From NCBI GenBank assembly GCA_035772405.1, contig JAYKKM010000263.1:4126001-4190000 (forward strand): a stretch of 64,000 nucleotides of DNA, given 5' to 3'. Under the pieces are notes generated by a model. That model saw only the letters and a list, made by a program, of their open reading frames with translations. It had not been told where the DNA came from and made no database searches. Shown piece by piece: positions 1 to 64,000 of the stretch. The position numbers were made by a program, and so were the translations under genes. Every line of letters begins with the position of its first letter. Within the stretch, counting starts at the first letter, position 1. This DNA is from Chrysogorgia sp. JL179-B06. Its lineage: Eukaryota > Cnidaria > Anthozoa > Scleralcyonacea > Chrysogorgiidae.

Positions 1-1
1 G

Positions 2-774
2 AAAAATTTCTTTAACGATGATAAACGTTTTGTAGATTTAGCTTATAATTTACCTGCTGACAAAGATTTTATTTTGATTCAAAACATTCAATTTATAGAT
101 GATCATTTTTTTTATAAATATGGTATTAAAACGGGTGAAGCTGATAAACCCTATAATGAATACGATATTTCTATTGTTTATTCCGATGGATATACGTAGA
201 TATGTCTATATATAAAGATCATTTTTTCAAGATGTGTGTGTAAGTGTAATGGCTATTTTTCAGACAGCAATAAATCAAGAGGGATATAAGATTTATCACG
301 ATTTAACACAATATAGTTATTTGGAATCCGTTTTTTTTGGCAATTAGTAGGAAGTGTTGAAGTTGAAAAATCAAGATATCATCTACTAATATCTATAGCT
401 GATTATGAAGCATATTTACGGTATAAATTTATACTGGAAGTAGAATGTTCAAAAATCCCAAGATGTATATTATACATCAAGAGAATCATGAAATTCCAGA
501 AGAATGTTATGAATTTCTTCGTAAAATATGTGAAGCATGGAATGATGACCGACTCCCACGTATCAACAACAAAGGAATTGGAGAATATTTAAAGATAATA
601 GATTATGATAGAAAACATTGTTTTACTTATGAGTGCTTTAGGAGTATTATAGCATTATATTATGATTTTTTTGTTTATAATAAAACTATAAAATACTCTT
701 GTAAAAAATGTAAAGGGGAATGCGAATGTAATATGGATTACTCTAATTTCACCAGTGTAAATTTTAATGAATAA
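2..774 (+). pseudogene. Broken viral ORF(s) at the window edge, function unknown
   Basis: Three open pieces in different frames follow one another: 2-199 (enters from outside the window, ends in a TAG), about 230-450, and 445-774 (109 aa). The middle and last pieces overlap at a frame change around 445, which suggests one gene broken by indels rather than three genes. The last piece is rich in Cys near its C terminus (CKKCKGECEC, residues about 85-95), a possible metal site. I do not recognise the family. It lies on the same strand as the polymerase but is separated from it by three minus-strand genes. Confidence 0.4.
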
Positions 775-861
775 GAGCTTATAATGTAAAAAAATATTCA
801 ATGAACAATATCCTCTTATGTAACGAAATAATACAATGAATGTATTTTTTTAATTTTAAAA

Positions 862-1140
862 TTAATACATTAAAATCTTTTCAAGATTGTTTCTGGGTCT
901 ATGATATACAATTCCTCCTTTTTGAAAATGACCTTTGATTTTTTTCGTTCCTTGTTTTGCTATATTTTTTACTAAATTAGCTCCTTTTTTAAGCTCTTTT
1001 TTAAAATCTTTTATAAAAAGATTGCTGTATTTATTGATTGTTTTATTTCCCCCACGTTGCCTTTTTTTCCCCTTAAAATCACCACCCCGTAAATCTCTTA
1101 TTCTTCCTACCATTGTTATGAAGGTTGTTTTCTCTTGCAA
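862..1140 (-). CDS. Small basic protein with Gly-Gly sites, core (pX-like) candidate
   Basis: A 92-aa Lys/Arg-rich product; the start could be the second Met (1,113). It carries three Gly-Gly motifs preceded by basic residues (LRGGD, QRGGN and QKGGI). Adenain-type proteases cut after Gly-Gly, and small basic precursors with such sites (pX/mu, VI, VII) are established in adenoviruses and reported in adintoviruses. I infer a DNA-binding or membrane-active virion peptide matured by the protease at 7.2 kb. Its 5' end overlaps the 3' end of the SET gene by 25 bases, so the two are probably co-transcribed. No frame break is seen. Confidence 0.5.
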   Translation of the reverse strand: MQEKTTFITMVGRIRDLRGGDFKGKKRQRGGNKTINKYSNLFIKDFKKELKKGANLVKNIAKQGTKKIKGHFQKGGIVYHRPRNNLEKILMY

Positions 1141-1541
1141 TAGTTATCACCATAGTCTGCAAAAATTTCTTCATGTGCTTTTATAGGTTTTATACTTTCT
1201 AAATGCATTTTTTTATTATTTGGATCGTAAACAAAATCGGAATTATTTTTATATATAGAACCGGGTTTCCCATTATTCGCATAACGTGCTGCTGCGTGAG
1301 TTGTCAAATAAGCATCGATACAAGTGTTTGCATCGTTACAAATACTATATACAGCATTATTGTTTTTACCATATTTACGATCCAATTTGGCTTGTGTTGT
1401 TTTTTGACCCGTGTAATAAGAAATATTACGATCGGGTTTAAAAGTTTTTTTCCAAGCAAATAATCCTTCACCAGCATTGGGGATATTTGATTTCTTGATA
1501 CGTAAGTTATTTTGTTTTGCTAAATGAATCCAACAATCCAA
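1116..1541 (-). CDS. SET-domain lysine methyltransferase
   Basis: A 141-aa protein made almost entirely of a SET domain. The N-terminal glycine turn is seen as AGEGLFA (about residues 24-30). The pseudoknot motif that is RFxNHSCxPN in cellular enzymes reads ARYANNGKPG (about 85-94). The C-terminal catalytic strand is EEIFADYGDNY with its conserved Tyr. The family transfers methyl groups from S-adenosylmethionine to lysine; viral stand-alone SET proteins are known in large DNA viruses. NHS is changed to NNG and the post-SET zinc cysteines are absent. It overlaps genes on both sides (22 bases upstream, 25 downstream). The target could be host histone or a viral basic protein; the latter is inference. 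Confidence 0.82.
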   Translation of the reverse strand: MDCWIHLAKQNNLRIKKSNIPNAGEGLFAWKKTFKPDRNISYYTGQKTTQAKLDRKYGKNNNAVYSICNDANTCIDAYLTTHAAARYANNGKPGSIYKNNSDFVYDPNNKKMHLESIKPIKAHEEIFADYGDNYCKRKQPS

Positions 1542-1993
1542 TCATTTTTTGTTTTTGCTGTTCGTTTACGACATCTTATTTTTTTTAAGGTTTTACTTCT
1601 ACATTGAAGAACGTGACGTATACTTTGAGATTTATCATTGCGTCTTTTTTTTCGAGGTAACTTAATTCTTACCATTTTTTTTTTAAATATTGTTTTTATT
1701 CCTAAATAATCATTTTTTTCATGTGTCTGAATAAATTTTACCAAACATTCTACTTTATAGATAATATCTTCGGGACAGTTATATATTTCCTTTTTTAATT
1801 CTGTTATTCTTTGTTTTAAAATCTTTGATGAAATAGGTATTATCTTTTCTTTATCTTCTGTAAAATTTAGTAAACATTCCTTTAAAAGATACGGAGTAAA
1901 TAATATTGAAGGATCATTATCTTGAATTTCATATCCGATATAAGGTAAATTAGACGTTTTTAAATAAATTTCAATATAAACAATTTCACTCAT
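1520..1993 (-). CDS. Unrecognised viral protein with basic, Cys-containing tail
   Basis: 157 aa, open, starting just before a T-rich tract. The N-terminal two thirds are mixed charge and probably helical. Residues about 108-150 are strongly basic (LPRKKRRND, then QCRSKTLKKIRCRKRT), with two Cys that could help bind metal or nucleic acid. It is the first gene of a three-gene minus-strand run (this gene, SET, basic GG protein) with overlapping ends, suggesting one transcript. Immediately upstream is the divergent start of the small plus-strand gene at 2,035, so the 40-base gap probably holds promoters for both directions. I cannot name the family. Confidence 0.5.
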   Translation of the reverse strand: MSEIVYIEIYLKTSNLPYIGYEIQDNDPSILFTPYLLKECLLNFTEDKEKIIPISSKILKQRITELKKEIYNCPEDIIYKVECLVKFIQTHEKNDYLGIKTIFKKKMVRIKLPRKKRRNDKSQSIRHVLQCRSKTLKKIRCRKRTAKTKNDWIVGFI

Positions 1994-2034
1994 ATTTTTT
2001 TTTACTCTCTTTTTTTTGTTTTAGTTTTTTTTAA

Positions 2035-2202
2035 ATGGGTTCTTTATTATCAAAAAAAATCCCTCCTATACTTACGTTGACATGTATTAATATACAGGAT
2101 TCATACGATGTTACTATTGATCGTGTTGATGGTGAAGACGAAAACATAAATAAAAATAAAAGTGCATGTTTTTCTTGTTTTAGAAAAAAAAGAAAAAGAT
2201 GA
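2035..2202 (+). CDS. 55-aa protein with N-myristoylation motif and Cys/Lys tail
   Basis: The ORF starts MGSLLSKK, a textbook N-myristoylation signal: Gly2, small residue at position 6, Lys at 7-8. It ends with CFSCF followed by a polybasic stretch. The middle is acidic (VDGEDE). Myristate plus palmitoylatable Cys and Lys would anchor it to a membrane; this is inferred from the motif alone. Its stop codon overlaps the start of the polymerase ORF (ATGA at 2,199-2,202), so it is the first gene of the plus-strand polymerase unit. It is open and short enough to be missed by usual length cut-offs. Confidence 0.55.
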   Translation: MGSLLSKKIPPILTLTCINIQDSYDVTIDRVDGEDENINKNKSACFSCFRKKRKR

Positions 2203-5200
2203 ATGATGATCAGAAAAAATTAAAATATAGTCAAAAAGATATACATAAAATTGTAAGTTTATTTAATAAGAAAAAGAAAGTAAGAAAAATGAAAAAATAG
2301 ACGATTATTTTTCTGTTAATCATATAGAAACTATTAGTAGAGAAAAATTTAAAGTCACTGAACAACATTTTTCATTGAATGTTTCACGGGAAAAAACGGT
2401 TAATTTTATTAGTTTTATTCAATCGTTATCGTTGGTTTTTTCTTATTTAATTAACATTGCGTGGGCAAATGTAAAAAGTGATGATGATTATGTTAGATTT
2501 ATCTTTAGTAAGGCTCCAAAAAGTTTTTTCTCTACAGCCGTTTTACCCGTGAAAGACTTTGACGTTAAATATTTCTTAAATATTATGGAAAAATTTATGC
2601 AGAGTAATAAAGAAATAATAGCTAATGGTTGGAATAGTAAGGTAATAGTTCAAACTTTTCCGGCAGGAATAAGTACATGGTCGTAAATTTCGCACGGGTG
2701 TATTTTATATTCTTAGCCATGTATTATTTCGTACAGTGAAAGATTGCTGTTTTGCTTTAGCAATATTAGTGGGTTTATCATTTTTAAAACAAGACGATAA
2801 ATATTTTATAATGAAAAGAAAACCCAATAAACCAGTTGATGATTTATTTACGTGTGAAGAAATTCGAAATGTATATCGGGAATGTGGGATAGCCGAGGGT
2901 AATGTTGATGCTACACAGTTTAATTTAGTATATAATAATTATTTAAAAAAACAGGGTGTTGATTTGTTAGTGTATGCTGACACTCATTCCGATAATATAA
3001 TTTATGATTCACGAACTGATAGTGAAGGTAATCTTATTAAATTAACTAATGAAATTGTATGTTTATGGTTAAATAATAATCATTACGATGTAGTCTTAAG
3101 CATAAAGGAATTTTCTAAACTTAACACCAGTTCTTTTTGTGTTAAATGTATGAGTTATTTTACACGACATGAGTATATCGATAATCACCTATGTACTACA
3201 AATAACTTAACTTGTTTACGATGTTATAAATATCCGAATAATTGTAAAGATAAAAATAATAAACTTATTTGTAGCAGTTGTGATATAATTTTTTATGATG
3301 AAAATTGTTTTACAAATCATTTAACAAATAAAATTTTTAAACCTTCTCATAGTAATTATAGCCGTTTAACACCTTGTCAATATTATTTTTTTTGTAAAAC
3401 CTGTAACAAAATTTGTCCTCGATTCTTTTTCATTTTTTCTAATAAAACAGTTAAACATGATTGTAGCAAACGATTTTGTTTTCATTGTGATAAATACATG
3501 AAACAACCTCATTTTTGTTATGTGAAACCCCTTTCATTTGAATATAACAAGGGTAAAGAAAGTGAACCCACTTTATTTTTTTTTGATTTTGAAACAAAAG
3601 TAAACAAAACTAAATTGCTCGTACCTTTTTATTGTATCGTCCAAAAGGTATGTAAAAAATGTCAACATATTGAATTTAAAAAAACAAAAATTTTTGAAAA
3701 AAAGGATCAAGAAATTATCGATAATACTATTGAAAAAGTTAGTTGTTGTGGGAATAGACAATTTATTTCTGTTTGGATAGCTCATAACGGGGGTAGATTT
3801 TATACTATTTTTATTTTAAAATATTTTTTAGAAGTAAAACAGATAATACCGAATACTATAATGAACGGTACTAAAATAATGAGTTTAATAATTAAAGAAC
3901 AAAATATTAGAATCCTCGATAGTTATTTGTTTTTTAGTATGAAATTAGCAGATATTCCAAAAGCAATGGACCTTCAAGGGATTTCATCCTTATGAATTTT
4001 ACGATTTAACTTATGAGGGTGAAATTGTAGATCGGAAATTTTTTTATACGAAACATATGAATACAGCAACACTTAATGAATTTGAAAAATGGTATTTAGA
4101 AAAAAAGAAAGACAAATATATATTTCGTAAAGAGATTTATTATTATTGTTGTAGTGATGTAGATATTTTAAGAAAGGGGTGTGTTAAATTTTCTACAATG
4201 ATAGGTGCCATAGGTCATATTACACCCTTTTATGCAAAGAATTGTATTACGATTGCTAATTTAGCTTTGAAAGTGTATAGACTTAATTTTTTTTTTTTAA
4301 ATTGTGTAGGAATTATTCCTGCTTCGGGGTATAGGGGATGTGTAAAACAGAGTTTAATTGCTATTGATTGGTTAGATGAAATTAATCGAGAATTAGGAGG
4401 AAATTTAGAATATATCTGTTCACAAAATGGTGAGAAAAAAATTCTAGGACGTTTTGTCGATGGTTTTTATAATGATACGATATATCAATTTCATGGTTGT
4501 TTTTACCACGGATGTCCCAAATGTTTTGACCCCTATGCATTAAACGTTCTTACAAATGAAAAATTTAGTAATTTATATGCAAATACGCAACGTTTTTCTT
4601 GGACAATAAAAAATGCCGGTTACAAATTAATCGAGATGTGGGAATGTGATTATTTAGAAGAAAAAATATATACACACAAACAATTAATTGAAAAGAAAAG
4701 AAAATTTTATCCGTTTACTCCTTTAACACCACGTGACGCATTATATAGTGGACGAACTTCCCCCGTATGTTTATTTAAAGAAACAAAACCCAACGAACGA
4801 ATAAGTTATGTAGATTTTACATCGCTATACCCTTATGTACAAAAAAATTATGATTTTCCTGTGGGTCATCCTACTATTTTACTGGGGAAGATTGTAATAA
4901 AATAAAAATCAAGGACATATTTGGTTTAGTAAAATGTTGTATTTCAAAATATTTACTTTCCTGTTTTACCTGTTAGAATAGATGGGAAATTATTATTTCC
5001 ATTATGTTATAAATGTGCTGTGAATAAATGTAATAAATGTGAACATAATGAAAGCGATCGATACTTAACGGGTACTTGGACTAGTGTTGAGATTAATGTT
5101 GCTATAGATAAGGGATATAAAATAATAGCTCTTTACCAAATATATCATTTTGAACGCAAAGAAAAAAAATTTTCACAATACGTAAATCAATTTTTAAAAA

Positions 5201-6069
5201 TCAAACAAGAATCTTCAGGAATTCCTACGGATTGTTTGAACGCAGATGGAAGTAAAAATGATGATAAAATTAAACAGTATTGTAATGATTATTTTAAAAA
5301 TGGAAATGTTTTTTTAGATAAAGACAAAATAGAGAAAAATCCCGGATTAAGAACTATTGCAAAAACATTTTTAAATTCGTTATGGGGAAAATTTGCCCAA
5401 AACGAAAATAATACACAAGTGTGTTTTTTAAACGATTATGAAGAATTATTAAATATCGCCAATGATAAAAGTAAAAAATTAACATCGATGGAATTTATAA
5501 ACGAAACATTATTACGTTGTACATATGAAAAAATTGATGATGCAACACCACCTCTAAAAACGGGAAATGTAATCATTGCATGTTTTGTTACTGCATATGC
5601 ACGTTTGAAATTATACGAGTTACTCGTTAAATTAGACGATCGCGTTTTATATTTTGATACAGATTCTGTTATTTATATATCTGATGAAAATAATTATACT
5701 GATGTTAAAACGGGAAATTATTTAGGAGATTTAACGAATGAATTAAATGAAAATGAATGGATAACAAATTTTTGTTCAACGGGTCCAAAATGTTACGCGT
5801 ATATAACTAATTTAAATCAGGAATGTATTCATGTCAAAGGTTTTACTTTAAAAAACGAAACAAAAGAAAAATTGAATTTTTTATCCTTGACACAATGTGT
5901 TAAAAATCAAGATCAGATCATCGAAATTAAATATCACAATAAAATATGTAAAGATAAACTTAATCATATTTTTATTGAGGATGAAATAAAAAAATTTTCA
6001 TTTACATTTAATAAACGTGTTGTTAAAAATAATTTTAATACGATTCCGTTTGGATTTTTAGATAACTGA
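2199..6069 (+). pseudogene. polB: Protein-primed family B DNA polymerase, frameshifted
   Basis: Replicative polymerase of the Polinton/adintovirus type. Open pieces lie at 2,199-2,300, about 2,270-2,686, 2,685-3,995, about 3,975-4,905 and 4,950-6,069, each shifted in frame, so at least four or five indels separate it from function. The N-terminal part has paired Cys/His clusters (about 3,135-3,500). Exo I reads FFFDFET (about 3,575). The Exo II region reads AHNGGRFY, where an Asp is expected in place of the Tyr. Exo III is YYCCSDVD. Polymerase motif A is DFTSLYP (about 4,813), motif B is KTFLNSLWGKF (about 5,363) and motif C is YFDTDS (about 5,650). The gene is followed one base later by the ATPase. 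The start overlaps the 55-aa gene. Its catalytic motifs remain readable although the frame is broken. Confidence 0.9.
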
Positions 6070-6070
6070 A

Positions 6071-6717
6071 ATGAACAATGTTTCATTACCATTTCAACAC
6101 CCTTTTATGTTAACGTTATGTGGTCCCAGTCAAAGTGGGAAAACATGTTGGATATTACAATTATTGAAAAATATTAACATTATGATTACACCAGCAATTG
6201 TTAAAATTGTTTATTTATATTCAATTTATCAACCTCTGTACGCTGAAATGGAAAAAGTTCTTGCGGAAAAAACAGATATTAGTGTTGAATTTATCGATTG
6301 TCAAAAGGGTATTCCCCGCATTACCGATATACAAACGAATACCCGTGAAAATACTTTAATAATATTAGATGATCTCATGTTAGTTGCAACATCATCAAAA
6401 GAAAATCTTGAAAGAATAGATAATATTGCAACTCAAGATGTCCATCATCGTAATATTAGTGTTATTTTTACATGTCAAAATTTAACATATTGTAATGTCA
6501 ATATTATGTTATGTTTAAAAATTTAAGTGATTATAATATGTATACGATATGTGATAATAGAAGAATTAATAGAAATAGATTTAATAAAGTATTAAGTGAA
6601 ATTAATGAGAAACCCTATGGTTATTTGGTATTTGATAATTGTAGAAAAGGGTATGAAAATTGTAGAATTAGAAGCAATGTATTTCCACATGAATCAACGA
6701 TAATCTATGATTTGTAA
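6071..6717 (+). pseudogene. FtsK/HerA-type genome-packaging ATPase, frameshifted
   Basis: The first piece (6,071-6,526) carries Walker A as GPSQSGKTCW (about residues 18-27) and Walker B as LIILDDLM, followed by HHRNISVIFTCQN, the sensor-like strand typical of A32-like packaging ATPases of Polintons and virophages. The second piece (6,511-6,717), in another frame, begins FKNLSDY, the expected continuation, so one indel near 6,505-6,515 breaks the gene. The enzyme would translocate the genome into the capsid. The start lies one base after the polymerase stop, which indicates one plus-strand operon-like unit. Confidence 0.87.
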
Positions 6718-6842
6718 ATAAATGTAAAAAGAAAAAGAAAAGTTTTTAAAAAAAAATAAAAGAGTTGTTTGAAAAATCGTTTTTTTTAAAAATATATATA
6801 GTATAGGGGGTGTATATTGTGTATGAATTTTTTTTAAAAAAC

Positions 6843-7067
6843 ATGGCAAGAAGAAGATATAGAAGCAGGGGAATTATCCTTAGAAAAACAAAACAAAAAG
6901 GGGGTAGTAGTTTTCTAGATTTTTTGGGACCTATTGGAACGATAATTGGAAGTCAATTGGGATTGGGTATTCGAAAAAGAAAAAGAAAACAAAAAGGGGG
7001 TATTCGAAAAAGAAAACAAAAAGGAGGTTATGATTTTAGCGGTTTTAGGATGCCATTTGGTCCATAA
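6843..7067 (+). CDS. Basic core-like (pX-like) protein with repeated QKGG sites
   Basis: 74 aa from the ATG giving MARRRYRSRG; an upstream extension of the frame is open but lacks a good start. It contains KQKGG three times (about residues 18, 45 and 56), the last two in an internal duplication IRKRK-QKGG. Between them lies a hydrophobic, Gly-rich stretch (FLDFLGPIGTIIGSQLG) that could insert in membranes. Gly-Gly sites suit cleavage by the adjacent adenain-like protease. Adenovirus pX/mu has the same flavour, but this is resemblance rather than proven homology. It is the last plus-strand gene of the polymerase unit, and the protease is convergent with it. Confidence 0.55.
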   Translation: MARRRYRSRGIILRKTKQKGGSSFLDFLGPIGTIIGSQLGLGIRKRKRKQKGGIRKRKQKGGYDFSGFRMPFGP

Positions 7068-7226
7068 ATAAAAAACAATAAAAAAAATCACTGTAAATAG
7101 TTAATTTTTTGTTTAATTAAAAATTGGCATTATTAAAACTACAACATGACTGATTGTTATTACTCTTACAATTTTTTTTACATTTTTTATTATATATTCC
7201 CACGAGTACACTACCCAAAATTGTTT

Positions 7227-7616
7227 CTATTTTTTTTTAAATTTATCATTTTTTATTTTAATACGTTCATTTTTAAATATTTTTTGTTTATTATTATTTT
7301 CGATTTCATTACGACATTGATTGTATAAATATAATAAACTCCAATTTCCACACACGGCAGTATTTTTGGATTGTAATTGTTTACTTTGAATATATTGAAA
7401 TTTTAGTTCTTTTTTTACACTATAATCATACCAATATTCACGTTTATAAAACGATACATCTTTAGCAAAACTATAAAAAAAATACATATTTTTTTCTTTA
7501 TCCACCCATATAGCAACCCAATGTTTACCGTTTTGATCTGCTTCATCCGTATTCCAAATCCAACACGAGGGATAAAAAAATTTTTTAGGAAAAATATTTG
7601 CAGGAAATGTATTTAT
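7227..7616 (-). pseudogene. Adenain-like cysteine protease, N-terminus lost
   Basis: The open frame (about 130 codons) starts right after a TAA at 7,617-7,619 and lacks a start codon, so the N-terminal ~50-70 residues are missing or out of frame. Two family signatures are present: GKHWVAIWVD, holding the catalytic His (about 7,520), and NTAVCGNWS, holding the catalytic Cys (about 7,355). Upstream, FPANIFPKKF matches the family's FP(S/A)N(L/I) motif. The family matures virion precursors after Gly-Gly. The acidic member of the triad cannot be assigned safely. It is convergent with the plus-strand core gene and last in the capsid-side minus-strand run. Confidence 0.78.
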
Positions 7617-7691
7617 TTAAAAACTTATTTATTTTTGAAATTTTATTAATCTCGTTCGTAAATAAAAATTGGGTTATAAAAAACTGTAAAT

Positions 7692-8279
7692 TCATTGATT
7701 TTTTCGTCGCCATTTTCTTCGTGTTGAATAGGGTGTTGTTGAAGGTGTAGGAATGTGGGTGGTGAGTGATGTAGATGGTTCTTCGTTACTCGAAAGACCC
7801 GAAGTTGTTTTTCCCAAATTTATATAACGTCGTAATTTTATATTACGTATATAATAAGCGGGCATATGTAATTTTTTCAATTCTTTTAAAGCAACCGTCT
7901 GCTTATGTTGTGTAAGATTGAACATGTTTTGTTTGCTGACATTATGCGTTAAATCGTATAATAAATCATGATGGTTTATTCCAACACCGTTTAATTTTAT
8001 TATATCTGTACCCGTAATTTTAATTTTTTTCCTTTCAAGAAATTCTTTTATTTGTTGACCACTTGTCACAGTCGGTGTTTTCCTTACCTCGGGTGATTCA
8101 TCATTGTTCACCTCATTTTCAAGTTCATTACTTTTTCTTTTCATCTTTTGTTGTCTTTTTAAAAAACTAACCATACTCTCTGCGACACGTTGATCATTAT
8201 TAACTTTTTTCATTTCTTCTTTCATTTTATTTTTACTTTCAATAAGTTCGAAATTATTTTTGTTGTTAATTCCCTGCAA
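7692..8279 (-). CDS. Unrecognised 195-aa virion-region protein, coiled-coil and basic tail
   Basis: Intact frame. Residues 1-65 are charged and Lys/Glu-rich with heptad-like spacing, probably coiled coil. Residues about 75-150 form a more globular part. Residues 155-190 are Ser/Thr/Pro-rich and low complexity, ending RRKWRRKNQ. It sits between protease and capsid genes, the place where Polintons carry small virion or scaffold proteins (often called PY or similar), but I cannot assign it to one. The gap of 72 bases to the protease fragment includes no obvious regulatory element. Confidence 0.5.
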   Translation of the reverse strand: MQGINNKNNFELIESKNKMKEEMKKVNNDQRVAESMVSFLKRQQKMKRKSNELENEVNNDESPEVRKTPTVTSGQQIKEFLERKKIKITGTDIIKLNGVGINHHDLLYDLTHNVSKQNMFNLTQHKQTVALKELKKLHMPAYYIRNIKLRRYINLGKTTSGLSSNEEPSTSLTTHIPTPSTTPYSTRRKWRRKNQ

Positions 8280-8373
8280 TAATTTTTCGTTTTCATGATC
8301 AGTTTTGATTAAATCTAAAATTTAATTTAATTTACTCGGATTAATTAATTGCATTTTATTTGCTTCGGTCATT

Positions 8374-9028
8374 TTATTTTATTTGTTGGTTAAGTAATTT
8401 GTATGCTTTTTGATATATGTTGATTATACGAAAATCCTCAGATAATAATATTTTTAAATCTTTTTCTTTTATTTTGTTCTTAGAAAACTTATTCAAAATA
8501 TATTTATTATCACTGGAAAGTTGGATAGAAATTTTTTTATTTAAAATATTTTTAGCAATGTATTGTAATTTATTAATTAATTGAGAATCTAACAACGTAT
8601 TTTTTTTACCAATATCTGCTTTAAGATATTTTTTTAACGATGGTAAAAAATCCTTTTTTTTTTTCCAAAGGCTTTTTTCTTTATTTTATTTAATTGAATT
8701 AATGTTTCTAAAAATTTTAAATCATCTTCGCAACTTGATGAAGAAGAAGTAATTGAACTTTCACTATCCATTTCATCACTAACATCATCGCTAACAACAT
8801 CGCTATCATTTTCACTATCAACTTCATCATCATCATCATCTCTTGAATTATCATTTATTTCGTCTTTTTTTTCGTCTTTTTTTAATTCATCATTTTTTTT
8901 TATGCGTAAACTGAAAACGGTGGAAATACAAGAATATGTTCACGATTTAGTGGTATTTTGTTAACTGGTTTTTTTATTTTTGGTGTTTTTATTCTATTCT
9001 TTGTTGTAATGGGTTTTGTGTTCTTCAT
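8374..9028 (-). pseudogene. Acidic/serine-rich viral protein broken by a stop and an A11-run frameshift
   Basis: A start at 9,028 opens a basic N-terminus (about 43 codons). An in-frame TAA near 8,900 follows, after which the same frame continues into an Asp/Ser-rich low-complexity stretch (about 8,700-8,890). A run of eleven A (8,654-8,664 on plus as T) shifts the frame into the 73-aa piece 8,374-8,595. The layout basic, acidic, helical is seen; function is unknown. Homopolymer indels are a common sequencing error, so it may be intact in reality except for the stop. Confidence 0.45.
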
Positions 9029-9065
9029 ATTTTTTTGTACATCCCCTTGTTACAAATGTTGATAA

Positions 9066-10371
9066 TTAAATGCTGTGTAATAATCTTGCAGGGGTATTTA
9101 ATCCTACTCTAATTTCATTTCGAAATTCACCAACAAATATTAACGCACCTGCCACTGTATTTTGAGAAAAATGAAAATCCACATTAACATTTCCCGACGG
9201 TCTTATGGGTAATACTGCAAGATGAGAGTCTCTATTATCTGTTAAATCAAATGCTAATATACAATACCCGTTTATAAAGTCATTATAAGTCATGGGCATT
9301 TCTGAATAGTTACGATTTAATACCGAGCGTAATTTTGAGTAAGCTTCAGCATGATTTTCTATTCTCCCGGAAACAGCGTTATTTACCGACACTTCAACAT
9401 TATCATAATTAGGCCAGTTAAACTCAAAAAAAATATGAGTATATGATCCGTTCCAATTTGCTAATGGAGAAAATACAATATATAAACGTGTAGGAACGCT
9501 ACCATTAAACACATCGATTACTTGATGTGAATTTCGTCCTGCAGCTAATGATTCAGTAATATAATGTTTCTTTATTATGGGTCATCATCCCTATATTAAT
9601 TGCATTTGATAATTGTTTTTTGGGTTTAAATACAGGAATTTTTATTTTAAAATCGTCTAGGGTAATTATAGTATCAGCAACGGCCATATTAGCATGATCG
9701 GCACCCATCATTACAATTGTATTTAATGCCCGCGTTAAACGTAATTCAACTTTATACGCTGTAGGAATATATATTTCAGCACCACCTTCGCTAAATAATG
9801 AACAATCAATCTCATCTATCAAATACTGTGATTGATTTTGAAATGCAAGTGTTTTTTGTCTCCCTCCTGCATTTACGACAGCAGTTCCATTATGAAAACC
9901 CGCGATATCGCTCATATGTTCGGCTGTATCTAAATATGCTAAATTAAGCTCTTTAGAATCTTTATATCCCGACGGTGTTTGATGCATTATAAATTCTATC
10001 CATGATGCAAAATGTGCAAAATTATCTGATGGCGTAATTAAATTTTCATTTATTTTTAATTCTTTTGTTTTCCACATTGTACCAAGGGGTAATGTAATCA
10101 TCGAAAACCCCGATGCTGCAGGTGATATAACTCCAGCAGCATTTCTAATTGATACTCTAGCCATTATTTTAGCATCACTTGTTTTCATTAATCCAACGGC
10201 ATTCCCATGCCTTGTAAACGTGTATACTGACGATTGATTATCGACAGGCGTTGCAATAATTTCAGTTTCACGACATTCAGTAAACGTATAATAGGGTGAT
10301 GAAGTAAAAAATTGTAAAGGTTCACTAAATAATATGTCATTTTTTTCCACATCTTCAATTTTTTTACTCAT
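9066..10371 (-). pseudogene. Major capsid protein (hexon-like), one frameshift
   Basis: Two pieces, 9,553-10,371 (272 aa, start MSKKIEDVEKND) and the frame that runs from about 9,580 to 9,066, overlap at a single indel near 9,570-9,580. Together they would be about 435 aa. The C-terminal part carries the strand pattern HFSQNTVAGALIFVGEFRNE, which matches the end of Polinton/adintovirus major capsid proteins. The mid part has alternating strand-like segments consistent with jelly-roll folds, though I cannot prove a double jelly roll by eye. Position next to the pX-like and minor capsid genes supports the call. Confidence 0.78.
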
Positions 10372-10380
10372 TTTTTTTTT

Positions 10381-10541
10381 TTAAACGTTAATTTTAAGAA
10401 TATTTGAAAGTGTTCCCAACACTTGAGGAAGAAACATACCCAGTGCCAATGCTCCTCCAAAACCTCCTTTTTGTATTTTTTTTCTACGCTTCTTATTCCT
10501 CTTTTGTTTTTTCTTTTTTTTATATATTTTTTACGAGTCAT
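10381..10541 (-). pseudogene. Small basic pX-like peptide with KGGFGG motif, frameshifted in A run
   Basis: From ATG at 10,541 the first third is almost only Lys/Arg. One base must be lost or gained in the A-rich tract (about 10,490-10,530) to enter the frame carrying IQKGGFGGALALGMFLPQ and a hydrophobic tail ending at a TAA (10,381-10,383). The Gly-Gly site followed by an amphipathic hydrophobic segment resembles adenovirus pX and pVI logic. It lies 9 bases after the major capsid start, so translation or splicing must be closely linked. It is too short for automatic calling. Confidence 0.45.
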
Positions 10542-10654
10542 TTATTTTATTTTTAAAAAACAACAATAGCCACAACAATAAAAATAATAATAATATCCAC
10601 AACATTATGATTTTTTTATATAACATTTTTTTTATTTATACTTTTTTTTACAGT

Positions 10655-10912
10655 TTATCTGCCTTGTAAAAAACGTATTACATTTGGATCTATTTTTTTT
10701 CTCTTTTTTTTATTATCACTTGTATAATAAGTATCTAAATTTAAATTTGAGGGTAATCCCACACCCTCATTTAATAAAATTTCTTTCTTAGTTGGATTTT
10801 CTTTATTTTTTCTTTTCACAACAAAATATGATGAATAATTTTTTCCACGATTTCTACCATTTAAGAATTCAGTATAATCTTCTACGGATAGTTCATTTAT
10901 TTTTTCAGTCAT
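10655..10912 (-). CDS. Unrecognised 85-aa basic viral protein
   Basis: I chose the start MTEKINELS (10,912) rather than the upstream MKKKIM because its ATG overlaps the stop of the preceding small ORF (ATGACTGA), a classic coupled arrangement. The first 20 residues are acidic-helical. The rest is Lys-rich with a KKKRKK nuclear-localisation-like patch (residues 69-74). No known domain is seen. It sits in the capsid gene cluster between the pX-like peptide and the minor capsid protein. Confidence 0.42.
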   Translation of the reverse strand: MTEKINELSVEDYTEFLNGRNRGKNYSSYFVVKRKNKENPTKKEILLNEGVGLPSNLNLDTYYTSDNKKKRKKIDPNVIRFLQGR

Positions 10913-11027
10913 TATTTTTTTCTTCAAATAAATTTATATATATCTTAATTTCTTCACCTTTTAACGGCACGTTATTCTCATAGTTAATAAAGAACTGTAG
11001 TGATTGTTTAGCCTCTTTATCACTCAT
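10905..11027 (-). CDS. 40-aa ORF overlapping the next gene
   Basis: A short open frame starting MSDKEAKQS and ending in a TGA that overlaps the start of the downstream ORF. Composition is ordinary (not low complexity) with a hydrophobic patch LQFFINYEN. The tight stop-start overlap with its neighbour is the main reason to believe it. Function is unknown. Confidence 0.32.
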   Translation of the reverse strand: MSDKEAKQSLQFFINYENNVPLKGEEIKIYINLFEEKNND

Positions 11028-11100
11028 AAATAAAAAATTGGGGAATTTTTTTTTCATCATTTAATGATGTATAAGGATTTTTTTCGTCAATATAAAATAA

Positions 11101-11391
11101 TTATTTTATAGTATATATAAAACGTTGTGTTGCATTAGAAATAATAGTAGATGAAGAAACTGAAATCGTTCCATTATTTATTTTTTTTGATTGTGTTATT
11201 GCACTGAAATCCATTTTTTTTGCACACGTAATTCGAAATGAATTTTTGATATTTTTATATTCAATCGAATTTAAATTCCATAAAAAAATTTTCCCACTAT
11301 TTACTAAAATGTAAAGAGAAAAAGGATAAAATATTTTATATTTTTTAATTATCATTTCCCCATTTTTTTCTTCAAGAACAATCAAAAGCAT
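11101..11391 (-). CDS. Unrecognised 96-aa protein coupled to the minor capsid gene
   Basis: The ATG at 11,391 overlaps the TAA of the minor capsid gene (TAATG), so it follows it in the same minus-strand unit. The N-terminus is hydrophobic (MLLIVLEE). The body has strand-like segments and a Ser/Thr-rich end. It may be a small virion or jelly-roll-like protein, but nothing specific is recognised. A longer in-frame start at 11,412 exists inside the capsid gene. Confidence 0.4.
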   Translation of the reverse strand: MLLIVLEEKNGEMIIKKYKIFYPFSLYILVNSGKIFLWNLNSIEYKNIKNSFRITCAKKMDFSAITQSKKINNGTISVSSSTIISNATQRFIYTIK

Positions 11392-11780
11392 TATGTTGAA
11401 TGTATTAAACAATCAATACTAAGCGTTCCTGAATCAAAAGAAACTAATTTTCCTGTAGTATCTTTAACTTTAATATGAATTTCTCTTATGTCTTTTTTAA
11501 ATTTTCTCAATGATTTTGGGGGACTATAACAAATTAATTGTCCATTCCCCCCACCACCTTGTCGATTCCATTGAATGGGGACTGTTGTTAACAATTCGGC
11601 ACAACTATCACCAACTAACCCCAGTTCTATTTCATCACAATATATAAACATTTTATTTAATCCGTCGGATACATCGGGTAAGTAATCAAAATGTTTAGAA
11701 AAAAGGGTTCGAGGTGTAGGGTATCTTTTTTTATTTCAAACAAGAGAGGTACGATTTCAAGATCTTTTTCATTTTTTAAA
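11391..11780 (-). pseudogene. Minor capsid (penton) protein, C-terminal part
   Basis: The open frame holds MFIYCDEIELGLVGDSCAEL and later KVKDTTGKLVSFDSGTLSI. Both match the end of Polinton/adintovirus penton proteins, where (Y)xDxxxPxxVGD and DxxGxxVxFxxG are conserved. Upstream the frame continues through YPTPRTLFSKHFDYLPD but is lost at the edge of the inserted element (11,783). A frame change near 11,720 is also likely. The N-terminal part is found at 18,062-18,436 on the same strand. Penton proteins form the five-fold capsomers. Confidence 0.8.
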
Positions 11781-11783
11781 CCT

Positions 11784-12037
11784 ACAATCAATTTCAAAAG
11801 TCGTTGGGACACCTGAGATTTTCTATCATATACTTGATCTACATCATCTATTTGACAATGGGGCTACTTTCCCTCCCTCCCCCTCCCTTTACAATGTTGT
11901 CTAGCGAAACAAGTTATCATTTCGACGAAATTCGCAGTAGATATGGCGTACAACATTGATTAGGGGCCCGGGGAGCACAAAAAGAGGAAATGAGTCAAAA
12001 ACATTGTAATTGTCCCAACGCTTTTGAAAATGATTGT
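11784..12037. repeat. Left copy of 254-bp direct repeat, itself TIR-ended (MITE-like)
   Basis: Nearly identical to 17,808-18,060, differing by a few substitutions and small indels (for example catatac versus catac near 11,825). The unit starts ACAATCAATTTCAAAAG and ends CTTTTGAAAATGATTGT, which are imperfect inverted repeats of about 28 bp. Each unit could therefore be a stand-alone MITE. Internal flanks read TGATTGTCCGAA after this copy and TTCGGACAATCA before the other, again inverted. Confidence 0.85.
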
Positions 12038-12087
12038 CCGAACATAATCTTGCAATCAGAATAATAACAAGCACACAATGAAACGTT

Positions 12088-12524
12088 AAAACGAGGCAGA
12101 GGAAAATACCGAAACATTTTTATATATGGTCCCGCTAATTGTGGCAAAACCTTCCTTCTTTCCCCCTTAAAAACGATCTTCGATTGTTTTCTTAACCCTG
12201 CTTCGGGTACCGCGTGGCTTGGCGTAGAGACGGCAGAAGTAGTGTTATTAAATTATTTCCGCTGGAAATCGTCACTGATACCGTGCAGGTGATGAATAGA
12301 GACATATTGTTCTGGAGAAAGATACGCCTTTCTTTGCAACAAGTGATTGCGCTCCTCTTGTCCTTATAAATGGTGGGTCTATTGACAGAGTTAACACGGA
12401 AATTATACAAGTGAGATGGCGCGTATTCAAGTTACACCAACAAATACCACAAGATGAACAAAAAGAGTTAAAACCATGTAATTCTTGTTTTTCAAAGCTT
12501 ATTTTAACTAACAGTCAGCAGTAA
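12088..12524 (+). pseudogene. Remnant of a P-loop (SF3-like) helicase from an animal transposon family
   Basis: The frame beginning KRGRGKYRNIFIYGPANCGKT holds a clear Walker A (GPANCGKT) preceded by a hydrophobic strand, then AEVVLLNYFRW in the Walker B position, where an Asp would be expected instead of Tyr. A stop follows at about 12,292. A second frame gives GGSIDRVNTEIIQVRWRVF and ends KPCNSCFSKLIL then TAA. I remember this arrangement from many uncharacterised cnidarian and sponge proteins, probably Rep-like helicases of mobile elements; that is recollection. At least two breaks make it non-functional. Confidence 0.55.
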
Positions 12525-12539
12525 TCAACATTACACGCA

Positions 12540-13005
12540 GTGTCTTTTCCAGGTATGACGTAATCTCTCAAGCGTCTCTCGATACTCGCACGATACTCAC
12601 CACGGTACTCACGTCCCAAAATCAAAATATACCACAAGAGAGTAGTTGCTTTTCCGTTTTGTCATCTTTGATAACTTACTTAATACGTTTGTAAAATGTA
12701 ACTAATATGATTAAACGACTTATGCGCTTGGAAAATAAGTTTGTCCACGATACTCGCTTATGTGCTAAAGAAACCTGATCTATTCTGTTTATATTTATAG
12801 TTTGAGTGAGTACCGTGAGTCAATTATGTGCTGATTAAGTCCATTTAAAATAAAAATCACGTAAAAAATGGCAAAGTTCCTTCCCTTTAATAGAATTAAT
12901 AATCCTGTTAACTTTTAATGACCATTTTCTTGCTATTATCACTGTAATGTCGGCTTATTTCCATAAACATGAGGGTGAGTATCGTGGTGAGTATCGTTGT
13001 ATAAT
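12540..13005. repeat. MITE-like stretch with repeated cgatactcac / gtgagtatcg ends
   Basis: The left side holds cgatactcgcacgatactc and caccacggtactcac; the right side holds gtgagtaccgtgag and gtgagtatcgtggtgagtat. The motif family is inverted between ends, as in a short TIR element of about 450 bp. No coding potential. It abuts the 3' tail of the LINE, so its right boundary is approximate. Confidence 0.5.
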
Positions 13006-16000
13006 ATAATACATTTATATAGCGCTTATTCCTATTGGTGCTAAGCGCTTTACATAATAAATACATAATAATCTATATCTAAAAAAACAAACTAAAAAAA
13101 CCAACTATATTCAATAATAAAACAAAGTATTAAAAAAAAGCAAGCTTAAATAGATAGGTTTTGACGGAAGTTTTAAATTGAGTTAAATTTGAAGATTTCT
13201 TGATCGAAAGGGGCAGTTTGTTCCATAGTAGAGGTGCTGTGACGGAGAAAGCACGTGAACCATAGGTGGACAGACGGAATCGTTTTTGTTGAAGGAGGCA
13301 AGCAGAAGATGAGCGGAGGTTTCTCTTGGGTGTGTAGTACTGCAATAGATCAAGGAGGTATATTGGTGCTTGGCCATTCAGAACTTTGTAAGTTAGAAGA
13401 AGAATCTTGAAATGGACACGATATTCAACAGTAATGTGATCATGCTTGCGTGACAGCGTTATCAAACGGGCGGCAGCATTCTGAACATATTGGAGCTTTT
13501 GCAAGATATATTTAGGGATGCCATATAATAGAGAGTTACAATAGTCAATTTTGGAGCTGACAAAAGCATGAACAAGTGTTTCGGCTGATTTAGAGGTCAA
13601 AAATTTCCTTATTCTTGCAATATTGCGCAGATGGTAAAATGCAGATTTGTATACGGAGTTGACATGTGGAACCATAGACATGGTATTATCAAAGATGACA
13701 CCAAAATTTCTTATAGAAGCAGCAGGCTCAATTTGATCAGACAGATACTATAGAATTCTTGGGAAGCTGGCGATGTTTAGGATAGAAAATAATAAGTTCA
13801 GTTTTGTCACCATTGAGTTTCAGCTTGTTCTGGTTCATCCAACTCTCAATGTCAACTATACAGACTTCGATGCGGCTGGTTGCACTGTCTTGTTCTATGT
13901 CACTGTTGAGACTAAATGTAGTATACAGTTGACTATCATCGGCATAGAGATGGAACGACATGTTATGGTTTCTAAGAATATCGCCTAAAGGAGAGGTGTA
14001 CAATAGGTATAATATTGGACCCAGAACAGACCCTTGGGGAACACCACATGTAACATTGTGAATATCAGACTTCACACTTTGATATTCACAAACTGGGTAC
14101 GATCGGTTAAGTATGATCTGATCTAAACCAATCCAAGGCTTTGCCGGTGATTCCAAATTTGCTCTGCATTCGATAAAGTAAAATGTCATGATCGACAGTG
14201 TCAAAAGCAGCTGAGAGGTCAAGCATTAAAAGTACAACACATTTATTGTCATCAAGGGCACAAAGAATGTCATTTTGAACTCGGAGTAATGCAGTTTCAC
14301 AGCTGTGGTATTTCTTATATGCAGACTGGAGGGGCTCACATAGGTTATTTTCTTCAAGATAATGGTTTAAGCGAACTGCAACAACCTTTTCAGTTGTTTT
14401 AGAAGTCATTTTCAAATTAGACACGGGTCTAAAGTTCTTAAAGATTTCATGATCTAACGAAGGTTTCTTTAACAGCGGTTGCAGCACAGCCACTTTGAGA
14501 GCAGATGGTACTTGGCTATTCTCTAGTGATAAATTGACGATTCTACAGATAATTGGCATAAGAACATCAAGATTATTCACAACAAGTTGGAATGGCAGAG
14601 GATCGAGAGAACAAGATTTGGATGCTATAGGTCTAATCATGTCTGACAGCTCCTCGATACTGGTCGGTGTAAGTAAGCTCAATTCACAAACAAGCTGAGG
14701 CGTGTCTAGTTCTGTAAACCGAGATCCATCAGCCCCAGTCCCCGCAAATTGCTGCCTGATTATCTTGATTTTTTGGTCAAAGAAATTTGCGAATTGATTG
14801 GCAAGTTCCGCATTTGATGAACATGTTGGATAGAGTTTCTCAGGCTTCCTGTGAAGTAGATGATCAATTGTTTGGAAAAGTTTCTTATGGTCAGATCCCG
14901 CTTCCTCAATTAATGAAGTAAAATATTCCATTTTAGCGGAGTTTATAATGTCCTTAACCAATGCGCGTTGATTGAGATACAACTGGCGGTCTTCTGCAGT
15001 TTGCGTATGCCGCCATCGACGTTCTAGCCTGCGCCTTTTTGATTTTTCAGCTGCAATTTCTTGATTAAACCAGGGTGTTGCAGGTCTCTGCGTGATAGTT
15101 TTGGACTGTAAGGGAGCATACGCGTCTAGGATAGAGGTCAGAACATTATCATATTGATCACATAATTCAGGTAGTGATGATTTAGGCGACTGGCATAATA
15201 ATGAGTTGGTAACATCAAGACGAAAAGCATCAGCATCAATAGATCGCAGCTTTCTATATGTAATGACTTGCTTTTGAGTTGATGGCTTATCGAGGCTCAG
15301 GTTGCAGAGTATCGCAAAGTGATCAGAGATGAGTGGGTCGAAGACGAAAAAATCAGAAACGGGTTGTTCATTAGATCTAGTAATTATTAGATCTAGAGTA
15401 TGACCATCTTTGTGTGTAGGCACATCGATATGTTGGTGAAGGTTAAATGAGCTCAAAAGATCTAAAAACTTGAGGGCTGACGAATCTGATGGATCATCGA
15501 CATGAAAATTGAAATCACCCGTCAAAATCAGTTTTCCAGGACAAAGTACAAGCAGCTCAAGAAGCGCTGGAAATTCTTCAAGAAACATGTTGACTGTATA
15601 TCTATTAGTTGATGACGGAGGAGGACGATACACAGTTACAATACGCATTAGAACGGAGCTCGAATGAAACAGCACTTCCTGCACTTCAAACGTTTTGAAG
15701 ACGCTTGAATTGAGTTGTTCCAGTTTTAAAGAGTTCTTATATAAGAGGCCTACGCCTCCACATGACCCAGTCGATCTTGGAATGTGAGTGAATATAAAAC
15801 CATAGGGACAAATATCACGCATGACAAAGCCATTGTCTTCACCAGCTTTCAGCCAAGTTTCCGTCACTGCGAGCACGTCGATCTTATTATCTGAAACAAT
15901 GTCCTTTATTGATCTTGCATTGATTAGTCCAAATTTCAATTTCTCGACATAAGATTTCCGTGACGAGGACACCATTGCTTGTCGCTTAATTGATATGAGA

Positions 16001-16560
16001 TTATTCAAATTGCGTGTATTTTCCCTGGTCTTTCTCTTTGTCTCAATTAAGGCGAGAATATCAATGTTATAGTCAATAATAAGGTCCTTCACTGGTAACG
16101 CTTTATTACGAATAGATCTTGAATTTAGGACAGTAAATAACATAGGTTTAGAGGAGCTAGGCGGAGGTAATAGCGGTTGGCGACGGATTGTAATGTTGTT
16201 ATTGCCGATCATGGTGTTGTCAACAAGCCTTCGATTCGCTCCAGCGAATTTAATTACTGAGTTAGATTGAGCTCTATCATCCCGATATGTCGGTAGAATT
16301 GACTTTATTCGATAACAATTGTTGAAATAACGCCCTGCCCGCTTTCCTCTGGTTTTTCTTAGTAGTCCAACAGCCTTGATTGCATCCCAGACCAAAGGAA
16401 GAACAGGTCGTGTCGATTGCTGTTGAATATGGCTCGACGTTTGAAATACCGGCCCAGAACATTTCCACCAGAATTTGAGCGAAAAGAGATAGTTTCTCGA
16501 ATAGACGAACATAACCAAATCATTCCTGATTATAACTCAATCAGAATTAGCTTTCTTGCC
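13005..16560 (-). mobile_element. CR1/L2-like LINE (non-LTR retrotransposon), nearly complete, minus strand
   Basis: The coding frames at 13,130-16,518 read minus and contain endonuclease, reverse transcriptase and the post-RT region in order. The 3' end at 13,005-13,060 is a conserved tail with catttatatagcgc and gctaagcgctttaca, a hairpin-prone motif I know from LINE and SINE tails in marine invertebrates. The 5' end fades near 16,560. It lies inside the 6.3-kb insertion. Confidence 0.82.
13130..16518 (-). pseudogene. LINE ORF2: endonuclease plus reverse transcriptase, two frameshifts
   Basis: The first piece, 14,107-16,518 (803 aa), holds an exonuclease-endonuclease-phosphatase domain: NARSIKD, VTETWLK (catalytic Glu), TVYRPP, LTGDFNFH and SDHFAI (catalytic His). 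It continues into the RT fingers (NFRPVSNL, SAYKKYHSCETALL) and RT motif A, LDLSAAFDTVDH. The second piece, 13,737-14,222, has GVPQGSVLGPILY and the catalytic YADD. The third, 13,130-13,681, has the post-RT region typical of CR1/L2 elements (AAARLIT, PLLWNKLP, FKTSVKTYLF). Breaks lie near 14,180 and 13,710. The enzyme nicks target DNA and copies LINE RNA onto it; this copy is inactive. Confidence 0.88.
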
Positions 16561-16689
16561 TCAGTAGATAATGATAAGAACGATTTAAAAGTAAAAATTG
16601 TCAGAGCTAAAAACTAAGCAGCCATTAGGCGCTAATTCATAAATGAAGCACGCGGAATGTTGTTAAAATTAATATTTCGTTCTAAATCC

Positions 16690-17460
16690 TTTACGTATAC
16701 ATTATATGACGACGTCAACGCGTTTTGGCATACTTAATAAGAGATTGTGAATAAAAGTTACTGAGGTTTGCATTACAGTTTTGCATACTGTTGTCTTGAA
16801 TTGACACCAAGTTTCGTTTATTATTCGTTCGACGATAACATGGTTCGCAAGTTCTTTCTTAACTATGTGAAACAGGTTTTCGATTGGATTTAGATCTGGA
16901 GAATCCGCAGGAATAGTAAATAGTTTAGCTCCTACATCATCAATCGCTCTCATCGCAGCCTTACTGGTTTACGACGGATCGTTGTCCATGGTAAACAACT
17001 TTTCTTTACTTCGATCAGAAAAGAGAATTGGGATGTTTCTTTTCACAAAATCACTGAAATATTTCCCATCCATATGCTCATATTCTTCCACCAAGATAAT
17101 ATGCTCATATTCTCATATTCTTCCACCTGAATGCAATAGCAACAACGAGGTATAAACGCTTTCCACCAGGCAATTCGTTTGATCCTTTACTTGTTATCGG
17201 GAGCCCTTCACTTCTTTTTCTCCATATTTTCCCTTTTGGAGCAACAGCATCCGGCACTCCATCGAAATAGAACGCGATATTTTGTATGAAAAAAAATTGG
17301 CTTGCTCTTCAATATTTTTCTACATTTACGTGCAAATTGTTGCCCCTTTTTTTCGTGCTTGCAAAAAATGGAATCCAAGACACTTAATTTCCCTGTAGAA
17401 TGTTCCATAGGACAAATCAGACGCATGCAATGTTTACAATTACGTTCAAAATGCACACCC
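16690..17460 (-). pseudogene. Tc1/mariner-superfamily transposase remnant
   Basis: Conserved blocks appear in order on the minus strand: FYFDGVPDAVAPKGKIWRKK (first catalytic Asp region, about 17,210-17,290), MDNDPS (second Asp, about 16,985) and PADSPDLNPIENLFHIVKKE (third acidic residue, about 16,890). At least one in-frame TAA near 16,970 and several indels break it, and a short local duplication (about 17,070-17,130) adds a repeat of catattcttccacc. It may be the original transposase of the surrounding TA-ended element, which is inference from position. Confidence 0.75.
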
Positions 17461-17807
17461 TTTACGTCATCACGACTCTAAGATTATTGCACACGCTTGA
17501 AAGAGAATGTATATCTTGATTTAATCAGATATTCCTTCATGATTTTCAATGATATTCCGGATTTTTAAGAATTTAGACTTGTATGTGTCAGCTTGAAACG
17601 CCCATATTCCTCATGAAATTATTGCGAGATATTATTATACACAACCCCCCCCCCCCCCCCGTTTTAAGTACTATTGAATTTGTGAAATGATAGTATCTTG
17701 AAGCTGATAATTCTTCTCCTCTATAAACGTATTAACTTTCCACAACCATCGTGAATGTGAAGTCTTATATATTTTTTTATGTTAGGGCCTGGAAATTTGG
17801 AATTCGG

Positions 17808-18060
17808 ACAATCAATTTCAAAAGTCGTTGGGACACCTGAGATTTTCTATCATACTTGATCTACATCATCTATTTGACAATGGGGCTACTTTCCCTCGCT
17901 CCCCCTTCCTTTACAATGTTGTCTAGCGAAACAAGTTATCATTTCGACGAAATTCGCAGTAGATATGGCGTACAACATTGATCAGGGGCCCGGGGGAGCA
18001 CAAAAAGAGGAAATGAGTCAAAAACATTGTAATTGTCCCAACGCTTTTGAAAATGATTGT
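17808..18060. repeat. Right copy of the 254-bp direct repeat
   Basis: Same orientation as the left copy at 11,784-12,037. The outer edge abuts the resumed minor capsid frame with a TA. Because both copies point the same way they resemble LTRs, but they start ACAATC rather than TG, carry internal inverted ends and no LTR-type genes lie between, so a two-MITE composite or a TIR element with long subterminal repeats fits better. Confidence 0.85.
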
Positions 18061-18061
18061 A

Positions 18062-18436
18062 GCATAAAAGCTAATTTTTTTGAAAATAATATATTAATCT
18101 TTTGATTAAAAGAAGCATATTGAATACCCTTTTTTTCTATCGTAGTCTTGTTAGATAATCGAAATTCATTTACCTGTAACCCATCGACTGCTTTACTCGC
18201 ATTTTCATATACCCAATACTCAATCTCAACATTAACATCAATAATTACTTTCCCATTTGACCCGATGGTAAAAAAAATTTCAAATCCTTCTAAGATATTA
18301 TTTAAAAATATAATTAATGAAGATAAATCATAAATTCCGTCGGGTATAATAAATTTATCCGATGTAAAAACGAACTCACTGCTTGCGTATACCGTAATTA
18401 TTAATTTCTTCGGGTATAAAATTCTTATAGGTTATG
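18062..18436 (-). pseudogene. Minor capsid (penton) protein, N-terminal part
   Basis: The open minus frame begins after an in-frame TAA near 18,436 and contains FIIPDGIYDLSSLIIFLNN and EIFFTIGSNGKVIIDVN, matching the IPxGxYxxxxxLxxxIN and K(V)xI blocks at the start of Polinton penton proteins. The frame ends KKLAFML at the edge of the insertion (18,061). The rest lies at 11,391-11,780. The start codon is not evident, so the 5' end is also damaged. It follows the integrase in the same direction. Confidence 0.75.
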
Positions 18437-18472
18437 ATAAATGAAAAAAAACATTCATCACCCACAATATTT

Positions 18473-19537
18473 TTAGTTGTTTGGGGATAACAAACTTGTA
18501 AAACTTCTAAAAAAACATTCATTGTTCAAAGCATCAATAGGCTGTGCAATTTTCATTTCAAAATCATTAATCAAATTCTTTTGAAGTCCTCTTGATATTG
18601 AATTACTAGCAATGTGTAAATTCTTTTTTTTTTTTAAAACTTGTAATTCAGCACGATAAAAAATTCCTTTAATTTCTTCACGTTGTTCGTCTTCTAATTG
18701 ATATGTAACGGGATCGGTGATAAATACTTTTTTAATAAAAAATATCTCATTTGTCCATCGTCGAAGACTACTTTTTTCAAAAATATTATTTTTTACTCTC
18801 ACAATACGTACACGAGTACCTTCTTGTATCAGATCTTGAGTGGGAATAGGATAATTTAAATGATCACGTACTATTTTATTTTTTACTTTACGTATTTTTC
18901 CTTTTTTTTCTTCGCGATAAATTTCAAAAGGTGTTGCACCAGCTGATGCTTTATGTGGGGAATTATTATAACGATTAACAATAAGGGGTAAATACTGAAT
19001 ATAGTCAAATTCTCCAGTCATTGTTAAAACACGACGAACCATTGTTTTTAAAGTTCCAATTACACGTTCTACATGGGATGCTTTTATTTCTCTATTATAC
19101 GTATGAAATACTTCAAAATTATACTTTTTACTTAATTTCGTACGTATATCTTGAAATTCTGTTCCTTCATCACTTTGAATTTTAAGAGGCGCTATTCCTT
19201 CTTCAATAAGAATACTTTCAAATTTATTTTTAACATTATTAGACGTTTTCTTTTTTATTAATTTTACCCAACAAAATCTTGAAAAAAGATCAATACACAC
19301 CAGCCAATAACGATATTGATTATTATATCGGGCTAAATCTTTATTTTCAGCTAAATCAATTTCCCATTGTTCATTATTTTTATTAACAGCATATTTCAAA
19401 CGTCTATATATTTTTTTACTACTACTATGTAATCTATAATTAGAATAATCCTCATCAGTTAATGTCTCTCCTTTTAATAATCTTGAAGCTTTTTCAATAA
19501 AGTCAGCAGAAAATTTAGTTTTTTTCTTTTTATTCAT
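18473..19537 (-). CDS. Retrovirus-like DDE integrase of the virus
   Basis: 354 aa, intact. The rve core carries Asp61 (WEIDLAEN), Asp123 (IQSDEGTEF) and Glu157 (KASHVERVIGTLK). The last spacing (34) is near the usual DD35E. ASAGATPFEIY is the conserved block after the core. The C-terminal part has the SH3/chromo-like pattern (GTRVRIVR, FFIKKVF, YRAELQVL) typical of Polinton integrases. A ~50-residue extension follows. The enzyme would join virus ends to host DNA with a 6-bp duplication. An N-terminal HHCC zinc finger is not visible. It starts 3 bases after the stop of the upstream 297-aa ORF. It is one of the few core genes left open. Confidence 0.92.
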   Translation of the reverse strand: MNKKKKTKFSADFIEKASRLLKGETLTDEDYSNYRLHSSSKKIYRRLKYAVNKNNEQWEIDLAENKDLARYNNQYRYWLVCIDLFSRFCWVKLIKKKTSNNVKNKFESILIEEGIAPLKIQSDEGTEFQDIRTKLSKKYNFEVFHTYNREIKASHVERVIGTLKTMVRRVLTMTGEFDYIQYLPLIVNRYNNSPHKASAGATPFEIYREEKKGKIRKVKNKIVRDHLNYPIPTQDLIQEGTRVRIVRVKNNIFEKSSLRRWTNEIFFIKKVFITDPVTYQLEDEQREEIKGIFYRAELQVLKKKKNLHIASNSISRGLQKNLINDFEMKIAQPIDALNNECFFRSFTSLLSPNN

Positions 19538-19539
19538 TT

Positions 19540-20433
19540 CTAAAATAAAGAAATAAAATAAATATAGTATTCTTCAAGTTCATCAACGAGTTCTTTATCA
19601 CGTAATATCCCCATAAAATCAACTTCTATATTTTTACATGCTAACTCTTTATTTATAGTATTACCGTACAAACATAATGTATCTTGTATATTTTTACAAC
19701 ATCTAAAACGATAATAAAAAATTTCTGAAATTACTGTTGGACTTAAACGGTGACAAACCTCATCATCATCACTTTCTACTTTTATTTTCTTAATCTTTTC
19801 GTTGTCGTCGTCGACGTCATCGTCAAAATTGAGTGTGGTAAGGGGTTTCTTTTTCTTCAATACTCGTTTTTTGACTGTGGTAGGTGGGGATTTATGGCCT
19901 GTTGCATGATTATACTTACTTAGTGCAATAATATATTCATCCAAGGAATCTTTCTTTTTAATATGAAAACTACCCCAGTCATCAGACCATACGATTTCAC
20001 TTGACGGTGCGTTGTTGTTGTTGTTGCTAGTTGTCGGTGTTGGATCATCGTCAAATTCCATTGCATCGGATAATTCGTTATCTTGATGTTGATAACAAAT
20101 TTCCAAACCACCCCACGCATCTGTACGAACAACCAAACGGCATGTTTGGTTTTTCCAATTTTCAAATCTTACCACTTCAAAAAATATCTGCACCAATTTC
20201 TCTTGAATGCTAATCTTATTAAGAACATTCAACAATGAAGGAATATGATCATTTTTTACTTCAACAGCGCTATTGTATGTGTACTTGTCACATCTTTTAT
20301 TTGTAGGATATACTTTTGCGAGAATAGCATTACCGTTGATTTTTTTTTGTGCAATTATTTTTACAGACAAATCTGTATACGATTGCATTTTATAAAAATG
20401 ATCATGTTGTTGTCTCGCATAAAGTTCCACCAT
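19540..20433 (-). CDS. Unrecognised 297-aa viral protein with acidic linkers
   Basis: Intact frame directly upstream of the integrase, with only two bases between stop and start, so probably co-expressed. Residues 1-115 look globular with strands and end LVVRTDAWGGLEICYQH. Residues about 120-145 are an Asp/Thr/Asn-rich linker and about 185-225 are Lys then Asp-rich (KKRVLKKKK, DDDVDDDNEK). Residues 230-297 are helical and contain RCCKNIQDTLCLYG. No catalytic motif stands out. It could be an integrase partner, but that rests on position only. Confidence 0.5.
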   Translation of the reverse strand: MVELYARQQHDHFYKMQSYTDLSVKIIAQKKINGNAILAKVYPTNKRCDKYTYNSAVEVKNDHIPSLLNVLNKISIQEKLVQIFFEVVRFENWKNQTCRLVVRTDAWGGLEICYQHQDNELSDAMEFDDDPTPTTSNNNNNAPSSEIVWSDDWGSFHIKKKDSLDEYIIALSKYNHATGHKSPPTTVKKRVLKKKKPLTTLNFDDDVDDDNEKIKKIKVESDDDEVCHRLSPTVISEIFYYRFRCCKNIQDTLCLYGNTINKELACKNIEVDFMGILRDKELVDELEEYYIYFISLF

Positions 20434-20607
20434 CTCTGAATCTGTTCCCGAGTGAAGGGTAAATGATGAATCACTGTAGGGACAGTGCTTATTTTATACC
20501 CTCCTCACAATTTAAAAAAAAAATGTATTACACTAATAACGTATAATTGATTACAACATTTGATATCAAATAAACTATTTTGTTTGCTTTGCATAACTCC
20601 TAAAATT

Positions 20608-21162
20608 TTACATAACTTTCTGTTGTTTTTGTGTTTTTATTTTACATTCTATTTTATTTTCTAGAAATGCAACAAGTGCTTTCCCTATTCTTCCATTTCC
20701 ATCGGAAAAAGGATGAATGGTTTCAAAAATAAAATAAATCAAAACTGATATATTTTTTCTTTTAGAGTTTTTTACGTAAAATTCATCTAAATGTTCCATA
20801 TATTGTTGAATATATAAAGGATCAATCCCCTCATGAAATCCAACAAATCTTTTTTTTTTACTGTAATGTCCAGCATTCGTTAAATGGACCATAGATATTT
20901 CATGAATAGTTTTACAACATTCACTTATTTTTCATTTTTTTTCCATATAAAATTTTCGAAGGGCAAAAACAAAATCTCCCACATCTCATCCAAAATTCTT
21001 TTTTCATTTTCTTCGTCTTCTTCCATTCGTATAACATCATACGCAAACACTTTAAATTTTATACAGTCTTTTATTTCCTTTTTTTTTTTACATACACGTT
21101 TGTTCACTAATACTTTTATAAAAATTATCCCAATTAACATTCGATTCAGTCATTTCATACAT
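20608..21162 (-). pseudogene. Fic (AMPylase-type) protein, frameshifted
   Basis: The 94-aa C-terminal piece (20,608-20,892) carries the full Fic motif HPFSDGNGRIGK with catalytic His, preceded by VGFHEGIDPLYIQQYMEHLD, the family's usual flap/helix region. Pieces in other frames extend upstream: one at 20,925-21,085 and a start MYEMTESNVNW at 21,162, with indels near 20,925 and 21,080 in A-rich runs. Fic proteins transfer AMP or related groups to Tyr/Thr/Ser of target proteins. No inhibitory (S/T)xxxE(G/N) helix is certain. It lies upstream of the integrase unit and reads the same way. Confidence 0.8.
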
Positions 21163-21228
21163 AGGGTTGTATGCAGCTAAATTATAATTCAATGTTGTTT
21201 TTATATATATTTTTATCATATAAAATAA

Positions 21229-21668
21229 TTATATTACATCTTCCTCAAGCATTATTACATTTGCAAATATTTTCTCTTTACACTTAAATTCTCCTATAAT
21301 TCCCCCATAATCTCGCTTAACACCCACAGAATGATTAACTTGGGTGTGATTTTCATTTAAAACATAATTACTTTTGTTTAAAATACTTAATTTCAAAGGA
21401 TCAAACTCAAAAAAATAACTTTTACTCTTACAATTTTTATACCGACATTTACCAAAGGATACTTTACCCTTTTTATATAATGTATAAAATCCAAAAAAAC
21501 ATATCTAATATTTTTTTCAGAAAGACCTTTTTTTTGTCTATTGAATAAACTTCCTATAGGGTTATGTTCACGACAATAAAATATAAAACATGAAGTGAAC
21601 ATGATAAGATTTTTAATTGAACTACAATAAGCATAAGAATTGAAAATACTAGGTGCTACCATTAACAA
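21229..21668 (-). pseudogene. Unrecognised viral protein, possible FLYWCH-like Cys/His part, frameshifted
   Basis: The first frame (start 21,668) runs to about 21,460. After an indel the next frame continues to a TAA at 21,229-21,231. The C-terminal part has FGKCRYKNCKSKSYFF then NENHTQVNHSVG, i.e. Cys-x4-Cys and two His separated by five residues. That order resembles FLYWCH or WRKY-type DNA-binding fingers, but conserved aromatic residues are not complete, so this is a weak guess. The N-terminal part is hydrophobic and Cys-rich. Confidence 0.35.
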
Positions 21669-21693
21669 ATAAATATTTAAAAAAAGAGCAAAA

Positions 21694-22135
21694 TCACCTT
21701 TTCTGGCTATGTATGTGGTTAAATTTGCTTACTAAACTTTCTTTTCCAAAACCCAGGGTATAAGATAAGTATTTTCTTTCAAAGGTTAGATTTTGTACAA
21801 AATATGTATAATGATACTTATCATTGGTTTTTAAACATTGAAATAAATCTGAGTCGTGGCTTTCAAGGGGTAATACAATATATAATTCCTTAAAACAATC
21901 GGGGAATGAAAAAAAAACTACAGCATAACGTGTCTGATTCAACTAGTATAGTACGTTGTTCAAGCCATGATCTCTTCAAGGAATATTTTCTTTGACTTGC
22001 TTGTAAATTCGGGATCATATAAGAGAAACGATCTTCTAGAATAAAATAGGATTCCATTCCACGGTTTGCCTTGAGTTTTTTCATATTGACTATATAGCTT
22101 TCTTCACGTGGGTGAATGTTTTCACAATTCATCAT
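21694..22135 (-). pseudogene. Unrecognised accessory protein in two frames
   Basis: The ATG at 22,135 (MMNCENIHPREES) opens a frame that changes near 21,930 into the frame 21,694-21,942, which begins NQTRYAVVFFSFPDCFKEL. The two pieces overlap by about 50 bases, suggesting one ~140-aa gene with one indel. Segments YFILEDRFSY and ELYIVLPLESHDSDLF resemble the accessory-family pattern described for genes at 22.4-27.4 kb, with Asp-x-Asp-rich turns. Function is unknown. Confidence 0.35.
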
Positions 22136-22367
22136 GGGACATATTTTCCCCGATAATAATCAAATAATCCACATAACCAAAATAAATATCCAATTTCTCC
22201 TTGGTTAAAATATTGAAAATAAAGAACAACTCTTAAAATTGTTTCAATCATATTGCTGTGATTTGAAATGTCATATTTTTTACTCTTTATATAGCTTGCA
22301 AATTCATTAAGCTAAATAAACATTTTGTTTTCTGGTTCATTCTTCAGTTGAATCTCATGCAAGCAAT

Positions 22368-22622
22368 ATGTCAAAACCCAAACAGTATGATCTTCACTAT
22401 CTTAAAGAAAATTGTCGAAATCAAACATTTATTGTACGTAAATGTGAACAAGTCCTAAATCCATGCTTTCCTATGAATCGATTATATATAAATTTGGAAG
22501 TTATGGAGTATGCAGAAAATAAAAAGCTTAATTATAAACAATATATAACAACATATGTGGCAGGAGATTGTGGTATACATAATTTCATAGATCAAAAAGT
22601 GTATATAAATTCTTTTTTTTAA
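22368..22622 (+). CDS. Accessory-family protein (84 aa)
   Basis: Intact. It shows the two blocks that recur in this region: HYLKENCRNQTFIV (aromatic-x-Leu then Asn/Asp-Cys) and KQYITTYVAGD followed by FIDQKVYIN. A possible TATA box (tttatatagc, about 22,287) lies 80 bases upstream. No known domain. Compared with its relatives it is short and may lack an N-terminal part. Confidence 0.45.
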   Translation: MSKPKQYDLHYLKENCRNQTFIVRKCEQVLNPCFPMNRLYINLEVMEYAENKKLNYKQYITTYVAGDCGIHNFIDQKVYINSFF

Positions 22623-22648
22623 ATAAAAAACGCTTTTCTCGATTTATT

Positions 22649-22858
22649 TCAAATATTTAATTCATTAAAATTATTACATAATTCCCCACAAGAATTTAAA
22701 TATACATGTAGTTGCAACATAGATTTATCAACATGTATTTTATTTATTAATGTTACAATATAATTTCCATTACTGGTACCATAAATCACATTAAGTACAG
22801 ATAATATATTTTCATCTTTAATAAGAACTAAATAAAGCTCTTGACCATCAATTTTCAC
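22649..22858 (-). CDS. Accessory-family protein (69 aa)
   Basis: Convergent with the 22,368 gene, 26 bases apart. It has ELYLVLIKDENI and NGNYIVTLINKIHVD then LQLHVYLN, fitting the family's second block. The N-terminal Cys block is replaced by ELYLVL. Codon use is like the rest of the AT-rich accessory region. Function unknown. Confidence 0.38.
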   Translation of the reverse strand: MKIDGQELYLVLIKDENILSVLNVIYGTSNGNYIVTLINKIHVDKSMLQLHVYLNSCGELCNNFNELNI

Positions 22859-22902
22859 GAAAATGATAATTTACTATCATGTCTCCTTACATTTACCTAA
22901 AT

Positions 22903-23334
22903 TTACATAAATCTTGAATCCTTACATTTACCATACAAAAACGTTTTTGAATAACATGGGATATTATTTATCTCAAAACAATCAAGGGTCGAAATTAACG
23001 TGGGTAATCTCGGTTCTCTATCAATAAATACTACATGTTTTCCCACTAACTGATCATAAAATGCCATAGCCCAGCTAAAACTGGTTATTAAAAATCTATA
23101 TCTTTTTCCACCATATCGTTTCCGAAATATAGATTGTTCATTTTTATCTTCCACATAAATGTTAAAATATTTATAATCATAATCAGCACATCTAAACTGA
23201 TAGGGGTGCTCTCTCCATTCCAAAAAATAAAACGTTGAATCTCGTGTTTTTTCTATCTCAAACAATTCAGCATGTGATAAATATTGAATGTTGGGGTAAA
23301 GAATTTCATCAAAATCACGCTCTCGTACAGCCAT
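22903..23334 (-). CDS. Accessory-family protein (143 aa)
   Basis: Intact, ATG at 23,334. The N-terminus MAVRERDFDEILYPNIQYL is charged. The middle has FYFLEWREHPYQFRC and KRYRFLITSFSW, and the end KHVVFIDREPRL. The order aromatic-Leu block, then Tyr-x-hydrophobic strand, then VVFID matches the other family members, with Trp replacing the usual Cys. One of the longest intact members, so a good reference for searches. Confidence 0.48.
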   Translation of the reverse strand: MAVRERDFDEILYPNIQYLSHAELFEIEKTRDSTFYFLEWREHPYQFRCADYDYKYFNIYVEDKNEQSIFRKRYGGKRYRFLITSFSWAMAFYDQLVGKHVVFIDREPRLPTLISTLDCFEINNIPCYSKTFLYGKCKDSRFM

Positions 23335-23370
23335 TTAAATCTTTTAAAAAAAATTTCAACGTCTTTTCTT

Positions 23371-23583
23371 CTATTCGTGTCCTATTTCCACTGAAACATT
23401 CACTGTATATTTCCACCGTATATTTAACTTGTTTAACAACCAACGTTTAAAACTGTTTAGTCTAGAAAGTTTTAATTCATCTGGATGAATCATACACGGG
23501 TATTTGTTAATACATCTTCCACAAGGATGTTTGTTATAATATAATCTTTCAAATCGTTCATCTGCTGTTTCTTTACGTTCCAT
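23371..23583 (-). CDS. Small Cys-rich protein with CGRC motif (70 aa)
   Basis: The ORF starts MERKETADERFERLYY. The core RLYYNKHPCGRCINKYPCMI contains a Cys-x2-Cys...Cys cluster, followed by a helix SFKRWLLNKLNI. A frameshifted relative lies next to it at 23,671-23,866 with the same order of motifs. Metal binding is likely from the Cys spacing. It follows directly upstream of the 22,903 gene on the same strand (36 bases). Confidence 0.5.
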   Translation of the reverse strand: MERKETADERFERLYYNKHPCGRCINKYPCMIHPDELKLSRLNSFKRWLLNKLNIRWKYTVNVSVEIGHE

Positions 23584-23670
23584 TGTCTAACAAATATAAA
23601 AACTTTTTTTTTTTTTACTCTTATTTATACTTTTTTCTTCTTTTTTTTTATGGATTTTTCTTTAAATCTT

Positions 23671-23866
23671 TTAACAACATATCTTCTTTAACATCCATCT
23701 CTTTAATCTACAACAACGTGTTTTTTTTGGATCTTTCCTCGGTGTATAATTCGCACACACTTCCCCACACATATTTCCGTTAAGACATTGTCCACAGGGA
23801 TATTTTGAATAGAATAATCTACTGTTTCCACGGTTTCCATGATATTTTGTAAAACCCTTTTTTTAC
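23671..23866 (-). pseudogene. Degenerate paralog of the neighbouring CGRC protein
   Basis: This minus frame is open from 23,866 to a TAA at 23,671 but has no ATG. It contains SRLFYSKYPCGQCLNGNMCG and then CCRLKRWMLKKI, aligning residue for residue with RLYYNKHPCGRC and SFKRWLLNKL of the adjacent gene. Direct tandem duplication followed by loss of the start is the simplest reading. Extra Cys residues here could form a second metal site. Confidence 0.5.
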
Positions 23867-24026
23867 ATTTTTATTTATATCCTAATAAAATTTATTTTGA
23901 TTTTTTTCTATAATTTTTTTATTTTAGAATATCGGTTTTTTTAATTTTGATTTTTTTCTTGAAATTTTATTAGGATATCTGTCTTTTTTAATTTTGATTT
24001 TTCTTTTTATATTTTTTTTTATAAAA

Positions 24027-24038
24027 AAATATATATAA
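24027..24038 (+). promoter_or_regulatory. TATA box for the 24,071 gene
   Basis: The sequence tatatataaacg lies 33-44 bases before the ATG. Similar TATA-plus-purine motifs precede other plus-strand accessory genes: tatataaaacgttgt before 26,908 and atatatataagat before 25,747. The shared 'tatataaa(a)cg' core suggests a common promoter class within the element. This is motif reading only. Confidence 0.4.
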
Positions 24039-24070
24039 ACGCGTTACCCACATGTTAAACGTTATTGTGA

Positions 24071-24427
24071 ATGATGTCAGATTCACATGTACCATATCGT
24101 GATTGTGATGAACATGACCAAAAAAGATATCAAAGAATAACTGCTGACGACTTTAACCCCTACTTTGAAGAAGGAGATAACTATTATGCAAGTCGTTTTC
24201 TAGCAAAAGAATTACCCCACTTTACCTATGTTGTAAAGAAATGTCGATATACGGCATTTTGCAATTGTATTGAAGATATACCCTTAACACCTCCTCAAGC
24301 ATATAACTTAGCTCTGGAAGTTAAAAAGAAACATGAACATGAAAATGATGAATGGAATTGTGCATGTCTGGGTGAAAACATAACAACAATTGTTGACTAT
24401 GATGCTTCTGATCTTTTAGAAAAATAA
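24071..24427 (+). CDS. Unrecognised 118-aa accessory protein
   Basis: Intact, with tandem ATGs (MMSDS). Acidic overall, with several Cys (DCDEHD, KKCRYTAFCNC, NCACLG) and a His/Glu stretch KKKHEHENDEWN. The block HFTYVVKKCRYTAF loosely resembles the first family block. A good TATA box (tatatataaacg, about 24,027-24,038) lies about 35 bases upstream of the ATG. Function unknown. Confidence 0.5.
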   Translation: MMSDSHVPYRDCDEHDQKRYQRITADDFNPYFEEGDNYYASRFLAKELPHFTYVVKKCRYTAFCNCIEDIPLTPPQAYNLALEVKKKHEHENDEWNCACLGENITTIVDYDASDLLEK

Positions 24428-24732
24428 ATTAAACTAATAATAGATTCTAATAATTTGATGAAAGCTGTAGCATATACTCAATAAAAACTTTTTTTTAAAA
24501 AAAAAATTCGTGTTTTTTATTTATTATATATATAAGATTACATATTTGATTTAATCATATTGATATCTAGAACAAGATGAATCAAGGACAAGATCTTTTA
24601 CTCAATAATTCCACAACAAATTAATTTTTAAAAATATTAATTTTTCTTGTAATAAAAATTTTTACAAAAAATAAAACTCGATATTTTTTCTGTTTCTAAC
24701 TTTCAATCACAAGTTTTTTTATTTTAAAAACA

Positions 24733-25098
24733 TTACAAAGAAAAAAAAAATTGTTTCCCTCTACCCCTATGGTCAATGAAATTGTAAGGTTTAATGTTTA
24801 ATATAGGTGTTGAGTTTGCTAATTTTACACTATTATTATTAATATTTATATATTTTCCCTTCAATGATGATAAGAGGTTCTGTAAATTATCCTCCGTAGC
24901 CCCAAACGCGTCTACTATCAACAATTTGAAATATCGAGGTCCCTGACAATCTTTCAGATATAAATAATATCCATATCTTAAACACGAGGGAATCACAGGT
25001 TCGTAGTTTACTAATTGTATGGGTTCAGCATGATAATAAAATGTAAGATAATCATGAGATTCACATTCTCCAAAATCAATCATTGATCGCAACCACAT
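24733..25098 (-). CDS. Accessory-family protein (about 121 aa)
   Basis: I prefer the start MWLRSMIDFGECE (25,098); the frame is open to 25,188 but that leader is hydrophobic and crosses the opposing gene's promoter. It has GYYLYLKDCQGPRYF (first block with Asp-Cys), LLIVDAFGATEDNLQNLL and KGKYININ. The last ~40 residues differ from relatives. It is divergent from the zinc-ribbon gene at 25,215, sharing about 115 bases of upstream DNA. Confidence 0.5.
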   Translation of the reverse strand: MWLRSMIDFGECESHDYLTFYYHAEPIQLVNYEPVIPSCLRYGYYLYLKDCQGPRYFKLLIVDAFGATEDNLQNLLSSLKGKYININNNSVKLANSTPILNIKPYNFIDHRGRGKQFFFSL

Positions 25099-25214
25099 GT
25101 TGAAAAAATAATAGAAAAATATATTTGATACCCTGCTTTTATAGTCGCAAAATCTATAAAAGTAGGTTGTCAAACATAAAATTTTCACAAAACGTCCAAA
25201 AAAATATTGTCAAG

Positions 25215-25418
25215 ATGGTATATTGCAGTTTCTGTTATTGTGAAGTGAATTCCTTCTATCATTTTTTCATGCATTACAGATATAAAGAATGCTTTGTAAA
25301 CCATCATTATTGTTATTTTTGTAAACAGAATTACGGACGACTTATCTATAGTAAAATAGTTGATCTATGTGAATGTGATGATAGAATACAAAGATGGAAA
25401 AAAACTTATTTGGATTAA
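25215..25418 (+). CDS. Zinc-ribbon-like protein, copy A (67 aa)
   Basis: I chose the start MVYCSF because similarity to copy B begins there. It has Cys-x2-Cys (CSFC), His/Cys residues in the middle, HYCYFCK and a final CECDDRIQRW. Copy B (26,124-26,384, opposite strand) has the same order: CSHC, HYCRICK, CYCDDRLARW. The set of conserved Cys/His suggests two zinc sites. I know no named family with this exact layout. It is paired divergently with an accessory-family gene. Confidence 0.6.
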   Translation: MVYCSFCYCEVNSFYHFFMHYRYKECFVNHHYCYFCKQNYGRLIYSKIVDLCECDDRIQRWKKTYLD

Positions 25419-25746
25419 TAAAATTTTTTTTAAATACATCGTCTGCCATTTCCAATATGATTATAATTCGGATGATCTTTTTTCCATCCTCCTTTTTGAA
25501 TTTTTTTTAGAACGTCGTCGTTTTCGTATTCGTTTTTTTATTTTCGTTGTCGATTTTTTTATACAACTCCTACACTTCATTTTTATGTTAACTGAAGTAC
25601 GACAAGCAATGCTTTATTAAAAAAAAAAGAAAAAACCTATTTATACTGTTATATCTGTTTTTGATTTTTTTTTTATATCTTTTCTGAGACACATATATAT
25701 AAGATGTTTAAAACTAAAAAACTTTATCATTACTGAAAAAAAAACA

Positions 25747-26094
25747 ATGTCCGTATGTTAGTATATGTACAAATAGTATAACTTTTTTTGACACATCCAA
25801 AAATACTTTTCAGCGCTATTTATCATGTGAATCTCTTCTTAAAGAATATCCTGAATATATATATTTTGTAGAGGATTGCAAACCTGTTACAATAATTGAA
25901 ACAAAACAATGTTCTATAATAAAAAAAATGGTGTGGAACAACACCCGTATGAAGTAACCCTGAAAGTTATCAATCATGGAGAATCTGGAAAAACAATAAA
26001 AATATTATCGGAGGAAGATATTCCTCATCTTTTGCATAAAAATGTTAAGTTTATAAAAACTGACAAAGACATAATAATTCCTTCTCTTGTATAA
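25747..26094 (+). pseudogene. Accessory-family protein, frameshifted
   Basis: A TATA box (atatatataag, about 25,692) and ATG (25,747) precede a frame with one early break, then an open stretch containing EYIYFVEDCKPVTII (first family block). Near 25,905 an indel moves to the frame 25,909-26,094, with HPYEVTLKVINHGE and NVKFIKTDKD (second block). Apart from the two indels the whole family layout is kept. It is convergent with zinc-ribbon copy B. Confidence 0.45.
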
Positions 26095-26123
26095 AAAAAA
26101 GTTTTTATTGTGTATTAAAACGT

Positions 26124-26384
26124 TTATTTACAACAATCACACTTTTGTATTTTTGCATTTATCTTGTTATCTTCATCATATATATATCTTTGTCTCCATC
26201 TTGCTAATCTATCGTCACAATAACATTTATTTATCAATTTACTAAAAATTGTTCTAGTGTATTTTCTTTTACAAATTCTACAGTAATGTTCATCAACATG
26301 ACATGTTCTACATGTAAAATGCATTTCAAATTCAAATAAGAAATCAACTTCTATATCGCAGTGTGAACAAAACCCTTCGATCAT
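26124..26384 (-). CDS. Zinc-ribbon-like protein, copy B (86 aa)
   Basis: ATG at 26,384 (MIEGFCSHCD); a TTG-initiated extension to 26,402 would overlap the upstream stop. It contains CSHC, CRTCHVDEHYCRICKRKY and CYCDDRLARWRQRY, and a C-terminal KCDCC tail absent from copy A. Clear paralog of 25,215-25,418 on the opposite strand. It follows the accessory-family gene at 26,399 in one minus-strand unit, so zinc-ribbon and accessory-family genes are paired in both places. Confidence 0.6.
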   Translation of the reverse strand: MIEGFCSHCDIEVDFLFEFEMHFTCRTCHVDEHYCRICKRKYTRTIFSKLINKCYCDDRLARWRQRYIYDEDNKINAKIQKCDCCK

Positions 26385-26398
26385 CTTGTTGTCTTTTT

Positions 26399-26713
26399 TC
26401 AAACGTTCGTGGAGATGTTTCGTAATGTAACAGTTGAATCAAAATATACTTGTTCTTGCAAATTGATTACGGTGTTTCGCTTAATTATCACAAGAAAATA
26501 ATTTGAAGATACTCCCAGTTCCGTATTGAGATATGATTCTGGATTGAGATCTTTTACTACTAACCCCCGACGATCGTTACCAAAATGAATAAAATCCTCT
26601 CCCATATAAACCACAGCATAAAGCTTAGAATCCTTGCAATCACGAAATATATAAGCATCCTTATACATTTTAAGATGTAAAGGATTTATTACTTCAACAT
26701 CTGATTCTGCCAT
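26399..26713 (-). CDS. Accessory-family protein (about 104 aa)
   Basis: Start MAESDVEVINP (26,713) or 12 bases upstream. It has DAYIFRDCKDSKLYAVVYMG (first block with Asp-Cys) and SSNYFLVIIKRN then LQEQVYFDSTV (second block). It is divergent from the 26,908 gene; the ~190 bases between them hold AT-rich promoter DNA for both. Intact and therefore useful as a family reference. Confidence 0.52.
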   Translation of the reverse strand: MAESDVEVINPLHLKMYKDAYIFRDCKDSKLYAVVYMGEDFIHFGNDRRGLVVKDLNPESYLNTELGVSSNYFLVIIKRNTVINLQEQVYFDSTVTLRNISTNV

Positions 26714-26845
26714 GATTTTGATCATGATTTCTATGATATCAGTTTTTTTTATACCCTAGGTTTTTTACAAATGAAAAAAATTTTCTCAAAAAACTTTCAT
26801 ATAAATAAGCTGAAACTATTTTTTTTTCATTTTAAACACGTACTT

Positions 26846-26858
26846 ATATAAAACGTTG
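26846..26858 (+). promoter_or_regulatory. TATA box for the 26,908 gene
   Basis: The motif tatataaaacgtt lies about 50 bases before the ATG at 26,908, with a purine-rich leader (aaggaaaaacaaaaaaaa) directly before the start. It resembles the box at 24,027. Confidence 0.4.
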
Positions 26859-26907
26859 TAACAACCCAACATATCTACAAACTTAGTTTAAGGAAAAACA
26901 AAAAAAA

Positions 26908-27420
26908 ATGGCTACGAAAGAAGAAATAACGAACGACGCTTCCTATGGAGAACCCTGCCCCATAACCGCATATGGTTCCCCTCTCATATGGGACTACAAC
27001 GATAAAGGAGAAGGATATGCGTACGGGATACGTGTACGGGATACGTATACGTCCAAAGAGTTTAATTTCGATGACTTCAAACCCTTCAAACCCATTCAGG
27101 ATAATGGTGATTCTGATAGTGAAAATAGTTTGAAGACAAATTTGAGTAGTGATGAAGATGATGAAGAAGTAAAGGAGGAAGAAGTATTTACTATAAAACA
27201 AAAATATACCCGCTATGAACTTGAGACTCTTCAGTGCAATTATCCAAATCAAAAATATATTTTACAAAACTGTAAATACTTTCCCCTTAGTACGCTATCC
27301 AGGTATAAATTATAAGTGGTAGATGGGGAAAATCTTTGTCCGCAAAAATATATAACAACAATAATGCTAACTGATGATTCCATACTTAGTTCTATTAATA
27401 AAGAAATGTATTTAGATTAA
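26908..27420 (+). pseudogene. Accessory-family protein with internal TAA
   Basis: ATG at 26,908 in good context. The first 135 codons include an acidic linker (SSDEDDEEVKEEE) and then KYILQNCKYFPL (first family block). A TAA at 27,313-27,315 is followed, in the same frame, by QKYITTIMLTDD and NKEMYLD (second block) up to a TAA at 27,420. Because the second block after the stop aligns with the other members, the TAA looks like a late mutation or is read through. It is the last clear gene of the viral element. Confidence 0.5.
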
Positions 27421-28200
27421 TAAAAAAATAAAAATAGAATTTTGTTTTTCAAAAAAAAGTTATTTTATTGTGTGTTAAAGTACATTTCATCTATTTTTTT
27501 AAAAATATATTTCATCTATTGAAAAACACCAAATAATTTTTTGAGATATTGCCTCTGAAAATTTTTATCATTTTTTAAAAAAATACCGTAACTAAGGAAT
27601 ATCAGTCATTCGGCCATAAGATGGCGTCGAGGTAAGAGCTCCATGGCGGAAATTTCTATGATTAATTCTATAATCAAATTTTTTTGATTATTTTTATTTC
27701 AACATCATACAGCTCTTCCAATAAAAATAATATGGACGTTTTTTGGATGGCACGTGTAAGTATAAATCACATCGGGTGAGGTATGATGGTCGTTTATACT
27801 CAAGTTTTTTTTGACTTTTTGATATCCATCTCATGAAATTAATACGATCACCTTGATTGACCTTCCTCTCTCTCTGGTCGTCAAACTCAATGACAATCAA
27901 AAAACTGGTCGTACAACAACACCAGGTTTCATGAGATAAATAATATCAAAATTCCAAAAAACCTCTTGTATACGACCAGGTGCATACCCCCTGATTTGAT
28001 GACTGGTCGTTCTTAACAGGGTGACCACACCTTAAAAATGTTCAACCCCCCTGGAAATATGGGACTGGACTGTGCTCTGATTGGTCAATTCAAATCATTC
28101 TTGATTCTGATTGGCTTAGAGCTCGGTCCAGTCCCTAACACATTGATAATAATATATATATATTATTACTATTATGGTAAAAAGATCGGGTTTTACCTGG
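27421..28200. other. AT-rich right flank of the virus with repeated CTGGTCGT octamers
   Basis: No confident gene. A 68-codon minus ORF at 27,694-27,900 ends YYFYWKSCMMLK and might be a decayed accessory-family member. From about 27,786 to 28,010 the octamer CTGGTCGT or close forms occurs several times, mostly direct and once inverted (acgaccag, about 27,977). From about 28,060 to 28,135 gggactggac and gtccagtccc form an inverted pair. The viral terminus probably lies in this stretch, but no terminal repeat can be matched. Confidence 0.35.
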
Positions 28201-29899
28201 TTTTCACGAATGAGACACATTAACGAACCTGTGTGAGATATTTGAGGATTTGGATGTAAGCAACATTGCATTCACCTTTGAAGGATCAGTGCTTGATTTT
28301 GAACAGGAGAGTGCGCTAAATGTCGCAGCAATATCGCAAAAAGCAAATCGTGTCTCTGGAGACGAAAGTTGTTTGGTGATTGAGATAATTTCGTTTACAC
28401 TAACATCCGAGACAGCCAAAAGAATCACCTCAAATTTGTTGCTCAGTGGCAGTGCTCTAAGCATTACAAGTACTGATGATGGTCACAACTCTCCCTCTGG
28501 CTCTGCATCGTTCGTCAACAGCACAAATGAAGATTCGCAATAAGATATGGAAACAAATCACTTCAAACTCAGCAACATATTTGCATAGTTCGAGTTCATG
28601 GGAAGTGTGAGGTGTCAAAATGTACACACACAAAGTGATAGAAGCTGCAAAAAGTGTGGAGAAGAAAAGGAGAATTTTTTGGAATGGTGTGGCCAAAAAG
28701 ATATGCAGAGAGACTACAAGATCTAAGAAAATCATAGGGAAAACCATCAACGAAGAATGGAGAAAACAGCAGGCTAACTGAGGCCGAGGGGACAAATGTC
28801 ACATTAAAGTTGGGAACTATTGGGAAAAATGCTCAATGAATTCGTAAAAACCAGGAGCTGAATAAAATTAAATTTTAAGATGGAAGACTAGAGCATTGAC
28901 ATTGCTATTTTTGTCACACATAAAGTTCAGTACCAAGATGAAATTCAAAACGACGTAAATTTAGCAGAACATACAAGCGATAAGAACACTAAATTGACAA
29001 TGAAACGCAATGACTGTCGAATTTAACCTATCCGCAACTTTCAAAGTCTTGGTACAGAAACGTATAAAAATAGATTGCTATGACACATGTAATGACACCG
29101 AGACATCAAATAAAATGAAAAGAAAATACAAAGAGGATATGGTAGGTAGCCAAAAAAGCATAAGACCAGCATGTAAATAATCGACAAAACAAGCTCGTTA
29201 TCGTTTGCAAGTCTATCCCATAAATGGTACGTTTTGAAAACGGTAAAGGAGAAGTTATGTTTTCCAAAGTTGTCACTAAAATGGTTTCAGAGGCAAAATG
29301 TACACCTTCCCCATGACCAAATGCCAGAAAAAGCTCCAGAAACTTGCCAATCGTGCTGTTCCACATCATCCTCCAGTATCAATTTACCATTCGATGTAGG
29401 TTCAAAGTAAGTAACCATTAAGGAGTCGACAATATCCCCTTGAAATTCATAACAAAGAAATGGTACAAGAGGAGAGGTGAGGTGTACTTGTTCTCAATAA
29501 TTGCAGTAGGAAGAAGCAGTTGGTGGCTAGTGAGATTATTATGACAATATTCAGGCACTCAAACATATGAATAAAAATCTTCTTACAGGCTGACGAAAAC
29601 AACACAATGATAAAAGTTGGAAATTATATCTTGGAAAAAAGCCCTTTAGTAGCCACGGAAAACAATGGCAGTTTGAAGAAAAGAAGGTATCGGTCGTCTG
29701 AAATACTGCAACAAATAGTACAGCATCATTTAAATATCATCTAGGTTAAAATTAGAGGCAAGGCATGCCTCATGAAAATAGGAATGAGAACATTTTGGAG
29801 ATTGCATCAAGATTAGAAGGTATAATTGGACGATGTTTGCAAGAAGATCTCAACACACATCTAGAGATCATATACTGATAGGATCACTGCTGAAAAAAT
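28200..29899. other. No confident gene; probable 5' remnant of the decayed gene
   Basis: Short open frames on both strands, none longer than about 110 codons and none with a motif I recognise. A plus frame at 28,250-28,543 is Ser-rich and ordinary in composition. Given the decayed gene that follows, this may be its degraded upstream part. No RNA genes or repeats were seen. Confidence 0.3.
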
Positions 29900-32400
29900 C
29901 AATCAGGTTTGCTCAATTTAAAAAAGAACATTAGGTAAGTTTCAAATTGAAGTTTAGAGATCTCGAGAAAACATCACAAATTGTGAGGAATGACCCAACT
30001 AACGAACAACAAAGGAGATTGACTAAACAACTGCTCAGAGAAAGAAAAACGAATTTAATTTGCAATATGAAACAAGAAGAAGAAGAAAGATGCTAGCTGA
30101 TATTTTTCCTAAACTGAAATTTGTTATGGAGGAAATTGTTATCCTAGAAAGTACTGGGATGCTACATGGTGGGATTGAAAGTCATCCAAGGCGTACCACA
30201 GACATTCTATACTAAGCAGGCGACAACACACTATTTATGCAACAGACACGAGATATCCTACTGAAGGTTATACAAGAACACCTATTCCGCCAAACGTCAC
30301 ACCATGCTGGGAAAGGTGTTAATGCAAGAATATCGCTGAAGAGTCACCAGATCACTCAAAACATGTGGTAAACTTACATTGGACGACTAAGAATGTCAAC
30401 CTTCTGCTGGAAAAATGGAAACATGTGCTGATGATTATATCATTGATTCCGAAGGATAGTGCAAAGTTTCAAGACACACGATAAGCAAATCGCTATGTGA
30501 CATGCATGCATATTGAGTACCTCAGTTCGCTAGAGTATAGTTTTATAACTTGTAAGTCGAAGAGTTGGAACGCAAAATTTTATTAATATATTTGGATGTT
30601 TACATTACGTTATGTGACAACATGGTTTTGAACGAACTTGCGAACTTCCATACATTCTGTGGCAGGTTGTTCGAATACTGGTAGCGATTTTTTTCAACCA
30701 TCAAAAGTTGTCCCATGCATGCTCGGTATGACATCAGATTAGCCTACGTAGCAGACGGTTGTTTTCTGCCTCGCTGGTTTTCTGCCTCGCTGTATTCCGC
30801 GCCCCGAATATAATCCCTCTCCCCAAACAACCGTCTGCTACATCAGATTAGCCTTAGGATTTGTTATTTATAAATTTAAGTTTTAAGTTTTAAAATTTAA
30901 GTTTAAAATTACAGAAATGTGCTTTTGTTGCAAGTAGCAGCAACTTTGTTGCTCGTATTACTGAGCCGATTTTTTTACTGAGACAGGTAAAAGTCACTTT
31001 TGACCAAAGCCTAACTAATGCCGTCTATCCAATGACACATCTATTTATGGATACATCCGCACAGAAGAAATAAAGACCATCGAAATCACCAGAACTGGAC
31101 GTGCAGCAGTGCTTGTCAACATTGCTTTTAATGAGCACGAAACCACCTTCTGTGCCATGAATGAAATACTTTATCTTCTAACCAGACACACATTGGACAA
31201 CATTTTTAGGAATCCAAGAACAGGAAAACTAAAATCTGTGCTATCATTTATTGTCGACATTGGCCATGGCGAAGATCCTGATAGCCCATTGACTGAGAGA
31301 TAGGTTGTTGCAATTGCTGGGACTTACTCAGAAATAATTTGCTGAATACAACAGTAAATGGAATTTTGTAGAAAGTGCATGCCGCAGAAAGTATGTCTTT
31401 ATCGCGACATGGTACCTTTAATAGTAAACCAACCCACTCTGCCACAGCAATTGGAAGTATGGAGCATTTAGAGAATATGGAGCATTTAGAGAATATGGAG
31501 CAAATGATGTTAAAGACTGCTTCTCTCAAGCCCGTTTTGCCAGAAGGTTTCTGCAATGTTTCAGAGGCATTAGCGAGAATGGCGTATTTGACTATGAAGT
31601 TAGACTAAAAGAATTCTTAAGTGTTTCAGAAAAGAAGAATGTGGATGGACATACAGTCCACAAAGTAGCTGCAACCATATTTTGAGGCATTTGTATGTGG
31701 CAGAGGACTTTGAAGGGCAGTACATCACTGACTATAATTTAATTATGAACATGGGGGAAAGAAGGTCTGCATGGAAGGACAAGTACTCTAACGCTCTATG
31801 GGAACGAGACAGACAGGAATGTTGAGCTCCAACCTATCCCAGATTATGTAAACATGGTATAAAACTAACGGGGAGCTTCACTACCTTTCGTTTGAGAAGA
31901 CAACCAAACTGTATGAGGAGATTTAAATTGAGACACCCGCACTATTTCTACCATCACGAGTTCTGGACTTCTTTGTCAAGAAAAATAACCCACCAGACGA
32001 TATACTGTTTGGTATAGCAAAACCCTTCTTTGGATTCCCATTGTGGATGTTAAAAAATATTTCCATACGAAAAGTGAGAAAATGGGAAAAGATTCCAACA
32101 GCGATTTGGGAAGAGAAACTTTGATTTGCGAAGTCAAACTGTACAGAAAGTCAGTCGCAGAGTTACAGCAACAATGTACAACAAATGGTGTGTATTCTAT
32201 AGGCCAAAAACACGAACTTGTCAAAAGATTAGCTTTGGCAAGTGGTGAAACAGTAAAGGACAAGTTCCAGCCCTCGTATAATGGCAAATTATGCTCGCTG
32301 CCCAAATCCATCACTACACTTAAACATATAGTGAGGGTGCAGTTTCTTACGTTGGCAAGAAAGATAAACTGGTTTTGTGGCTTTACCTTTTAATACATAG
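29900..32400 (+). pseudogene. Decayed large gene with SAP domain, probably transposon-derived
   Basis: Scattered plus-strand frames match one long protein type I remember from sponge and cnidarian predictions. Segments include GMLHGGIESHPRRTTDILY (about 30,160), AGDNTLFMQQTRDILLK (about 30,215), HHAGKGVNARISLKSH (about 30,300), FCAMNEILYLLTRHTLDNIF (about 31,150), FIVDIGHGEDPDSPLT (31,245), SMEHLENMEHLENMEQM (a tandem duplication, 31,460) and YRKSVAELQQQCTTNGVYSI (32,145). The last is a SAP DNA-binding motif with GQKHELVKRLALA after it. Many stops and indels intervene. It may belong with the KDZ fragment at 33.5 kb. Confidence 0.5.
30731..30854. repeat. Short foldback element flanked by 15-bp direct repeats
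   Basis: acatcagattagcct occurs at 30,731-30,745 and 30,840-30,854. Between them a 94-bp insert has inverted ends (gtagcagacggttgttt and aaacaaccgtctgcta). Inside, ttttctgcctcgctg is repeated in tandem. The 15-bp flanking repeat looks like a target duplication, unusually long for a TIR element. Confidence 0.6.
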
Positions 32401-33477
32401 ACGTTCACACTTGGTATTCTGTCAGGAAGAAAAAGAACTGGAATGATGCATACAAACAGCCAAAGAGCATTATATCTATTCAATGCAAATTAAGGAATCC
32501 CTGTTAGAATACAATGAATTACGGAGAAGTCGCACATCCAGATTCCTGTTCACATAAAGAGTATCATTGATCTGCATGATTTGTTTAAATCACTAAAATC
32601 ACACATTTACTAGAACAGATGATGATGGAACTACTGATAATGCAGAAACATCAAATGAGCGAGAGTTTGATGAGTACCATAGTTATCGAGGTTAGGACGC
32701 AGCGTCAACAAACGTCGGTCAAGAGTCGAAATTGGAGACACAGGCTGGAAGGCAAGATGGTATAATGGCAAAGTTCCGGAAAGTGATATCTATTCAATGC
32801 TCGAATCACTAAGAAAGAAATTACAGTACTTGTCTCACACTATTGATGATTCATCAAGGCCGGCAAGAGCAAAACCCGGGCCCCAGGACTAACATGTGTA
32901 GGGCCCCCCTCCCATAAATTTCTGTGAGATGTATGAATGATCCCTCAATTGCAAGTATGTATTTTTAGATACCTCGTACCTTTATATTATGTTCAGAACT
33001 TAAAGGCACTCGACAGTGCACCACGTGACTAGCTGATAATTAAGATGCTCCATGTAACCAAGATTGAGTCATCTGGAAAGCCAAACTACATTGTAGCAAA
33101 TATATATATATAGGTTAAACATATGTGCTGGTTTGATTTATGGACAATAATTATGCACTTACTAATGTAAGCAGTTGCCTAGCTCAATTTGGTATTAGTT
33201 GGAATTTTATATTATGAGCTCAAGCTTGACTAAAAAGTTTGTAAATCATAATTATTGAGAATAATACTGTATTGTATCATATTATAATTAAATACTGTAC
33301 ATGTACTGTATATTTCAGTTGTGTATATAATATTATATAGTATAATATTTTGCAAGTAGGCAATGTAGAAATACAAATTGAATACTCAAAAATGTTGGTG
33401 ACCTCACAATCCTTATATTTTAGACTTCTGATGACAATTATAAGTGTGGTGACTCAAGCTGACATGCTGCAGGTAAC
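32401..33477. other. No gene seen; AT-rich degraded DNA
   Basis: No open frame with recognisable motif. 32,860-32,930 is locally GC-rich (gggccccaggact and gggcccccctccc). 33,100-33,400 is AT-rich with many TA steps. Probably internal intron or decay of the flanking transposon genes. Confidence 0.3.
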
Positions 33478-33717
33478 ATGTTGAAGAAGAAAAAGAATCT
33501 TAGTGAAACTGGTCTTGAGATTTCTGGCTGTAGACATGGTGTTGCACAACATGCAGTAAATATGCAGTATGGGAAGTGTATGGCTACGCACACTATATGC
33601 ACACTATATGCAGCTAATTACTATATCCTAAGGAAAGTTCAATTCTTCTGGTATGATGTTGTATGTAAATACTGGCAATGGTTGGAAAAACATGATGCAG
33701 AGACACCACAAAAATGA
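33478..33717 (+). pseudogene. KDZ-type transposase fragment
   Basis: The frame contains LSETGLEISGCRHGVAQHAV and then VQFFWYDVVCKYWQWLEKH. KDZ (Kyakuja-Dileera-Zisupton) transposases carry the same pair: (D/E)E-G-x-E-x-x-C-R-H followed 40-60 residues later by a Y-D-(V/I)-x-C-x-Y/W block that includes a catalytic Asp. An acceptor-like (ctgcag) precedes the frame and it ends without further domain, so only one exon or fragment is left. Confidence 0.6.
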
Positions 33718-33862
33718 AACCTGCTCTGTCAGTCATACACGTAAAGACTCATGCTTGGTGTTGTCAATTAAAATTTGCAATTTAGTTTGTGGTTTTACAG
33801 AACTGTATTTTCTTGTATACTATGGCAAAAGGGTGCATGTGCAACTACTGGCGAGGAGTTAG

Positions 33863-34249
33863 AGCAGATAAACAGCCGCTTTACAAGGCTAGGATCCTCT
33901 ACAAAGCGCATGCTTCCTGAACGTACACGTATGTCTACTTTATAACATACCTTATATACATCACATATTTATCTACTTTGAGGGCATCAGGTAATCTAAT
34001 TAGAATAAGACAACTATACATATACATATATACACATACATATATAGCAAAGTGAAAAGGTGATAAACTGCCAAGATTTTTAGTGACGAAATACTGACGT
34101 TTCGAGTGGAGCCCTTCATCAAAGTAACACGAGATAAATAGGGCTTATATACACATATATGCCAAAAGTGTGTCACAAGTAGAAAGTAGCCAATTAAATG
34201 CACGGGAGATAAACAAACCAATAATTAATGATGCAAAACGTTAACAAGT
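33863..34249. other. Non-coding repeat-rich stretch
   Basis: Contains simple (ta/ca)n runs around 34,015-34,050 and a moderately conserved block near 34,085-34,135 (gacgtttcgagtggagccct), a motif I know from dispersed repeats in marine invertebrate genomes. No gene seen. Confidence 0.35.
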
Positions 34250-34254
34250 ACTCA

Positions 34255-34325
34255 ATACTCTCAATGGTTAGAGCATCTAACCAGAGATCAAAAGGTTTGC
34301 AGGTTCGATTCCCATCTGGGACTCG
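34255..34325 (+). repeat. tRNA-like SINE head
   Basis: An A-box-like caatggttagagcatcta and a B-box ggttcgattcc lie 40 bases apart, as in tRNA genes. The D arm can form (ctc...gag) but the anticodon stem does not pair well and no good acceptor stem closes it, so it is a degraded tRNA-derived SINE rather than a working tRNA gene. Confidence 0.45.
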
Positions 34326-34370
34326 AAAAACATTTTTCTGAGTGCGAGATAAAGCTCGAGTAGCAAACAA

Positions 34371-34395
34371 ATATATATATATATATATATATATA
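34371..34395. repeat. (AT)n microsatellite
   Basis: About twelve uninterrupted AT units following the SINE-like head, a common position for simple-repeat tails. Confidence 0.85.
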
Positions 34396-35058
34396 AATAT
34401 ATATTGTTAGTTTCAGTATATACAATAATTCATACCCTTCTAAAACAGCATATTCTGTTAAGTTTTTGAGATATTCATATTTACCTTTTTTCTTAGTCTC
34501 AGATCCTGTCTCTTCAGTCTGACCTGAAGAAGGAATTGGAAAGTGCTGGTTTAAACCTTTCTGTATGCAAAATTTCTTCAGAATTGTCAAAATGGAAAGA
34601 TGTTAACTGCAGCAAAATGTATGGTAGACTTATACTTGTCTAAGTGGTTTTTATTTCCCATGTTGCCTATACATCGTATGTTCATTTATTTTTAAGGATA
34701 TTTGAGACATGTTTAAATGGTTTATCACATGCCTTCTTACAATGGAAGAATCGTGCAGCAAAAAGCAAAACATGTCATCTTGGATGTCTTCACTCCTCAG
34801 CAGAAAATAATGTACGAGGTTGCAGAGCAACTTTGTGGCAGAAAGTTCAAGCTGATCGAAGCCAAGACGTGACAACGCTCTCTGGCGAGGATGGTCTAAA
34901 GGAGAAGTCTTACTTTAGATGTGACAATTAGTGCTGTGCGCAATTAGTGTTTTGTCTATCTTTTCTTTTATTATTTTTAATTGTCATGTGGTCGATATTC
35001 ATAATAATAAATCGGTAGAACATTAGAACTAATACAATTTTACCATGATTTAAACCTA

Positions 35059-36310
35059 GGCAACCAATGCCAGTTGCTCGAGCCTTTAGAGAGGCTAAAG
35101 CTGCACTACCGCGTGGCGAGGATGGTAAGCCAAAGGAGACCGGTGGTCATGTTCAGGTACACAGCTGTTAGTAGTGGATCATTAGTGTTACAGTTGTAAT
35201 ATTGTATGATGTATTTGTATTAAAAATTAAACAGTAAACTATATATGCCATCATTTATATTTTGTTGCTGTAGATCATTTGTTAAGAACAAGGATGCGGT
35301 AACAGCACTATTGCGTAGAGAGCTTGACCTTCTGCCATTACCAGCTTCTTTGGGAAACCGTGCCAATTTTTGGAACATCCTAGATGGCCTGGTAAGAGTA
35401 CTGACTCCATTTGAAGATGCCACACTCCAAATCAGCAAGGAGGAGGCGAGTGCATCCCTATGCTCACACACTGGTAAGCAATTAGTAATTGCTGGACCGC
35501 AACCACATTAAACCAAACACAATGTCACATCGCCACAGACCAGTGACCAGACGCCACTAATCCACTATGGTCTATGTCTATTGTTGAATATTGATTTGCC
35601 TTTGTTGAGTTGTTCTTCTATCTTTGTTACCATTTCCAGCTTAGATCAATCGAAAAACTGGAAGTTCCAACAGACGAAGAACTTCCGGTGACTTGCCTAA
35701 ACACTTTTATGACGGTCCTAAAGGAGGGCATACAGGACCGTCTGATAAATGACCAGGCCAGAACTTGGAAAATTGCCACATTCTTGAATCCAAGGTGAGC
35801 AAATGCTAAGTTTCAATTTCTATCTTGAGTGCCTTTTTTCCCCAATTTTTGACCAAGTCTTTATACAGTTTGATGAGTCAGTGACTCAGTGTGGTAATCT
35901 GTGAAATCAAATATCAATTCGTGGAAAACGACAAAACGTTTAACATTTATATTTTATATTAATCTTGCAAAAAAAATGCAAATTTTTTTTCTTTTGACTG
36001 TTATAGATTTAAGCTACTTTTATTCAACACAGAGGACCACGTTTCCGTCCGTGAGGCGGTACTTTGGGCGATGTCCGAGATGACTGGAAATGCGGAGGTC
36101 GATGGGGCTGCTAATGCTGCCTCTGCTGGGAATCCCCCTCAGTACACCGGGCGCAAAGGATCGCTGTCCACGAGAGGATCGAAAATTGTGGTGGACATGC
36201 AGAGCAACAGCCAGGCCGCCCAGGCGTTCTTTCGAAGCGCCAAGAAATATCAGCCTACCTGTTGGAGCCGGTATTGCCAGTCCGTTCTCCTGATGGCAAG
36301 GCTGATATAG
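35059..36310 (+). pseudogene. hAT-like transposase gene, C-terminal exons
   Basis: Exon-like pieces with matching splice sites: about 35,068-35,157 (PMPVARAFREAKAALPRGED), about 35,274-35,471 (LLPLPASLGNRANFWNILDG, LTPFEDATLQIS), about 35,640-35,793 (LNTFMTVLKEGIQDRL, ATFLNPRF) and about 36,006-36,310 (KLLLFNTED and a GC-rich Ala/Gly/Ser linker). Introns start gtaagc or gtgagc and end ccag or atag. The order 'xxLxPFExAT ... A-x-x-LxPRFK' is that of hAT/ZBED proteins. The dimerisation block near the end of hAT proteins is only partly visible, so this may be truncated. The last exon's higher GC stands out. Confidence 0.55.
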
Positions 36311-36422
36311 AAGAGCTGAGAGGAGTTTGCACAGCACCACATGGTTTAGATAATTGAAACTCTCATCCATATTTTAAATAATCTATAATGCTGCAGCCAA
36401 CCAGAAAAATGTCAGATAAAGC

Positions 36423-36547
36423 TACGTTTACACACTACGATTAATTGGTGTCTTGTGGGCTCACTTTCCTTCTTCCTGTTTGCGTCTCATTATTTAACAT
36501 CGCATTCAACCAGAAATGGGCCCGATTAATCACAATGTGTAAACGTA
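36423..36547. repeat. MITE with 22-bp inverted ends
   Basis: Left tacgtttacacactacgatt and right aatcacaatgtgtaaacgta pair as imperfect inverted repeats. The 125-bp body is non-coding. Typical short TIR element. Confidence 0.65.
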
Positions 36548-37136
36548 CCTCAACTTAATACGTAAGAATATACACTTAGTTGGTCAAAATGTAAACAAAA
36601 TCGCACATCCGCCCAACTGAGCTCACATGCTATCCCACAGTTTTATTTTACTCTGCTAAGATGATTCCGAAATGTCAAGATTTTACACAAACTTCACAGG
36701 GAACGTCACACCCATATGACGTTTCTCGTGGGCCAAATCGATTTGAGTCTTCCCTAACCAACCGTATTAGTTCTTATCTTTATAAAAATATGTTTTCATT
36801 CTCAGTTAAAGAATGTCGACAAGGAATGAGTTCATTTGGTCTTCATCTGTTCAAGACCATTTGTCAAATTGTGGCTACAACTGTGTACCCACATTTGAGA
36901 AAAGGGAAGAGCTTGTAGCAGAACTATGTCATATCTCCAGAATTGCAAAGGTATAAATAAACACTTATCACGTGTTGCTACAGGTATAAGATATACTTAA
37001 AAAAATAAATCGCGTTTGTTGACATGCATGAAAACTTCAAACAGTTACTTGTACTAAAATTATGCCCAAAAGGCCAAATGAAGCAATTAAGGAAATAATT
37101 TGTTTATTCTGATATTCTGTTGTGTTTTAGTAGTAT

Positions 37137-37269
37137 AGAACATGGGGGTATAGGCGCAGTTTTCCAAAAGTCAGATCCATTTTTTGCAATCCGGACAGAT
37201 TTCCAAAAGTCAGATCCATTTTTCGCAATCTGTATGATTTGGAAAAGTGCGTTGGTACCCCCATGTTCT
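37137..37269. repeat. MITE with ~28-bp inverted ends
   Basis: agaacatgggggta on the left and tacccccatgttct on the right, extending imperfectly to ~28 bp. Internally tttccaaaagtcagatccat occurs twice in tandem. Size 133 bp, no coding. Confidence 0.7.
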
Positions 37270-37944
37270 TCGTATGTGGAGACTGCCATGGTTCAGCCGT
37301 GTGGGACGTGTTGGTTGGAGCTACTATATTAGACGGTGTGAGACTCATCTTCTTCGGGGGTTTTAGCAACGTGGTGATACACATGCTTACCCACAGTAAT
37401 TCCACCAGATAAAATGCCAATTAGTGGCAAGTAGGGACTTACTTTCTCGACTATACAATATACGTCACGTTTTAAGAGCTCGTCTTTCTTTAGTTCGTTG
37501 GTTAGCTCTTCATGGTTTTCGATAGCATCAAATCCTCCAAGAGTGTACTATTAACTTACTAATAAGTAGGTCAGTCAGAAACTCATTAGCTTTTTGCAGC
37601 CTTTTACATTCATATGAGACGTACAGTTTGTCTATTACTTTGTTTGATGCTTTTTAATGTAAGCAACCGATTTGTCCAATTCTCCATCCTCAGCGAGTTT
37701 AGTCAGTTCGTCTCGTTTTTTGTCTGCACCAATTTACGAATTGTGGTGTGTTATTTACTTCTTCCACAATAGTAGATTCTGCGTCTTGTATCTCTTCAAT
37801 GAGTTTGTCAATTGTCTCAAGATTTTTTGTCTTGCGTTTTGGCATGTGCTATACTATACGATGTGTTTTATTATTCTATTTCATAACTTGGTGTATTGTT
37901 AAGGTTGATGTCATTAAGATTAAGTTTTTTTCTATAAGATAAAA
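37270..37944. other. No gene seen
   Basis: AT-rich DNA with only short chance frames (up to 76 codons at 37,672-37,902, hydrophobic and low-information). No repeats or motifs recognised. Confidence 0.3.
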
Positions 37945-38200
37945 AAATAAGTTGGAGATCCCTTTGTGTAGGACAGCGAAGTTTTTTATACAGAGCAGTT
38001 ACCTTGTGGAATCAATTGCTGGATAATATTAAGAATAAAGAGCAAGCAAAAAGTTTTAAGACAGATTTTAAACGTTTTCTTCTTGAATTATTTATTAGAT
38101 ATATAGTTATATATTTTAACATTTATTGATTTCTTTGTAATTAACTACTGAAAAGCCCTTTGGGAGTATTTAATAAAAGTATATTATATTTTATATCAGC
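37945..38200 (+). mobile_element. LINE 3'-end fragment
   Basis: The plus frame reads GQRSFLYRAVTLWNQLLDNI followed by FKTDFKRFLLEL, the post-RT C-terminal block of CR1-like LINEs. It is followed by a tail with gaaaagccctttgggagta and AT-rich repeats, a usual 3' end. The rest of the LINE is absent. Confidence 0.6.
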
Positions 38201-38393
38201 AGAAGAAAGAGTTGATAAGCTTTTAGAATCTTATCCTTGCTTTATGGCCCAGGAGGTTGAGGTAATAAAATAGATTACATGTAGTAATGACCCATGCCTG
38301 AAAATAATAAGTGAATGTCCACTATATTACAGTTAATACAATTTATTTCGGCCATATACCTGGAATAATCGTGAAAATGAACAAGATGCCAAA

Positions 38394-39466
38394 ATGGAGA
38401 CAGGAGGTGGTCTATTTGAGCTCTCGTTCTTTTTGATGTTAATGTTGTTCATATCGTATGTTACATCCACAAAAGCATACCATGGCACAGCTAAGGACAT
38501 TACATCAATCTTTGTCATGTCTAAGTTGGATATACGTTTATATCCAAGGCGTTATTCGGGCTGCCTCGACGTTCTACACTACATGTGTACTACATGTGTG
38601 CCACCATGTCAAAAGGCCAAGAGAGGAATTTACCTAATTAAATTGTCCATGTGTGCTGGGTATCTGTTACTATTAGCAGGTGACGTGAGTATAAATCCCG
38701 GACCTTCTTCGGCGACTGACAATGCTTAGATCTGTCCATTGTGTTGCAAAGTTATTCGGCGAAATCAACCCTCTGATATCAGAACTCTGATATTAGAACA
38801 GGAGAACAGGAGAATATGAGCATCTACCTTCCAAGCTGAGAGATCTTATGAAATTATGTGGCTTTAAGATCGTTCACCATAATATTCAGAGCCTAAGAAG
38901 TAAAATTGAACAGTTGCATCTTATTTTGCATGAGCTTAAGTCGGGCATTCACTTATTAGCTCTCACAGAAACTTGGGCTAAGGGTGACATGCTTGATAGT
39001 GAAATGGAGATTCCAAGTTACAAGCTGTTTAGACAGGATAGAGGCTCTAAAGGTGGTGGAGTAGTAGTCTATGTTAAGAGCGAGATTGTGGCCTTGAGAA
39101 CAAGCGATATAGAAAATCCTAAAGTCGAAGGAATTTGGCTTGAAATATCTTTGCCAAAAACTTGAGGATTCCTGATTGGCACTTTTTACAGGTCTCTGAA
39201 CTCTTCTAAATATGACGATAATGATTTTATGGCTAGACTGGATAACATTTTTGATAATGTTGTACCTGAAGGTAAGGAGGTGCTTATGCTGGGAGATTTC
39301 AACTGACTTTCTATCCAAGAGAGCAAGCATTCCTGAATGTAAACAATTAAAAGCACTTTTTAAAAGCCTTCATATTAAACAAGTGATTAAGGAAGCTACT
39401 AGAATTACATTGGATTCTAGTACACTGTTAGATTTGATAGCTACTAACAATCTACAGAATCAGTAA
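38394..39466 (+). mobile_element. LINE 5' fragment with endonuclease domain
   Basis: The first frame ends LLLLAGDVSINPGP, the conserved leader of many CR1/RTE-like ORF2 proteins. The second (38,848-39,165) holds the endonuclease start: HHNIQSLRSK, LALTETWAKG (catalytic Glu) and GGGVVVYVKS. A third has LMLGDFN and then TLLDLIATN. Several indels and stops break it, and reverse transcriptase is missing. It is separate from the 3' piece just upstream because the order is reversed. Confidence 0.72.
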
Positions 39467-39493
39467 CTCTGGAGTGATAAGTGCTAGTCTGAG

Positions 39494-39572
39494 TTTCGAC
39501 ACTCCAGTCTAGTGTCGTCATCAGGGGGTGATCGTTGTAAAGTCTGGAAAGTACTAGACTGGAGTGTCGAAA
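39494..39572. repeat. 20-bp perfect inverted repeat (hairpin)
   Basis: tttcgacactccagtctagt and its exact reverse complement actagactggagtgtcgaaa lie 39 bases apart. The motif with gtcgtcatcaggg between is typical of dispersed hairpin repeats. It directly follows the LINE fragment. Confidence 0.75.
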
Positions 39573-40529
39573 CGTTGGGTCATGGACAGTAACTTTTAAG
39601 TTACGTTCAAAAAACGTTTTAAAGCCAGAGTAGCGTCAAACTATGTCCGATTATCACCTGGTTGTGGCGAAATTATTTGTTGCTATGCAGTTAATTGTGT
39701 AATAATGTATTTTACTTTAATACTTTTCTTAATGCAATAATCTATTGAGGTAATTTGTAAAAGCTCTGTTGATAATATCATTTAAAAGATTTTAACACTC
39801 ATTCTGGACAATATGTCAAAAATTCCAATGTAAGTGTATGTAGGGTTATTACTACATACTGTATGATTGCATGGGTATTCACACTCAAGGAAAAATAACA
39901 TTGGATTTATAACTGATCCAAATACCAACCCTAATTCAATACTAACCATAGGCAATTTTAAACTTTAAAATTAAAATTGAGATTTAACCCAAGAAGTTCT
40001 TGTTTAGAAAATTTGAACTGGTTTGAAAAATCTAATTGCTATATACAGTATTTATAATGTAACTGATTTAAAAAAATGGTTTGGTAAATTAAACTGTTTT
40101 AAAAAAATTGTTATTTATATCTATGTTATATATATTATTATAATATAGCCATCCACTGTATATGAGCTGTTCTGCAATCTGATTGGTTCAGCTACTGACC
40201 GTATATCAGCTCATATACAGTGAGTAAATGAAAGCAATAAAAATACAAAATGGTTGACCGTTTTGCTCAGCTTGATGAACAAGAAATAAAAAACCCTCTT
40301 GAGAATGCAATACCACTGATAATACCAAAAAAACAACAAGATATGGAATGCAAATATTTAATGATAAGTAAAGCGCAAACTAAAAATTAGCCAAAATAAG
40401 GGGTGGTTTTGAAATTAAATTTGATATGAAACGACTGAAAAGGAGTGTAAAGTTTTAAAAGAGAAGAGAGAAAGTAAATTAATTACATTAAATTTTGAAT
40501 TTGTTTACCTCTTCCAATTTTCTGGCGGT
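39573..40529. other. No gene; AT-rich, contains a 69-bp inverted repeat
   Basis: No coding. At 40,154-40,222 cactgtatatgagctg and cagctcatatacagtg are exact inverted ends of a tiny MITE. Around 39,960-40,110 the DNA is degenerate AT-rich with tttaaa-type repeats. Confidence 0.4.
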
Positions 40530-41100
40530 TTGTACATCACAGGGATGACAACAAAAGCAGAGATAAACACTTGCTTTAAGGTGTTTCATACATCTGCTAG
40601 GCAAGTTCACCGTTCGTATTACAATAAAAAAGTTGACAAATGCTTGAGAAATCCTCCCAACAACAAGCCATTTTCCATCATTGACGACCCTACTTTTACC
40701 GAAGCAAATTCAGTGTTAGATGCGTTCGTTAAAGACCTTAGGAAAACTGGGAAAATCGCCGGTTTGGTCCACAAAAAGCCAATATTATCCAGAGGCAAAT
40801 TAAGTTGTTGTTTGACAGTTGGGAATTTATATGTCCAGCGGACAGCACTGATCCATCACAATTGCTTCGTACCGTTTGGTTTTACCTTGGCCTTTACTTG
40901 GGACGACGAGGAAGAGAAAACCAGAGGAAACTTAAGCCAAATATGATGGTTTTAAGATCAACAGAGCAGACGGCTCTATATTTCGAGTTGAACCTGGAGG
41001 TCGCAGGTTCAATCCCGTCAACAAAAAACCACTAAGGCGGTTTAGCCGACGTCGAAGACGAGTCCGACTGGAAAATCTTTGCCCAGCCAGGTTAAGTTTC
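40530..41100 (+). pseudogene. Crypton-type tyrosine recombinase fragment
   Basis: The frame from 40,530 contains EANSVLDAFVKDLRKTGKIA. After an indel near 40,790 the frame continues with LLRTVWFYLGLYLGRRGREN, LKPNMMVLRS and a stop, then GGLADVEDESDWKIF. This is the N-terminal half of KIAA1958/DUF3504-like tyrosine recombinases. The motif LGRRGREN includes the first catalytic Arg region. The C-terminal His-x-x-Arg and Tyr parts are missing, so the copy is truncated. Confidence 0.6.
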
Positions 41101-41296
41101 ACAAAGCTTGTACTTTTTGCCCACACGAATTCCATGTTCGTTTTTAATACGAATGTACATAAATAAATATAATTTGCACTATGCATGACAGAAGTAGCAG
41201 GATGGAAACGTCATTTGTTTATGTCATTAGTATTTAATTATTGTGGAATTATTAGTAAATTTTTGGCTTATTACACAGTGGATGTCTATATTATAA

Positions 41297-41404
41297 AACA
41301 ATTATACCATTCACTCTCGTCGTATATGGCTGATAGCCGACTCGGCCCTGCGCGCCTCGTCGGATATCAGATCATATACGACTCGAGCTCATGGTATAAT
41401 TGTT
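41297..41404. repeat. MITE with inverted ends aacaattataccat
   Basis: The left end aacaattataccat is the exact reverse complement of atggtataattgtt at the right end. Inner arms (cgtcgtatatggctgatagc and ggatatcagatcatatacg) also pair imperfectly, so most of the 108 bp can fold back. Confidence 0.7.
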
Positions 41405-41707
41405 AAATATATATTGTTATATATATTAATATATAGCTCCAGAGATGTCGAGAATAACCGAAAACGAACAATGACTCGCCGTAGTACTGCGCTTTTCGGT
41501 TGAGCTTGGATATAAATAGTTTCATCGAAAAGTTTGCCTAATTGAAACCACACGTTACCAAGGTCAAATCCAACCGTTGTCAAGGTCAGATTTGAATGTT
41601 TGATGGCAAAGTTCCGCCCTTTTCAGCGATTTAACCAATAGGATTCAAGGCGATACTATTTCGTCACATCGTGTTGGTATTTTCATTGTCGTCTCGTACT
41701 TATAACA

Positions 41708-42947
41708 ATGAGCTACCAAATAAAAGTGGAATACTTAAACGAGAAGTGGATTAGTTTATTTGTGAACTCATGTGACGTCCTTTTTGGTATTTACACATTT
41801 AACAACCTTGTCGATGATATAGTTAGCCGTTGTTCCTTACTATCTCACTTAACCATGACAACTGTGCGCTTACGATACCTGGATGACGAAGGAAACTTTG
41901 TGAATCTAGATTACGGAGATGAGAGTGGATATAGAGAGATGTGGAATAATGCAGTATCCGTTGAAAACCGAGAGTACAAACGAATTAAAATTAGAGCTGG
42001 AGAACTCAATTCGCCACACGCTGTTGTAAAAAAAGTACAAGGTCGTTATTTACATCAAACATCAAACGAAGATGAAGCTGGAATTTCTGCAACACTGATG
42101 CAACAAACAGGTAGTATAAACCGAAGCAAAAATATCCGAAAACAACTTAACGTTGATGTTGTTGATATAGTTCTTACTCCTGTCCAAAGAATGATGCAAA
42201 AGAGAGAATGGGAAATGGAGGTTTTGCGTGGTAACATTGATTAGAAAAAAGAAGAATTGCAAAATATAAACGATGATGTTGATAGAGCTGCAAGCCAGAA
42301 TACAGCGGACCGAATAGTATGCGGGAAATGCCATTTGCGCGAAGGGCATACTAAAAGAAACTGTAAGTTCGATGCTTGCAAATCTGTCAAGTCTTGTGGT
42401 ATTTTAGACAGGCATTCAGATGTAAAAGCGCAGCGCAAAAAACTAATTAGCGAATTTCTGGACTCGAGTCGCAATTGAAGGATGCAGCTGAAAAGCATAG
42501 CTCTGCTAAACGTACTCAAGCTAAATTAGAGGAATCTTTCGAAGCGAGAGTGGAACAGGACATAATAGACACTAATCCCCCTTTATACATTCAGAACGGT
42601 GTAAAAAATTGGTCATTAATTCGCAAACACACGGTCGTGTTGGAAGGTATGTCCAAAGGAAAATTACCACGTCGAAACCAGACACCAGAATTACTAAAAA
42701 GTGGTCTGTCTAACGAAGACAACTATCGCAGTCGCACGTCGGAAATCCTCGCAAAGACGTCCTCATAGATCATGGGATAGCATTTCCCAAACGCTCAAGA
42801 TTAGAGGAAAATCCTAGTGCTACTAGCTTTTCCACATTTAGGAGTCAGCAAGAAGAACGAGATTTCATGATTGCGATTGAACTACAAAGTTCGATGAATA
42901 AAGAATGCGACGGCGGCGCTGATGGAGAACGAGAGACGTAAGCCCTG
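41708..42947 (+). pseudogene. PB1-like and zinc-knuckle gene, 5' part, split by the 10.6-kb transposon
   Basis: The frame starts MSYQIKVEYLNEKW. Residues about 52-75 (TTVRLRYLDDEGNFVNLDYG) resemble a PB1 protein-interaction domain. A TAG at 42,242-42,244 interrupts the same frame, which then continues into a zinc-knuckle-like CGKCHLREGHTKRNC and CKSVKSCG. An indel near 42,460 leads to a frame with NGVKNWSLIRKH. A second near 42,770 leads to FSTFRSQQEERDFM and a TAA near 42,941. The family is one I recall from multi-copy invertebrate genes, perhaps themselves mobile. The frame resumes after the transposon at 53,535. Confidence 0.55.
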
Positions 42948-42953
42948 CAAAAC
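42948..42953. repeat. Left target-site duplication CAAAAC
   Basis: CAAAAC directly precedes the left terminal inverted repeat and is repeated directly after the right one (53,529-53,534). A 6-bp duplication fits DDE integrase-type transposition. Confidence 0.85.
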
Positions 42954-43214
42954 TATGAGGGGTGATTACCTTCAATATTCATCTTCCAATTATGTCTTGA
43001 CGAAACCCAATTATGTTATGCAATACTGACATCGTTCAGTTCATAATTGCTATTGTATTGTGGAGCAATAAAGTCCGTCGCAGGACATCGTGCCAGTCCA
43101 TCATTTCAAAAATTGCTTTGCATATGACGTCTATCTTATTCCGACGCTTTCGGCAGAACATCATGTCAGTCGTGCATTTCCAAAATCACTTTCGCATATG
43201 ACGTCATGTTGGTT
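42954..43214 (+). repeat. Left terminal inverted repeat (261 bp)
   Basis: Matches 53,269-53,528 in inverse orientation nearly base for base; a visible difference is gcatatgacg here against the shorter gcaatgacg in the other copy. Both contain an identical spurious ORF beginning MLCNTDIVQF. It has paired cgtcatat/catatgacg motifs and probably holds transposase-binding sites and the promoter of the integrase gene. Confidence 0.93.
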
Positions 43215-43247
43215 ATCTCATCAGTGGATTTTCCCCGCAAAAGCAAT

Positions 43248-45870
43248 ATGGCGGCTGCCACGGGAACGAGATCCACGTATATATTGCGTCTTCAAAGCAG
43301 TATAAACCGGGTAATTCGCGTGCTTGAAGAAGAACACACTAATGCTGCTGCTATTGAACATGTTCTTTTCCGAGTTGACGGCTTATACGAAGCAATTTTA
43401 AGGTACAGTGACATAGTATCGCAGGGAGATCTCGTCTTAGATTCATTAAGAGAAGCTCGTGAACTGTTGGCAGTAGACATTAACCAACAACCTCTCCAAC
43501 ATGCAAGTAGTGCTTATCACACCGAACAACTGATTTCAGTAAGAAGGGGAAGACCACGCTACAATGTGAGAAAGGAACAACTTGAATTTTTTATAGAGCG
43601 TAGATTCAAGGTACCTGAAATGGCTCGTTTGCTCAATGTCAGTCTCAGCACCGTAGAAAGAAGACTTATAGAGTTTGGCCTTTCTCTGAGGAACAGCTAC
43701 TCGGAAATATCAGATGAAGACCTTGACAACGTTATACTGGAAATTCTTCATAACTTTCCGAACACGGGTTATAAAAGAATGAGAGGTTTTCTTTCGCAAC
43801 GTGGTTATACAGTGCAGCAAGATCGCACAAGAGAAAGTATGAGAAGAGTTGATCCTGAGGGAGTATTATTGCGTGGTTTACAAATGAGGGTGATTAATCG
43901 TCGACAATATCGCGTGGCTGGTCCGCAGTGTTTATGGCATATCGATGGAAATCATAAATTGATCAGGTTAGTGTAATTACAATATTACAAATGGTGAGCG
44001 GGTCTGCATGTCAATTTATCCTAGGGGGTCAGCCTATAAAATCTGGGAAAGGGGAAAAGCAAGATGGAAAATATCCTTAGGGGGAAAAACCAGATATGCA
44101 TGTTTTTTTTCAAGCAACCTCTCAATAGGGGGTTGCACATACAGGTATTAAATGGAATGGCCCAATGCAGTTGTCTTTTCCTGGTGTATAAATTTGACAA
44201 TTGATAAATGTCAATATTAATCAACAACAATCGATATCAATTAATTGATCCACGTAACCAATGAGCAATCAATGAAATTATTTATTTATTTTCTTTTATT
44301 TTATTTTACTATGGTTGCCCTTCAGCATTTTTATAAAAAGTACGTAATGAGCTGAATATATGCCATTTGCTAACATCAACAAGTTTTATAAAGCTCTGAA
44401 CCATATTACAAATTTTTCACTTTGATTGTAGATGGCGGATGGTAATACATGGTGCAATCGATGGCTACTCACGTCTTGTTGTTTTCCTTAAATGCAGCAA
44501 CAACAACAAGGCATCCACAGTACTCCAACAGTTTGAGGAAGCAGTAAGTGCATATGGAATTCCAAGCAGGGTACGATCAGACAAAGGAGGTGAAAATACC
44601 CTTGTTGCCATGTACATGCTGACTAACCGTGGTGTAAACAGGGGAAGTCACATTACAGGCAGGAGCGTTCATAATCAACGCATCGAAAGGCTTTGGCGGG
44701 ATGTGTTTGTAGCTTGCACATCTTTGTTTTACAATTTGTTCTATTTTATGGAGGAACATGGTTTGTTTGATCCTTCTGACGAAATCCATTTGTTTGCCCT
44801 ACATTATGTATTTATACCCAGAATAAACCGGAACTTGGAAACATTTAGAGAAAGCTACAATAAGGCACCCTTGAGCACAGAAGGAAACAAATCCCCTGAA
44901 CAACTCTGGCTGACTGGCATGTTTGCTATAAATTTTGGGGTGAATGAGGAACCAATGTTAATTAATCAGGTAAGGAAGGATAAGTTAAGAATTCAAAAAT
45001 AATCAGCTGCCTCAGTGTAACAAAAGGGAAATATTATCAATATATCTTTTTTGAAAATATATTAGCCAGCCAGACCATTATTGCTCCAATAGCTGTTATT
45101 TACAGTAAAGCTTATTGAGGGGGCTAATGCATATTTGAGTTTACAAGAGAGTGGTGATAATAAATGAATAAAAACATACAGGTGTACTCTGAGGAAACAG
45201 CTGGATACCATACAATACCAGTTGTTTCCTAAGCATTCAGCAGCAGCCATAAACAAGGTGTATTGGAGACAGAAAACCAGACAATGGTTTACACAGTTCC
45301 AAGCTGCAGATGTAAGACACTTGATCATATTTAAAGTGGAAAGTGTTTTCTAACACATTGCAGGTCAAGTGTAGCACATTTTGTTGTTGCTTCTGCTACC
45401 CATTCCCCTTTATATTACATTTACAGTACAGTACTGTAGTTATCAAATGTTTGTTATGCTATTTCAACATACAATTCAAACTACATTAGTACATTAGTAT
45501 TACTAGTGGTAAATTTTGTATATGTAACATATAGTTTCAAAAGATAATTTGTATGCACAGCATTGTGCAGTATACTATATGTTCACTGTAGCAGTATATC
45601 AGTAAAAGCCTGGAACATAATTTTAGTTTGACAAAGATTTACCTGTACTTTTTTTAGGAGATAAATTTGTATGGAGTTGATTGGAATACAATTGATGTTT
45701 CACCTGATGAAACTCAAAGCAACATTGTAGAAGTCCCAGAAACAGCACAACCCATGCAGGAAAATGGCCAAGTTGGGTTAAACAGAGCTATAAATCCTTT
45801 GAGAGAGAGTGATTATCATGGTATAGATATCTATATAGAAACATTACAATATATCTGGAACAGGATATGA
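43248..45870 (+). CDS. Spliced DDE integrase/transposase (489 aa), three exons
   Basis: Exons 43,248-43,966, 44,432-44,969 and 45,658-45,870; introns GT-AG (CAG/GTTAGT, GTAG/; CAG/GTAAGG, TTAG/). Total 1,470 nt, in frame. The start MAAATG in an aatATGg context was chosen because the frame upstream enters the TIR. Order: N-terminal helical region; a helix-turn-helix ([32 protein letters not shown], about residues 108-155); a second small helical block ([18 protein letters not shown]); then an rve-type catalytic core with Asp233 ([12 protein letters not shown], split by intron 1), Asp290 ([10 protein letters not shown]) and Glu325 (HNQRIERLW), a DD(34-35)E spacing. The tail has [10 protein letters not shown] and [14 protein letters not shown]. 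It would cut and join the transposon ends. Confidence 0.88.
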
Positions 45871-46136
45871 GCAGGTTTGATATACATGCAAAACAGAAAA
45901 AAACTTGGTGTGAAATAATTCATTTTTTTGTTAAAGCCACTTGTTGAATTCACAATCCTAGTTCTCTGTGCAATGTAAACAACATAAACCATATAATGTA
46001 CTGTACTTTAAAAATAAATATCAACTGAAGAACTAAAATAAAATAATATATATGCTGTATATATATGCTGTATATAACATAATTGTAAATACAGGTATTG
46101 TTTTTACACGTACAGTAGCATCGACAGTCCAGGTAT

Positions 46137-49100
46137 TCAGATTTCCGAAAACCCTTTGTTTCCAAATCTTAGGGCCATGTCCATTTTTTCTTTGAATTGA
46201 GCATACTCACCATACATTACAGGAAGAGTAATTGTGTTGAAGCATGTTTTTGAGAAAGGCATGGTCAACTGCTCTTCATCAGAAGGAAACCTGACCACCA
46301 GCTGTTCTGCTTCTGTGGGCAATACTTCTACTCCTGTCCAAAAGCAGACCAAGTCCTTAAGGGAAACATCTAAAATATTTGAAGGAACATATGGAAACAA
46401 AGGTTCTAATTAAACACAAGTAATGGATGAGGTACATTATAATATCCAGAATTACATGTATCCAACAACAGTCTTAGCAGCTGAAGGAGATGACTGGATA
46501 ATTCTTCTGGATAATTCTTGATATCATGCATAAGTCAAAACCAATAATTGTTTATTATTAAAATACTTGTACATCAATGTGCATTTAGATATTTAATTGA
46601 CATCAACAGCATTCAATAATTCACACTATTTGGCAAAAATGACTACATCTCTGTGTAATCTGCTGGACAATGAGAATATTTTTTAATTGGAATATTTTTT
46701 ACACATGTAGTTGTGATAATATAATTTGTACTGTACCTGTTGATCGTCCTTCTGCTACATCAGAAATATATCTTGTGAAGAAACCAGCTATCTTTAGTTC
46801 GTGATCTGATTCAGCCTCCCAATTCAACATTCTGTTGATAGTATTTGGTAGTATAATTCGGTCATTTTCGCGTGGAAAGAAGGCATATGCAGTAATAGGG
46901 TGGCGTTTTAGGAAGCTTATTAGTGAAACTTTTTCAAGACCCTGTGCAATGTCATCCAAAATATGCTTTCTCCTTTCAAATACATTATACCATATCAGAT
47001 TTTGCATTGTAATCTTTACATTGTTGTCTGTCAGCAGAGGTAGGCCTGCTTCGAGTAGATATGGCATTAAAGTATCCTTCTGATTTCCAGTGACATGGCA
47101 ACTATCAATCTAAAAGAACATAAAAAGTAGAAATAATCAAAACAAATGAATGGGTTTAAAATGGGAATGCCTGGAGTGCACATTGTTTACTGCAAGCATG
47201 CTCTTTCTGCAAGCATGCTCATATTATATGCAACAGCTTTTTTTCAACAAAGGAAATGGATATTTGAGACTGGATTCAGGCATGAATAAGGTATTACAGT
47301 ACATGTAGTTATTTAAAATGCACAGAACTACTGTTGTATAAGTATTTACCATTTTACCTCATGAAGGACTGTACGAAGCTCATAATCAGGGATGTCTTCA
47401 ATACATAATGGAAGTGGATCATTATCAACATCCTCAACTGTCCAATAGTGGATTACAGAAGGCGACAGACCATAGTATGCTGGACCACCATGTAGAATGG
47501 AATGTGCCATTATTTTTCCAATGGTAATGTAAAGACCAGCCTGTTTCATGAGATTATTAACAACTGGGAGTTTGTGATCTTTGCTTCCTTCAAAGATCAT
47601 CACCTTTCCATGGCCAGAATTTGTTATACCATTTTCCACCAGCTGTAGAGCAAGAGTGAAGAACTCTCTGACTGGACCAGGACCTACCCCAGCTTCTGAT
47701 TCAAACCTGACTCTTGGTTTTGCTTGTAGTTTAAATTTTGGGGATTTATACAAAGCGAGAATATCACTTTCAAAATCCTCTTGAAAGCGGTTAACATAGA
47801 TGCGCTGTGGTGCTTTATCTGTTGCCTTGTTTTGTTCCCTAAATATGTGTAATCCCTCCTGCGGAGTGACAGGTTGCAAATCATCTATGAAAACAGAATG
47901 AAAAATATTCTTATTGCAAATCATAACCCATAACATATCTTTAAAACTACTTGCTTTTTATTTACATACAGCACCACCTACTACAATACATGGTAAAAGT
48001 CAGACATTACAGCAACACAATGATTAAAAGACATTGTGCACTGAAAAATCATGTGGCCCACCTTTTTGTTTTGTTTGCTGTTAGGGGCTATTTTTTTAAA
48101 TCCTGAAAGTAATAAATACCACCCAACCCCCACAATTCCCAACAGTGGTATCTGCCTTTGGCTACTACTTTCTTGTTGTAAGATATGTTAACAAATTTAC
48201 TGCATGTGGAAATATCCTTCTTTATTCCTCTTTATTTACCACATTCACCTTATTTATTCTATAAGGCCAAGAAAAAAATACCTGGGTTTCCTATTTCATA
48301 TTGAAAAAAAATTAGGTAGAGTAGGTCGGTTTTTCTTTTCCCCCCCCCCCCCCCTTTTTTTCCAAACATTGCATGGACGAACAATAGGTTTTACCAAACC
48401 ACGCTGATCTTGAGGTTGCTGCCTGCCTGGATCGACAGCCATGTTTACTATACCAGGATGCAAATTAAGCTGCAACTCGTACCAATGCTTTTCAAAATTT
48501 CAATAAGATTAGGGTTGGTATTTTACTGGCCAAAAGCTAGGTAGGGTCGAGAAACCGGAAACCACTATTGCAACTTTGACTGTTTTATACTTTAGTTTCC
48601 TTTGAAAGCAATCACTTCATGCATTAAACAGTGGAATGCACTATTTTATAATAATACATGTACATACTGTACTATTATAAAACATGGCATGATTGTGTTG
48701 GTTGTTTCAGACTGTAATTTCATAGAAAAGAGATTGGACATGCTTGATTTTCTTGCTTTACTCTGGTAAACATTTGCTCTAAAAACCTATGACCAGTGTC
48801 ACAATGCATATATATCCTCTGCTTATACAGAAAGCCAGTACTTTTGAAGAGGCAGTATTTCAGCATACTATGGTATACTAATTTGGATAGAACCGAACTG
48901 TACATCCTGAGCTATGTTTGAGTGTCCAAAAAAAAACATATTTGAATGTACAATTTATCATGGAAAGCAGGGTTGTATTCATACTTCAGTTTAATTTAAT
49001 TTATCAAACATTTAGAAAATAAGAAAAGGGAATTACATGTAGAGGTATACGACTGGCAAACTCTAGCAGTTACAGGTACATGTACTTTCTAAATGATTAC

Positions 49101-52100
49101 AACCTACTTTTGTAATTTTATATTTTAAAGCTTTTGTTTACTTAATGAGTTCAACACTCTACTTATTCAAGTGAGCTTCTACTTTCAAAGTTAAAGAAAG
49201 CTATCTTGCATAATTACCAGCTATGACAATGCTACCATCATCAGCAGAAGATGATGCTGCACAAGAAGAGGAGCTTGTTGCAGATGATGATGCTGTACTT
49301 GAACCACTTGGTCTAATGTGGCCAATTCTAAATTGTCTTGTATCACTCAAAAAAGTATCAAGAAGCAACTCATCATCACCTATAAAGTTGCATTAGAAAG
49401 ATCAGACATACATGTACAGTACTATACATATAATAATATGTTTGATCATTGTTTCTTTCCGAATATTTAACAAGTGGGGGGCAGCACAGGCGTCAGGCAA
49501 ATATAAATTTATAGCGGGCGGGGGAGGGCAAAAGCACCCTGATGGCCCAATATACACGTATATCGTCCAACCATAAGCCCAATCTCGTATCCAGGCTATT
49601 TTCTCCATTCTTCCCCTTGCTGGAAAAATACCAGGGCTTCAGATTTTTAATGAGCATTGTTATTTTAACTTAGGAAGGGATAAGTGAGGTGTTATGGCAA
49701 ATTTGTTAAACTGACAGAAGAATCATGCTGATTTTACAAATGAAAAAGTAAATTTAATATAATTAAAAATTTGCTAGATTTTAGCAGATCACATGACCAG
49801 TCTGTACCAGGGTATTTTCCTAGCTAGGGAAAGAGCGGAGAAAATGGCCTGGGTATGAGGTTGCCATAAGCCTCTCCGAAAATAGCCTTCCAGGATATAC
49901 AGGAAAACCCAAATAATTAGTCCTATGAAAAAAGAATAACCCTAGGGCCTATTATTGGAAATGTATGTTACAATGGCATGATACAGTATATAGTATAAAA
50001 TAGTGACTTTGTGCGGTGACAAATTTAAATATCGCTTTATAAAACGTACAAACCATGGTGATTGGTAATAAGTTCAGAATGTCCTGAAAACTAAACTGCT
50101 TATTTATAAACACATTTACCAAAATCTAATAATGGCGTAATGTTGGAGCAAAGGGTGAGAAAAAGAAATGAGTTCTTAGAAGAACTGTTTAAAGATTTGA
50201 GAAATAAATAGGCTTAAAATAAAAATTTATTTCTCAAATCTTTAAACAGTTCTTCTAAGAACTCATTTATTTTTCTCACCCTTTGCTCCAACATCACGCC
50301 ATTATTAGATTTTGGTAAATGTGTTTATAAATTTAAGCAGTTTTTCAGAACGTTCTGAACTAATTACCAATGACCATGGTTAGTACATTTTAGAAAGCGA
50401 TATATACTACAGACCTGGAAATAGTGGTGGATCCTGGGATCCTCGTTCTGAGAAAATATTTTACAACACATGTGGCCTGTGGTCACTGGGCAGTGCCGCA
50501 GTGGGCCTGTGGCTGTACCGTAGTACCACTGACAGTAGCCTATAGGTGTAGCAGTGTTGTAGGTTAGTCTGTTAGTGACAGTCTGCGTAGCTACACAAGT
50601 ACACAACTGGCTAAACTCTAAAGATAAAAGATTATTCAATTCAATGGATTTTGCTACAGTGCTACTAGCAAATTGCTAGTATTATTAGTCCTGTGAAACA
50701 TACAGTAGTGTGACCACCATGTTTTTGAAGAAATTATTTGGTCCTTATAGCATAGAATCCAAGAAAGGTTGGAATTATTTCCAGGTCTGATATACTATAC
50801 TGTACATGTACTCACTGGAATCACTATTGGTGTTTACAAGAAGCTGCAAGGCAGCATCGTCAACATTTCCCTCACAAGCTGTGAGCGTAGACAATACTTT
50901 TTGCTTTGGAAGTATGGGAAACATGTCGTAAAGGACATCAGCTGTATTGGATACCTAAAGGCACAGTAATAATTATAAATAGTAAAACCATTTGGCTTTT
51001 ACAACAAAAGAACTGTCTTAGGCTAGGGATTACAGGAAGATGTACAAAGGGTAAGGATTGAAATGCACCAATTCCTACATTTCAGGTGGCAATAAATTAA
51101 ATCACTTAATAATTACCATAGTGGCTTCACTTTCAGGAACTTGTTCTGGCTCTTTAGGCCTGTGATTAAAAAGAAATTGATATATAAAAAGCATGTCATG
51201 ACCATAACTAGACTCCATAACTTTCACAAAAATAAGAAAGGCAAGCAAAACCTGCCATAAATACACTAAGGATAAACATACCAGTACATGTAAAAGTAGC
51301 AAAATTTTGCTTAATCAGATTTTGTTTTCATTTTTGCATGAATAGAATAAGTGCCTTTCGGCAATGCCAAAACTAAAGCCACCCCTTGAAGGGTAGTGTC
51401 CCCCAACTTTACAAAGTTTCCTACATGTACATGACTTTCATTATGGAGTCTGGTTATGGTCAGGCCTTGCTTTTTGCCTCTAATAGGTTGTGCCTAGTAT
51501 GGGATATCTCTACACACACACAGTATTTGAGAAAACCTTACAAAATACTATTATTATAAAATTAAATATACAATTTCATACTGACATTACTACAATTTCA
51601 TACTGACACATCAAAGTGAAATATATAATAATAAATCCACCACTATAAAGTATATTTACATAATAATAAGCCAATAAGGGATTAGGAAGTGTGAAGAAAT
51701 ATATAGAAAAGGTAAAGCAAAATTAGGAAAAATGCTAGGAGTTACAACAATGGGATGGGAAGAGTTAATACAAAAAAATTGTTTACAGATACAGTATAAT
51801 AATAATAAAAACCTTTACAGATATAATAACAAAAACCTTACTTACTTTGAACAAATGCTGGTATGCTCCTTAATTTGTGTCAGTGCAATTTGTTGCCCAC
51901 AGTTTAAACAAGCAACTGTTGGAGCTTCTGCATAAGAACTGGCACTCTAAAACAGAATTAAATAAAGATATGACCATCATCATAATGTACATGTAACAGT
52001 ATTATGAACTAAGAAGTTAATGAGATGCATAATACTAGTAAACAATAACACAACACTTGTATTGTTGTGCGAGCACTAATATATAAGAATTTGAGCATTT

Positions 52101-53221
52101 TTATATTGTTTATATAATTTATTTTATATTCAGTACTTATTTATAGTATTTTATCATAGGGTCATCATTTAGTGGTGTACAACAACCATTTTCTCTCTGA
52201 CACTTAAATAAAATCCATCTTATTATTTTTCCAGACCGAGAAAAGGCAAACCAATAATTGAGGAGCTAGCTACTGTAGGTCACTCCCAAATATTCTGTGG
52301 TAGGCTAATTTATACCACTTTGAGTGCATCAACACATTTAAAAAATTTCCCAAAAATATTGCCAATCAGTAATCACCATCATGGGGATTAAACACACACT
52401 ATTATAAATACCTATCCTCACCCTATAGGGTACAGGGATTATGACAATTTACAAATGAATATCAAGTAAAAACAATATTGAAACACTACCTGAATAGGAG
52501 AAGATATTTCTGACATATCTAGATTTCTTTGTGCCGGTCTCACATATGCCAAAGCTTGACCAAGTCCAGAATTATCACGTAAGAATGCCACACTGTATCC
52601 AGCTGGTGGGGGAGATATTAAAACTAGCGACTGGACATTGACGCCACTTCTCAAGATTTCAAAACCCCCACCGTTCACTAGTTTTGGAAACATTTCCTCC
52701 AATTTCGCTTTAAACTGGAATGGATTATCTTTCCAACCGAAGACTATTTTCTTTCGACCCAGATTAGCCAACTGCAGTTGGAACTTCACAGCACGAGAAG
52801 GCACAACAGTAGTAGAAATGTCAGCGAGACAAAAAATCTCGTGAGTCCAAGTCTCTTTGACTTTATAATTTCGGTTATTATTTCCTCTTGGTCGTTTTGG
52901 TGGGTTTGGTCCATTGTTTTGGTTGTAAGGACTGAACAAGGAGCGAAAGTTGTCAAGTATAGTTTGCTTGTTTTGACCTCTGGAACCTTGGCCAACCGAA
53001 CTTTCAGGTGCGTTAGAATTGGAACTAGTGTTGTTTATACGTTGTGTTTGACTCCTGGAATTACTCCCCACTGTTTCACTTTGCAGTCTTTGTTCATCAT
53101 TTCTACTTGGTTCAGGATTATTTTCACTATTATTATCGAGTATCCCTACAACTTCTCGCAAGAGTGAGACGGCCCTTGAAAAACGTACATTCGGTTCTGT
53201 TGGCTCCTTTCCATCCGCCAT
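46137..53221 (-). CDS. Spliced HECT E3 ubiquitin ligase with UBZ-like and CUE domains (781 aa), eight exons
   Basis: Exons (5' to 3' on minus): 53,221-52,490, 51,946-51,846, 51,159-51,117, 50,954-50,816, 49,379-49,218, 47,884-47,358, 47,109-46,737, 46,405-46,137. All introns are GT-AG, all phases join, total 2,346 nt with stop. Residues 1-110 are low complexity. About 120-235 form a globular domain starting ETWTHEIFCLAD, unnamed to me. Cys257, Cys260, His272 and Cys276 (CLNCG...HTSIC) form a UBZ-like finger. Residues 297-332 are a CUE domain (DMFPILP...EGNVDDAALQLL). A Ser-rich linker precedes the HECT domain (393-781), with GVGPGPVREFFTLAL and catalytic Cys747 in SKTCFNTITLP. It should accept ubiquitin from E2 and pass it to substrates. 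The start MADGK was preferred to one 39 bases upstream. Confidence 0.87.
50031..50402. repeat. 372-bp foldback element in a HECT intron
   Basis: Arms 50,031-50,208 and 50,225-50,402 are near-perfect inverted copies (atcgcttt...gagaaataa), separated by only ~16 bases. The intron transcript could form a ~178-bp hairpin. It sits in the intron between the CUE exon and the Ser-rich exon of the transposon's HECT gene and does not touch splice sites. Confidence 0.88.
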
Positions 53222-53268
53222 ATTGTTTGTTTGCGCGCCAAGGCGCGCGCGAATTTCCAAGTGCTCCC

Positions 53269-53528
53269 AACCAACATGACGTCATTGCGAAAGTGATTTT
53301 GGAAATGCACGACTGACATGATGTTCTGCCGAAAGCGTCGGAATAAGATAGACGTCATATGCAAAGCAATTTTTGAAATGATGGACTGGCATGATGTCCT
53401 GCGACGGACTTTATTGCTCCACAATACAATAGCAATTATGAACTGAACGATGTCAGTATTGCATAACATAATTGGGTTTCGTCAAGACATAATTGGAAGA
53501 TGAATATTGAAGGTAATCACCCCTCATA
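53269..53528 (-). repeat. Right terminal inverted repeat (260 bp)
   Basis: Inverse copy of 42,954-43,214. Followed directly by the target duplication CAAAAC (53,529-53,534). It probably drives the HECT gene, whose start codon lies 48 bases inside. Confidence 0.93.
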
Positions 53529-53534
53529 CAAAAC
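53529..53534. repeat. Right target-site duplication CAAAAC
   Basis: Partner of 42,948-42,953; marks the exact right edge of the 10.6-kb transposon. Confidence 0.85.
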
Positions 53535-53786
53535 ATGACGCCACAATGTTTACATGGTCCTAATAATTATAATGTTAATCAGTCAACGCAAGTTTTTTTA
53601 CCTTGTGAGAACACGCAACGCTCTCTCAATTATCGTCCTGCTGATGTCAATGTGGGGTGTGGAAACAATCAGGTAGTATGCGCGAAATTAATACAGTTCC
53701 CAACGCAAATGTAAATGGTACTGATTCAAATGTTGTCACAAATCTCGACGTTTTGGCGTTAGCAGCATTGACTGACAAATATTGAT
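53535..53786 (+). pseudogene. PB1/zinc-knuckle gene, 3' part after the transposon
   Basis: If the transposon and one CAAAAC are removed, the frame leaving 42,947 enters this segment directly, reading MTPQCLHGPNNYNVNQSTQ. One indel near 53,660 leads to VTNLDVLALAALTDKY and a TGA at about 53,786. The good continuity of the frame across the target site supports the idea that the element landed in coding sequence. Confidence 0.5.
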
Positions 53787-54196
53787 CCAAAGAAAAGAAC
53801 TACTAGACTGTCATTTATATATAGTGACACATCCTAAAGCTTAATGTTTATATTATTGTTCAGTTTAATTATTATATACTAGTATTCAATTCAATGAATT
53901 TCCCACGCTCCTTATAGCTATAGCCTGAAGACAAACACGTGTGTACTTCATGTTATTTTTTGTCGTTTTTTTATTTTGTGCGATACTGGTAACACTGTAA
54001 TTTATATAAACGGTATTATATGAAATATATAAATATATTACAGTAATGTACTTATATCTTGGTCGTGTGACTGTATGATGCTCGAGTTTAATATTGACGT
54101 TCAGTGAATTCAGTTGCAATGTGAATGCTACGTTTGCGTGAAAAGCGGTCGCAACGCAAAACAGCCTTTACTTTACTGTCAAAATAATCGTTGTGT
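53787..54196. other. No gene seen
   Basis: AT-rich DNA between the PB1 gene remnant and the transposase fragment; no open frame over 80 codons with any motif. Small TA-rich runs near 54,000-54,050. Confidence 0.3.
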
Positions 54197-54730
54197 TTAA
54201 ATGTACGATGTTGCCTTGAAAAATCCATTCATATCCATTGGAGTGATTCGGTCAATTGCCTCGTATACTGCTAGTTTTAAGTTTCTGTTTGTGACCTCCC
54301 ACAAATGATATCGCATTTCAGTCCTGAGTTTGGCAAACACAAATTCAACAGGATTAAAATCAGGGGAGTAAGTAGGCGTGTAAACAAGCTCTATGCCCAT
54401 TTCATTCAGAATTTCGTCTAGGATTTCGCCGCCTTCGTAATGATGGGTTGGGCAGTTGTCCATAACGACAATGTCGCCAAACTCGAGGGCAGGCCTTCCA
54501 GTGAAAACGTTTCCAGCTTGTAACGCTTCATCAAAAAACTGCAGCAGGCATATAGTATCACAAGCTCCGTTAACCGTATTTGCGTGCATAATGTACGAGT
54601 CAAATCCAACCGCGATCAGCCCCCCCTCCCGGGCAACCCCCAGGGAATTTGACTTTTGAAAAAATAAATAGTCAAATGCCCGGCCGTACAGGCAGAAACC
54701 ACAGTCAAATGCCCTGCTATAAGGGTACAT
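54197..54730 (-). pseudogene. IS630/Tc1-type DDE transposase fragment
   Basis: The frame carries the first catalytic region GFDSYIMHANTVNG, then VVMDNCPTHHYEGG (second Asp) and YTPTYSPDFNPVEFVFAKLR (third acidic residue), the standard IS630/DDE_3 layout. The first ~40 residues are foreign: they match a GC-rich repeat (caaatgcccggccgtac) spliced in near 54,640-54,720. The N-terminal DNA-binding part is absent, so it is a truncated copy. Ends WEVTNRNLKLAVYEAIDRIT, also usual for the family. Confidence 0.8.
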
Positions 54731-55441
54731 GGTTCTGGAATTTTGTTTAAAATTAAATTAAAAAGTGTTTTTCCGATTAAAGATGAGAGAAATTGTGGTG
54801 TACGACAACAAAACTCTAAAAATATATGGTCATCACAACTTTTTTAAAATATTAAACATATATGTATAGGTTTAATATACCGAGAACGCGGGATATAAGT
54901 AATTTATTATATAAACATAAGTGTTATATAGAGTTTTTGGCCACTGAGAAAAATCGTATTTAAACACACGTAAAAAATACGATATTTTTACGTGTGAAAA
55001 TATCATTTTTGCAAGCAATCAAAAACCGCGTACGAAATATGTTTGACCAATCAGAGAACATGTTGTAATAATTTGTTTATAAAATAAACAGAATATTACA
55101 TGGTTTCTTGGAAATATGGAATTTATTTCTCGTGTTGAAGAGAATATTGCTCACTCGTGAGCAATATTCTCTTCAACACTCGAAATAAATTCCATATATC
55201 CGCGCAACCATGTAATATTCTCTATGCTTATATCATTGTTGTGGAGGTTTTCAAAAAAGCTTTCGTAAATTTCGCCGACTTTCGATCAAGATTTTTTTAG
55301 TTTTGTCGACAAGTTTCATCTAATTATTAATTCACGGGAGATAAGTTGGTTATATCCCGCGGTACATCAAAGAAAACCGACTCAACCATGATATTTTTTT
55401 TTATATTAACCCCGAACACAACATAATTATAAAAAGGTCAC
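54731..55441. other. Non-coding, contains a 130-bp palindrome
   Basis: No gene. The stretch 54,900-55,090 has paired gatattttta/taaaaaatac-type local inverted repeats. The palindrome at 55,091-55,220 is listed separately. Confidence 0.4.
55091..55220. repeat. 130-bp near-perfect palindrome (foldback MITE)
   Basis: gaatattacatgg at the left pairs with ccatgtaatattc at the right. The inner 84 bases around tgctcactcgtgagca pair almost completely. Without a spacer it would form a cruciform or a long hairpin RNA. It lies about 220 bases downstream of the PHD-gene stop. Confidence 0.85.
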
Positions 55442-58400
55442 TCATTTCTTCTTTTTCTTTAAACGTGTAGCCTTTGCCTTTTCAACTCCTTTAGCTCTGT
55501 TGATTGCGACCTGACGAAGATGATCCCACCACATTTGAACATCCTCATGTGACAGGCAGCACTTCTTCGCAAGATCTTCAAAATCTGTTAGGTTGGGCGT
55601 TTTCGAAAATGCTTCCTCAATTACAGCCGATGGTGGCATGGCCCTCACTATCTTGGCACTGCTGTGCAATTGCAACAGTTGATCCATATCTGTGATGTAG
55701 TGTCCCAGACATTTTCCTTTGCAATCTTTGCATTCACTTCCCCAAGGTCTTGTATTGTCGATCATTGGCAGTGGAAAGAATTCGAAAGACGGCCCTTTAG
55801 GGAACCATGTCGAGATTAAATCTTCACGACGTTTAGAAGGACCTACACGTATAAAGATCAATAAGATTAGGACTAAAAATTTGAACATAGTCATGGGTAA
55901 AATTTTTATTCATTTTCTTACCCTCTTTGCATTTCTGGCAGTGATATGTCTTGTCATCATCCTCCATCTTAGCAGCATCTTCTTCAGTGACACCAATACA
56001 ACTAATGTGAAACCATTCTCCACACTGGTCACAAGAAATCATCATCCTATCAGAGAACAACAGAATATAAACCACTATTCAGAATTGGTGTTGCTTGATT
56101 GTACTGTATTTAAGGACATCTTATATATAAAAAACTTAACGAACAATGTTACTTTATTAAACATAAGAACAATGCTGAATATATTATACATTTGTTTTCC
56201 TATTCCTGTTTTCTTATTTTCTTATTCGTATTTCATTTTCCTTTATTATGCATTATTTTCATTCAAATATAGTAGTACAGTATACCATGTCACAGTATAC
56301 CATGTCGCAACAAAACATGATCATACACAGATTCCAGGACCAAAAATGAAAATGAAGACGCATTAAATATTTACCCCTTTCCTTCAGGTTTTCGGCAGGT
56401 GCAAAATAGCCTTTTAAAGGGTTTCAGAGAATAGTCTGTTGAATCGTTTTTGTGGGTACCGCGGTCAGCGGTACCCATATAGTCATGGCGTTGAGGTGGC
56501 TAGGTAGGTAGGTAAGGGTTCAACATCGAAATTGCGACTGCGCAACTCAGATGCTAATTCGGAATTCGTCGGAAAATGTCGTCTCCATCGTTAGGGCATA
56601 AATATCGATCATCGAAGGATTCTTGTGTGTACAAACTACGGTAGAAAATCTCGAAAAACCTTAACTTGTCGACAAGTACAACGTACAAAGGTCGGGTCGT
56701 GTAAGTCGGGAATGCTCATGATCTTCGTGGTGTCGTCTGATCGAGTGCGTTATGGTTTTTGGCTTAATAATTCCCGGCGTGTCTTCTGTCAATTCTGATG
56801 ATCTGATCGAGACTGTGCGTTTTTGGCTTTTCGGAGAAGTTTTCGATAATCCTCAAAACGTCTTGTCTTTCTTGAACTTGTGTAGTTTACATTAAAGGTA
56901 AGTTGTATCTTTCTCGTTTTCAGGTATTTCTGTAGGTATTTCTTTGATCATAAATTGATGTGCTTAGCTTCGCTCCTGACTGAGTAGCTACATCACTACA
57001 TGTATGTTTATACTGTCTGTGGGCCTGTGGCTGTTTTTGTTTTATATTTATTCGTCAAATTCAAATGTTGTACAGTATATCCATCTGTTTCAGGTGAGGA
57101 AGTCAGTCTAAATTAAGCGATAATGCTGGTAAACAGTGTATAGCAAAGTCATTAATCGCATGTGAAATATTGTTTGTATGGTTGCAATTAAAGGTTCAGA
57201 AAATAAAGATTTTTTGTTGTTAACTATGCTGCTGGCCCTTATGTTTGTCTAAAAATGCATTTACAAACTTATTTTTTGGTTTAGAAACCAACTATGAATG
57301 TTGCTTGTTAACAATTGATTGTTTCAGTGTTGACAATGTCAGACAATTATTTCAAGATGATCAAAAGCTCCCAAGTAATAATTTGTGCCAAGATTATGAA
57401 CATCATTAAGATGATTTCAGCATTATAGAATGGTTCTTCTCTGCAGTAATTGTATTCAAGTTTCTGTGAAAATTTTTGTTGTTGTTGACAGATGTTCCTA
57501 ACATTGTATTATAAATTAGAAAACTTGTGTCTTTTAATGCATGGATCAATTCTTCCTGTAATCATCCCCCGGGCATTTGTATTTATTATCAAAGCTCATT
57601 GCAAATTCGCCACCCAGGGCAAGCCGGAAACAATGCAAAAACACACGAGTTTTAACATCAAATAAATGTATAATTAGACAAATTTTAATATCAAATGTAA
57701 ATTTAACTTAACCAGCAGCTCATTTCTGCTACTGCTTCCTTTGAGCTCTAGTTTGTTTCGCTTTTTCAGCACTCCCCCCCCCCCAGTACGTCGATTTTCT
57801 GCAACTTTTTTTCGTCGCCATTTTGAATATGAATACTTTACTTTAGTTACCAGACTTCCAAGGGGGCCCTTTCCCCGCCCTATACCCTGGGCAAAAAATA
57901 ATAAAACAATTCCCCACCCCCGGGATTTGATTTTCTGCATTGTCCCCGGGGTTGCCGGGGGGGGGGATATGGTTACAGGAAGAGTTGATCCATGCATCAA
58001 CCTGTGGTGAATCATTAACCGATGACATGTAATAATGGTAATGTATGTTTGTATTAAAAATGGATTTTACAAATGTATTAATTATCTGCTGATTTAGTTA
58101 ATTCTGCTGTTAGCTTACGAACAACAATAATGAAAAATAGCTTTTACACAACTATCGTATCTTATACTATTCTCGAGTTATTACGTACATTTCATGTAAC
58201 TTGAGCTGTGATGTCACAAGATGGACAACAGCATTACAGTGTACATCAAAACTCAAAATCAGGCATATCTTCGGATTGGTTTGACTAAACCGGCTCAAAC
58301 CAAATACCAAACCAAATAAAATAAAATAATACCAAACCAAATAAATCAAAATAAACCAAACCATGCAGACTTACTGAGTCAACAACACTCTGCATTGATT

Positions 58401-61400
58401 GTTGTTATTAGGTTCCCATGGTAACATATTTTGTTCCCAGGCCACTACTTTGTATAGAAACAAAGTTTTCTACTTTTTGTTGTTCCAGTTACTGTTTTAT
58501 TGTTTTAAACAGTATTGTTACATTGGAAATCATGAGAAAAGGATGTCAACTTCCTAAAACTAAATAAGTTGCTGTAAATGTGGTTGAAAACAAAGAATTG
58601 TTATAAAGGAAGAGAGTAATCTGGAAACTAATCCGTTACCATAGCAACCACATTAGAACCATTACAATGTTTAGTTTTCTTGATTGAGTAAGTCAGCAAC
58701 GTTTGAATCTATTTAGTTGAACCAGTAAAAACCGCCGGCTACGCAGGTTAAAGATATGCCTGATTTTCAGTTTTGTTTTTATAATGCTGTGTCCATATTG
58801 TGACGTCACAGATCAAATTATACAAAGCGTATAATTAAACATAAAAAGCCATTTTTCATTATTTTAAGTGTTCTTTCAAATACAGTAAAAAAAAACTGGA
58901 GCGAATTTTCATTTCATAGACACTTTAAAGGCACCACATCAATATAATGATAAAGAGCCTCCATGGCAGTGATTCCATAGTGGGGATAAATGCCCCAGTC
59001 TAAACGAATAATACTAATATTTCAGTTAGTATTACAGATTTGGATATTTCAGTTTTGGTCACACCCCAATCCCATGCTCATTACTCATTGACAAGGCTGA
59101 CCCCCATTAATGCATATGGACTTATAGTACGTATTCCATATAAGGTCATAACGGACGGGACTGGGAAGAGCAAATACGTTGCCCTAACGAGCATATACGT
59201 TGCCCTAACGAGCAAATACATTGCCCTCGTACCAGCCCACTGGATGCGGATACGTAACACGTTACGATATGTTCGATTATCCGATCTTTCTAAGAAAATT
59301 ACGTTCGCTCGCCGGATAAGCTGTACGCATATTGTAAACAGATAATTTATTATATATTGTAGCTTTGTTTTAATATATATTGTAGCTTTGGGAGTTGATT
59401 ATTTCTCAAGAAACGTTCGTCGAAGACAGCCGAAAGTTCGTTTACAAGATGGTATCCGTAATACGAAAATTATATTTTTGGGCATGTTCGATTACCCGCT
59501 TTCAAAGAGAACTAAGTTAGCTACCAGGATAAGCTGTATCTATGTTGTAAATAGATCATTTAACTTTAAAAGAATAATATTCTATAGCTTTGTGGGAGGG
59601 TTAGGACCTTTGTTGTTTTGGGGTCGGTTACAATCTAATTAACTTGGAGGCTGGTACGAGGGCAATGTATTTGCTCGTCAGGGCAACGTATATGCTCGTT
59701 AGGGCAACGTATTTGCTCTTCCCAGTCCCGTCCGTTATGACCTTATATGGAATACGTACTATAAGTACCTATCCATTAATGTTCCATGTGGTACCCACAT
59801 GTTCGCATTGCGGACCTATTTTTATCTTTTCCTGCAAAAATAAAAAGATAATTAAATGACTGCTGTTTAAACTTTGATTTTTCCAAAAGAACTGTTTTTC
59901 TTTAAACCCAAAAACTACAACAGATCCAACACCTGCTGTTAATTTGAACATGCTTAAATATTTTTAACAAAATGACCTCCATTTAACATACTTATTTTAA
60001 AGCATGCTCGTATTAATACCTGAACAAAGTGGATGAGGACAGTCGGATTTTCCACAACATTTCAGAAAAAAGACATATTTGCTTGGAAGAGAGCAATCCA
60101 TGTGATTGTTGCGAATTCTCCACACTTTGCTGAAGTATTTGTAGGTTTCTGGGTCTTCTTTCTTTAGATTCTGTTTGCTTGTGGCCGACCCTCTTAGAAA
60201 AACAAGAAGTTTGCTCCTTCGTTTTATGACATCGTGATCAGTAACTCCTCTATATAATGATATAGTAGTCCTCATACATGGTGTTCCGCTGACTCTCTCT
60301 ATGTATTGTTGCAAAGCTGCCTCCATGTTTTCGCCATGTTTCGTCTCGTCAAAATCCCCTGCATCGTTATACGGTTCGCCACATCTTGTTGAAGGTATAA
60401 AAAGATTGTTGTGCCCTCTTGCCAAACAGCCATTCTGCAGTTCTACTCTATTCAAAAAGCTGTCACCACTTGACCGTGTCGTTACCAGCGTCACTCTTGT
60501 AGAATGATGAAAATGGCGTTCAGTCCAGAGAAACTGCACTTCAACATGAGATGGTCCCTCGTCTGCTCCTCCATCTACCCGTATGCAGTCTATATCTTTC
60601 ACGTCTCCGTTTGCTTTGTAAAATACGGGCGCAAGTTCCGGAACCTTCTGTATTAACATCAAGTCGGCACCGTGTTGAGATGGGCTTTTCTCATGAATAG
60701 CAGATGCTTTAACTACTCCACAACAAATCTCACTGGTGGTTGAAGTTGAAGAAAAATTATAACTGGTGGTTTGGAGTTGGGTTGGGTGCTTGTTAAGAAA
60801 GTCGGTGTGTGTTGTTAAACTTGGAGAACCAACGTTAAGTGATGGGGTACTTTTATGAGTGTATGTTGAATCTAAACGAAATCCCGCTTGATCGTCACGA
60901 TTAAGCAAAAGAATATGCTGTCCGTCTTTTTGAAGCCTGTCCAAGCACTTGTAAAACAAACGACTCCACTTTGTGTCGGGATTAAATTTGAGGTTAAAGC
61001 CTTTTCTTGCTTTTTGATATTTGATGTTCGCAACTCCCTTATATCGTTTGCTAGACAATCTCCGTTTGTTTCTGGGGATGCACAATTGTACCACTGTTCC
61101 GTAGCTTATTTTTTCATTATAGTGGTCGCTGAGCTTCTCTGCAAGTCCTCTGAATGTAATTCTCTTTTCTTTCTTAGTGTCTCCCGAAAAAGTGTATACA
61201 CCAGTTCGCCGCCACTTGTCAGCCCCAACATCTGCTTCGGCAACAATTTTTTCCATTATTTCCCCAACATCAGGATGTCGTTTAATGATGGCATCAGTTC
61301 GGTCACTACCCGCTTTCTTAAAAAGACCACTTGCTTCTATTTCAGCTCGAGCTCTCTTTCTTGCTTTATCTTTAATGCGACGTAATTGCAGGTGAATTGA

Positions 61401-64000
61401 CTCTTCATCAATATTTAAGACTTCTTCATTGTTTTCAAGGTCATTTTCGGTGTTTTCATCAACTATTATTTCGGATCGTTCTTCTTTTGATAACATTTCG
61501 GTTAGGTAAGCTACTCTTGATTGCTCAGTCAAATTGAATTCTTCATCACTCAGTCCAAGATTTTGTAGCTGGCTTGCAAAGCCCACCAAAAAGTTATCAA
61601 AATCTTCGTGGGTGTAACCCTGGCAACTAAATTCTGGCTCCAAATTAGCGACCAAAGCAAACCAATTGTATTCCAATTCTTTGAGAATCCGAAGTGCAAC
61701 AGTTGTGCTGGCTTTCACATCTTTATCAGGCTCGCTTTCGGGGGATTCGTTATGCTCAGTTTGTGAATCATCGTTTTCATTTGCCAATAATGTTTCTTCG
61801 ATATCCATAGATACAAGTATAAACGAGCCTTGCCGAGGTTCTTTGCCAACTTCAATGATGGTATCTTCATCGTCAGAATCACCATCCAAACTGTCTGAAT
61901 CACTTGAGAGAAACTGGTGAGAATCAATACATTGCGAGTCCAGAAACGCCCTTTGCTCAACTTTTGCAAAATATTTATGCTTGCTTCGGATATTTCTCAC
62001 AGTTTTCGTAGCCTCCTCGACTTGTATCGCTCTTTTCCGTAGATTTCGTATACCTACACTCTGTGCTTGGCGTTGTGAAAGGTTATGGGTACTCGCAATT
62101 ACATGCTTTATTCTTTGTATCTCGGACGTAGCGGTTGCTGAACTGAGCAAATCTTGGCAGGATTCTTTATCCAAAGGAACGTCCTTGTTAATATTTATAC
62201 TCATTAAAGGCATCATTTTGTGCATTTGAGAAATGTCCGAAAGAACATGACTGTAGGAATTAGTTTTACTTTTCTCGACTACAACTACACCATTTTGGAG
62301 TTTAATGCATGCAACTGGCATACGCAGGAGCCGTCTCTGTGCCTTTTCGCAATCATAAGATATTGACGGGAAACATTTTCGCCACAAAACAGGCAAGGGC
62401 ACACACTTGTCACTAGTAACTGTGGCTGCCACGTTTATCATTTCTTTGCAACCACTTTTACAGAATGCATGATATTGGCGGCAGTTCTCTGCTTTAGCAA
62501 GTTTGTACTCACCAAGGTCAAGTCCTTCAAAATTGCTTATCCTTATTTTATGTCCTGAGATTTCTTCTGTTATAAAATTTTCCAGAGCAGTTTGTTCTTT
62601 TGCTCTTAAAATTAAAACACACTTTTTAGTTGATTCGCTGATCCTGGCCCCCTGATTAAAATTCTCAATCCGAGGACCATCTACAAGAAAAAAGGTTGAC
62701 ATGTGTAACTGGGAGAACATTCATCGTTGTTAGAAGTAGTTTTGCTAGGCGGGCTGCTTGGTATTTCTTCATCAGGAGTGGAAACTGAAACTGTGATACT
62801 ATGTTCCCCTTCTTTATTGACAGTATAATCTGGTATGTTGCTTGGCAAGGATGAAGAGACAGCACAAGTAGATGACAATGTACCATCTCTGGTCTCATTA
62901 ACGGTGCTTTCCTTATCTGAAGGACTCATCACATCTTGATCTTCTTCATTTGAAAGAATGGTAACCGAAACTTCTACCACGTCATCTTCATTCTGTACAT
63001 TCAATGGTTCAGTGGAATATTGTGCTTGCTTTTCTGAAGGTAAATGAGATGTAGATGTGCTTTCTGTGGACTTTTGCATGTTTGTTAACAGAGTTCTGAT
63101 ATCTACTGATCCAGATGTTGAATTTCCAGGGAGTTCAGGAGGTGGCAAAGAAGGCTTTCTCTTTTTCTCATACCAATTACTTTTTCTTGCCTTTATTTGC
63201 AAGATCTTAAGCTGACTTTCCAGACTATCTTTCTCTTTGAACAGACTTCGCATTTCTCCTTGGAGCCTTTCACACAGGGCAAAGTATTTCACAGTGTTTG
63301 CTTTGTTGCAAAGTTGCTGTTTTGATGACATTTGCTTTTTTATTAAATTTATCTGGATAGATAGAGACGAAATTTTGTCATTCCGCTCGCTTGAACTGAT
63401 TTTAGGTCTTTTCAGTTTATTGTTAATTTTGTCAAGGTGAACACTGCGGGATCCCGATGGTTTCTTAAAGACATAGGTTTTGCGAGCCTCATTCTCAGCA
63501 TTTGTCTTCAATTGTGCTCGATTATACAACAGATCTGGATCTTCATTTGCCAGACGATAGGCTGCTTCATTAACAGCTTGATGCCAGGTGGTCAGTTTAG
63601 CATTTTCTTTGTTAAGCCCATACACCATCGAATTTTTTTCTTATAATTTCCTCACTTAGGTTTTTTGGTGCTTTTGGTGTGTTGGAATTTGGCTGATCTA
63701 AACAATCATACAGCGATACTGATAGGTTAATACTTGTCCAATATATTACATTTATTACAAAATATAATAAAAATGCTATAATTATAGACTATACTTGCAA
63801 CCACAAACATTTCATGTTCTAGTTTAAAACAGTAACATCATGTTTTACATTGGAGACAATATACCTTCCACTGCGCTAGAGGCAGAGGCAAAAAATGATT
63901 GCTCTTTGTCGACTTCTGAACTAGGGAGAACAGGAGGATCTTTTGCACTGGTCATTATAAAGATTGTGGTAGGGTCAAACTCCAAAAATATATCTTCTTC
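55442..64000 (-). CDS. Large PHD-finger gene with homeodomain-like tail (5' end outside window)
   Basis: Exons (5' to 3'): 64,000-63,865 (partial), 63,697 to about 62,886 or 62,69x, 62,680-60,020, 56,435-56,375, 56,046-55,922 and 55,842-55,442. The last three joins keep frame. The 2.66-kb exon has a Cys-rich N-terminal part (CRQYHAFCKSGCKEM), an acidic middle and a conserved block (EVQFLWTERHFH, VTTRSSGDSFLNRVELQNGC, LFIPSTRCGEPY, CCGKSDCPHPLC). Two short exons form a PHD finger (FCTCRKPEGKG, CDQCGEWFHISC, YHCQKC), which usually reads histone tails. The last exon has WFPKGPSFEFFPLP, CKDCKGKCLGHY and a homeodomain-like helix (VQMWWDHLRQVAINRAKG) before a Lys tail. The A7 run near 63,635 puts the second exon out of frame with its start, an error or mutation. 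The junction near 62,700 is unresolved. Confidence 0.65.
57537..57997. repeat. 461-bp TIR element (MITE)
   Basis: The left end atgcatggatcaattcttcc and right end gaagagttgatccatgcat are inverted (about 34 bp with few mismatches). The body is GC-rich with C and G runs (57,773 and 57,957), and inner ggcaagcc/gggcaaa motifs also pair. The related short piece inside the 54.6-kb transposase fragment suggests a dispersed family. Confidence 0.7.
58206..58811. repeat. ~606-bp TIR element
   Basis: ctgtgatgtcacaagatgg at the left and ccatattgtgacgtcacag at the right open long imperfect inverted arms (about 65-70 bp, including tcaggcatatctt and aagatatgcctga). Internally caaaccaaataaa-type simple repeats occur at 58,300-58,360. 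Confidence 0.65.
59121..59765. repeat. 645-bp TIR element with two 117-bp arms
   Basis: Arms 59,121-59,237 and 59,649-59,765 are inverted copies of equal length, beginning cttatagtacgtattccat. Each arm contains direct repeats of acgttgccctaacgagca. The centre holds a duplicated taatatatattgtagctttg at about 59,350-59,390. Non-coding. Confidence 0.85.

Follow-up and report, generated by a model that had tools for sequence, protein, structure and literature searches.

A recently active transposon of Chrysogorgia that carries a DDE transposase gene and a convergent HECT ubiquitin ligase gene

The window analysed here is a 64,000-nucleotide stretch of the Chrysogorgia sp. JL179-B06 genome (contig JAYKKM010000263.1). 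At positions 42954..53528 it contains a DNA transposon of 10,575 bp. The outer arms of its terminal inverted repeats (TIRs; 42954-43196 and 53286-53528) were compared pairwise and were identical at 242 of 243 positions with 1 mismatch, and in a genome search the right arm matched 261 bases of the left. From both comparisons the left TIR, which starts with TATGAGGGG, was placed at 42954..43213 on the plus strand and the right TIR at 53269..53528 on the minus strand, each about 260 bp long. Comparison of the flanks revealed the target site duplication CAAAAC at 42948..42953 and 53529..53534; the single-copy empty site was located elsewhere. The termini TATGAGG...CCTCATA were present in all four full copies of the element. 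Ten other reading frames in the element (67-161 aa; of 44 listed) gave no match above the Pfam cut-off.

The first gene is on the plus strand and encodes a transposase of 489 aa, whose three exons join in frame. Exon 1 (43248..43966) covers the N-terminal part up to the first catalytic residue, Asp233, and is intact in the four full copies. Exon 2 (44432..44969), also supported by Pfam, contributes Asp290 and Glu325, and exon 3 (45658..45870) ends with the stop codon. An extra exon at 45182-45310 was rejected because it broke the frame, and the three-exon model was retained. For both genes, the introns were predicted from the reading frame and GT-AG sites. Pfam recognised the rva_4 integrase core with an E value of 6.8e-88, and transposases of this kind are presumably those of IS3EU. 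An integrase zinc-binding (HHCC) domain was not found by Pfam at E values up to 0.1, the matches being to the rva_4/rve core only. When the transposase was searched against the PDB sequences, integrase or Pol polyprotein chains matched at no better than E 0.028-0.074.

The second gene runs convergently on the minus strand, and its eight exons join in frame to a HECT protein of 769 aa. Exon 1 (52490..53221) encodes a conserved N-terminal domain without a name. Exon 2 (51846..51946) contains a C-C-H-C knuckle, of which C257, C260 and H272 were invariant in an alignment of five sequences, and is followed by exon 3 (51117..51159). Exon 4 (50816..50954) has a candidate donor, alternatives to which lead to proteins of 774 or 766 aa. 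It is CUE-like, with a match of 17.4 bits against the Pfam cut-off of 21.1; the CUE of the homologues P0001 and P0002 likewise stayed under the cut-off. A Ser-rich linker (exon 5, 49218..49379) precedes the HECT N-lobe (exon 6, 47358..47884), the further HECT domain (exon 7, 46737..47109) and the C-lobe with the stop codon (exon 8, 46137..46369). The Pfam HECT model PF00632 matched residues 495-767 above its cut-off (E 3.4e-10), exons 6 and 7 included. Cys735 lies within TCFNTITLP, and, in line with the HECT family in general, we take it to be the catalytic cysteine. The PDB sequence search with the HECT protein found UBR5 (E 0.0039). Structure prediction gave no usable model, the mean pLDDT being 40.0 for HECT exon 1 and 40.7 for the Acropora homologue. 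An earlier, sequence-only reading of this locus had described near-identical TIRs of about 260 bp, a 6-bp target duplication, a spliced 489-aa integrase with Asp233, Asp290 and Glu325, and a convergent in-frame HECT gene. All of these were reproduced, but not the 781 aa and Cys747 that it gave for the HECT protein, which has 769 aa and Cys735 in the present model.

Among 5.8 billion proteins, the single HECT sequence found 4 homologues (E up to 0.001; 7,988 candidates scored) and a profile search found 7 (E up to 1e-5; 7,991 candidates scored). HECT E3 ligase-like proteins of Paramuricea clavata, Porites lobata and Acropora cervicornis share the same N-terminal domain, with 33-47% identity across 34-81% of the query. 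The Pfam HECT model was matched by the Acropora homologue only, among four homologues. These cnidarian proteins, known here as protein entries alone, are catalogued as ordinary proteins, and we infer that some of the HECT-like genes annotated in cnidarians may belong to transposons.

Including the window copy, the genome contains four full-length copies, each with its own different and perfect 6-bp duplication. Identity to the window copy is 99.80, 99.76 and 98.40% for the remaining three. The predicted empty target had five uninterrupted full-length matches (95-100%), the best of them 100% identical across 400 bp, and one more over 394 of 400 bp. Copy C37 sits inside a 21-bp tandem array, and subtracting the element and one duplication restores the register of the array. 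Short TIR-bearing derivatives were also present in the genome search. The window element is a recently active, cut-and-paste, two-gene transposon, and its membership of a mobile family and its recent movement, both anticipated from the sequence, were supported by the near-identical copies, their distinct duplications and the exact empty site. In the four copies the transposase was open, whereas HECT was broken in three of them (0/4 versus 3/4, P ~0.07 one-sided). In copy C56, 254 bp of HECT exon 7 were deleted, and in C37 the exon 7 acceptor was altered. Between the window copy and C56, pN/pS was 0.54 for HECT and 0.27 for the transposase.

The pairing of the two genes was followed across the genome at 150 scored transposase hits, out of 1,240 transposase candidates, with the window HECT N-domain and the C-lobe of a compact HECT form as queries. 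Beside 70 of the 150, a convergent HECT match was found within 16 kb, downstream on the opposite strand (44 with the N-domain, 28 with the compact C-lobe, 2 of them with both). Any divergent match occurred at 2 hits and any same-strand match at 3, and the uniform-chance expectation for any orientation was 0.87 per query or 1.72 combined. At the other 80 hits, neither query gave a convergent HECT match. All ten transposase loci ranked 5-14 had a convergent HECT match, some merely fragments. Seven of these ten retain the two ends and a perfect 6-bp duplication around the HECT match, and in the other three only one end was located. The termini of the seven related elements were of the type TATGGAGG, TATGAAGG or TATGAGG. 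Where the C-lobe was matched through the cysteine, the TCF Cys motif was retained (3/3 related loci). Integrase copies that never go with HECT, the outcome named beforehand as refuting the proposed pairing, did not occur. The element and its transposase/HECT pairing are close to certain, and the matches at related loci indicate that the pairing is old and common in this genome.

Between four families, the HECT N-domain was 45-58% identical and without stops, the synonymous differences being saturated. Transposase exon 2 was 60-72% identical, and the HECT core 22-36%, with stops in two of three compared stretches. On re-check, the compact HECT was rejected as a wholly separate type. At five places a window-type N-domain match was followed by a compact-form C-lobe match on the same strand, so the long and compact forms grade into each other. 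Since many relatives in the same genome carry HECT tail-to-tail, the ligase probably works as a component of the element, and we regard it as quite likely that HECT is a selected part. That it is needed at each copy is counted against by the three broken copies and the 80 hits without a match.

Our favoured explanation, which we consider reasonably probable, is a two-gene transposon of the IS3EU/GingerRoot kind whose long-associated HECT ligase acts in trans on a host factor. The DDE transposase would cut at the TATGAGG...CCTCATA ends and insert the element by 6-bp staggered joining. The HECT-type E3 ligase has accompanied the transposon lineage over a long time and would act in trans. Target choice may lie with the conserved N-terminal domain and its C-C-H-C and CUE-like parts, and the HECT domain would hand ubiquitin to the target via Cys735. 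Host factors that either silence the element or restrain its transposition would be the likeliest target, a tentative assignment. More speculative still is a wider version, in which a large IS3EU lineage of animals might have HECT as its core second gene, tail-to-tail with the transposase and ranging from long spliced forms with the N-domain to compact forms with the N-domain unrecognised, and might use it to disarm host control of transposition via ubiquitin.

Alternatively, HECT might ubiquitinate its own transposase for turnover or release from the ends, and so limit damage or aid complex disassembly. The fixed convergent arrangement, with one ligase match to one transposase, is what a matched pair would show. 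The two genes also begin near the inverted ends and, because of this, the near-identical ends may drive both. However, divergence between families is greater in the HECT N-domain than in transposase exon 2, and the window N-domain was matched at only 2 of the 28 transposases that have a compact form beside them. The part that would choose the target is thus not tightly kept, and we think this explanation unlikely. Somewhat less probable again, HECT could be cargo without a role in transposition, captured early, multiplied by hitch-hiking and by now in decay. The broken HECT genes beside open transposases, the higher pN/pS of HECT and the 80 transposases without a match speak for it. However, four copies are too few for that comparison, the 70 convergent pairings include diverged transposases, the N-domain was kept despite saturated synonymous change, and the TCF Cys motif was kept at the three related loci. 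That the locus is a cluster of host genes or an artefact of assembly instead of a transposon, a reading for which nothing was found, is refuted by the distinct duplications at four places, the exact empty sites and the short TIR-bearing derivatives, and is left with a negligible probability.

The favoured two-gene transposon was compared with known systems. Polinton/Maverick elements carry DNA polymerase B and capsid genes, which did not emerge in the 10.6-kb window element: its ten further frames are without a Pfam match above the cut-off, and duplication length alone would be compatible. Ginger1 and Ginger2, with duplications of 4 bp and 4-5 bp in the sections of PMC10045372 consulted, do not fit the 6-bp duplications. 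The same sections give IS3EU/GingerRoot TA..TA termini and mostly 6-bp duplications. The window element likewise has TA..TA ends, in the four full copies and the seven related elements, perfect 6-bp duplications in 4/4 full copies, and a DDE transposase whose Pfam matches include no zinc-binding integrase domain at the N-terminus. The ends, the duplication and the transposase thus fit this known superfamily, to which the convergent HECT gene adds an extra feature. The main text of PMC10045372 contains neither 'HECT' nor 'ubiquitin', and PMC4255032 neither 'HECT' nor 'IS3EU'. Searches of open-access papers brought up no HECT-bearing IS3EU. The portions covered of PMC6027436, on a HECT-domain protein of mimivirus, of PMC8195603 and of PMC9926710 concern unrelated matters.

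To our knowledge, few mobile elements carry their own protein-modifying enzyme. The fungal IS3EU elements, in the part of PMC12730594 available to us, have 6-bp duplications, TAYGG..CCRTA ends, and alpha-kinase and TET/JBP genes. Both systems have a protein-modifying enzyme gene opposite in orientation to the transposase, but in the fungal hosts an alpha-kinase (plus TET/JBP) takes the part of second enzyme, filled here by a HECT ligase. The author of that paper ties TET/JBP to evading methylation-based silencing. The repeated, old pairing of transposase and HECT in one genome, HECT-broken copies included, offers a natural comparison set that bears on whether ubiquitin is a battleground between transposon and host, in a way comparable to TET/JBP in fungal IS3EU.

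The transposon at window 42954-53528 lies in an assembly of 781 Mb and 522 contigs and is bounded by inverted repeats and a 6-bp target duplication. The repeats, expected at about 260 bp from the sequence-only reading, have one mismatch over 243 bp and extend to about that length by genome search; CAAAAC adjoins the element at both ends. Three plus-strand exons encode the predicted integrase of 489 aa with D233, D290 and E325, which Pfam assigned to rva_4 (E 6.8e-88). The minus-strand gene has eight exons and encodes a HECT protein (Pfam HECT, E 3.4e-10) of 769 aa with Cys735 in the preferred model, or of 774 or 766 aa with two alternative exon-4 donors. The 781 aa proposed earlier were not obtained, which is irrelevant to the claim itself. 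A CUE-like stretch in the HECT protein scored under the Pfam cut-off, and no Pfam family exceeded it in ten further reading frames of the element, taken from 44 listed. The introns of both genes were predicted from the frame, the GT-AG sites and the similarity to the Paramuricea protein P0001 (47% identity, 81% of the query covered).

The observed/expected ratio of CpG across window 42954-53528 was U-shaped, with about 1.1-1.2 at either end, 0-0.5 between 44754 and 52553 and 0.9 in the flanks. Such a profile resembles what germline methylation of gene bodies would leave if both start regions were spared; no CpG excess was seen among the private changes of the element copies. HECT intron 4 contains a nested foldback of about 380 bp (50026-50406), with arms of 108 and 65 nt that are 98 and 88% complementary. 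Each of the four full copies has this stretch, with a length of 380-381 bp.

A genome search with the terminal inverted repeat (TIR) gave 44 matches. Three further full-length copies, named by their contigs, have perfect 6-bp duplications: C94 (10,552 bp, CGTTTG), C37 (10,519 bp, TCGACG) and C56 (10,968 bp, CGGATT). Over aligned bases, they share 99.80, 99.76 and 98.40% identity with the window copy, respectively. These different duplications bear out the mobile family that had been claimed. At 14 other fetched TIR loci, a count that leaves out the matches on C519, C374, C26, C262 and C448, the duplication was perfect in nine, matched at 5/6 in two and was absent in one; one locus had a truncated end and one a single end. 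A 400-bp empty target with a single CAAAAC, as predicted for the window copy, was uninterrupted at C363 (100%) and at C95, C11, C391 and C113 (95-98%), and was also present at a second place on C11 (394/400 bp) and, in two parts, on C21. Since it occurs at several places, the window element had inserted in multicopy sequence. The C37 copy interrupts an array of 21-bp tandem repeats, and the register of the array continues through the junction without a break. The element is mobile, and its two open genes are convergent.

Short relatives of the element were also found. In 11 of the 13 fetched ones with two ends, each end matches the full element's left end past the 260-bp TIR, for example at 1-509 and 435-1 on C489; on C400 and C121 one end breaks off at 204 bp. 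Those with two left ends are foldback-like derivatives of one end. The C56 copy has nine differences in 76 bp from the other three copies at window 47590-47665, a density far above its average of 1.6%, possibly by gene conversion from another family.

The pairing of the two genes was followed with transposase exon 2 (150 scored matches out of 1,240 candidates) and HECT exon 1 (150 out of 248). A convergent HECT exon-1 match was present within 16 kb of 44 of the 150 scored transposases, and the nearest match was on the same strand for two and divergent for none. The chance expectation for either side is 0.87, assuming evenly placed matches. All ten fetched transposase loci ranked 5-14 had a convergent HECT match, which at C359, outside the 44, consists of short N-domain fragments only; the HECT core was scant or absent at C190 and C241. 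In seven of the ten, the matches of both genes lie between two element ends flanked by a perfect 6-bp duplication: C495 (12,747 bp), C271 (12,824 bp), C264 (11,017 bp), C241 (10,166 bp), C11 (7,550 bp), C208 (7,625 bp) and C190 (5,460 bp). These sort into three groups by end sequence; at C207, C404 and C359 the left end alone was detected.

A compact HECT occupies the same position next to more diverged transposases. The transposase on C3 (55% in exon 2) has no N-domain match beside it, and a convergent HECT gene lies downstream. Its C-terminal piece matches PF00632 (E 2.4e-6), and its other piece matches no Pfam family. With the C3 C-lobe as query (150 scored matches out of 254 candidates), 28 of the 150 transposases above had a convergent match no more than 2.6 kb away, and the nearest was on the same strand for one and divergent for two. 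One in-frame stop separates the two pieces of the compact C3 gene (L049:343-1743, a fetched locus); the matches on C160, C18 and C80 sit in open frames of 444-467 aa.

Two separate HECT types were considered and dropped for a single graded spectrum. Both queries matched beside two of the 150 transposases, and at five genomic places an N-domain match is followed by a compact-form C-lobe match on the same strand; the long and compact forms are therefore probably one spectrum. The odds on the readings did not change, since merging the types leaves the pairing count unaffected. With both queries pooled, any match within 16 kb was convergent for 70 of the 150 transposases, divergent for two and on the same strand for three; by nearest match in the merged list the counts were 69, one and one (chance 1.72). 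The pairing of transposase and HECT is repeated through the genome, and it is old and common. The remaining 80 transposases may have a HECT form unseen by either query, a decayed HECT or none.

Four representatives of the families (the window copy C263, C495, C208 and C241) were compared. Their synonymous differences are saturated (pS 0.71-0.87), and amino-acid identity is 60-72% in transposase exon 2 and 45-58% in the HECT N-domain. Part of the HECT core, in three of the four, is 22-36% identical, and in-frame stops in two of the three comparisons may come from introns or decay. The TCF motif is retained in C208, C264 and C11. Between the window copy and C56, synonymous and non-synonymous changes number 5 and 5 in the transposase and 9.8 and 18.2 in HECT. 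All four full copies have an open transposase, and three have a broken HECT, each with a different lesion: C94 has an early stop and a net gain of 4 bp, C37 has an altered exon-7 acceptor and C56 lacks 254 bp. A broken HECT beside an open transposase, in these four copies, is consistent with a trans-acting product or a weak need for it. We favour a trans-acting ligase whose target would be a host factor that limits transposition. Alternatively, the ligase might target the element's own transposase, or HECT might be a decaying cargo.

The protein search gave 3,206 relatives of the transposase at E 1e-10 or better, and the 120 listed include cnidarians, sponges, molluscs, a priapulid, hemichordates and fishes. 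Seven HECT relatives were found, and the four named ones are all cnidarian, so a cnidarian is the probable host. The element fits IS3EU/GingerRoot, as characterised in PMC10045372, in its ends, in the length of its duplication and in that no N-terminal zinc domain was detected. No description of a HECT gene in the second-gene slot of IS3EU was found in the open-access papers searched. According to PMC12730594, fungal IS3EU members with a TET/JBP gene also bear an alpha-kinase gene whose orientation opposes that of the transposase; the window element has HECT in that slot.
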